Assembly (NCBI GenBank): GCA_903925955.1
Contig: CAIYHO010000117.1
Coordinates: 1 to 32,889 of the forward strand
Direction: 5' to 3'
DNA length: 32,889 bases
Origin: an uncultured Chloroflexota bacterium
GTDB taxonomy: Bacteria; Chloroflexota; Limnocylindria; Limnocylindrales; CSP1-4
The position numbers and the translations under genes were made by a program. Positions 1 to 32,889 of this stretch are shown here, in pieces (position 1 is the first letter of the stretch; the number at the start of each line of letters is the position of its first letter). Under the pieces are notes generated by a model. The model made no database searches, had not been told where the DNA came from, and worked only from the letters and a program-made list of their open reading frames with translations.

Positions 1-747
1 ATGGCCGAGGCCCAGGCCGCCGGCGCTGACGCGTTCTTTGACGAGAAGTACGGCGAGCGCGTCCGCACCATCCGAGTTGAGGGCTTCAGCCACGAGTTGT
101 GTGGCGGCACACACTGTCGCGCATCGGGCCAGATCGGCAACTTTGTGATCACCTCTGAGCGGAGCATCGGCTCTGGCGTGCGACGCATTGAGGCCGTCAC
201 CGGCGCCGCTGCCGACAGGCTGATGGAGGAGCGCTTCGCCCTGTTGGAGCGGGCCGCTGCCACGCTGGGTGCGCGCAGCACGGAGGTCATCGAGGAGCGG
301 ATCACCGCCCTGCAGGACGACCTCCGCGAGACCAAGCGGCGCCTCAAGGCCGGAGTCCCTGCCGGCGGTGGCCGACCAAAGCCCGGTGAACTTGCTGCGC
401 AGGCCGTGGAGATTGCCCCTGGCGTGCTCTTCGCGGCATGGTCTGGTGAGATCGACAGCGTCGAGGCGCTCAAGGGCTACGCCCGGGACGTTCGCGCCTC
501 GTTCCCATCGGGCGTGATCGCGGTTGGCCTCGATGCGGACGAGCCGCATCTCTTCGTCACGGTGAGCGACGATCTCGTGGCCCGCGGCCTGGCCGCTGGC
601 GCGCTCGTCCAAGTTGGCGTGGCGGCCATTGACGGGAAGGGCGGCGGGCGACCGGAGATGGCGCAGGGTAAGGGCACACGGCGCAACGGCCTCGCAACCG
701 CGCTTGACGCTGTCCGGGCGACGGTGATCGCCCTGGCAGGCGGCTGA
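1..747 (+). CDS. alaS: Alanyl-tRNA synthetase, C-terminal part (5'-truncated by window edge)
   Basis: C-terminal 248 residues of alanine-tRNA ligase, which charges tRNA-Ala in the cytoplasm. The visible part starts inside the editing domain: an EKYGERV stretch is followed by the zinc-site motif ELCGGTHC, then [13 protein letters not shown], a short coiled-coil linker (about residues 75-115), and the C-terminal DHHA1 region with [12 protein letters not shown]. All are diagnostic of AlaRS. Full-length AlaRS is about 870 residues, so roughly 600 N-terminal residues, including the aminoacylation core, lie upstream of the window. The ATG at base 1 is therefore almost certainly an internal methionine. 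The next gene starts about 30 bp after the stop. Confidence 0.96.
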
Positions 748-777
748 GCGGACGGGGATTGGGGGAGACTGAAGCCG

Positions 778-2040
778 ATGGCGTTTCTGCGGCGCATCTG
801 GAACCGGGAGCGGGATGACGCGCCCGCTGCCTGCACCGCGCTGGACATCGGCACCGAATACGCCAAGGCGCTGGTCTTTGAGATAGACCCGCAGGGGCAC
901 GGGTTTGTGCGTGGCGTTGGCCGCAAACGACAGGGTCTTGCGCACATGCAGTCGGGCACGGTGGCGGACATCGCCGCAGTTGTAGACAACTGCGCGGTCG
1001 CGCTGCAGGAAGCCGAGGAGATGGCGGGCTTTCGGCCCACGCAAGTGGTGATCGGCATCGCCGGCGAGCTTGTGAAGGGCTTCACGACAACCGTGGCTGT
1101 TGAGCGCAAACGGCCTGATCTGCCCGTCAACGAGGCGGAGCTCGCCAGCCTCATTGAGCGGTGTCAGCATGACGCACTGCGCGAGGCGGAGCAGGCGATC
1201 ACCTGGGAGACTGGTCTGCCCAAGGTGGACGTCCGTCTTGTGCACAGCGCGGTTGTCGGCGCGTCGATGGACGGCTACAGCCTGGCCAACCCCGTGGGCT
1301 TTCAGGGCCGACACGTCAAGATCAGCATCTTCAACGCGTTTGCGCCGCTTGTGCACCTTGGTGCTTTGCAGTCGGTGGCAAGCCGGCTGGACCTGCAGCT
1401 GCTTGAGGTGGTGGCGGAGCCCTACGCCGTGGCTCGGGTGATGGGGCTTGACGCCGTGCGGCAGGCTGGCGCCTTGTTCGTTGATGTCGGCGGTGGCACC
1501 ACAGATGTCGCGCTTGTGCGCCAGGGCGGCGTTGAGGGCACCCGCATGTTTGCGCTTGGCGGACGTGCCTTCACCAAGTCCATTTCAGACCGGCTGGACC
1601 TGCCGTTCCCGCGGGCCGAGGCGCTGAAGGTTGACTACGCGCGCGGCCTCAACGTTGACGACGCCGAGATGGTGGCCGGCGTTGTGGCTGACGATGTTGC
1701 CGTGTGGTCGGCCGGCATGGAGCTGGTGCTGGAGGAGCTGGCCGCCGGCGAGCTCCTGCCATCGCGGATCTATCTGTGCGGCGGCGGTTCGCGGCTGCCC
1801 GAGATCCCAGCGGCGCTGACCGGGGACCGCTTCTGGCGCGGGCTGCCGTTTGCGCGCCCGCCAGAGGTGGTCATCATGTCGCCCTCGCTGGCGGTGGCCC
1901 TGACAGACTCCACGGGGCTTCTGGTGGACCAGCAGGATGTGACACCCCTGGGTCTGGCGAACCAGGCGATTGAGCTGCATGTGGCCGAGGACCCGCTCGA
2001 CGCGGTCCTGCGCCGAGTGCTGCGCGCCATGAAGGTCTAG
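778..2040 (+). CDS. FtsA-like actin-family ATPase (FtsA/PilM type)
   Basis: 420-residue actin/Hsp70-fold ATPase. Phosphate-1 motif is LDIGTEYAK near residue 23, phosphate-2 is VDVGGGTTDVAL around residue 237, and the adenosine motif is LCGGGSRLPE around residue 332. Between them lies an FtsA-type 1C (SHS2) segment with a P-x-G-x-x-G pattern and VAEPYAVA. The stretch LGGRAFTKSISDRL followed by AEALK matches FtsA more than PilM. The C-terminus (DPLDAVLRRVLRAMKV) could form an amphipathic helix like the FtsA membrane anchor. FtsA tethers FtsZ to the membrane; PilM couples to the bitopic PilN. The neighbour 10 bp downstream is a bitopic membrane protein, so a PilM-like pairing is equally possible. 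No ftsZ or pil gene is in the window, so I leave the symbol empty. A purine-rich GGGGGAGA lies upstream of the ATG. Confidence 0.85.
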   Translation: MAFLRRIWNRERDDAPAACTALDIGTEYAKALVFEIDPQGHGFVRGVGRKRQGLAHMQSGTVADIAAVVDNCAVALQEAEEMAGFRPTQVVIGIAGELVKGFTTTVAVERKRPDLPVNEAELASLIERCQHDALREAEQAITWETGLPKVDVRLVHSAVVGASMDGYSLANPVGFQGRHVKISIFNAFAPLVHLGALQSVASRLDLQLLEVVAEPYAVARVMGLDAVRQAGALFVDVGGGTTDVALVRQGGVEGTRMFALGGRAFTKSISDRLDLPFPRAEALKVDYARGLNVDDAEMVAGVVADDVAVWSAGMELVLEELAAGELLPSRIYLCGGGSRLPEIPAALTGDRFWRGLPFARPPEVVIMSPSLAVALTDSTGLLVDQQDVTPLGLANQAIELHVAEDPLDAVLRRVLRAMKV

Positions 2041-2050
2041 GCTGGTCCCC

Positions 2051-3721
2051 ATGGCCCACCTTGCCTACCTTGAACCTGACGACGAGCTGACCACGGCCGC
2101 CAGCCGGATCCGCCTGACGCCCGGTGACCGGGTTGGGCTTGTGTTGCCCTTCAACTCGCGTGTCGCCACGTCGCGTATCAACTTCCGGCTCCTTGCGCGT
2201 GAGGTCAACGAGGCGGGCCGGATCCTCGATGTCATTGCGCCCGACGCTGCTGCCCGAGCGCTTGCGATCTCGGCCGGTCTGCGTGCCTTCGCCACGGTTG
2301 CGGAGTACGAGGCCGCCGTGGGGCAGGCTGGCATGCAGGCCGCGCCCAGGTGGACGGAGGACCTGGCGCCGGGTCTCAGCAGCTTGACCAATGTTCACGA
2401 GACCGTCGAGCAGTGGGGCCCGGAGCCGTGGCTGCCGCTCGAGCGCGATACGGACGCGCGGTCGCGGGAGGTTGCAGATGCCCGCCGCAGGCCGCCAACA
2501 GTGGTCCGCAGCGCAAAGCCCATGGGGTCGCCGGTTGTCCTGGTGCTGATCCTGGTGCTGGCCGTGCTGCTGGGGCTGGGCGGCGCCGCGGGCGTGATGC
2601 TGCTGCCAGCCGCCGAGATCACGGTCACCGCGAAGGCTGAGGACGTGCCGGCTCTCGCGCTCGCGGTTATTGCAGACCCCTCAGTGAAGGAGCCTGACGC
2701 GACGGGCCTGCGGATCCCCGCCCAGCTGGTGGAGTTGCCGGTGCAGGTTTCGGGCGACTACAAGGCAACCGGCAAGAAGGTCACCGAGACCAAGGCCACG
2801 GGCTCCGTGACCTTCACCACCATCAACACGCTCTCGGCGCAGTCTGTCCCCAAGGGCACCCGGCTCTCAACGGTGGATGGAACGGTCTTTGCCACCACAG
2901 CGACTGTGGTGGTGCCAATGGCAACGGTGCACTTCCCAACAATCTCGCTTGGGTCCGTGTCCGTGGGCGTGGTTGCCGTGAAGGCCGGGATTGGCGGGAA
3001 TGTGGCAGGCGGCGCCATCACGCAGGTTCCGTCCAGCCTGTCGGCGGTCAAGATCAAGGCCTCAAACCCGGCTGCGACCAGCGGCGGTACCCGCACAGAG
3101 ACCGTCCAGATTGCGCAGGCGGATGTTGATGCCGCGCTGAAGGACCTCAACGCGCGCCTGCAGACGGCCTTTGAGACTGCGGTTGCAGCGCCCAGCGGGC
3201 TGCCCGCCGGAGCAGTCAGCTACCCGGACACCGCCGTGCTTGGTGACGTCACCCCGGACACGGATCCGGCCACGCTAGCGGGCACGCCGGTGGAGACCTT
3301 TAGTCTCGCGCTTGCTGCTGCCGGGAGCATCCTCGCGGTTGACGCATCGCCCATCGCCGCCATCGGCGAGGCAGCCATTGCCCGCGCAGTACAAGCCGGC
3401 TATCGGCTGGTGCCCGGTTCTGTTGTGGTGAAGGTTGGCACGGGCGTGCCGGCTGACGGCGGTGTGACGTTTGAGGTCCAGGCCAGCGCGAAGCGCATCC
3501 GGATCCTTGACGCCGCAGCGCTCCGGACCCAGGTGCTTGGTCAGACCGAGGCGGCGGCGCGTGCGGCGCTGAGCGCGTACGGCAGCGTTGAGATCTCGTT
3601 CTGGCCGGGCTGGGTGTCCGCCGTGCCCTCCAACGCCGATCGCGTGACCGTGACTGTTGGCGACGGTGCGCCCGGCGCCAAACCCGGCTCCAGCCAGTCG
3701 CCGGTACCATCGAGCCCATGA
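2051..3721 (+). CDS. Bitopic membrane protein with baseplate J-like extracytoplasmic domain
   Basis: 556 residues in four parts. Residues 1-90 form a cytoplasmic alpha/beta domain (YLEPDDE, VGLVLPFNSR, ATSRINFRLL). A polar linker spans about 90-157. One transmembrane helix (PVVLVLILVLAVLLGLG) sits at about 161-187. An exported domain of about 370 residues follows. Within that domain, ATGSVTFTTINT, VPKGTRLST and GIGGNVAGGAITQV resemble the baseplate J (gp47) fold, which occurs in many non-phage chromosomal proteins of Chloroflexota and candidate-phylum bacteria. The tail is Pro/Ser-rich. No other phage genes are nearby, so phage origin is unlikely. The start lies 10 nt after the FtsA-like stop, without a clear Shine-Dalgarno; the last bases overlap ruvX (ATGA). 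Its function is unknown; partnership with the upstream ATPase is my inference. Confidence 0.8.
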   Translation: MAHLAYLEPDDELTTAASRIRLTPGDRVGLVLPFNSRVATSRINFRLLAREVNEAGRILDVIAPDAAARALAISAGLRAFATVAEYEAAVGQAGMQAAPRWTEDLAPGLSSLTNVHETVEQWGPEPWLPLERDTDARSREVADARRRPPTVVRSAKPMGSPVVLVLILVLAVLLGLGGAAGVMLLPAAEITVTAKAEDVPALALAVIADPSVKEPDATGLRIPAQLVELPVQVSGDYKATGKKVTETKATGSVTFTTINTLSAQSVPKGTRLSTVDGTVFATTATVVVPMATVHFPTISLGSVSVGVVAVKAGIGGNVAGGAITQVPSSLSAVKIKASNPAATSGGTRTETVQIAQADVDAALKDLNARLQTAFETAVAAPSGLPAGAVSYPDTAVLGDVTPDTDPATLAGTPVETFSLALAAAGSILAVDASPIAAIGEAAIARAVQAGYRLVPGSVVVKVGTGVPADGGVTFEVQASAKRIRILDAAALRTQVLGQTEAAARAALSAYGSVEISFWPGWVSAVPSNADRVTVTVGDGAPGAKPGSSQSPVPSSP

Positions 3722-4227
3722 CCCCCCGGATCCTTGGTATCGACCTCGGCTCGCGTCGCATTGGTCTTGCCGTCGCGGACGCCGGCATCGGCATCGCGCA
3801 GGCGTTTGCGACGATTGGCCGTGGCGCCGACATCAACGCGGATGGCGTAGCCCTGGCCCGCGTCTGCCGCGACCAGCGGATCACCGAGCTTGTGGTGGGT
3901 CTGCCCATCGAAGCGCGCGGCAATGAGGGCGAAATGGCGGCGGGAGCCCGCGCGTGGGCCGAGGCCATCAGCACCTTGCTTGGCATTCCTGTGGTGATGC
4001 GCGACGAGCGGCTGTCGTCCTTTGAGGCAGAGCAGCGGCTTGGCCGCATGCCGCGCGGGCGCAGTGGCGGGGCACCCTCAAAGGCGCAGCGCGACGCCTA
4101 TCGAGCGCGGGTTGATCGGGAGGCGGCGTCCGTCATCCTGCAGGACGAGCTTGACAGCCGTCGTGCCGCCGGGTCGCTGGTTGAGCGCGTGGCGATGCCG
4201 GCGCCCGTAGTTGAGGACGCCCGATGA
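3718..4227 (+). CDS. ruvX: RuvX/YqgF family pre-16S rRNA nuclease (putative Holliday junction resolvase)
   Basis: 169-residue RNase H-fold protein. The N-terminal LGIDLGSRRIGLAVAD carries the first acidic residue, LVVGLP follows in the middle, DERLSS supplies the next conserved acid, and VDREAASVILQDEL is the C-terminal signature. Known family roles are maturation of the 16S rRNA 5' end (E. coli YqgF) and suggested Holliday junction resolution. Residues 110-122 hold a Gly/Ser/Arg-rich segment, slightly longer than in many homologues. The ATG overlaps the previous stop by 4 nt and the stop overlaps mltG's ATG, so translation is probably coupled. The start has no Shine-Dalgarno but is preceded by TACCAT and 7 nt (see findings). 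Confidence 0.93.
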   Translation: MTPRILGIDLGSRRIGLAVADAGIGIAQAFATIGRGADINADGVALARVCRDQRITELVVGLPIEARGNEGEMAAGARAWAEAISTLLGIPVVMRDERLSSFEAEQRLGRMPRGRSGGAPSKAQRDAYRARVDREAASVILQDELDSRRAAGSLVERVAMPAPVVEDAR

Positions 4228-5618
4228 CGGGCCCGAGCAAGCGCAACGTGCGGGACCGCGGCGATCGGACATCCGGGACCCGTCCTACTGGTGTCGATCC
4301 CGCGGGAGCCTATCGCCGCTCCGGCCGATATGGTCGCGGACCGGGCGACCAGCGCCGGTTTGCGCGCTACGGCAAGCGCGGCGGCGGCCTCTTTGGGCTG
4401 CTGCGCTTCGGCATCTTCCTGGGCGTCCTTGCGGTGCTGGTCATCGGCGCCATGGCCACCGTGGCCCGGCCCATGGTGCGCGCCATCGTGGTCCCGTGGG
4501 CAAACGGCAACGCCAGCGCGCTGTCGATCCCGTTTGTCGCGGATCTCGTTCGCGAGGACCTGGGCAGCACGCTGACCGATCCCGCCAGCAGTGACGCCAC
4601 AGTGGTGACCTTCACCGTTGCCACCGGTGACACGCCAACCACCATCGCCCCGCGGCTCCTCAAAGCCGGCGTTATCGCCGATCAGCGGGCCTTCCTGTTC
4701 CAGGCCCGGATGGACGGTCTGGCACCCAAGCTCTCAACTGGTGACTTTGCGCTGGCCAAGAACCTCACGCCTGCCCAAGTTGTGGCTGGCCTGGTGGCCA
4801 ACCGGGTTGTGGCGCAGGTCATGAACATCACGTTCCGTGAGGGCCTGCGGCTGGAGCAGATGGCCACCAAGCTGCTCACAGTTGAGGGTGACGGCATTGA
4901 CCCGGCGCAATTCCTGGCCCTCGCGCAGGATCCGCCCAACTCGCTCCTTGCAGACTACGCGTGGCTCCTGGATCCAAAGATCCACCCCAAGGGCACGTCG
5001 CTGGAGGGCTTCCTCTACCCGGACACGTATCAGGTGCGGATTGATGTCGCGGCGCCCACGGGCGCTGACGGGCTGATCCGCAAGATGCTGGACAACTTCT
5101 ACGTCAAGGTGGGGCCCGATCGCATGGCGGCGGCGTCCAAGCTTGGGCTTTCGTTCTACCAGTTGCTCACGCTCGCCTCAATCGTTGAGCAAGAGGCCCA
5201 ACTCGACAAGGAGCGGGCGCTGATTGCCGGCGTCTACACAAACCGCCTCACCCCCACCGTGTGGGCCTTGGGGAAGCTGCAGTCTGACCCGACAGTCTTC
5301 TACACACACGACACCTTGGAGCTTGCGAAGATCAAGTTCCCGCAGTGGATCAAGTACGTCTTCTGGGCTGAGTTCTCAACCGCAATGCCAGACCCGCTGC
5401 CGCCTGCGGTCATCGGCTACGACACGTATGTCAGCAAGGGGCTGCCGCCCACGCCCATTTGCGCGCCGGCGCTCGCCTCCATCGACGCTGCCATCAGCCC
5501 CAACACGAAGACCGGCTACCTGTACTTCTTCGCCAAGATGGACGGGTCTGGAACCACCGCCTTTGCAAAGACGCTCGCGGAACACAACGCGAATATCAAG
5601 AAGTACGGCAAGCACTGA
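4224..5618 (+). CDS. mltG: Endolytic transglycosylase MltG (YceG-like)
   Basis: 464 residues. A basic, disordered N-terminal cytoplasmic region (1-50) is followed by a transmembrane helix (about 53-75, FGIFLGVLAVLVIGAM) and a periplasm/exterior-facing body. A LysM-like stretch is seen at FTVATGDTPTTIAPRLLKAGVI-type sequence. The catalytic region has ASIVEQEA, whose first Glu matches the E. coli MltG active-site glutamate, then KLQSDPTVFYT and YVSKGLPPTPIC, all family signatures. MltG cleaves nascent peptidoglycan strands near the membrane and is thought to set glycan length. A short extra segment of about 25 residues (ELAKIKFPQWIKYVFW region) separates the DPT motif from the SKGLPP motif. The ATG overlaps the ruvX stop; ruvX-mltG adjacency is common in bacteria. 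Confidence 0.93.
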   Translation: MTGPSKRNVRDRGDRTSGTRPTGVDPAGAYRRSGRYGRGPGDQRRFARYGKRGGGLFGLLRFGIFLGVLAVLVIGAMATVARPMVRAIVVPWANGNASALSIPFVADLVREDLGSTLTDPASSDATVVTFTVATGDTPTTIAPRLLKAGVIADQRAFLFQARMDGLAPKLSTGDFALAKNLTPAQVVAGLVANRVVAQVMNITFREGLRLEQMATKLLTVEGDGIDPAQFLALAQDPPNSLLADYAWLLDPKIHPKGTSLEGFLYPDTYQVRIDVAAPTGADGLIRKMLDNFYVKVGPDRMAAASKLGLSFYQLLTLASIVEQEAQLDKERALIAGVYTNRLTPTVWALGKLQSDPTVFYTHDTLELAKIKFPQWIKYVFWAEFSTAMPDPLPPAVIGYDTYVSKGLPPTPICAPALASIDAAISPNTKTGYLYFFAKMDGSGTTAFAKTLAEHNANIKKYGKH

Positions 5619-5619
5619 C

Positions 5620-6846
5620 ATGACGGCACGGCTGCCCATCCCGGCCGACTTTGCCGAGGCCCCGACAGCCGCAACCCGCGCGCGCTGGCTTGAGGCGGAC
5701 AGGGCTCATCGGCCGGCCCGCTTGACAGCATTGCGCACCCGAATGGCTGAAGAAGGCGTTGGCGCCTACTTTGGCGTCAGGCCTGAGCACATGCGCTGGC
5801 TGACCGGGTTCACGTTGGGGCCGGGCGAGAAGACGTCGGCCGGACACTCGGGCGAATTCCTTGTTGGGCCCCAGAACGTGACGGTTGTGGCGGACTCGCG
5901 CTACGTCATCCAGGTGCGCCGCGAGGCCCGCGAGGCGTCACTTGAGGAAGTTGGGTACGACCTGCCCGGCGCGTGGGCTCGCCTCGTTGCTGCAACCGGC
6001 GCCCGGCGGGTTGCCATGGAGGCCGCTGCGCTGACGCACGCCGACTGGATGCGACTGCAGGCTGCGGCGCCCGACGTGGAACTGGTGCCGGCCGACGGGT
6101 GGGTGGAGGCGATGCGCGCCGTCAAGACACCTGACGAGGTTGAGCGGATTGCCGCTGCGTGTGCCGTGGCGGATAGGGCGCTTGCGGCGCTGCTGCCCGC
6201 CATCCGGCCCGGTGTGACCGAACAGGATCTGGCGCTGCAGCTGGAGTGGCTGATCCGGACTGGCGGCGCGGAATGCTTGGCGTTTGACGTGGCATGTCTC
6301 GCGGGACCAGAGGCAGCGCTTCCGCACGGTTCGCCCGGTGATCGGCCGGTGTTGGCCAACGCTGCGCTGTTGTTTGACTTTGGCGCGCAGGTGGCTGGGT
6401 ATCGCAGCGATATGACGCGGACGCTGTTCGTGGGCGAGCCATCCGCTCGTGACGCCGCCCTGTACGGCGTCGTCGCAGCCTCCCAGCAGGCAGCCATCGA
6501 TCTGGTTGCAGCCGCGGTCAGCGCCCGGGGGACGATGCCGGATGGGCGCGCGGTGGATGTGGTGGCTCGCGCGGTCATCGATGCCGACGGGCGCTGGCCC
6601 GCGTACGGCCATGGCCTTGGGCATGGGATCGGCTTGGCCACACACGAGGAGCCGCGCGTTTCGCGGTCCGCCCCCGAGACGCCGCTGCCCTCGCCACCGG
6701 TGTTCTCGGTGGAGCCCGGGATCTACCTTGAGGGCGAGACCGGGGTCCGCATTGAGGATCTGCTGCACCTTGACGCGCAGGCAGGCGTTGCGGCGCTGCT
6801 GACCATGTTCCCGCGTGACCTCATTTCGCTGCCGCTGGGCGCCTGA
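5620..6846 (+). CDS. M24 family metallopeptidase (Xaa-Pro aminopeptidase-like)
   Basis: 408 residues with the pita-bread fold. The N-terminal creatinase-like domain (about 1-165) includes MRWLTGF; the catalytic domain follows. The five metal ligands are visible: Asp in LLFDFGA, Asp in YRSDMTRT, His in HGLGHGIG, Glu in SVEPGIY and Glu in VRIEDL. The family removes N-terminal residues preceding proline from peptides in the cytoplasm; the exact substrate cannot be read from sequence. The ORF track opens this frame at 5224, but that extension lies inside mltG. The ATG at 5620, one base after the mltG stop, fits family length. It is followed by efp after about 146 bp, a common pepP-efp order. Confidence 0.92.
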   Translation: MTARLPIPADFAEAPTAATRARWLEADRAHRPARLTALRTRMAEEGVGAYFGVRPEHMRWLTGFTLGPGEKTSAGHSGEFLVGPQNVTVVADSRYVIQVRREAREASLEEVGYDLPGAWARLVAATGARRVAMEAAALTHADWMRLQAAAPDVELVPADGWVEAMRAVKTPDEVERIAAACAVADRALAALLPAIRPGVTEQDLALQLEWLIRTGGAECLAFDVACLAGPEAALPHGSPGDRPVLANAALLFDFGAQVAGYRSDMTRTLFVGEPSARDAALYGVVAASQQAAIDLVAAAVSARGTMPDGRAVDVVARAVIDADGRWPAYGHGLGHGIGLATHEEPRVSRSAPETPLPSPPVFSVEPGIYLEGETGVRIEDLLHLDAQAGVAALLTMFPRDLISLPLGA

Positions 6847-6909
6847 GCGCCTGAGCGCCTGACAACTCGCGGGTTGGTGGCGAGGTCGCGTCTGCAACGG
6901 CGGCTCTGG

Positions 6910-6915
6910 TAGCAT
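6910..6915 (+). promoter_or_regulatory. Candidate -10 box (TAGCAT) upstream of efp
   Basis: TAGCAT in the 146-bp gap between the peptidase gene and efp, in the context GGTAGCATCCC. It matches the TAnnAT boxes found upstream of several other transcription units here. No convincing -35 hexamer lies 16-18 bp upstream. Implied leader is about 70 nt. Confidence 0.4.
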
Positions 6916-6992
6916 CCCCGGGCACATCCACGACGTAGGACGGGGCCAAACACGCCCCAAATCCTCCAACGCCCACCGGAGCACTACCCGAC

Positions 6993-7550
6993 ATGATCAG
7001 CACCGGCGAGTTGCGCAAGGGCGTCGTCATCGAGCTTGATGGCGAACTCTGGCAGATCCTTGACTACCACCACATCAAGATGGGTCGCGGTTCGGCCCAG
7101 GTCCGCATCAAGTTCCGCAACGTCAAGAAGGGCAGCACGGTCGAGAAGTCGTTCCAGGCTGGCGAGCGCTGGCCGCGCGCCCAGATCGATCGCCGCCCGG
7201 TGCAGTTCCTCTACCGCGACGGTGATGACCTCCACTTCATGGAGACCGAGTCCTACGAGCAGTTCGCGCTTCGCGCGGACACCCTCGATGACGTGGTGGG
7301 CTACCTGAAGGACGGCATGATCCTGGACCGCACCAGCTATCAGGAAGAGACGCTGGGCGTGGAGCTGCCGGTGACCGTTGACCTGGTTGTCGCTGAGACG
7401 GACCCAGGGTTTGCTGGTGACACCGCCCAGGGCGCCCGCAAGAACGCCACCATGGAGACCGGGCTCGTCGTGGTCGTGCCGCTGTTTGTCGTCGAGGGCG
7501 ACACGCTGCGCATCGACACCCGAACGGGCGAGTACCAGACCCGGCTGTAG
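6993..7550 (+). CDS. efp: Elongation factor P
   Basis: 185 residues, the usual length. EF-P binds between the P and E sites and relieves stalling at polyproline. The KOW-like domain I begins MISTGELRKG; the OB domains II and III end with TDPGFAGDT-like and VVVPLFVVEGDTLRIDTRTGEYQTR, the C-terminal EF-P signature. The loop that receives post-translational modification reads K-M-G-R-G, putting arginine at position 32, where most EF-Ps have lysine. In EarP-containing bacteria an arginine here is rhamnosylated, but this loop lacks the S-G-R-N form and no earP lies in the window. The Pro-rich tails of the baseplate-J-like protein and the PPPPPP run in ScpA are likely clients (inference). Confidence 0.97.
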   Translation: MISTGELRKGVVIELDGELWQILDYHHIKMGRGSAQVRIKFRNVKKGSTVEKSFQAGERWPRAQIDRRPVQFLYRDGDDLHFMETESYEQFALRADTLDDVVGYLKDGMILDRTSYQEETLGVELPVTVDLVVAETDPGFAGDTAQGARKNATMETGLVVVVPLFVVEGDTLRIDTRTGEYQTRL

Positions 7551-7562
7551 CCGGCACGTCCG

Positions 7563-8927
7563 GTGCTGCCCGGGTGGGATGCAGGATCTGGTGACGAGAT
7601 CGGGGAGTCCGATCCGGGAGCTCCTGCCCGCGTCCGCTCGGTTAGCGATGTCGCCCTCGCCATTCGCCAGGCGGTCCGAGGCGATCCGGCGCTCCGCGAC
7701 CTATGGGTTGAAGGCGAGGTAAGCCGCGTCACGGTGTCGGCGGCCGGCCACGCCTATTTCACGCTCAAGGATTCGCGGGCCCAGCTCCAGTGTGTCTGGT
7801 TTCGCGAGTCCCGCGTTCGTTCTGCCTTCCAGCCCGAGCCAGGTCTCGCGGTCCTCGCCCGCGGCCGGATTGACGTCTTTGAGCAGCAGGGCGCAATCCA
7901 GCTCTACGTCGAGGCGATGCTGCCTGCCGGACAGGGCAACCTTGCGCTCCGCGTTGAGGAGCTGAAGGCGCGCCTTGCTGCAGAGGGGCTGTTTGACCCA
8001 GCGCGCAAGCGTCCGCTGCCGGTCCGCCCGTCGGTCATCGCCATTGTGACCTCGCCCACCGGAGCTGTCTGGCGGGATGTGCGCAACGTCCTTGCGCGGC
8101 GCTGGCCAATGGCAACGCTCGTGGTTGCGCCGTGTCTGGTGCAGGGTGACGGCGCGCCCGCATCCATCGTGGCGGCGCTCGCAAGCGTTGCTGCCTACGC
8201 TGCCGCAGAGACAGCCGAGGGTCGCGCGGCCGCGGCACCCACGGTGACCATCCTTGCCCGCGGCGGCGGATCCCCAGAGGATCTCGCAGCGTTCAACGAC
8301 GAGCGCGTTGTGCGGGCCGTTGCCGCCCACCCGCTGCCGCTGGTCACCGGCGTTGGCCACGAGGTGGACGTGACGCTGGTGGACTTCGCATCTGACGTCC
8401 GGGCGCCCACGCCGTCGGCTGCGGCAGAACTGGTGGTGCCCGATCGGGCCGAGACCCTGGCGGTGATCAGCGCAACCGGGCGCCGGGCAACAGCCGCGGT
8501 TGGCCGTCGCACGGGTGATGCCCGGCGTTCGCTGGACTCGGAGGGACGGGTGCTTGGCCGGCTTGAGCCTCGCGCCCAACTTGCCGCAAGCCGGGAGCGG
8601 GTGGGTCTTCTCCTTGACCAGGCCGCAGGTGCCGTTTCGGACCGGTTTGCGGCTGACCACAGAACCTTGGCGGCGCTGGAAGACCGGCCTCGACGCGTTG
8701 TTCTGGCAAGGCTGGCCGGAGCTCGGTCTGCGCTTGCCACGGTCACGGGTTCGCTCACCGTGCTGGGCCCTGAGGCGACACTGCGCCGCGGATACGCCAT
8801 CGTGCGGCGAGCCCAGGACGGCGCCCTGGTGCGTGACGCTGCGTCAGCACCTGCAGGCACCGCGCTTGTCATCTCGCTTGAGACGGGCGCAATTGCTGCG
8901 ACAAGCGATGGGGCAGGGCAGAGGTGA
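7563..8927 (+). CDS. xseA: Exodeoxyribonuclease VII large subunit
   Basis: 454 residues, normal for XseA. An N-terminal OB-fold (VEGEVSRVTVSAAGHAYFTLKD, about residues 48-70) precedes the nuclease core, with RPSVIAIVTSPTGAVWRD, ILARGGGSPEDLAAFND, TGVGHEVDVTLVDFASD and RAPTPSAAAEL, all highly conserved in the family. A long helical region follows, then LRRGYAIV near the C-terminus. With XseB it forms exonuclease VII, which degrades single-stranded DNA from both ends. The GTG start, 12 nt after the efp stop, gives a protein aligned with the E. coli N-terminus. Its stop overlaps the next start (GTGA). Confidence 0.95.
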   Translation: MLPGWDAGSGDEIGESDPGAPARVRSVSDVALAIRQAVRGDPALRDLWVEGEVSRVTVSAAGHAYFTLKDSRAQLQCVWFRESRVRSAFQPEPGLAVLARGRIDVFEQQGAIQLYVEAMLPAGQGNLALRVEELKARLAAEGLFDPARKRPLPVRPSVIAIVTSPTGAVWRDVRNVLARRWPMATLVVAPCLVQGDGAPASIVAALASVAAYAAAETAEGRAAAAPTVTILARGGGSPEDLAAFNDERVVRAVAAHPLPLVTGVGHEVDVTLVDFASDVRAPTPSAAAELVVPDRAETLAVISATGRRATAAVGRRTGDARRSLDSEGRVLGRLEPRAQLAASRERVGLLLDQAAGAVSDRFAADHRTLAALEDRPRRVVLARLAGARSALATVTGSLTVLGPEATLRRGYAIVRRAQDGALVRDAASAPAGTALVISLETGAIAATSDGAGQR

Positions 8928-9127
8928 GCGACCTTGTCATCTTCGTCGCCCTCGTCGGGGTGCTGGTGGGGGCAGGGATTGCGGTCGGTATGATCGTGGC
9001 CGGGCGCCTCGACCGAGTGCTCCAGGCGCGCGATGGCGCCGCAGAGGAAGCAGTGGATCAACAGGAAACCGCGGATGAGGCGCCGTCACCGGTTGCGGAC
9101 GCCATTGAGGAGGGCCCAGCTGCATGA
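8924..9127 (+). CDS. Small single-pass membrane protein between xseA and xseB
   Basis: 67 residues, not recognised. A single hydrophobic helix spans about residues 4-27 (VIFVALVGVLVGAGIAVGMI), followed by a basic patch (AGRLDRVLQAR) and an acidic C-terminal half rich in Glu/Asp (EEAVDQQE, ADEAP, IEEGPAA). The GTG start overlaps the xseA stop by 4 nt and its own stop overlaps the xseB ATG by 4 nt, so it is locked into the same translational unit. That arrangement supports it being a real gene. Function is unknown; its topology suggests N-terminus out or a tail in the cytoplasm with acidic character. Confidence 0.72.
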   Translation: MSDLVIFVALVGVLVGAGIAVGMIVAGRLDRVLQARDGAAEEAVDQQETADEAPSPVADAIEEGPAA

Positions 9128-9390
9128 GCGAGTTGAACGTGCCGGCAGCGGACCCGGCGGGCATGACCTATGACGAGGCGTTTGCTGAGCTCAGTAGGGT
9201 TGTCATCGACCTTGAGGCGGGCGGTGCGGCATTGGAGACCACGGTGTCGCTCTACGAGCGCGCAGTTGCCCTCCAGCGGCGGTGTGAGTCGCTCCTTGGC
9301 GAGGCAGAACTGCGTGTTGCGCAGCTGATTGCGCGGGCTGACGGGACCTCTGGACTTGCTGAGTTGCGCGACGCCGGCGCTGAAGGCTGA
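9124..9390 (+). CDS. xseB: Exodeoxyribonuclease VII small subunit
   Basis: 88 residues. The core MTYDEAFAELSRVVIDLEAGGAALETTVSLYERA, followed by LQRRCESLLGEAELRV, matches the helical hairpin typical of XseB (E. coli: FEEAL..LE.IV..LE.G...LE.....YE.G). Several copies bind one XseA subunit. The start overlaps the preceding small gene (ATGA). The C-terminal 15 residues after the second helix are poorly conserved-looking. Confidence 0.94.
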   Translation: MSELNVPAADPAGMTYDEAFAELSRVVIDLEAGGAALETTVSLYERAVALQRRCESLLGEAELRVAQLIARADGTSGLAELRDAGAEG

Positions 9391-9436
9391 CCTGTCGCGG
9401 CAGGGCGCCAGCGGCTGAGCAATCAGCCCATCGTGC

Positions 9437-9442
9437 TACGAT
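9437..9442 (+). promoter_or_regulatory. Candidate -10 box (TACGAT) upstream of dxs
   Basis: TACGAT with an extended -10 TG one base upstream (GTGCTACGATC), in the 179-bp gap before dxs. A poor -35 (CTGAGC) lies 16 bp upstream. Implied leader is about 120 nt, with no riboswitch I can recognise. Confidence 0.45.
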
Positions 9443-9555
9443 CGGCTATCAAATTTGGCGCCCAGCGATCCCTAGACGTCCCGTCCCCGAAGTAGGCGAT
9501 GGGCGTCCGCACAGGCCTTGTTCGATTGCTGTCGCCGGCGCCCGTCCACCCGAGC

Positions 9556-9560
9556 AGGAG
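9556..9560 (+). promoter_or_regulatory. Shine-Dalgarno for dxs
   Basis: AGGAG, 9 nt before the GTG at 9570. It supports that GTG rather than the in-frame ATG six codons downstream. Confidence 0.7.
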
Positions 9561-9569
9561 CACATCCCG

Positions 9570-11696
9570 GTGCCGATCCTTGACCGCATGAAGGGCCCCG
9601 AAGACCTGCGCGGGCTCTCCGACGCCCAACTAGACGAGCTGGCTGCCGACATCCGCAGCACGATCATCAGGACCGTCGCCGTCACCGGTGGCCACCTTGG
9701 ATCCTCGCTAGGCGTGGTGGAGATCACCCTCGCGCTGCACCGGCTCCTGGAGTCGCCGCGCGATCACATCGTCTGGGACACGGGGCACCAGGCCTATGCC
9801 CACAAGCTCCTCACGGGACGGCTTGACCGGTTCCACACCCTGCGCCAGATCGACGGCCTTGGCGGGTTCCCGCGCCGGAGCGAGTCCCCGCACGACATCA
9901 TGGATGGCGGGCACGCCGGCACCGGGCTGTCCATTGCGCAGGGCCTCGCGAGCGCTCGCGACATCCGCCACTCGACAGAGCGGATCGCCGTGGTGGTCGG
10001 CGATGCGGCGATGCTCTCGGGCCTCAGCCTCGAAGCGCTCAACGACATCGGCCACCGCCAGACGCAGCTGCTCATCGTGCTCAACGACAACGAGATGTCC
10101 ATCAGCCCGTCGGTGGGCGCCATCTCCAAGTACCTCGCCGAGATCAAGCTCTCGTCCGCCTGGCGCCAGGGCAAGAGCGCGTACGACAACGTGACCGAGC
10201 GGATCCCGATTGTCGGCCCCAAGGCCGTGGAGTTCTCGCGCCGGTTGCGCCAGTCCGTCGCGTCAATGGCGCAGCCCGGACAGCTGTTTGAGGACCTGGG
10301 GATCACCTACATCGGCGTGATGCCCGGCCACGATCGGCCGTTCCTCGAGGAGACATTCCGCCGCGCGCTGACCCTCAACGAGCCGGTGCTTGTCCACGTC
10401 CGGACGCAGAAGGGCAAGGGCTACCGCCCCGCGGAAATCGACCAGATGTCGTTCCACGGAGCCGCTCTGCCGCCCATCCAGATTGAGCCTGCAGACGAGT
10501 ACGCCCGCTCCGCTGGCGCCAACGGCGAGGGCATGGGCTCGGGCGCAGCCGGCGGCTCCTCGATGACGCGCTCTCACGATGCCGGGGCAGGGGCGCCGCC
10601 GTCGTCGTCGGTGCTGTCGGATCGGCGGGGACATCCTCACAGCCCGTCGGATGCATCTGTTCAGGCCCCGGGCGCAGCGGCACCTGCAGCGACGCCCGCA
10701 CCCGACGCCGGCAAGGTGGGCAACTACACCGCCTTCTTCGCCCGCGAGCTTGTGGCGCTTGGCGCTGAGGATGAGCGCATCGTGGGGATCACGGCCGGGA
10801 TGCCCACGGGCACCGGGCTCTCCAAGTTTCAGACTGCGTATCCGGATCGCTTTATCGACGTCGGCATCGCCGAGCAGCACGCAGTGACGCTGGCCACCGG
10901 GCTTGCGCTGGCGGGCATGCGCCCGGTTGTTGCGCTCTACTCCACGTTCCTGCAGCGCGCGTTTGACCAGACCGTCCATGACGTCTGCCAGAACGATGCG
11001 CCCGTGGTGCTGGCCGTAGACCGCGCGGGTCTCGTGGGCGAGGACGGCACCAGCCATCAGGGCATGTTCACCATTCCGGCACAGCGGATGCTGCCCAACC
11101 TGGTGATCGCAAGCCCCAAGGATGAGCAGGAACTGCGGGCAATGCTGCGAACCGCGTTTGCACAGGACCACCCGTTTGCGCTGCACTACCCGCGTGACGC
11201 CGGCTTTGGTGTTCCCGAACGGGAACCCGCTGTTCTGCCGGTGGGCCACGGCGAACTGCTCCGCTCCGGCGACGACATCCTCCTGGTGGCGTTTGGGCCC
11301 ATCGTCCAGCGCGCGCTGGACACCGCTGAGCAGTTGGCCAAGCTGGGCTGGTCGGTTGGCGTGATCAACGCGCGTTTCGCCAAGCCGCTTGACCGGGAGC
11401 TCATCATTGCGCAGGCCAGCGGCAAGCGCCTCGTGGTCACCCTGGAAGAGAGCGTGGTCACGGGCGGGTTTGGGTCAGGGGTGCTGGAGGCCATGGAAGA
11501 GGCGCGCCTCACCGATGCCGCACTGCGAACGGTTCCCGTCAAGTTGATCGGCATCCCTGCGGACAGGTTTGTGGACCATGGCTCAGTCACGGACTTGCGC
11601 CGCCTCATCCGGCTCGACGTGCCCGGGGTTGTGGCGCAGATCACCGAGACCGCTGCGGCCCTCGGGATTGCGGCGCAGCCTGCGGCAGCGCGCTAA
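9570..11696 (+). CDS. dxs: 1-deoxy-D-xylulose-5-phosphate synthase, variant with long interdomain linker
   Basis: 708 residues against about 620-640 usual. DXS condenses pyruvate and glyceraldehyde-3-phosphate, the first step of the MEP isoprenoid pathway, using thiamine diphosphate. Conserved motifs: GGHLGSSLG, WDTGHQAYAHKLLTGR, ILND-type LNDNEMSISPSVGA, FHGAALP, then IDVGIAEQHAVT with the catalytic Glu, YSTFLQRAFDQ, DRAGLVGEDGTSHQG and HYPRD. Two active-site motifs deviate: the thiamine motif GDGA is GDAA (residues 144-147), and GHSST is GHAGT (114-118). Residues about 313-380 are a low-complexity Gly/Ala/Ser/Pro linker between the first two domains, absent from typical DXS. All residues known to contact substrate that I could check (His, Glu, Arg) are present, so I expect an active enzyme. 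ispH in the same window belongs to the same pathway. Confidence 0.93.
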   Translation: MPILDRMKGPEDLRGLSDAQLDELAADIRSTIIRTVAVTGGHLGSSLGVVEITLALHRLLESPRDHIVWDTGHQAYAHKLLTGRLDRFHTLRQIDGLGGFPRRSESPHDIMDGGHAGTGLSIAQGLASARDIRHSTERIAVVVGDAAMLSGLSLEALNDIGHRQTQLLIVLNDNEMSISPSVGAISKYLAEIKLSSAWRQGKSAYDNVTERIPIVGPKAVEFSRRLRQSVASMAQPGQLFEDLGITYIGVMPGHDRPFLEETFRRALTLNEPVLVHVRTQKGKGYRPAEIDQMSFHGAALPPIQIEPADEYARSAGANGEGMGSGAAGGSSMTRSHDAGAGAPPSSSVLSDRRGHPHSPSDASVQAPGAAAPAATPAPDAGKVGNYTAFFARELVALGAEDERIVGITAGMPTGTGLSKFQTAYPDRFIDVGIAEQHAVTLATGLALAGMRPVVALYSTFLQRAFDQTVHDVCQNDAPVVLAVDRAGLVGEDGTSHQGMFTIPAQRMLPNLVIASPKDEQELRAMLRTAFAQDHPFALHYPRDAGFGVPEREPAVLPVGHGELLRSGDDILLVAFGPIVQRALDTAEQLAKLGWSVGVINARFAKPLDRELIIAQASGKRLVVTLEESVVTGGFGSGVLEAMEEARLTDAALRTVPVKLIGIPADRFVDHGSVTDLRRLIRLDVPGVVAQITETAAALGIAAQPAAAR

Positions 11697-11755
11697 CAGC
11701 ACCGGCCAGAACGGCGCAATTGCAGGCGTGCAAGTCCGGGTGAAGCCGGCTGTGC

Positions 11756-11761
11756 CACGAT
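11756..11761 (+). promoter_or_regulatory. Candidate -10 box (CACGAT) for a leaderless tlyA transcript
   Basis: CACGAT ends 6 nt before the tlyA ATG (agggct between). A transcript starting 7 nt after the box would begin at the start codon itself. No well-placed Shine-Dalgarno precedes tlyA. Confidence 0.4.
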
Positions 11762-11767
11762 AGGGCT

Positions 11768-12592
11768 ATGGCGACCCCAGTGGCGCGACGCATCAGGCTG
11801 GACCAGCTCCTCTTGGAGCGTGGTCTTGCCTCCACGCGCTCGCAGGCGCAGGCACTGGTGATGGCGGGGCGTGTTGCGGTGGGGGAGGGCGAGGCGGCCC
11901 GCCGTGACCGGAAGTCCGGGGACCTTGTGGGCCATGACGCAGTTGTTGTGGTTGCGCCCGGGAGCACATGGGTGTCGCGTGGTGCGCACAAGCTGATCGC
12001 AGCGCTGGACGCCTTTGAGATTGACCCCGCAGGCCTAGTCGCCGCGGACGTGGGAGCTTCCACCGGGGGCTTCACCGATGTGCTGCTGGCTCGGGGCGCC
12101 ACACGGGTGTACGCCATCGATGTGGGGTACGGCCAGCTTGCCGAGCGTCTGCGGCAGGATTCCCGGGTGGTGTCCATGGAGCGCGTCAATGCCCGAGAGG
12201 CATCTGCGTCCATGCTGCCGGAGCCAGTGGATCTTGTTGTGATGGACGTGTCGTTCATCTCGCTTGCGCTTGTGCTGGGACCTGTCCGGACGCTGCTGCG
12301 TGATGGCCGTGGCCCAATCCTTGCGCTTGTGAAGCCGCAGTTTGAGGCCGGCAAGCGTGACGCAAAGGGCGGCGTTGTCCGGGATCCGGAGATCCACAGG
12401 CGGGTCCTGCGCGAGGTGGTTGCGGCGGCGTCCGCCATGGGCATCGGGGCCCGCGGGGTTGTTGCGTCACCCATCCAGGGGCCACAGGGCAACCGCGAGT
12501 TCATGACCTGGTTTGCGGCGGGTCCCGGGTGCGCCGAGATTCAGGAGCGTATCGAGGAGGCGGTTGCCGCCGCGTGGGAGGGAGCCGTATGA
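11768..12592 (+). CDS. tlyA: TlyA family rRNA (cytidine-2'-O)-methyltransferase
   Basis: 274 residues. An N-terminal S4 RNA-binding domain (RLDQLLLERGLASTRSQAQALVMAGRVAV, about 9-40) is followed by a FtsJ-like Rossmann methyltransferase. The SAM motif is ADVGASTGGFTDVLL; VMDVSFISL, LALVKPQFEAGK and GNREF complete the TlyA signatures, and SRGAHKL carries the conserved lysine. Mycobacterial TlyA methylates 16S and 23S rRNA and confers capreomycin sensitivity; homologues elsewhere are also annotated as haemolysin-like for historical reasons. The stop overlaps nadK's ATG; tlyA-nadK-recN is a very widespread bacterial order. Confidence 0.94.
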   Translation: MATPVARRIRLDQLLLERGLASTRSQAQALVMAGRVAVGEGEAARRDRKSGDLVGHDAVVVVAPGSTWVSRGAHKLIAALDAFEIDPAGLVAADVGASTGGFTDVLLARGATRVYAIDVGYGQLAERLRQDSRVVSMERVNAREASASMLPEPVDLVVMDVSFISLALVLGPVRTLLRDGRGPILALVKPQFEAGKRDAKGGVVRDPEIHRRVLREVVAAASAMGIGARGVVASPIQGPQGNREFMTWFAAGPGCAEIQERIEEAVAAAWEGAV

Positions 12593-13431
12593 CGCTGGCG
12601 CGGATTGGGTTTGCGTACAACCCCACCAACGAGGCGGCGCTGGAGCTGCGCGAACGCGCCGCTGGCTGGTGCCACATGCGCGGTGTGGGCAACTGGGCGT
12701 CGCCGGCAGGCGACCTCGAAGCACTCCTGCGTGAACTGCCCACCACGGATGTCCTGGTGGTGCTGGGCGGTGACGGCACGCTCCTGCTGGCCGCCCGGGC
12801 AGCGGCGGTGATTGACGTCCCCATCCTTGGCGTCAACCTGGGCAAGGTTGGCTTCCTCTCGATGGCCGAGGCCCGGGACGTTGAGGCTGTCCTTGAGAAG
12901 CTGGTCCGCGGCGACTATGCGGTCCGGGAGCGGATGGCGTTGACCGGCGCAATCCTGCCCGGTGGCCAGCCAAGCGAGGAGCGGTTCAGCGCCCTCAACG
13001 ACATCGTGGTTGCGCGTGGCTCGCTTGCCCGCGTCTGCCGTCTGGACGTGTCCATCGATGAGTCCCATCTGGCCACGTTTGTTGCCGATGGGCTGGTGGT
13101 GTCAAGTCCAACGGGCTCCACCGGCTACAGCTTCTCTGCCGGCGGCCCCATCCTTGACCCGCAGAGCCGCAATCTGGTTGTGACGCCCATCGCCGGATAC
13201 CTCTCGGCCATTCGCTCGATTGTGGTGTCGCCGCGCCAGGTTGTGCGCTGCCGCGTTGTGGACGCGTATGAGGCGCTCGTGTCCATTGACGGGCGCGAGG
13301 ACCGGCGGATCGCGGTTGGGGACGTGGTTGAGGTCCGCGCGATGGAGCGTCCCATCCGGTTTGTGGAGCCCACGGGCACCATGCCCTTCTGGGACCTGCT
13401 GCGGACAAAGGTGGAGCTGCTGCCGTCGTGA
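12589..13431 (+). CDS. nadK: NAD kinase
   Basis: 280 residues. NadK phosphorylates NAD to NADP in the cytoplasm. Signatures: VLGGDGTLLLAAR (GGDGT motif), LGVNLGKVGFLS, LNDIVVARG, and DGLVVSSPTGSTGYSFSAGGPILDP. The ORF track opens the frame at 12529 inside tlyA; the ATG at 12589, overlapping the tlyA stop (ATGA), gives the family's normal N-terminus (ARIGFAYNP). Its stop overlaps recN's GTG, so tlyA, nadK and recN are translationally coupled. Confidence 0.95.
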   Translation: MTLARIGFAYNPTNEAALELRERAAGWCHMRGVGNWASPAGDLEALLRELPTTDVLVVLGGDGTLLLAARAAAVIDVPILGVNLGKVGFLSMAEARDVEAVLEKLVRGDYAVRERMALTGAILPGGQPSEERFSALNDIVVARGSLARVCRLDVSIDESHLATFVADGLVVSSPTGSTGYSFSAGGPILDPQSRNLVVTPIAGYLSAIRSIVVSPRQVVRCRVVDAYEALVSIDGREDRRIAVGDVVEVRAMERPIRFVEPTGTMPFWDLLRTKVELLPS

Positions 13432-15167
13432 GCGCCGTAGACGACGCCCTTCCGGCTGCCGGCCGCCTGCTTGAGCTGGCCGTTGCGGATCTTGCCCTGA
13501 TTGACCGGCTTCGGCTGCCGCTGGGCGAGGGGCTCAACGTGTTGACGGGGGAGACGGGCGCAGGCAAAAGCCTGCTGATTGATGCGCTGGGGCTGGCGCT
13601 TGGCGCCCGCGCCGATACCACCCTTGTGCGCCACGGGGCCGATGCCGCGCGCGTGGACGCCGTGTTTGCGAGGGCAGGGAGCCCGTTGCTGGTGGGACGA
13701 GAGGTGAGCGCTGCAGGACGCTCATCTGCCCGTCTTGACGATGAGACCGTGACTGCGGGGCGCTTGGCCGCAGTTGCCGGGAGGCTTGTGGAGATCCACG
13801 GCCAGCACGACCAGCTCCGCCTGCTTGATGAGGATCACCAGCGCGATCTGCTTGATGCGTTTGGCGGGCTTGGGGAGGCGCGCGGCGCAATGGCGGCGGC
13901 CGTCGCCCGCTGGCAGGAGAACCGCGCGCGTCTTGCCGAACTGGTGGCTGATCCCCGAGAGGTCCTGCGCAGGCTGGAGCTGCTGGACCATGAGGCGCAG
14001 GAGATCGCCGATGCGCGTCTGCGTCAGGGAGAGGCTGCGGAGATCGCCGGGGACCTGGCGGCAGCGGGAAACCGGGAGACGATTGCTGCGGGTGCCGTGG
14101 CCGCGCGCGATCTTCTCGCTGGCGATGGGCGCAGCGCGCGTGACAGGCTGGCCCAAGCGACACGCGAGCTTCGGGGTCTCGCCCGCCTTGACGGGCGCTG
14201 GGAGCCGCTTGCTGTGCGGCTTGCGGGTCTGGAGGCGGAGGTTGAGGACGTGGCGCAGGAGGTCCGCGCCCTGGGCGATGGCGTGGAGCACGACCCGGCC
14301 GCACTCGCAAGGCTTGAGGACCGCCTGGGTGAGATCCACCGGCTTCTGCGCAGATACGGTGACGACGAGGCGTCGGTGATCGCCCACGCGGAGCAGGCTG
14401 CGGCCGAGGCCCTTCGACTGCGCGGCATGGAAGGGGAGCGAGAGGCCCGCAAGACAGACGATCAGCGGTTGCTGGGCGAAGTTGGTGACGCCGGTGCCGC
14501 CCTCACGGGTCTCCGGCGCGCGGCTGCGGGCGTGCTTGCGCACGAGACGTCGGCCGTGCTTGCCGATATCGGGTTCCCTGCAGACGCGTTTGGGATCTCT
14601 GTGGAGCGTCGCGCCGCGGCCGGGGAATGGTCGGTGATTGTGGATGGCGATGCCGTGGGGTTTGACGCCGCCGGTCTGGACTCCATTGTCTTCACGTTCC
14701 GGCCAAACGCCGGTGAGCCGCGCCGGCCACTGGCCAAGATTGCATCCGGGGGCGAGCTGTCGCGCGTTGGGCTGGCGGTCCAGCAGGTGCTGGCGCGCGT
14801 TGACCGCACGCCAACGCTGGTGTTTGACGAGATTGACAGCGGCATTGGCGGACGGAGCGCGGACCCGGTTGGCCGCAGCCTATGGACCCTGGCCCGGACG
14901 CATCAGGTGCTCTGCGTCACGCACCTGCCGCAGATCGCCGCGTACGCGGATGCCCACTACCGGATTGCCAAGAGCGAACGCGAAGGGCGGACCGTCACAG
15001 ACGTTGTGCTGCTCGACGACGCCGGTCGGGAAGCGGAACTTGCCGCCATGCTGGGCGGGGCGGCAGATGGCGACGCAGCCCGGCTGTCCGCACGGGAACT
15101 GCTGGAACGTGCGCGCGGCTGGGCCAGCACACGCCACGGCGTGGACGCGTCGCCGCGGCAGGGCTGA
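13428..15167 (+). CDS. recN: DNA repair protein RecN
   Basis: 579-residue SMC-like ATPase acting in double-strand-break repair. Walker A is GETGAGKSLLIDAL (about residue 43), with LVEIHGQHDQLRLLDEDHQ after it, a long coiled-coil middle (about 150-370), the ABC signature KIASGGELSRVGLAVQQVL, and Walker B TLVFDEIDSGIGG. The D-loop region differs slightly (ADPVGRSLWTLAR where homologues have A..VG..L..LA) but is intact. The C-terminus has VLCVTHLPQIAAYAD, also a family signature. GTG start overlaps the nadK stop. Confidence 0.95.
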   Translation: MSAVDDALPAAGRLLELAVADLALIDRLRLPLGEGLNVLTGETGAGKSLLIDALGLALGARADTTLVRHGADAARVDAVFARAGSPLLVGREVSAAGRSSARLDDETVTAGRLAAVAGRLVEIHGQHDQLRLLDEDHQRDLLDAFGGLGEARGAMAAAVARWQENRARLAELVADPREVLRRLELLDHEAQEIADARLRQGEAAEIAGDLAAAGNRETIAAGAVAARDLLAGDGRSARDRLAQATRELRGLARLDGRWEPLAVRLAGLEAEVEDVAQEVRALGDGVEHDPAALARLEDRLGEIHRLLRRYGDDEASVIAHAEQAAAEALRLRGMEGEREARKTDDQRLLGEVGDAGAALTGLRRAAAGVLAHETSAVLADIGFPADAFGISVERRAAAGEWSVIVDGDAVGFDAAGLDSIVFTFRPNAGEPRRPLAKIASGGELSRVGLAVQQVLARVDRTPTLVFDEIDSGIGGRSADPVGRSLWTLARTHQVLCVTHLPQIAAYADAHYRIAKSEREGRTVTDVVLLDDAGREAELAAMLGGAADGDAARLSARELLERARGWASTRHGVDASPRQG

Positions 15168-15205
15168 TTGGGCGACGGGTGGAGACTGCCCGCGATCCAC
15201 TGAGC

Positions 15206-16159
15206 ATGGCCATTGCCGCGTATCTGTCGTTCCTGCGCGTTGAGCGCGGTCTCGCCGATGCCACGCTGCGCGCCTACGGCTCGGACCTTGAGGACTTTGC
15301 GGCCAGCCGCGGCGCCACGGCAACCTGGGCAGCAGGCCCCGAGATTGCACGCCGTTACCTCGCCACCCGGGCCCGTCGCGGGTCTGGGCCGGACGCCGGC
15401 CTTGCGCCCGCCAGCCTTCGCAGACGGGCCGCCGCTATTCGTGGGTTCTACCGCTTTGCGTTTGGCGATGGGCTTATCCAGACGGACATCGCCTCGCGTT
15501 TGGACTTGCCGCGCCAGCAGCGGCTCCTGCCGGACACGCTCTCTATCGGTGAGGTGGAGCGCCTGCTGGAGGCTGCTGGCTCGGATGTCCCCCTGGGGGG
15601 CAGGCCAACTGCGGTCGATGGGCGCAGACTCCGTGATCGCGCGCTTGCCGAGCTCCTGTACGCGTCGGGCCTGCGGATCTCAGAGGCGCTTGGGCTTGAC
15701 GTGGAGAACCTGCTGCTTGACTCGGGTCTTGTTCGCGTCTTCGGCAAGGGCGGCAAAGAGCGGGTGGTGCCCGTGGGCGACGTTGCCGCGGCATGGCTCA
15801 ACAGGTACCTCAGCTGGCCTCGTCCGGCCTGGCTGGCGGTGGGTCATCAGGGAGCCGGCGCGGGGACGCCGCTGTTCGTCACGTCTCGGGGATCGCGGAT
15901 GCTTCGGACGCAGGCGTGGCGCATGGTCAAGGACGCGGCCACCGCGGCCCAGATTGACGGGCCCGTGTCTCCCCACACGCTGCGCCACTCCTTTGCAACG
16001 CACCTGCTGGAGGGCGGAGCCGACCTGCGTGTTGTCCAAGAGCTCCTTGGACATGCGACGATAGCCACGACGCAGCTCTACACACATGTGACGGGGGAGC
16101 GCGTGCGCGAGGTCTATGCCCGGGCGCATCCAGGGCCTAGCGGGAGGAAGAGGCGATGA
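15206..16159 (+). CDS. XerD-like tyrosine recombinase
   Basis: 317 residues. The N-terminal SAM-like core-binding domain (YLSFLRVERGLADATLRAYGSDL) precedes the catalytic domain. Catalytic residues seen: Arg in SGLRISEAL, Lys in GKGGKERVVPV, His and Arg in PHTLRHSFATHLL, His in LLGHATIATTQ and the nucleophile Tyr in TQLYTHV. XerC/D resolve chromosome dimers at dif; in many Gram-positive and Chloroflexota genomes a single XerD-type gene sits near recN or scpAB, as here. The ORF track begins inside recN; I use the ATG at 15206. A GTG at 15179 would add nine residues. A dif site was not found in the window. Confidence 0.88.
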   Translation: MAIAAYLSFLRVERGLADATLRAYGSDLEDFAASRGATATWAAGPEIARRYLATRARRGSGPDAGLAPASLRRRAAAIRGFYRFAFGDGLIQTDIASRLDLPRQQRLLPDTLSIGEVERLLEAAGSDVPLGGRPTAVDGRRLRDRALAELLYASGLRISEALGLDVENLLLDSGLVRVFGKGGKERVVPVGDVAAAWLNRYLSWPRPAWLAVGHQGAGAGTPLFVTSRGSRMLRTQAWRMVKDAATAAQIDGPVSPHTLRHSFATHLLEGGADLRVVQELLGHATIATTQLYTHVTGERVREVYARAHPGPSGRKRR

Positions 16160-16869
16160 GCTACACCGATGGTCTGCTTGCCACTGGCGAGCGCATCATG
16201 CGACGCGAGCACCAGCATCCGTTCGTCCTGATCTGGGACAGCCGCGGCGGGATCCTCGCGCTGATCGCGGCGTTGGGCATCCTGATCATCAAGGCCGTCT
16301 CGGGCGGGACGGGCGCCTTCTTCGACATCCTTGGCTACCTCGCCCTGATCCTGCTTGTGGCGGGGCTGCTCCTGGTGTTGTGGAGCTGGCTCAAGTACCG
16401 CAACGAGGAGTTTGTGGTCACAAACCGGCGGATCATCCATGCCCGAGGCGTGGTCAACAAGGAGGCCAGCGACTCCGCCCTTGAGAAGATCAACGATGCC
16501 AATCTGAAGGAGTCCCTCTTCGGGCGCATGTTTGGCTTTGGCGATCTCGAAGTGGACACGGCGTCCGAGGCCGGCATTGAGCGGCTGCGGATGCTCCGGG
16601 ATCCCAAGGACTACAAGAAGGCGATGCTTGACGCCAAGCGTGAGCTGGAGCTTGACGTGAGCAGGTCGGGCTATGCGGCGCCCCAGGCAGGCTACGCGGC
16701 GCCCCAGGCGCCTGCAGCGCCCACACCCCCGGCGGCCCCCGTCCAAGACCACATGAGCAGCGACGATGTTGCTGCTGCCGTGGACCGCATTGGCGAGCTC
16801 CGCGACAAGGGGCTCATCTCGCCCGACGAGTTTGAGGCGAAGAAGAAGGAACTGCTGGACCGGCTCTAG
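16156..16869 (+). CDS. Membrane protein with bacterial PH-like domain and C-terminal SHOCT motif
   Basis: 237 residues. Two adjacent transmembrane helices (about 33-50 and 56-77: GGILALIAALGILIIKA; LGYLALILLVAGLLLVLWSWL) lead into a bacterial PH (bPH2, YdbS-like) domain with FVVTNRRIIHARGVVNKEASDSALEKINDA-type sequence. A Pro/Ala linker with a duplicated GYAAPQA unit follows, then a SHOCT short helical hairpin at the end (IGELRDKGLISPDEFEAKKKELL). SHOCT motifs occur at the ends of many membrane proteins and probably mediate oligomer contacts. The function is unknown. The ATG overlaps the xerD stop. Confidence 0.82.
   Translation: MSYTDGLLATGERIMRREHQHPFVLIWDSRGGILALIAALGILIIKAVSGGTGAFFDILGYLALILLVAGLLLVLWSWLKYRNEEFVVTNRRIIHARGVVNKEASDSALEKINDANLKESLFGRMFGFGDLEVDTASEAGIERLRMLRDPKDYKKAMLDAKRELELDVSRSGYAAPQAGYAAPQAPAAPTPPAAPVQDHMSSDDVAAAVDRIGELRDKGLISPDEFEAKKKELLDRL
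16669..16710 (+). repeat. Tandem 21-bp duplication in the linker of the SHOCT protein
   Basis: Two adjacent 21-bp copies (GGCTAYGCGGCGCCCCAGGCR) differing at two third-codon positions, encoding GYAAPQA twice. It lies in the flexible Pro/Ala linker. Confidence 0.85.
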
Positions 16870-16920
16870 GCGCCACACCGGCGGGGCTCTGGACGGCGGG
16901 GCCCCGCTCGCCGCGCCGGG

Positions 16921-16926
16921 TAGGAT
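16921..16926 (+). promoter_or_regulatory. Candidate -10 box (TAGGAT) upstream of the M50 protease gene
   Basis: GGGTAGGATACG in the 90-bp gap after the SHOCT gene. Implied leader is about 27 nt, and GAGGT precedes the GTG start by 4 nt. No clear -35. Confidence 0.4.
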
Positions 16927-16959
16927 ACGGGGGCGCTTTCACGTGCACCCGAGGTCTTT

Positions 16960-17595
16960 GTGTTCGACGTCTCTAACCTCCTGCCCAAGCTGATCGCCAT
17001 TGCGGTCCTGCTGCTGGTCTGCTTTCCCGTCCACGAGTTTGCGCATGCCCTTGCCGCGTACTGGCAGGGCGATGCGATGGCCAAGGTGTACGGGCGCCTC
17101 ACGCTCAACCCGGTTGCGCACTTTGACCGGTTCGGGTCGCTGATGATTGTCATCTCGGTCCTGCTTGGCAGCGGCATGATCCTTGGCTGGGCCAAGCCCA
17201 CGCCCATCAACCCGCAGAACTTCCGTGATCGCCGCAACGGCGAGGTGCTGGTGGCGCTGGCCGGGCCACTGTCCAACCTGCTGATGGCGGTGGTGTTTGC
17301 GGTGGTGCTGCGCGCCATGCTTGGGCTCAGCCTCGCCGCCCCAGATTGGGTGTACTTCGCTGTCTACTACCTGGTGGTCTTCAACGTGCTGCTGGGGATC
17401 TTCAACCTGCTCCCCGTGCCTCCGCTTGACGGATCAAACCTCCTCTTCCGGTTCCTCTCGCCCCGGCAGGTCTGGCAGATCCGGCCCGTCCTGCAGCAGT
17501 ACGGGCTGTTGATCCTCGTGGGCGTGATCGTCGTGTTGGGCGGACCGCTGAGCCGGCTGATCGATGGGGTGGTTAGTGTCCTGGTGGGCGTCTAA
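16960..17595 (+). CDS. Site-2 protease family (M50) membrane metalloprotease
   Basis: 211 residues with about five hydrophobic helices. The zinc motif is HEFAH (about residue 26) in the first helix; the third ligand Asp lies in NLLPVPPLDGS in a later helix. LGWAKPTPINPQNFRD is typical of the small, PDZ-less S2P subgroup. Such proteases cleave substrates within the membrane; the substrate is unknown. The GTG start has a short upstream GAGGT. The gene's last 32 nt overlap the next ORF. Adjacency to scpA is often seen in Firmicutes and Chloroflexota. Confidence 0.9.
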   Translation: MFDVSNLLPKLIAIAVLLLVCFPVHEFAHALAAYWQGDAMAKVYGRLTLNPVAHFDRFGSLMIVISVLLGSGMILGWAKPTPINPQNFRDRRNGEVLVALAGPLSNLLMAVVFAVVLRAMLGLSLAAPDWVYFAVYYLVVFNVLLGIFNLLPVPPLDGSNLLFRFLSPRQVWQIRPVLQQYGLLILVGVIVVLGGPLSRLIDGVVSVLVGV

Positions 17596-18064
17596 GGTTC
17601 GGCAGCTCCGCCAGCACTTGGGCGCCCGCGTGACGCCCCAGGAGCGGGCTGGGCTTGCCGCTTGGCTGCGTCCGGCTGAGCTGGCTCTGTTTGAGCAGAT
17701 GCATCCGGCCGATCGGCGCCACGGGCTTGATGTGGCAGCGCACCTGCGAGCCGCGGGCGTTGCAGACCGAGACGTCCTGGCCGCTGGGCTGCTCCATGAC
17801 TGCGGCAAGGGCAAGACCGGCCCGGGCCCACGCATCGCCTGGTCGCTTGGCGAGCACTACGGAACATGGGTGCTTCGCATTGCGCAGCGTGTCCCCGGAT
17901 GGAAGGCGCCCCTTGAACGGCTGCGCACCCATGCGGAGACGTCTGCCGCAGCGCTGGAGACAGCAGGGCTGAGCGCCCGCGCGGTGGCCTTGGTTCGTGA
18001 GCAGGCGGCGCCCTCTGACCCCGAATACGGCGTCCGGTTTGCAGCGGCGGACGAGGCGTGCTGA
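17564..18064 (+). CDS. HD domain-containing phosphohydrolase-like protein
   Basis: 166 residues. HD-superfamily metal ligands are visible in order: His in RRHGLDVA (about 53), His-Asp in GLLHDCGK (78-79), a further His in RTHAETS (about 123), and Asp in AAADEA (about 163). The family contains metal-dependent phosphohydrolases of nucleotides and related substrates; the actual substrate is unknown. The start is uncertain: ATG at 17564 overlaps the protease gene by 32 nt, while a GTG at 17576, with GGGGTGG just before it, would shorten it by four residues. Confidence 0.78.
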   Translation: MGWLVSWWASKVRQLRQHLGARVTPQERAGLAAWLRPAELALFEQMHPADRRHGLDVAAHLRAAGVADRDVLAAGLLHDCGKGKTGPGPRIAWSLGEHYGTWVLRIAQRVPGWKAPLERLRTHAETSAAALETAGLSARAVALVREQAAPSDPEYGVRFAAADEAC

Positions 18065-18066
18065 CC

Positions 18067-18930
18067 GTGGACGCGGTGCCCGCCGTAGCGTTTGCCGAGG
18101 GGAAGCGTCCCGAGGCGGCAACGCACGTCACCCTTGCGGCGTTTGACGGGCCACTTGCGCTCCTGCTCTCGCTGATTGAGGCACGCCAGCTGGACGTCCT
18201 CACCGTGCCGCTGGGTGCGCTTGCCGGGGCCTATCTCGATGCGCTGGCGGTCATCGATGTTGACCGCATGGGGCACGTGTCGGTGTTTATCGCTGTGGCC
18301 GGGCAGCTGATCCTCATCAAGTCGCGGGCGCTGCTTCCGCGGCGCGGCCCCGACGTTCCCGGTGTGCTGACCGACGACGGGCTTGACCCAGAGGCGGAGC
18401 TGCGCGCACGCCTCATCGAGTACCGGGCCTTTCGCGACGCCGGCGCCAGGCTGCTGGTGGACGCGGCAGGCACCGTGGGTCTGTTCCACCGAGAGCTGGC
18501 GGTCTCGCGCGCCGCAGGTCTCGCGGGGGCGCGGCCAGATGCCGTGGTCCCGATGAGTGCCGATGTGCTTGTCAAGGCGCTCGCCGGCATCGCCAGGCTT
18601 GCCCCACCTCCGCCGCCACCCCCTGAGACGATCCGGCGCACCGTGACCCTCAATGCTCGTGCTGCGCTCATCCGGCGCGCACTCGACGGGGCTCCGCTGG
18701 TGGTGCTGCAGGAGCTGCTCCGAGGCGTCAGGGACCGCGTCGTGGTGGCCGTGACGTTCCTGGCACTGCTGGAGCTGGTGAAGCGCCACGAGATTGTCGT
18801 TGAGCAGACGGAGCCCTTTGGGCCCATCAGCGCGCGCAGAACAACGGCGGAGGAGCGCACCGCAGCGGGCGTCTCGGTTACCGTGGAAGACGACGCGCCG
18901 CTGGACGAGACCTTGGAGGACTTTGCATGA
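18067..18930 (+). CDS. scpA: Segregation and condensation protein ScpA
   Basis: 287-residue kleisin that bridges the SMC ATPase heads with ScpB. N-terminal signature: LAAFDGPLALLLSLIEARQLDVLTVPL, then a helix with GQLILIKSRALLP. A PPPPPP run (about residue 185) interrupts the middle; the C-terminal winged helix reads VVVAVTFLALLELVKRHEI. No smc gene is in the window. I prefer the GTG at 18067 because GAGG lies 10 nt upstream; a GTG at 18058 would overlap the HD gene stop and add three residues. The polyproline run is a likely EF-P target (inference). Confidence 0.93.
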   Translation: MDAVPAVAFAEGKRPEAATHVTLAAFDGPLALLLSLIEARQLDVLTVPLGALAGAYLDALAVIDVDRMGHVSVFIAVAGQLILIKSRALLPRRGPDVPGVLTDDGLDPEAELRARLIEYRAFRDAGARLLVDAAGTVGLFHRELAVSRAAGLAGARPDAVVPMSADVLVKALAGIARLAPPPPPPPETIRRTVTLNARAALIRRALDGAPLVVLQELLRGVRDRVVVAVTFLALLELVKRHEIVVEQTEPFGPISARRTTAEERTAAGVSVTVEDDAPLDETLEDFA

Positions 18931-19706
18931 CCGAGCCCGAGCCCGTGGCCGAGCCTGCGGTTGAGCCCGACATGGTTGACGTGGCCGCGGCAGACGCGGG
19001 TCCCAGCGATGGCGCAGATCCCAGCAGTGACGCAGATCTTGGCGAAGAGGCGCCGCTGGCCCCGGGCGAGCTGACCGAGGCGCAGCTTGAGGCGCTCCTG
19101 TTCGTAGCGGAAAAGCCCCTGACGCGCCGCGAGATTGCCACCGTCGCCGGGGTGGAGCGCGCCGTTGTGGATGAGCGGCTTGGGGATCTTGAGGTGTCCC
19201 TCGCCGGACGCGGCATCAAGCTTGTCATCTCCGGTGAGCGTGTGGAGCTGGCCACGGCGCCCGAGGCTGGTCGCCTGGTTGCGCGGGCTGTGGGCGCCGA
19301 CGCGGTTCGCCTCTCGCCAGCCGCGCTGGAGACGCTTGCCATCGTCGCCTATCGCCAGCCCACCACGCGTGCGGTGATTGAGCGTGTGCGCGGTGTTGAC
19401 TCCGACTACACGGTGCGCGCGCTGTTGCACCGGCGGCTGAGTGTGGAGCTTGGACGCTCTGATGCGCCCGGTCGCCCAATCTTCTACGGCACCGGGTTTG
19501 AGTTCCTTGAGCGCTTTGGCCTTGTGTCCACGGACGAGCTCCCGCCGCTTGATCTTGACATCGCCACGCGCCTGGTTGATGGGGATGCGGCCGCCGCTGG
19601 CGCGGTCACGCTGGCCGCTGCCGCTGTCGTTGCTCTCGCCAAGACAACCGCCAACCCAACCACAGACACAACCGGTATCAGCCCCGCCACGGAAGATGGA
19701 GCCTGA
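18927..19706 (+). CDS. scpB: Segregation and condensation protein ScpB
   Basis: 259 residues with tandem winged-helix domains: LEALLFVAEKPLTRREIATVAGV and LSPAALETLAIVAYRQPTTRAVIERVRGVDS are hallmark ScpB sequence, then GRPIFYGTGFEFLERFGL. It binds ScpA in the SMC condensin complex. About 45 N-terminal residues are acidic and low in complexity, and about 45 C-terminal residues are Ala/Thr-rich, making it longer than the usual 180-200. The ATG overlaps the scpA stop. Confidence 0.94.
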   Translation: MTEPEPVAEPAVEPDMVDVAAADAGPSDGADPSSDADLGEEAPLAPGELTEAQLEALLFVAEKPLTRREIATVAGVERAVVDERLGDLEVSLAGRGIKLVISGERVELATAPEAGRLVARAVGADAVRLSPAALETLAIVAYRQPTTRAVIERVRGVDSDYTVRALLHRRLSVELGRSDAPGRPIFYGTGFEFLERFGLVSTDELPPLDLDIATRLVDGDAAAAGAVTLAAAAVVALAKTTANPTTDTTGISPATEDGA

Positions 19707-19709
19707 CGC

Positions 19710-20492
19710 ATGGCCGCCGAGCGCATCTCCAAGGTTCTTGCCGCCGCTGGCGTGACGTCGCGGCGCGGAGCTGACGCGCTCATCACCGCTGGCCGCGTCA
19801 CCGTGGACGGACGTCCTGCCGTGCTGGGTGAGCAGGTGGACCCCGCCCTGCAGCGTCTGGCGGTTGACGGACGCGTCGTAGGCGCCATGGCGCAGGATCA
19901 CGTGTACCTGGCCGTCCACAAGCCCGCTGGCGTCACGTCCACCGTGCGTGATCGGCATGCCCAGATGACCGTGATTGAGCTTGTGCCCGCCGATCTGGGC
20001 CACGGCGCGCGGCTCTACCCGGTGGGCCGGCTTGATCAGGACAGCGAGGGACTCCTGCTGCTCACCAACGATGGCGAGTGGTCCGAGCAGGTCCTGCATC
20101 CCCGCTATGGCGTGGAGCGCGAGTACGCGGTTGGTCTGGCGCACCCGCTGAGCCGCCAACAGGCGGAGATGCTCCAGAAGGGTGTGGTGCTGGAGGAGGG
20201 GACCGCAACCCTGACCGGGCTCCGCGGCCAGACCCGCACGGAGGACCAGCGGATTGCGCAGCTGCTGCGGCCTGATCCAGAGCCTGGTCTTGTGTGGGTC
20301 CGCGTCACCATCCAGCAGGGCTGGAAGCGGCAGCTTCGGCGCATGTTTGGTCAGGTTGGCCTGCCGGTGCGTCGCCTCGTGCGCGTGAGGATTGGCACCC
20401 TGCGGCTTGACCCGCTGCACACGGGCGAGGTGCGCCTGCTCACCGCAACCGAGGTGCGTCGTCTTGCACCCGATCGCGGCGGGCGCGAATGA
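19710..20492 (+). CDS. RsuA/RluB-family 23S/16S rRNA pseudouridine synthase
   Basis: 260 residues. The N-terminal S4 domain (ERISKVLAAAGVTSRRGADALITAGRVTVDG) is followed by the synthase domain with KPAGVTST and the catalytic motif GRLDQDSEGLLLLTNDG, whose first Asp is the nucleophile. The end shows IQQGWKRQLRRMFGQVGLPVRRLVRVRIG, typical of RluB. RluB modifies 23S U2605; RsuA modifies 16S U516. scpA-scpB-rluB order, as here, favours RluB. GGAG lies 13 nt before the ATG. Confidence 0.92.
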   Translation: MAAERISKVLAAAGVTSRRGADALITAGRVTVDGRPAVLGEQVDPALQRLAVDGRVVGAMAQDHVYLAVHKPAGVTSTVRDRHAQMTVIELVPADLGHGARLYPVGRLDQDSEGLLLLTNDGEWSEQVLHPRYGVEREYAVGLAHPLSRQQAEMLQKGVVLEEGTATLTGLRGQTRTEDQRIAQLLRPDPEPGLVWVRVTIQQGWKRQLRRMFGQVGLPVRRLVRVRIGTLRLDPLHTGEVRLLTATEVRRLAPDRGGRE

Positions 20493-21997
20493 ACGAGCAG
20501 CCGGCGGACGCCGCGGGCGCCCTGCCCGCCAAGCGCGGCCCCGTTGTTGCCCTCGATGGGCCGGCCTCAAGCGGGAAGAGCTCTGTGGGCTCGGCCGTTG
20601 CCAAGCGCCTCGGCCTGCGGTTTGTTGACACTGGGCTCTTCTACCGTGCGGTCACCGCGCTGGCGCTGGCCGAAGGCGTGCCGCCCGACGATGTGGACGG
20701 ACTTGTGCGCCTTGTGCCGCGGATCACGCTGGCCGCTGACGCTGATGGGCGTCTGGCCCGGGTGATGGTTGACGGCGCAGAGCACAGCGCGCCCATGCAC
20801 AGCCCAGAGGTGGACGGGGCCGTGCCGGTTGTTGCGCGGCAGGCGGGCGTCCGCGCGGCGCTGCTGGGCCGACAGCGCGAGCTTGCGGCGGATGGCGGCA
20901 TCATCCTTGCGGGCCGTGACATCGGGACCGTGGTCCTGCCCGAGGCAGACGTGAAGATCTACCTTGACGCTTCAGCCGAGGAGCGGGCCAGACGCCGCAT
21001 CCGCGAGCGCGGGCTTGACGAGGCCGGGCCAGAGGCTGCCGAGGTCCGCGCCCAGCTGGGCGTCCGCGACGCCACCGACAGCACCCGCGAGGTGGCGCCC
21101 CTGCGGACGGCCAGCGATGCCGTGGTCATCCGCACCGACGGCGTCTCGTTTGATGAAACCGTGGAGCTTGTCATCGGCGCGATTGCGTCGCGCGCCACGC
21201 CTGCTGCCGCTCCTGCACCGAAGGCCCCGCCGAAGGTTGCCGCCAAGGTGCACACCAAGACAAATCGGGCATTCGAGATTGCCATGCGTATGGACGACGA
21301 TCAGTCGCTGCTGGTGCGCGCTGTCGCATTTGGATGCCGCATGGCGTCGCGCCTTGTCGCAAACGTCCGCGTTGAGGGGATGGGCAATGTGCCGCGCACG
21401 GGGCCGGTCATCCTTGCGGTGAACCACATCTCCAACGCCGATCCGGTTGTCATCGGCGCCTGGCTCACGCCCCTGCTCAAGACGCGCCGGATCCACTGGC
21501 TGGGCAAGCGCGAGATCTTCGACATCCCCATCTTTGGCCTTGTGGCGGCATCCGGTGGCGTGCACCCGGTGGAGCGCGGCACCGCCGATGTGGATGCGTT
21601 CAGGCTGGCCACGAGGATCCTTGAAGCGGGGTCCGTGCTGCTCATCTTCCCGGAGGGCACACGCAGCCCAACGGGCGAGCTTGCCGAGGCCAAGGACGGC
21701 ACGGCGCTGCTGGCGCTCAAGACCGGTGCCCTGATCGTCCCCATCGGCGTCAACAACGCGGACACCGTGTGGCGCAAGGGCCGCGTCCTGCCCTCGCCCT
21801 TCCCCCGACGCCGCATCACCGTTCGCATCGGCGCGGCGTTCCGTCCCGTCGATGAACTGCCGCCCAATACCGATCGGCGGGCGATGAAGACGGCCGCCAC
21901 GTTGCTGATCATGACGCGCATCGCCGCGCAACTGGACCCCCGGCATCGGGGCGCGTACGGCGGTGCAATCGCTGCCGAGGAACCGCCCAACCCCTGA
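20489..21997 (+). CDS. cmk: Bifunctional cytidylate kinase / 1-acylglycerol-3-phosphate acyltransferase (Cmk-PlsC fusion)
   Basis: 502 residues, two enzymes in one chain. Residues about 17-230 are cytidylate kinase: P-loop ALDGPASSGKSSVG, RFVDTGLFYRAVT, GRDIGTVVLPEADVKIYLDAS and RDATDSTREVAPL. CMK phosphorylates CMP/dCMP. A Pro/Ala/Lys linker (about 234-255) connects to a PlsC acyltransferase (about 275-485), with the HX4D motif in NHISNAD, WLGKREIFDIPIFG, HPVERG and FPEGTRS. PlsC makes phosphatidic acid at the membrane. cmk and plsC are neighbours in many Firmicutes and Chloroflexota; here no stop or frameshift separates them. ATG overlaps the pseudouridine synthase stop. Confidence 0.93.
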   Translation: MNEQPADAAGALPAKRGPVVALDGPASSGKSSVGSAVAKRLGLRFVDTGLFYRAVTALALAEGVPPDDVDGLVRLVPRITLAADADGRLARVMVDGAEHSAPMHSPEVDGAVPVVARQAGVRAALLGRQRELAADGGIILAGRDIGTVVLPEADVKIYLDASAEERARRRIRERGLDEAGPEAAEVRAQLGVRDATDSTREVAPLRTASDAVVIRTDGVSFDETVELVIGAIASRATPAAAPAPKAPPKVAAKVHTKTNRAFEIAMRMDDDQSLLVRAVAFGCRMASRLVANVRVEGMGNVPRTGPVILAVNHISNADPVVIGAWLTPLLKTRRIHWLGKREIFDIPIFGLVAASGGVHPVERGTADVDAFRLATRILEAGSVLLIFPEGTRSPTGELAEAKDGTALLALKTGALIVPIGVNNADTVWRKGRVLPSPFPRRRITVRIGAAFRPVDELPPNTDRRAMKTAATLLIMTRIAAQLDPRHRGAYGGAIAAEEPPNP

Positions 21998-22036
21998 GTC
22001 AAGAGGCGCACCCGGGCGGCAAGCCCGCACCTGTGC

Positions 22037-22042
22037 GACTAT
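22037..22042 (+). promoter_or_regulatory. Candidate -10 box (GACTAT) for ispH
   Basis: GACTAT ends 9 nt before the ispH ATG at 22052 (cacgggtct between), in the short gap after cmk-plsC. It would give a leader of about 2 nt. No Shine-Dalgarno precedes the start. Confidence 0.35.
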
Positions 22043-22051
22043 CACGGGTCT

Positions 22052-23020
22052 ATGGGCATGGTTGAAGTCGTCCGCATCGCGCACCGCACTGGGTTTTGCT
22101 ATGGCGTGCGCGAGGCAATCGACAAGGCGAAGGAGTCGGCGGCGGCCGGCAAGTCAACCCATACGCTTGGCCAGGTTGTCCACAACGAGGGCGTCATCCG
22201 CCAGCTGGAGACGGCCGGCGTGCGCAGCGTTGACGGTCTGGACCAGATTGGCAGCGGGACCGCGGTGGTGATCCGCGCCCATGGCGTCAAGCCCGAAGTC
22301 TTTGAGCGTGCCGAACAGCGCGGGCTTGAAGTCATCGACGGCACCTGCACGTGGGTGGTCCAGGAGCAGCGCCAGCTGCAGGCGCTGGTGGACGAGGACT
22401 ACACGATCGTCCTGCTTGGCACACCCAAGCATCCCGAGGTTGTGGGGCTTCTCGGCTTTGCCCCGGATGCCATCGTGGTGGACGAGGAGGAGGACTGGGA
22501 CCTCATCCCGCGACGCAAGCGCATGGCCCTCATCACCCAGTCCACGCAGCCGCCGTGGAAGTTTGAGAAGCTTGCCGCGCTCATGGTGTCGCGGGCCCAC
22601 GAGCTCAAGATTGTGAACACGGTGTGCCCCGTCACCATCCGTCGCCAGGAGGACACGCTCGAGACCGCTCGCGACGTGGACCTGATGGTGGTGGTTGGCG
22701 GACGCCACTCGGCCAACACCAAGGAGCTGACGCGGCTCTGCGGGATTGCCGGGACCGCGGCGCTGCAGATTGAGAATGCCCGCGACCTCGAGGACGCCGT
22801 GCCGTTCGAGGGCATGCGGGTTGTTGGCGTCACCGGCGGTACCAGCACGCCGATCGAAGATCTCCGCGAGGTTACCCAGCGGATCTACGAAATTGCCGGC
22901 ACCCCCGAGACGCGAGGCCGTGCGGCCGAGCTTGCAGCAGCTGCGCTTGACGTTGCCGCAACTCCCGCAGGCCGGACAACATCCCTGCCGCGCCAGCACG
23001 CTGGCGCAGGAGCCGACTGA
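22052..23020 (+). CDS. ispH: 4-hydroxy-3-methylbut-2-enyl diphosphate reductase
   Basis: 322 residues. The last MEP pathway step, giving IPP and DMAPP, uses a 4Fe-4S cluster. Cluster cysteines: GFCYGVREA, DGTCTWVV and NTVCP. Diphosphate/catalytic residues: VVHNEGV, RAHGVKP, KHPEVVG with the following Glu, ITQST, GGRHSANT, and TGGTSTP. The motifs diverge from the E. coli forms (DATCP is DGTCT; TAGASAP is TGGTSTP) but all the key residues I checked are retained. Two in-frame ATGs are possible (22052, 22058). The last 45 residues are Ala-rich and non-conserved. The stop overlaps der (TGATG). Confidence 0.93.
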   Translation: MGMVEVVRIAHRTGFCYGVREAIDKAKESAAAGKSTHTLGQVVHNEGVIRQLETAGVRSVDGLDQIGSGTAVVIRAHGVKPEVFERAEQRGLEVIDGTCTWVVQEQRQLQALVDEDYTIVLLGTPKHPEVVGLLGFAPDAIVVDEEEDWDLIPRRKRMALITQSTQPPWKFEKLAALMVSRAHELKIVNTVCPVTIRRQEDTLETARDVDLMVVVGGRHSANTKELTRLCGIAGTAALQIENARDLEDAVPFEGMRVVGVTGGTSTPIEDLREVTQRIYEIAGTPETRGRAAELAAAALDVAATPAGRTTSLPRQHAGAGAD

Positions 23021-24582
23021 TGGCGAACAGATCCGCAGGCCTGCCCGTTGTGGCGTTCGTGGGACGGCCAAACGTGGGGAAGAGCACGCTCTTCAACCGC
23101 GTCGTCGGCGACGACCGCGCGGCCATTGTGGAGGACCGCGCCCGCACCACCCGTGATCGCCTGTACGGCGACGCCGAGTGGAATGGCCGGCGCTTCATCG
23201 TGGTGGACACCGGCGGCCTTGAAGTTGCCCCCGGCGACCCCATCGAAGAGGCCGTGCAGGTGCAGGCCCGCCTGGCCATCAGTGAAGCGGACGTCATCGT
23301 CTTCCTCGTGGACGCCGAGACCGGCCCCACGCCCGCGGACCTCGACGCCGCGCAGCTGCTCCGCCGCACCACAAAGCCCGTCTTGGTGGCTGCCAACAAG
23401 GCCGACAACCAGCGCCGCGAGCAGGACGCCACGGAGTTCTACTCCTTTGGCTGGGAAGACACGTTTGCCATCTCGGCCAACCACGGCCGCGGTGTCGGCG
23501 ACCTGTTGGACGCCGTGGTCTGGGCGCTGCCGCCCGAGAGCGTGCGCGAGGTTGCCCGCAAGGCCCGTGAAGTGCAGGCCGATGCCTGGGCTGACGAGGT
23601 AGCCGCCGGTCGCCTGGACCCATTTGTCATCGGCGTTGACGATGCTGACGACCCCGAGGGCGACGACGACCTTGAGGCGGAGACCCCGGAGGCCGAGGCG
23701 GCCCGCTGGGACGCGCTCATGGCCGCCGAGGACAACGATCCGCCCGCAATCGCGTTTGTGGGCCGGCCCAACGTGGGCAAGAGCAGCCTGCTCAACTCGC
23801 TCCTGGGCGAGAACCGGACCATCGTGTCCGACATCCCGGGCACCACGCGCGACGCCATCGACACCACCATCCCGTGGGGCCGCAGCGAGATCGTCCTCAT
23901 TGACACCGCCGGCATCAAGCGCCGCGGCAAGGTTGCCAACGGCCCGGCCGCAGACCGCTACTCAACGTTGCGGGCGCTCAAGGCGATTGCCCGCGCCGAT
24001 GTGGCCGTTCTTGTCCTTGACGCTGCCGATGGACTCACGGCGCAGGACGCCCATGTCGCGGGCTACGTGATTGAGGAGGGCAGGGGCCTGGTCCTGGCGG
24101 TCAACAAGTGGGACATCGTCGAGGGCAAGACCCACAAGAGCTTTGACGAGTTTGTCACGCAGCTGCGCCGCGACCTGCCGTTCATTGACTACGCGCCAAT
24201 CGTGTCCATCAGCGCCAAGACCGGCCAACGCGTCCAGCGCGTGCTGGAGCTGGCGGTTGAAGTGTGGGGCGAGCGCCGCAAGCGGATCAACACGGGCGAG
24301 CTCAACCGCCTGATCCGTGAAGTGGTGGAACGAACGCCGCCCGCGATGGTGCACGGCCGACGCTCGAAGATCCGCTATGCCACGCAGGCCGGCGTTGCGC
24401 CGCCCACGTTTGTCTTCTTCGCCACGGATCCCGCATCCATCCACTTCTCGTACAGGCGGTTCCTTGAGAACCGGCTCCGCGAGGCCTACGGCTTTGACGG
24501 CACGCCCATCAAGCTGGTCTTCCGCGAGCAGGCGCGCGAGAAGCGGGTCTACAAGGGCAAGCCCGGCAAGTCCAAGCGCTAA
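23020..24582 (+). CDS. der: GTPase Der (EngA), with long acidic inter-domain linker
   Basis: 520 residues against about 440 in most species. Two tandem TrmE-Era-EngA GTPase domains: first G1 GRPNVGKSTLFN, DTGGLE, NKAD; second G1 GRPNVGKSSLLN at about residue 250, DTAGIK, NKWD. A KH-like C-terminal domain follows (PPTFVFF, SYRRFLENRLREAYGFDGTPIKL). Der acts in 50S ribosome assembly. The extra length lies in residues about 173-242 between the G domains, an acidic stretch with DDADDPEGDDD. Basic C-terminal tail. No separate gene follows before the tRNA. Confidence 0.95.
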   Translation: MANRSAGLPVVAFVGRPNVGKSTLFNRVVGDDRAAIVEDRARTTRDRLYGDAEWNGRRFIVVDTGGLEVAPGDPIEEAVQVQARLAISEADVIVFLVDAETGPTPADLDAAQLLRRTTKPVLVAANKADNQRREQDATEFYSFGWEDTFAISANHGRGVGDLLDAVVWALPPESVREVARKAREVQADAWADEVAAGRLDPFVIGVDDADDPEGDDDLEAETPEAEAARWDALMAAEDNDPPAIAFVGRPNVGKSSLLNSLLGENRTIVSDIPGTTRDAIDTTIPWGRSEIVLIDTAGIKRRGKVANGPAADRYSTLRALKAIARADVAVLVLDAADGLTAQDAHVAGYVIEEGRGLVLAVNKWDIVEGKTHKSFDEFVTQLRRDLPFIDYAPIVSISAKTGQRVQRVLELAVEVWGERRKRINTGELNRLIREVVERTPPAMVHGRRSKIRYATQAGVAPPTFVFFATDPASIHFSYRRFLENRLREAYGFDGTPIKLVFREQAREKRVYKGKPGKSKR

Positions 24583-24615
24583 CTCGCCCGTCGGCTCACA
24601 GGGGGCCGCGGATGC

Positions 24616-24621
24616 TAGACT
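24616..24621 (+). promoter_or_regulatory. Candidate -10 box (TAGACT) for tRNA-Pro
   Basis: GCTAGACTC ends 9 nt before the mature tRNA 5' end. CTCACA, 15 bp upstream, is a weak -35. Confidence 0.45.
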
Positions 24622-24630
24622 CAACGGCCT

Positions 24631-24707
24631 CGGGGCGTGGCGCAGCCTGGTAGCGCACCTGAATGGGGTTCAGGAGGCCGAGCGTTCGAATCGCTCCGCC
24701 CCGACCA
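24631..24707 (+). tRNA. tRNA-Pro (anticodon GGG), CCA encoded
   Basis: A full cloverleaf folds by hand. Acceptor CGGGGCG pairs perfectly with CGCCCCG; the D stem is GCGC/GCGC; the anticodon stem CCTGA/TCAGG encloses ATGGGGT, giving anticodon GGG; the variable loop is 5 nt; the T stem GAGCG/CGCTC encloses TTCGAAT. The discriminator is A, followed by genomically encoded CCA. It reads CCC and CCU proline codons. It lies about 48 bp after der and is followed by a terminator. Confidence 0.97.
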
Positions 24708-24726
24708 CTCTCGCACGTACGAATGA

Positions 24727-24759
24727 GGCCCTCCGGTCACCCGGGGGGTCTTTCGTTTT
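24727..24759 (+). terminator. Intrinsic terminator after tRNA-Pro
   Basis: GGCCCTCCGG, loop TCAC, then CCGGGGGGTC forms a 10-bp stem with G-U pairs, followed directly by TTTCGTTTT. It closes the der/tRNA end of the housekeeping block. Confidence 0.85.
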
Positions 24760-24846
24760 GCACCGCAGCCGCGCAGTGATCAGCGCGCCCGGGACCACCC
24801 CTTGACCGAGGCTGCACAATTGGGCACCCGCGGGAGGCGCTGACGC

Positions 24847-24866
24847 GCGGCCTGCCCCTAGGCCGC
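24847..24866 (+). other. Leader hairpin upstream of the repeat protein gene
   Basis: Perfect 7-bp stem GCGGCCT/AGGCCGC around a 6-nt loop, without a T tract, in the otherwise empty stretch between the tRNA terminator and the next gene. Could be an mRNA leader element or chance in GC-rich DNA. Confidence 0.4.
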
Positions 24867-24924
24867 CGGGACAGCGACCCGAGCCCGCGGCCGGTGCAGG
24901 GTGCGTCCCCTGTGCCCACCGTCT

Positions 24925-24930
24925 CGGAGG
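24925..24930 (+). promoter_or_regulatory. Shine-Dalgarno deciding the start of the repeat protein
   Basis: CGGAGG, 8 nt before the ATG at 24939. It selects that ATG over the ORF-track start at 24894 and places a basic RTRRS leader near the N-terminus. Confidence 0.7.
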
Positions 24931-24938
24931 GCTCTGTC

Positions 24939-26033
24939 ATGGCCATCGAACCCGTCTCCCCGCGCACCCGCCGCTCGCTGCTAGCCGCAGCGCTTGCGGC
25001 AGGCGCCGCAACCGTCGTATCGGCGATTGGGCGGCCGCTGGCTGCGCAAGCCGCTGACGGTGAAACCGTGGTTGTGGGCGGCGAGTACACCGCCAGCTCG
25101 GTGACCTTCTTTGATACCGGCGCCACCGGCCAGACCGCCTTGTGGGGCGCCAGCACCAACAGCGTGGGCGTTCGCGGCGCCAGCACCTCAGGCATTGGCA
25201 TTCACGGCGTCAGCACGTCAGGGTATGGCGTCTTCGGCTCCAATCTCGCTGCCGATCGGGCAGGGGTTCTTGGCCAGGCGCAGGGCAACAGCACTGGCGT
25301 CCTGGGCTACTCGGGTGCGGCGTTGGTGCCGGCCGCATCACCCCTGACCGGCGTCTACGGATACGCCGATCAGGATGGCGGTGCGGTTGGGGTCAAAGGC
25401 GTGAGCCTGGGCGCCGATGGCATCGGCGTGCAAGGCGTCAGCGCCTCGTTCCTTGGCGTCTATGGCGTCAGCACGTCAAGCAGCGGCGTCTACGGCAAGA
25501 GCACCTCAGGCATCGGCGCCATGGGCGAAAGCGTCTCGAGCAACGGCGTCTATGGCTACAGCGGGGCCACTGATCAGGCTGCGGTTCTCGGGCGGGCAGC
25601 TGGCGACAGCACCGGCATCCACGGCCACTCCGGCGTTAGTGAGCCAACGACGGCTCCCGCCAACACAGGCGTCTATGGCTACGCCGCGCAGGACGCCACG
25701 GCGGTTGGCGTGCGGGGCGAGTCGATGGCAGGCACCGGGGTGCGTGCGACGGCTACCACCGGCACCGCGCTCGACGTCGCGGGCAAGGCCAGGTTCAGCC
25801 GCAGCGGCAAGGCGCTGATCGCGAAGACCAAGACCTATGTGGACATCACGGTGGCGGGCGGTCTCACCGCCAGCAGCGTGGTCCACGCCACCCTCCAGAC
25901 GTACCGCGCAGGTGTCGCCATCGCCGCGGTCCGGCTCAACTACCCGGTTGCCGGCAAGGCGCGGATCTACCTCACGAAGGTTGCCTCCACGACCGCGGCC
26001 ACGGCCGTCGGCTGGTTCGTCGCTGAGTACTGA
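24939..26033 (+). CDS. Exported repeat protein with Tat-like leader and G-V-x-G super-repeats
   Basis: 364 residues, family not recognised. The leader reads PRTRRSLLAAALAAGAATVVSA with a likely signal-peptidase site near AAQAAD, so the protein is probably exported, perhaps by Tat. Residues about 60-275 consist of 10-residue units of the form x-G-V-Y-G-x-S-T-S-x; five fit in strict register (IGVQGVSASF to NGVYGYSGAT). These sit inside two copies of a 106-residue super-repeat. Regular Gly/Val spacing suggests a beta-solenoid or trimeric beta-fibre (inference). The C-terminal about 85 residues (GKARFSRSGKALI..., ending VGWFVAEY) form a separate domain rich in small beta residues. It may be a surface or fibre protein; no catalytic motif is seen. 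Confidence 0.8.
   Translation: MAIEPVSPRTRRSLLAAALAAGAATVVSAIGRPLAAQAADGETVVVGGEYTASSVTFFDTGATGQTALWGASTNSVGVRGASTSGIGIHGVSTSGYGVFGSNLAADRAGVLGQAQGNSTGVLGYSGAALVPAASPLTGVYGYADQDGGAVGVKGVSLGADGIGVQGVSASFLGVYGVSTSSSGVYGKSTSGIGAMGESVSSNGVYGYSGATDQAAVLGRAAGDSTGIHGHSGVSEPTTAPANTGVYGYAAQDATAVGVRGESMAGTGVRATATTGTALDVAGKARFSRSGKALIAKTKTYVDITVAGGLTASSVVHATLQTYRAGVAIAAVRLNYPVAGKARIYLTKVASTTAATAVGWFVAEY
25140..25775 (+). repeat. Two-copy 318-bp in-frame super-repeat
   Basis: Copy 1 at 25140-25457 and copy 2 at 25458-25775 align without gaps at an offset of exactly 318 bp over about 90 codons (e.g. ADRAGVLG against TDQAAVLG; TGVYGYADQD against TGVYGYAAQD). Alignment slips by two residues near the end. 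Within each copy a 30-bp (10-residue) sub-repeat is visible. Confidence 0.8.
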
Positions 26034-26134
26034 GCCAATCGGCCTCTCGGGGGTGGTGATCCGTCAGTACGGGCTTGCCGCAGAGGCGAACCCACGGCCC
26101 CCGTCGCCTGGAGCCACTCGCGTCATTCGTGGCG

Positions 26135-26140
26135 CATACT
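26135..26140 (+). promoter_or_regulatory. Candidate -10 box (CATACT) upstream of the lipoprotein gene
   Basis: GGCGCATACTGCG in the 130-bp gap after the repeat protein. Implied leader about 18 nt; no -35 match. Confidence 0.3.
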
Positions 26141-26164
26141 GCGGGCCCCTGACCGGTGATTGAT

Positions 26165-26803
26165 ATGAGGGATCTCGTGGACCGTCGTTTGCTCGGGCTA
26201 CTGGTGGTGGCCCTGACCGTTGTCGCGTGCGGCTCATCCGGCACGTCATCGGCCACCGGGGCCGCCAGTCCAGCGGCGACAGGTGCTGCCTCAAACGCCC
26301 CAAGCGCCACGGGCACGGCAGCTGCAACCGCTGGCTCGGCCGCAACACCCGTGCCAACCGCCACCGCTCTCGCCACTCCCACGCCCACCGCCGCTGCGCA
26401 ACAGTCAATCGAAGCCTTGATCACGGCGCCGCACCCAAAGACCCCGGCGGCAGAGGTCGTCGCCAAGATGACCGCGGCCTTGGCCATTGACCCAACAGGG
26501 GGTGGCTTTATCAGTACCAAAGCCATCATTGGTGACCCAGTGCCGGGCGTGCGTGCCGTAGGGAAGTTCCAGATTGGGTTTGTCAATTGGTGTCAGCCGC
26601 CGCCAACTGCCACCATGGACGGGGACTTCTACCGGGAGATGGCCTGCGAGAACATCATCGGGCGGCTCTTCAAGGCGTATGCGAAGACCGGCATCCCCGA
26701 GTTCTTCGAGGCGGCGCTCGCCATGTACAACTTCTCCGCGAGCGTCCTGCCGGCCACCAATGTCGCCGGCATGGACAAGTATCTCAAGGAGTTGATCCTC
26801 TGA
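26165..26803 (+). CDS. Small lipoprotein of unknown function
   Basis: 212 residues, not recognised. A type II signal peptide (MRDLVDRRLLGLLVVALTVVAC) carries a lipobox VVAC with the lipidated Cys at residue 21-22. A disordered Ala/Ser/Thr/Pro tether of about 60 residues follows. A folded domain of about 130 residues begins near QQSIEALI and contains KTPAAEVVAKM, FISTKAIIGDP, IGFVNWCQPP and FSASVLPATN. Two cysteines in that domain (NWCQ, MACEN) could form a disulfide. Starts at 26156 (GTG) and 26177 (GTG) are also possible; the ATG gives the best signal-peptide length. Confidence 0.7.
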   Translation: MRDLVDRRLLGLLVVALTVVACGSSGTSSATGAASPAATGAASNAPSATGTAAATAGSAATPVPTATALATPTPTAAAQQSIEALITAPHPKTPAAEVVAKMTAALAIDPTGGGFISTKAIIGDPVPGVRAVGKFQIGFVNWCQPPPTATMDGDFYREMACENIIGRLFKAYAKTGIPEFFEAALAMYNFSASVLPATNVAGMDKYLKELIL

Positions 26804-26829
26804 GGAGCGGCCGGACGAGCGACATCACT

Positions 26830-26857
26830 CAGCCCCCGGAGTTGCCTCCGGGGGCTG
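26830..26857. terminator. Hairpin between convergent genes, probable terminator
   Basis: A perfect 12-bp stem (CAGCCCCCGGAG / CTCCGGGGGCTG) around TTGC, 27 nt after the lipoprotein stop and 27 nt before the minus-strand stop. Only a short T-poor tail (ATTCGT) follows on the plus strand, so it may serve both directions. Confidence 0.7.
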
Positions 26858-26883
26858 ATTCGTAACTGGCGCGGAGCGTGCGG

Positions 26884-29232
26884 CTACTTGAGGACGACGA
26901 ACGCGTCCACGGCGATCTTGCCGCTCACGATGACAATCTTGAGTTTGTGAATGCCGGCGCCGGTGTTGGCCGTGTAGACCAGGCGTCTGCTTTGGATCGT
27001 TGAGCTCTTCAGATTGAACGTTCCCTTGAGGACGCCGTCGAGATAGACCTTGATCTTCCCGCTTGTGGCAGTCCGGTACGAGACAAAGCCAACCGACCTG
27101 CCTGCGAATGTGAAGGTCGCCGTGGCTCCAACCTTGCTGGACACCTTGGCGCTGCCGCCGGAGTAGCCGCTCCCGCTGAGGGTTGACCACGTGCCCGTGT
27201 ATGCCACCGATGAGGTCTGCTGGGTGACGACGGGCGCAAGCGGCAGACTCAGCGCTGGCGCACTGGTGTTGCCGAAGACGTCAAGGGCCGTGGCCTGGTA
27301 CTGATATCGCGCGACATAATCCCCTGCTGCAGGGGGCGCCGTGAGCCAGGAATGCAGCATCGTCATCGTCCTCGTGGAGGACAGTCCCACATGGCGATAT
27401 GTGGCACACGCGGCAAGCGTGCACCGGGCGAGGTCGACGGTCTGGACGCCGCTACCGGCATCTGCGGCCGTCCAGCGAACCCGCACCGGGACAAACAATG
27501 GCGTGAGGGTTGAGTTGGCAATCAGCTCCTGCGTTGGCGCAGACACCGTTGGCGCCACCAGCTCGTAGACAAGTCGCGAGACCGTTGTGCGCCAATCGCC
27601 ACCGGCGGTGACGGCCTCTGTGTTCTGCCACACGGCCCATGGCGCGAGAGGGTCGGCAGCAACACCAACGTAGTCGCCCCAGCGGCCGGATGGCGTCGTA
27701 TACGTTGCGCTGCTGGTGTCGATGACTGCTTCGCCTGAGAGTCCGCTTCCGCTGGTCCAGACCGCCGCCCGGGTTGAGACGTATTCGCTGGCCGACGATC
27801 GAGTCCAAACGATGAACACGTGGTTGTCGCCCGAGATGCCCACGCCTGGCATGTACTGGTCAATGGAGTCCTGCTCAAAGAGAAGCTCATCCTGATAGAC
27901 GGGTGAGCTGCCCGACACGTCAAAGTGATCAACGCGAACCGCGAGGTTCCATGTTGAGTACGCGTCGTACGAGACGGGGAACGTCGAGACAAACCACAGC
28001 TGGCCGTTCCGGACCACGGCATCAATGACGCCATGCATCACGGCGCGGTCGATCGTGGCAGGAACCCCCGGCTGACGGGGCTGCACATCTGCGGGGGCAA
28101 GCGGGTCCCATGCCGGGAAGAGCCCCAAACTGCTGAACGACGAGATGGTTGGGGACGAAGCGTCACCCGTGACGGTCCCGTGGATGATGTCGTCGGCGTC
28201 GTTGGTGGCGATCAGGTTGACCGTGGTGGTGGCGGTCAGGTTGTTGGCAGGACGGATCGTCCAGACGGAGTCCCAGCGTGAGAATGTGGCGGCAGAGATG
28301 CCGCCAGCAAGAACAGCCGCCCATGGCACCACCCAGATTGCTGCGCCGCGAGTGGCGTAGCTGGGGACGACACCATCGATGTCGAACAGGTTGGCTGAGA
28401 GCACGATCTTGTCGCTCGATGTCCCGATGTCGGGGAAGTCGTTGAGCACAAGGTGGTAGCTCGACGTCACCCAGACGGTGGTGCTCCATGCCATCACAGA
28501 CCACGACCCGGTTGGGTCGGACGTGTCCGACACCGCGAGGTTGATGTACGCCTCGCTCATCGAGTCCGTGTAGCTCTGTACGCTGGCGATCCAACGGCCG
28601 TGGAGCGCGTCGTACAGCATGCGAGGGTCGGATGCGTACTGGGCGGCGGGGATCACAAACAGCGACGAGAGCGGCATCTCCAGCAGTTGGACACCGGTGC
28701 GGTTTGTAACGCGGATTGCCTGATTGGTCACCTGCACCACATGTGAAGGACCAACCGCAATCCACGGGTCCGGCGGCGAGATGGTGTGATCTGACTCGAT
28801 GCCGTTCCAGGAGGGGTTCGATGCCGGTCTGGGCACGTAGGGGACAGCGGGGCTGGGAGCCAGCATCCCTGTACTGCCCAGCGGGCGTGCAGCCTGGATG
28901 CTCCCGCCGCGAGCCGACCCAACGTGTTGAGCAGAGCGGGGAAGCTGGAGAAGTGGCGCGACGTGGGTGGGGCGAGCAACCTGCGGTGCGGCTGCCGCAA
29001 CGCTCGCCTGCACCCGAGTCTGCCGGGCAGGCGTCACTGTCCTGGTTTCGGCAGGGCGGGCACCTGCTACGTCGGCGGACAGGGCGCTGGAGGGTGACTG
29101 GGTGCGACTGACCGCAGCGATGGGCATTGGACCCACGAGCGCGGCCATGAGCGCAAGCCCCGTCAGCATGGGCGCAAGGCGCCTTCTTGGCGTCCGCCCA
29201 CGGACGTCTTCGACTAGGTGCGGTCCGTGCAT
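26884..29232 (-). CDS. Large secreted beta-propeller-like protein with C-terminal jelly-roll-like domain
   Basis: 782 residues. Signal peptide: basic RTPRRRLAP then LTGLALMAALVGPMPIAAV. A Pro/Ala/Arg-rich region (about 45-150) precedes a large beta domain (about 160-540) with ISPPDPWIAVGPSHVVQVTN, SDPRMLYDALHGRWIASVQ, DTSDPTGSWSV and LNDFPDIGTSSDKIVLS; this pattern resembles a widespread uncharacterised propeller/sialidase-like family (PPDTNGAVGP..., DPRVLYD). An Ig-like domain with two Cys (LARCTLAACA) follows. The last about 105 residues (YTGTWSTLSGSGYSGGSAKV to IAVDAFVVLK) resemble the carbohydrate-binding-like jelly roll common in actinobacterial and Chloroflexota secreted proteins. The ORF track carries the frame to 31062, but that part is antisense to the FAD/GcvT gene. 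GGGAGGA 6 nt before the ATG fixes the start. Role, perhaps glycan binding, is unproven. Confidence 0.82.
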   Translation of the reverse strand: MHGPHLVEDVRGRTPRRRLAPMLTGLALMAALVGPMPIAAVSRTQSPSSALSADVAGARPAETRTVTPARQTRVQASVAAAAPQVARPTHVAPLLQLPRSAQHVGSARGGSIQAARPLGSTGMLAPSPAVPYVPRPASNPSWNGIESDHTISPPDPWIAVGPSHVVQVTNQAIRVTNRTGVQLLEMPLSSLFVIPAAQYASDPRMLYDALHGRWIASVQSYTDSMSEAYINLAVSDTSDPTGSWSVMAWSTTVWVTSSYHLVLNDFPDIGTSSDKIVLSANLFDIDGVVPSYATRGAAIWVVPWAAVLAGGISAATFSRWDSVWTIRPANNLTATTTVNLIATNDADDIIHGTVTGDASSPTISSFSSLGLFPAWDPLAPADVQPRQPGVPATIDRAVMHGVIDAVVRNGQLWFVSTFPVSYDAYSTWNLAVRVDHFDVSGSSPVYQDELLFEQDSIDQYMPGVGISGDNHVFIVWTRSSASEYVSTRAAVWTSGSGLSGEAVIDTSSATYTTPSGRWGDYVGVAADPLAPWAVWQNTEAVTAGGDWRTTVSRLVYELVAPTVSAPTQELIANSTLTPLFVPVRVRWTAADAGSGVQTVDLARCTLAACATYRHVGLSSTRTMTMLHSWLTAPPAAGDYVARYQYQATALDVFGNTSAPALSLPLAPVVTQQTSSVAYTGTWSTLSGSGYSGGSAKVSSKVGATATFTFAGRSVGFVSYRTATSGKIKVYLDGVLKGTFNLKSSTIQSRRLVYTANTGAGIHKLKIVIVSGKIAVDAFVVLK

Positions 29233-29238
29233 GGACTG

Positions 29239-29245
29239 TCCTCCC
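29239..29245 (-). promoter_or_regulatory. Shine-Dalgarno for the propeller-like protein
   Basis: GGGAGGA on the minus strand, 6 nt before the ATG. It decides the start and removes the spurious antisense N-terminal extension. Confidence 0.75.
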
Positions 29246-29282
29246 GCTGGGGCGGCCAGATGGGCACACCCGATAGGTGCCG

Positions 29283-29288
29283 ATCCTA
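29283..29288 (-). promoter_or_regulatory. Candidate promoter for the propeller-like protein
   Basis: Minus-strand TAGGAT, with TTGCAT 16 bp upstream as a weak -35. Implied leader is about 44 nt. Lies in the 219-bp divergent intergenic region. Confidence 0.45.
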
Positions 29289-29397
29289 GACGGCTTGACG
29301 CCAGATGCAATGGCCAATTCGTTGGTCGCAACCCCAGATATGCGTGGGCGGCCAGCGCTCCTGCGCAGGTGGGCCGCAGAGGCCCCGTCACCGGGGC

Positions 29398-29403
29398 TAG
29401 CAT
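29398..29403 (+). promoter_or_regulatory. Candidate -10 box (TAGCAT) for the FAD/GcvT gene
   Basis: GGCTAGCATCGG, nearly identical in context to the efp box. A small hairpin GCCCCG-TCAC-CGGGGC ends just before it. Leader would be about 42 nt. Confidence 0.4.
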
Positions 29404-29440
29404 CGGTGGCACCCCGGCCCAACTGGGCCGCTGACACCAC

Positions 29441-29446
29441 AGGAGG
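29441..29446 (+). promoter_or_regulatory. Shine-Dalgarno for the FAD/GcvT gene
   Basis: AGGAGG, 5 nt before the GTG at 29452: a strong match that fixes the start. Confidence 0.8.
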
Positions 29447-29451
29447 TATCT

Positions 29452-31929
29452 GTGACGGAGTCCCGCGCCGCGACCGCGCACGCGCTCCCAGCCCGCGCAC
29501 GTGCCGTGATCATCGGCGGCGGTGTCATCGGCGCCAGCATTGCGTACCACCTGGGCAAGCTTGGCTGGAAGGATGTTGTGCTGCTGGAGCGCCGGCAGCT
29601 CACTGGCGGCACCACGTGGCACGCGGCAGGGCTGATCACCTGCGCGGGCATGACCAGCGAAACCACACTGTGGATGTCGCGCTACACCCGTGACCTCTGC
29701 GCGTCGCTTGAGGCCGAGACGGGGCAGGCCACCGGCTTCCGCCCAGTTGGCCATCTGCACCTGGCCACCGACGAAGAGCGTCTCCACACGCTTCGGCGCG
29801 AGCAGGCGTTTGTCCGCCAGTTTGGCGTGGTCAACGAGGAGCTCAGCGCCAAGGAACTCGAGCGCCACTGGCCGTCCGCGCGGACGGACGATGTGCTGGC
29901 CGCCTTCTACGTGCCCGATGACGGGCGCGTGAACCCGGCCGATCTCACCATGGCGTATGCCAAGGGTGCCCGCCAGCACGGCGTGCAGATTGTTGAGCAC
30001 TGCGCCGTGACCGGGATCACGCAGGCCAACGGGCGCGTCACGGGCGTCCTCACGGAGGACGGTCCCATCGGGACCGACATCGTGATCAATGCGGCCGGGA
30101 TGTGGGGCCGCGAAGTTGGCGCCATGGCGGGTGCGTCGGTCCCGCTCCAGGCCACGGAGCACTACTACCTCATCACGGACACGGTGGACTGGGCGCACCC
30201 GGATCTGCCGGTGGTGGAAGACCCCAGCCTCTACGCCTACTACCGCGAAGAGGGTGGGGGCATCCTCGTTGGCCTCTTTGAGCCGGTTGCCGGCCCCTGG
30301 GCGCTGGACGGGGTGCCAAAGGAAGTGGAGTTTGCAAGCCTCGCGCCTGACTGGGACCGGATTGGCCCCTACATCGACGCAGCGCTTGGCCGCTTCCCGT
30401 CCCTGCGCAACGCCGGCGTCCGCACGATGTTCTGCGGTCCGGAGAGCTTCACGCCGGACGTCCACATGCAGCTGGGCGAGTCCCCGGAGGTCCGCGGCCT
30501 GTTTGTGGCGGCCGGGATGAACTCCATCGGCGTGCTCATGAGCGGTGGCGTTGGCTCGGTCATGGCAAACCTTGTTGCCGATGGGGCAGTGGACATCGAC
30601 ATCACCGGGATGCAGGTGTCGCGGACCCAGACCTACGAGACCAGCCGAAGCTTCCGCGCCGACCGCGCCGTGGAGCAGCTGGGCCGGCTCTACGCCAAGG
30701 GCGTGATGCCCGGCTGGCAGCCATCCACAGCCCGGAACGTCCGCCGGTCCGTGGTGCACGACCGTCTCGCCTCGTACGGGGCGCACTTCGCGCCGTCGGC
30801 CGGCTACGAGGTTGCCGAGTGGTTTGACCCCGAGGGAACACATCCGGCCGTTGTCCCGGGCTGGCACCGGGATGGGACCTGGCCGCTCCGGGCTGCCGAA
30901 CACCGCGCCGTCCGCGAGGGCGTGGGCCTGCTGGACATGTCCATGATGGCCAAGGTCCTTGTCCAGGGCCGCGATGCGCTGGCCGTGCTCAACCGCGTCT
31001 GCACGTCGGATGTCGATGTGCCCATAGGGCGGCTGGTCTACACCCAGTGGTGCAACGAGCACGGCGGGATTGAGGCAGACCTGACGGTCACCAGGATCGC
31101 CGAGCAGCAGTTCATGGTGGTGGCATCAGACATCATCCAGCGCAAGCTCATCCCGTGGATGGCGCGCTACACGCATGACGGCGAGCACGTTGCCGCCACC
31201 GATGTCACCTCGGGCATCACGCTCCTGCAGGTGCAGGGTCCGCGGTCTCGCGATCTGCTTGCCGGGCTGACCAGCGCCGACATGTCAAACGAGGCATTCC
31301 CGTACCTGACCGCCCGCGAGATCGACCTTGGCTACGCCCGCTGCACCGCCATGCGCGTCACCTATCTGGGCGAGCTTGGCTGGGAGCTCCACGTTCCGGC
31401 GGACCAGGCGCTCACGGTCTACGACACGCTGATGGAGGCCGGGGCGCCCTTCGGGCTTCGCAACGTTGGCCTCAAGGCGCTGAGCAGCCTTCGCTTTGAG
31501 AAGGCCTATCGGGACTTTGGCACCGATATCGACAACACGGACCTCCCCATGGATGTTGGGCTTGGGTTCACCATTGCCTGGGAGAAGCCCGGCGGCTTCA
31601 TCGGCCGTGACGCCTTGGTGGCTGCGCGCAAGCCCGGGCCGCCCACCAAGCGGCTGGTCCAGGTGCTCATGGAGGACCCGGAGCCGCTCCTGTTCCACGG
31701 CGAGCCGGTCTGGCGCAACGGCAAGCGTGTCGGCCATCTTCGCGCCGCCGCCTACGGGCACACGCTTGGTGGTGCCGTGGGGCTGGCGATGATGGCGGAT
31801 CCGGCCGGGCTCCCGGCCGAGGCCGTTGACGGCAGCGGGTACGAGGTAGACGTGGCCGGGGTTCGGTACCCGGCACGCGTGTCCGTGAAGCCCATGTATG
31901 ACCCCAACCGCAGCCGCATCCTCGCCTGA
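29452..31929 (+). CDS. FAD-dependent dimethylglycine/sarcosine dehydrogenase-like protein with GcvT domain
   Basis: 825 residues. The N-terminal FAD domain has VIIGGGVIGASIAYHLG (dinucleotide motif, residues about 18-34), LLERRQLTGGTTWHAAGL with His57, equivalent to the histidine that binds FAD covalently in DMGDH and sarcosine dehydrogenase, and GRVNPADL. The catalytic domain extends to about 370; MNSIGVLMSGGVG is a family segment. Residues about 430-825 form the GcvT/aminomethyltransferase folate domain (GLLDMSMMAKVLV, ADLTVTR, GPRSRDLL, YLGELGWELHVP). The family oxidises N-methyl groups and passes one-carbon units to tetrahydrofolate; exact substrate (dimethylglycine, sarcosine or other) cannot be read. 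The pyruvate dehydrogenase phosphatase regulatory subunit is a related non-enzyme. It is followed 14 nt later by a small gene likely co-transcribed. Confidence 0.9.
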   Translation: MTESRAATAHALPARARAVIIGGGVIGASIAYHLGKLGWKDVVLLERRQLTGGTTWHAAGLITCAGMTSETTLWMSRYTRDLCASLEAETGQATGFRPVGHLHLATDEERLHTLRREQAFVRQFGVVNEELSAKELERHWPSARTDDVLAAFYVPDDGRVNPADLTMAYAKGARQHGVQIVEHCAVTGITQANGRVTGVLTEDGPIGTDIVINAAGMWGREVGAMAGASVPLQATEHYYLITDTVDWAHPDLPVVEDPSLYAYYREEGGGILVGLFEPVAGPWALDGVPKEVEFASLAPDWDRIGPYIDAALGRFPSLRNAGVRTMFCGPESFTPDVHMQLGESPEVRGLFVAAGMNSIGVLMSGGVGSVMANLVADGAVDIDITGMQVSRTQTYETSRSFRADRAVEQLGRLYAKGVMPGWQPSTARNVRRSVVHDRLASYGAHFAPSAGYEVAEWFDPEGTHPAVVPGWHRDGTWPLRAAEHRAVREGVGLLDMSMMAKVLVQGRDALAVLNRVCTSDVDVPIGRLVYTQWCNEHGGIEADLTVTRIAEQQFMVVASDIIQRKLIPWMARYTHDGEHVAATDVTSGITLLQVQGPRSRDLLAGLTSADMSNEAFPYLTAREIDLGYARCTAMRVTYLGELGWELHVPADQALTVYDTLMEAGAPFGLRNVGLKALSSLRFEKAYRDFGTDIDNTDLPMDVGLGFTIAWEKPGGFIGRDALVAARKPGPPTKRLVQVLMEDPEPLLFHGEPVWRNGKRVGHLRAAAYGHTLGGAVGLAMMADPAGLPAEAVDGSGYEVDVAGVRYPARVSVKPMYDPNRSRILA

Positions 31930-31943
31930 GCAGGAGGTCCCGC

Positions 31944-32303
31944 ATGTCCCAGCCCGTTGAGATCCAATACCTCTACAGAACCCGTTGGGGCGCACACGAC
32001 GAGTTCATCGAGCTCTTCAAGCGCAACCACTGGCCCATCCTGCGCGAGCAGCTGGCCGCGGGCCGCTACACGGCCGTCCGGATGACCACGGCGCGCTTCC
32101 ACGCGCAGGGTCCGCAGTCGTGGGACATCATGGTGTCCATCACGTACCGGGACTGGGCAGCCGTTGAGGCGCACAGCGAAGGGGCCATCGCCGAGCGGCT
32201 CTACCCAGACCAGGACCTGTTCAAGGCGGAGGAGCGCCACCGCTTCGAGCTGCTTGAGGACCACTGGGACGTGGTGCTCTCGGAGGTCCCGCTCCCGGCC
32301 TGA
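31944..32303 (+). CDS. Small protein, possible dimeric alpha/beta-barrel fold, of unknown function
   Basis: 119 residues, no confident family. The sequence alternates beta-like and helical segments (VEIQYLYRTRWGAHDEFIELFKRNHWPIL; AVRMTTARF; WDIMVSITYRDWAAVEAHSEG), in the style of NIPSNAP/ABM-type ferredoxin-like proteins. It is rich in Trp, His and Glu. AGGAGG lies 6 nt before the ATG and only 14 nt separate it from the FAD/GcvT gene, so co-expression is likely; a helper role in the same N-methyl metabolism is my inference. Confidence 0.75.
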   Translation: MSQPVEIQYLYRTRWGAHDEFIELFKRNHWPILREQLAAGRYTAVRMTTARFHAQGPQSWDIMVSITYRDWAAVEAHSEGAIAERLYPDQDLFKAEERHRFELLEDHWDVVLSEVPLPA

Positions 32304-32309
32304 CCCCGC

Positions 32310-32355
32310 GGCGGGCCTGTGCAGTGCGCGCCGGTGCACCGGAGGCATGCCCGCC
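32310..32355. terminator. Possible bidirectional terminator between convergent genes
   Basis: Outer arms GGCGGGC (32310-32316) and GCCCGCC (32349-32355) enclose the palindrome CCGGTGCACCGG. It occupies the 53-bp gap between the two stops. No T tract, so weak. Confidence 0.35.
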
Positions 32356-32356
32356 G

Positions 32357-32812
32357 TTAGAACGTGGGCTGGACCACCATCAGGCAGGCGATCACAAGCA
32401 CAAGCCCGGTTGCGGTCATGCCCAGCATGCGCGAGCGCCCGGCGGCTGCCGCGTACTCCGCAGACGCTGGAGCGCTCTCGGCAAGTGCCGCCTGACGCCG
32501 CATCGCCGGGGCGTAGACCGCGCCGCCCAAGATGGCAACCGCGATGTAGAGGAGCATCGAGAGCGAGATCCACGGCATGGCGAAGGTGTACGGGCTGCCG
32601 GACAGGATGATCCCGGCGCCCGTGATGGCCGCCACGATGTATGCCGGGTTTGCGACGCGGCGGTCCAGGGCGCGCACGGTGCCAATCACCCAGACCAGCT
32701 GCTCGGGGCTCTTGCCGGCACGCGAGTACCAGAATTGATACGTCAGATTGGCCCCAACGGCCACGATGACGGACAGGATGTGTATGAGCTTGAAGGCGAT
32801 CCAAATCTGCAT
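32357..32812 (-). CDS. DUF2269-like four-helix membrane protein
   Basis: 151 residues with four hydrophobic helices: FKLIHILSVIVAVGANLTYQFW, ANPAYIVAAITGAGIIL, SLSMLLYIAVAILGGAVY, and GMTATGLVLVIACLMVV. The LIHILSV start and Asn-Pro in the second helix fit the DUF2269 (predicted integral membrane) family, whose function is unknown. The last helix is preceded by an Ala-rich loop (ALAESAPASAEYAAAAG). Convergent with the upstream operon. Minus-strand CACAAT lies 6 nt before its ATG, and no good Shine-Dalgarno is present. Confidence 0.8.
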   Translation of the reverse strand: MQIWIAFKLIHILSVIVAVGANLTYQFWYSRAGKSPEQLVWVIGTVRALDRRVANPAYIVAAITGAGIILSGSPYTFAMPWISLSMLLYIAVAILGGAVYAPAMRRQAALAESAPASAEYAAAAGRSRMLGMTATGLVLVIACLMVVQPTF

Positions 32813-32818
32813 GACCCC

Positions 32819-32824
32819 ATTGTG
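32819..32824 (-). promoter_or_regulatory. Candidate -10 box (CACAAT) for a leaderless DUF2269 gene
   Basis: Minus-strand CACAAT followed by GGGGTC and ATG: the same 6-nt spacing as at tlyA. No -35 seen. Confidence 0.35.
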
Positions 32825-32858
32825 CCAAGGCTTGCGCGCGCCGGACGGGCCAACCGGT

Positions 32859-32864
32859 GATAAT
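32859..32864 (+). promoter_or_regulatory. Possible -10 box (GATAAT) for a gene beyond the window
   Basis: GGTGATAATGGC is the most AT-rich hexamer in the last 80 bp, and points rightward out of the window. TTGCGC lies 21 bp upstream, too far to be a good -35. Low confidence. Confidence 0.25.
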
Positions 32865-32889
32865 GGCGGCCTGTTACCGACGACCTCCG

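Follow-up and report, generated by a model that had tools for sequence, protein, structure and literature searches.

An FtsA paralog and a bitopic baseplate-J-type protein encoded together between alaS and ruvX: a possible membrane module in Chloroflexota

Why should the gene of an actin-like ATPase and the gene of a membrane protein with a baseplate-J-type outer domain lie side by side between alaS and ruvX? We addressed this question in a stretch of 32,889 nucleotides from an uncultured Chloroflexota bacterium (contig CAIYHO010000117.1 of assembly GCA_903925955.1), called the window here. A first-pass annotation, made from the letters of the window, had suggested that the pair may be a cytoplasm-to-surface coupling module, a divisome variant or part of a surface appendage. 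It had placed two open reading frames 10 bp apart between alaS and ruvX, and this arrangement is confirmed, with the frames at 778–2040 and 2051–3721. The downstream product is called BPJ below. The features of the locus are as follows.

1–747, + strand: 3' part of alaS (tRNA_SAD and DHHA1; Pfam 1e-14 and 4.7e-9), the conserved upstream neighbour
778–2040, + strand: open reading frame of an FtsA-family actin-like ATPase, an FtsA paralog of 420 aa (ftsA model 9e-29, below the cut-off; own clade)
838–876, + strand: phosphate-1 motif of the ATPase, ALDIGTEYAKALV
1027–1272, + strand: approximate IC (SHS2-type) subdomain of the ATPase, with boundaries placed by colinearity with FtsA; in FtsA and PilM this region takes up the tails of FtsN and PilN
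1474–1518, + strand: phosphate-2 motif of the ATPase, LFVDVGGGTTDVALV
1768–1806, + strand: adenosine motif of the ATPase, IYLCGGGSRLPEI
1996–2037, + strand: conserved C-terminal amphipathic segment of the ATPase, LDAVLRRVLRAMKV, a possible membrane anchor judged by moment, charge and motif
2051–3721, + strand: BPJ (556 aa), bitopic, with an outer domain of baseplate-J type
2051–2326, + strand: cytoplasmic N-terminal alpha/beta domain, BPJ residues 1–92 (predicted alternating strand-helix pattern, pLDDT ~70–80)
2528–2599, + strand: transmembrane helix, N-in, BPJ residues 160–183 (hydropathy and flanking charge)
2789–3109, + strand: baseplate-J-type domain, BPJ residues 247–353 (Pfam, PHROG and profile match)
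3248–3658, + strand: C-terminal outer alpha/beta region of BPJ, unclassified (sequence conservation in the alignment)
3718–4227, + strand: ruvX, a conserved downstream neighbour (Pfam 9.6e-30)
4224–5618, + strand: mltG/YceG, endolytic transglycosylase family, a conserved downstream neighbour (Pfam 1e-63)

The spacing is ~31 bp between alaS and the ATPase gene and 10 bp between the ATPase gene and BPJ, and the BPJ/ruvX and ruvX/mltG junctions overlap by 4 bp each. The adjacency noticed in the window holds up across Chloroflexota: we found the order alaS-ATPase-BPJ-ruvX-mltG in ~55 loci from many families, and a same-strand BPJ gene comes next in 57 of the 58 alaS-linked ATPase loci. In the remaining locus the contig ends within BPJ, whose start is still present, and the pairing is therefore not a matter of chance. 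Where there is room on the contig, alaS lies upstream of the ATPase gene in nearly all loci, ruvX adjoins BPJ in 50 of 52 and mltG is present in 48 of 52; a listed gap of -1453 in one locus (L058) reflects a split BPJ reading frame. Promoter and terminator scans of the locus stayed at chance level, and PADLOC, which bears on a defence role, returned no match.

The upstream product was first described as an FtsA/PilM-type ATPase with intact nucleotide motifs, a description that our searches bear out with the topology of FtsA. The NCBIfam model ftsA (TIGR01174) matched it at 9e-29 with 100.7 bits, below the cut-off of 175.85, and was nonetheless the best-matching family model, since the PilM, MreB and EutJ models scored lower; Pfam FtsA matched at 1.9e-13. 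Residues 20–297 align with FtsA structures, and a colinear profile match to FtsA covers residues 18–319; the colinear stretch spans the position of FtsA's IC subdomain, and SHS2_FTSA matched one relative at 0.0019, under the cut-off of that model. Intact phosphate-1, phosphate-2 and adenosine motifs are seen in the window ATPase and in most of its orthologs. The last 14 residues have a hydrophobic moment of 0.71 and a net charge of +3 (shuffle p 0.042), and their motif, which is without the aromatic residues found in FtsA, is kept among orthologs with modest amphipathicity (p 0.02–0.15 in relatives). An AlphaFold2 model of the ATPase from a three-row alignment, made up of the window and two related loci, reached a mean pLDDT of 33.8.

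For BPJ, the searches and predictions agree with the first description of a cytoplasmic alpha/beta domain, one membrane helix and a baseplate-J-like outer domain. Residues 247–353 match Pfam Baseplate_J (6.4e-10), a PHROG baseplate wedge family (5.2e-13) and, by profile, solved gp47/J proteins (2.4e-7). Exactly one transmembrane segment was predicted in 46 of 53 BPJ orthologs, and the window BPJ has weak extra hydropathy stretches. Around the membrane segment, the mean count of lysine plus arginine falls from 4.0 before to 0.7 after, which argues for an N-in orientation. A variable linker joins the N-domain to the helix. AlphaFold2, again on a three-row alignment, gave a mean pLDDT of 38.5, so that the model is usable for residues 1–92 only, and its confidence in the C-terminal outer region is too low for a fold name. 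The N-domain has no relative in Pfam or the PDB, and Foldseek with its model returned no match at E<=0.001; kinship with STAS domains was considered and set aside (HHalign probability 3.5%, with STAS entries recurring in Foldseek only at E ~0.07–0.4). BPJ shares with Baseplate J/gp47 of contractile tails and injection systems the ~105 outer residues matched by profile, but differs from them in its one membrane helix, its cytoplasmic domain and its phylum-wide chromosomal locus. The idea that BPJ is part of an injection machine was rejected because its own genome holds neither a sheath protein nor a second Baseplate_J protein.

Both known partnerships that the pair recalls can be set against this evidence. 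FtsN and PilN, both bitopic, dock with their cytoplasmic ends in the IA-IC cleft of the actin-like FtsA and PilM, respectively, and FtsN induces double filaments of FtsA (PMC7613929). The window pair resembles FtsA-FtsN in combining an actin-like protein that has an IC domain and a modestly amphipathic C-terminus with a bitopic partner. Its genome, however, carries another, canonical ftsA beside ftsZ (C185; ftsZ identified from position and sequence), the ATPase is optional, and in BPJ the N-domain is folded and the outer region is of baseplate-J type. The gene of the ATPase is not linked to ftsZ, which adjoins the other ftsA; the same genome also has mreB beside mreC (C184; mreC again identified from position and sequence) and a further actin-like gene (C120). 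In a quick tree, in which some rows are long-branched and of unsure placement, the alaS-linked ATPases and the Chloroflexota FtsA proteins form two separate, well supported clades, both phylum-wide, which indicates that the ATPase is an old FtsA paralog and not a recent copy. The separate ftsA-ftsZ pair, the separate clades and the sub-cut-off score led us to reject the identification of the ATPase with FtsA. A second division FtsA, acting together with FtsZ and activated by BPJ in the manner of FtsN, would still account for the best family match, for the amphipathic C-terminus and for the neighbouring mltG, given that MltG acts on peptidoglycan. We regard it as distinctly unlikely, since it has against it not only the canonical pair and the separate clade but also the many lineages from which the ATPase is missing and a neighbourhood where division genes are not adjacent. 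The reading as a divisome variant lacks support, on account of the canonical pair elsewhere in the genome and the separate paralog clade.

A place for the pair as PilM-PilN in a type IV pilus or a related secretion machine appears highly improbable. An IC domain and a bitopic binding partner are features of PilM too (PMC7613929), the pilM model is matched weakly by 19 of 21 relatives, and PilM-PilN and GspL, of type IV pili and type II secretion, resemble the proposed pairing in that a bitopic protein is coupled to an actin-like one lying under the membrane. The scores nevertheless fall far short of PilM level (17 bits against a cut-off of 27 for PilM_2, and 30 against 133 for the pilM model), and a search of 301 genomes for PilM at E<=1e-25 found none, with three controls detected. 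PilT is absent from the pair's own genome and from 68 of the 85 genomes with the ATPase, which leaves 17 of 85 with this pilus motor. Neither pil nor division genes lie nearby, in line with the first-pass annotation, which had recognised neither PilN nor divisome genes there; the fixed neighbours of the ATPase gene are alaS, BPJ, ruvX and mltG. The outer domain is a different one, and the N-terminus of BPJ is a folded domain rather than a PilN-type tail. We therefore rejected PilM as the identity of the ATPase on the sub-cut-off scores, the lack of a strong PilM in the sample and the lack of PilT in its own genome, and the surface appendage reading lacks support in view of the PilM and PilT results together with the missing sheath.

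To follow the two genes through the phylum, we used 301 Chloroflexota genomes, evenly drawn, and counted close ATPases (E ~4e-29 or better) by hand from the listing. Each of the 85 genomes that carry a close ATPase also has BPJ, so the ATPase stands without BPJ in none of them, and BPJ is present in 231 of the 301 overall. BPJ alone is far commoner than the ATPase, which makes BPJ the core and the ATPase an optional accessory; the first-pass annotation had overlooked which part is constant and which is optional. In many other families BPJ precedes ruvX and mltG without the ATPase, and the BPJ N-domain is retained in most lineages that lack it, so that this domain is not merely a dock for the ATPase. 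The N-domain scored as somewhat better conserved where the ATPase is present (29 vs 24% for an equally diverged outer part), but we discarded this difference as small and as biased, since the model had been built on ATPase-bearing lineages. In the streamlined family f2 (G067, G147, G271 and others; same order), genomes of ~1 Mb are without both genes, and the sister family f1 has both; the module is accordingly not essential in f2. A plasmid search found nothing.

Some lineages have kept the ATPase gene in a decayed form. In families f4 and f5, which belong to the same class as the window genome, a shortened ATPase relative between alaS and BPJ has lost all three nucleotide motifs and retained the loop at the end of the IC region, and family f49 offers a second case in which the motifs are lost and the gene position is kept. 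These pseudo-ATPase loci are L100, L101 and L102 (f4/f5) and L115 (f49). According to a tree of the BPJ outer domain, the f4/f5 and f49 decays are separate events, and the ATPase switches between present and absent about six times. The loss of nucleotide motifs in place implies that ATP turnover is not needed everywhere, and this points to a scaffold role for the ATPase.

Extra BPJ copies in family f21 have a Ser/Thr kinase (Pkinase 1e-41) instead of the alpha/beta domain. Several genomes of the genus g58 encode such proteins, as does G300: two genera in a single family. Fusions of kinase, membrane segment and BPJ outer domain were located at L119 5743–8433 (G050), at L193 and L194, and in G068 and G300. 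About 5 kb from the fusion in G050 lies a second long BPJ copy (L119 13284–15947), with an outer region too divergent for a Pfam match. With a kinase in place of the alpha/beta domain, the BPJ outer domain resembles a receptor domain with exchangeable insides. PASTA-type receptor Ser/Thr kinases are comparable to the f21 protein in joining a Ser/Thr kinase and a membrane segment to an outer domain; their outer domain differs, and the window BPJ has no kinase. Separately, a Ser/Thr kinase is fused to an FtsA-like protein in the single genome G279 (L048 8006–10360, - strand; 9e-48 and 1e-10), away from alaS and BPJ.

These fusions would suit a BPJ that is an envelope receptor or sensor in the manner of PASTA kinases, with the alpha/beta domain, the FtsA paralog and the Ser/Thr kinase as exchangeable cytoplasmic outputs. 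We think this unlikely, as the kinase-BPJ fusions are confined to one family and the kinase-FtsA-like fusion to one genome, and the ligand is putative. Shared ancestry of an operon by chance, with no joint function, would be in keeping with the housekeeping nature of alaS and ruvX and with the existence of BPJ without the ATPase; it is very unlikely in view of the 85 genomes in which the ATPase never lacks BPJ and of the decayed forms that remain between alaS and BPJ. The original interpretation stands in part: a dedicated pairing of an actin-like and a bitopic protein is well supported by gene order, by the dependence of the ATPase on BPJ and by its ancestry apart from FtsA, the divisome and appendage options are not, and a cytoplasm-to-surface coupling module is the only one of the three options to survive.

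We tentatively favour a membrane module in which the FtsA paralog serves as cytoplasmic scaffold for BPJ, itself an envelope receptor or organiser, and our findings suggest that an as yet undescribed module connects the interior of the cell with its wall. BPJ would span the membrane once, with its baseplate-J-type region acting outside and its alpha/beta domain inside. Beneath the membrane, the FtsA paralog would be kept in place by BPJ and by the amphipathic segment at its own C-terminus, and could cluster or polymerise and so organise BPJ or relay the state of BPJ, in a way comparable to FtsA-FtsN and PilM-PilN. By the same logic as in FtsN and PilN, the ligand of the ATPase may be the BPJ N-domain or linker; in distance residuals, taken without a significance test, most comparisons show the ATPase tracking the N-domain more closely than the outer part, a weak signal. 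The module probably has a connection to MltG and the wall, and because the link to MltG is conserved, the outer part of BPJ might sense or organise peptidoglycan or a surface layer. In distance residuals, likewise without a significance test, the outer part tracks MltG (0.63); the adjacency of mltG lends soft support to a wall role because alaS and ruvX are housekeeping genes. This role, which we infer from the MltG neighbourhood and the receptor-like fusions, is the least certain step. We further speculate, with considerable doubt, that BPJ could be the prototype of an undescribed Chloroflexota envelope receptor family, whose baseplate-J-type outer domain would be read by interchangeable parts in the cytoplasm, either a dedicated FtsA-family scaffold (a pseudo-ATPase in some lineages) or a Ser/Thr kinase.

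We found no paper that joins these proteins in a literature search whose coverage left most subscription journals outside. If the two proteins do cooperate, the FtsA/PilM fold would have, after division and pili, a third setting in which it serves beneath a bitopic protein, and a tail-baseplate-type domain would have a non-phage role in the envelope. The module would then be traceable across the phylum, where natural knock-outs, pseudo-ATPases and domain swaps make its logic testable.
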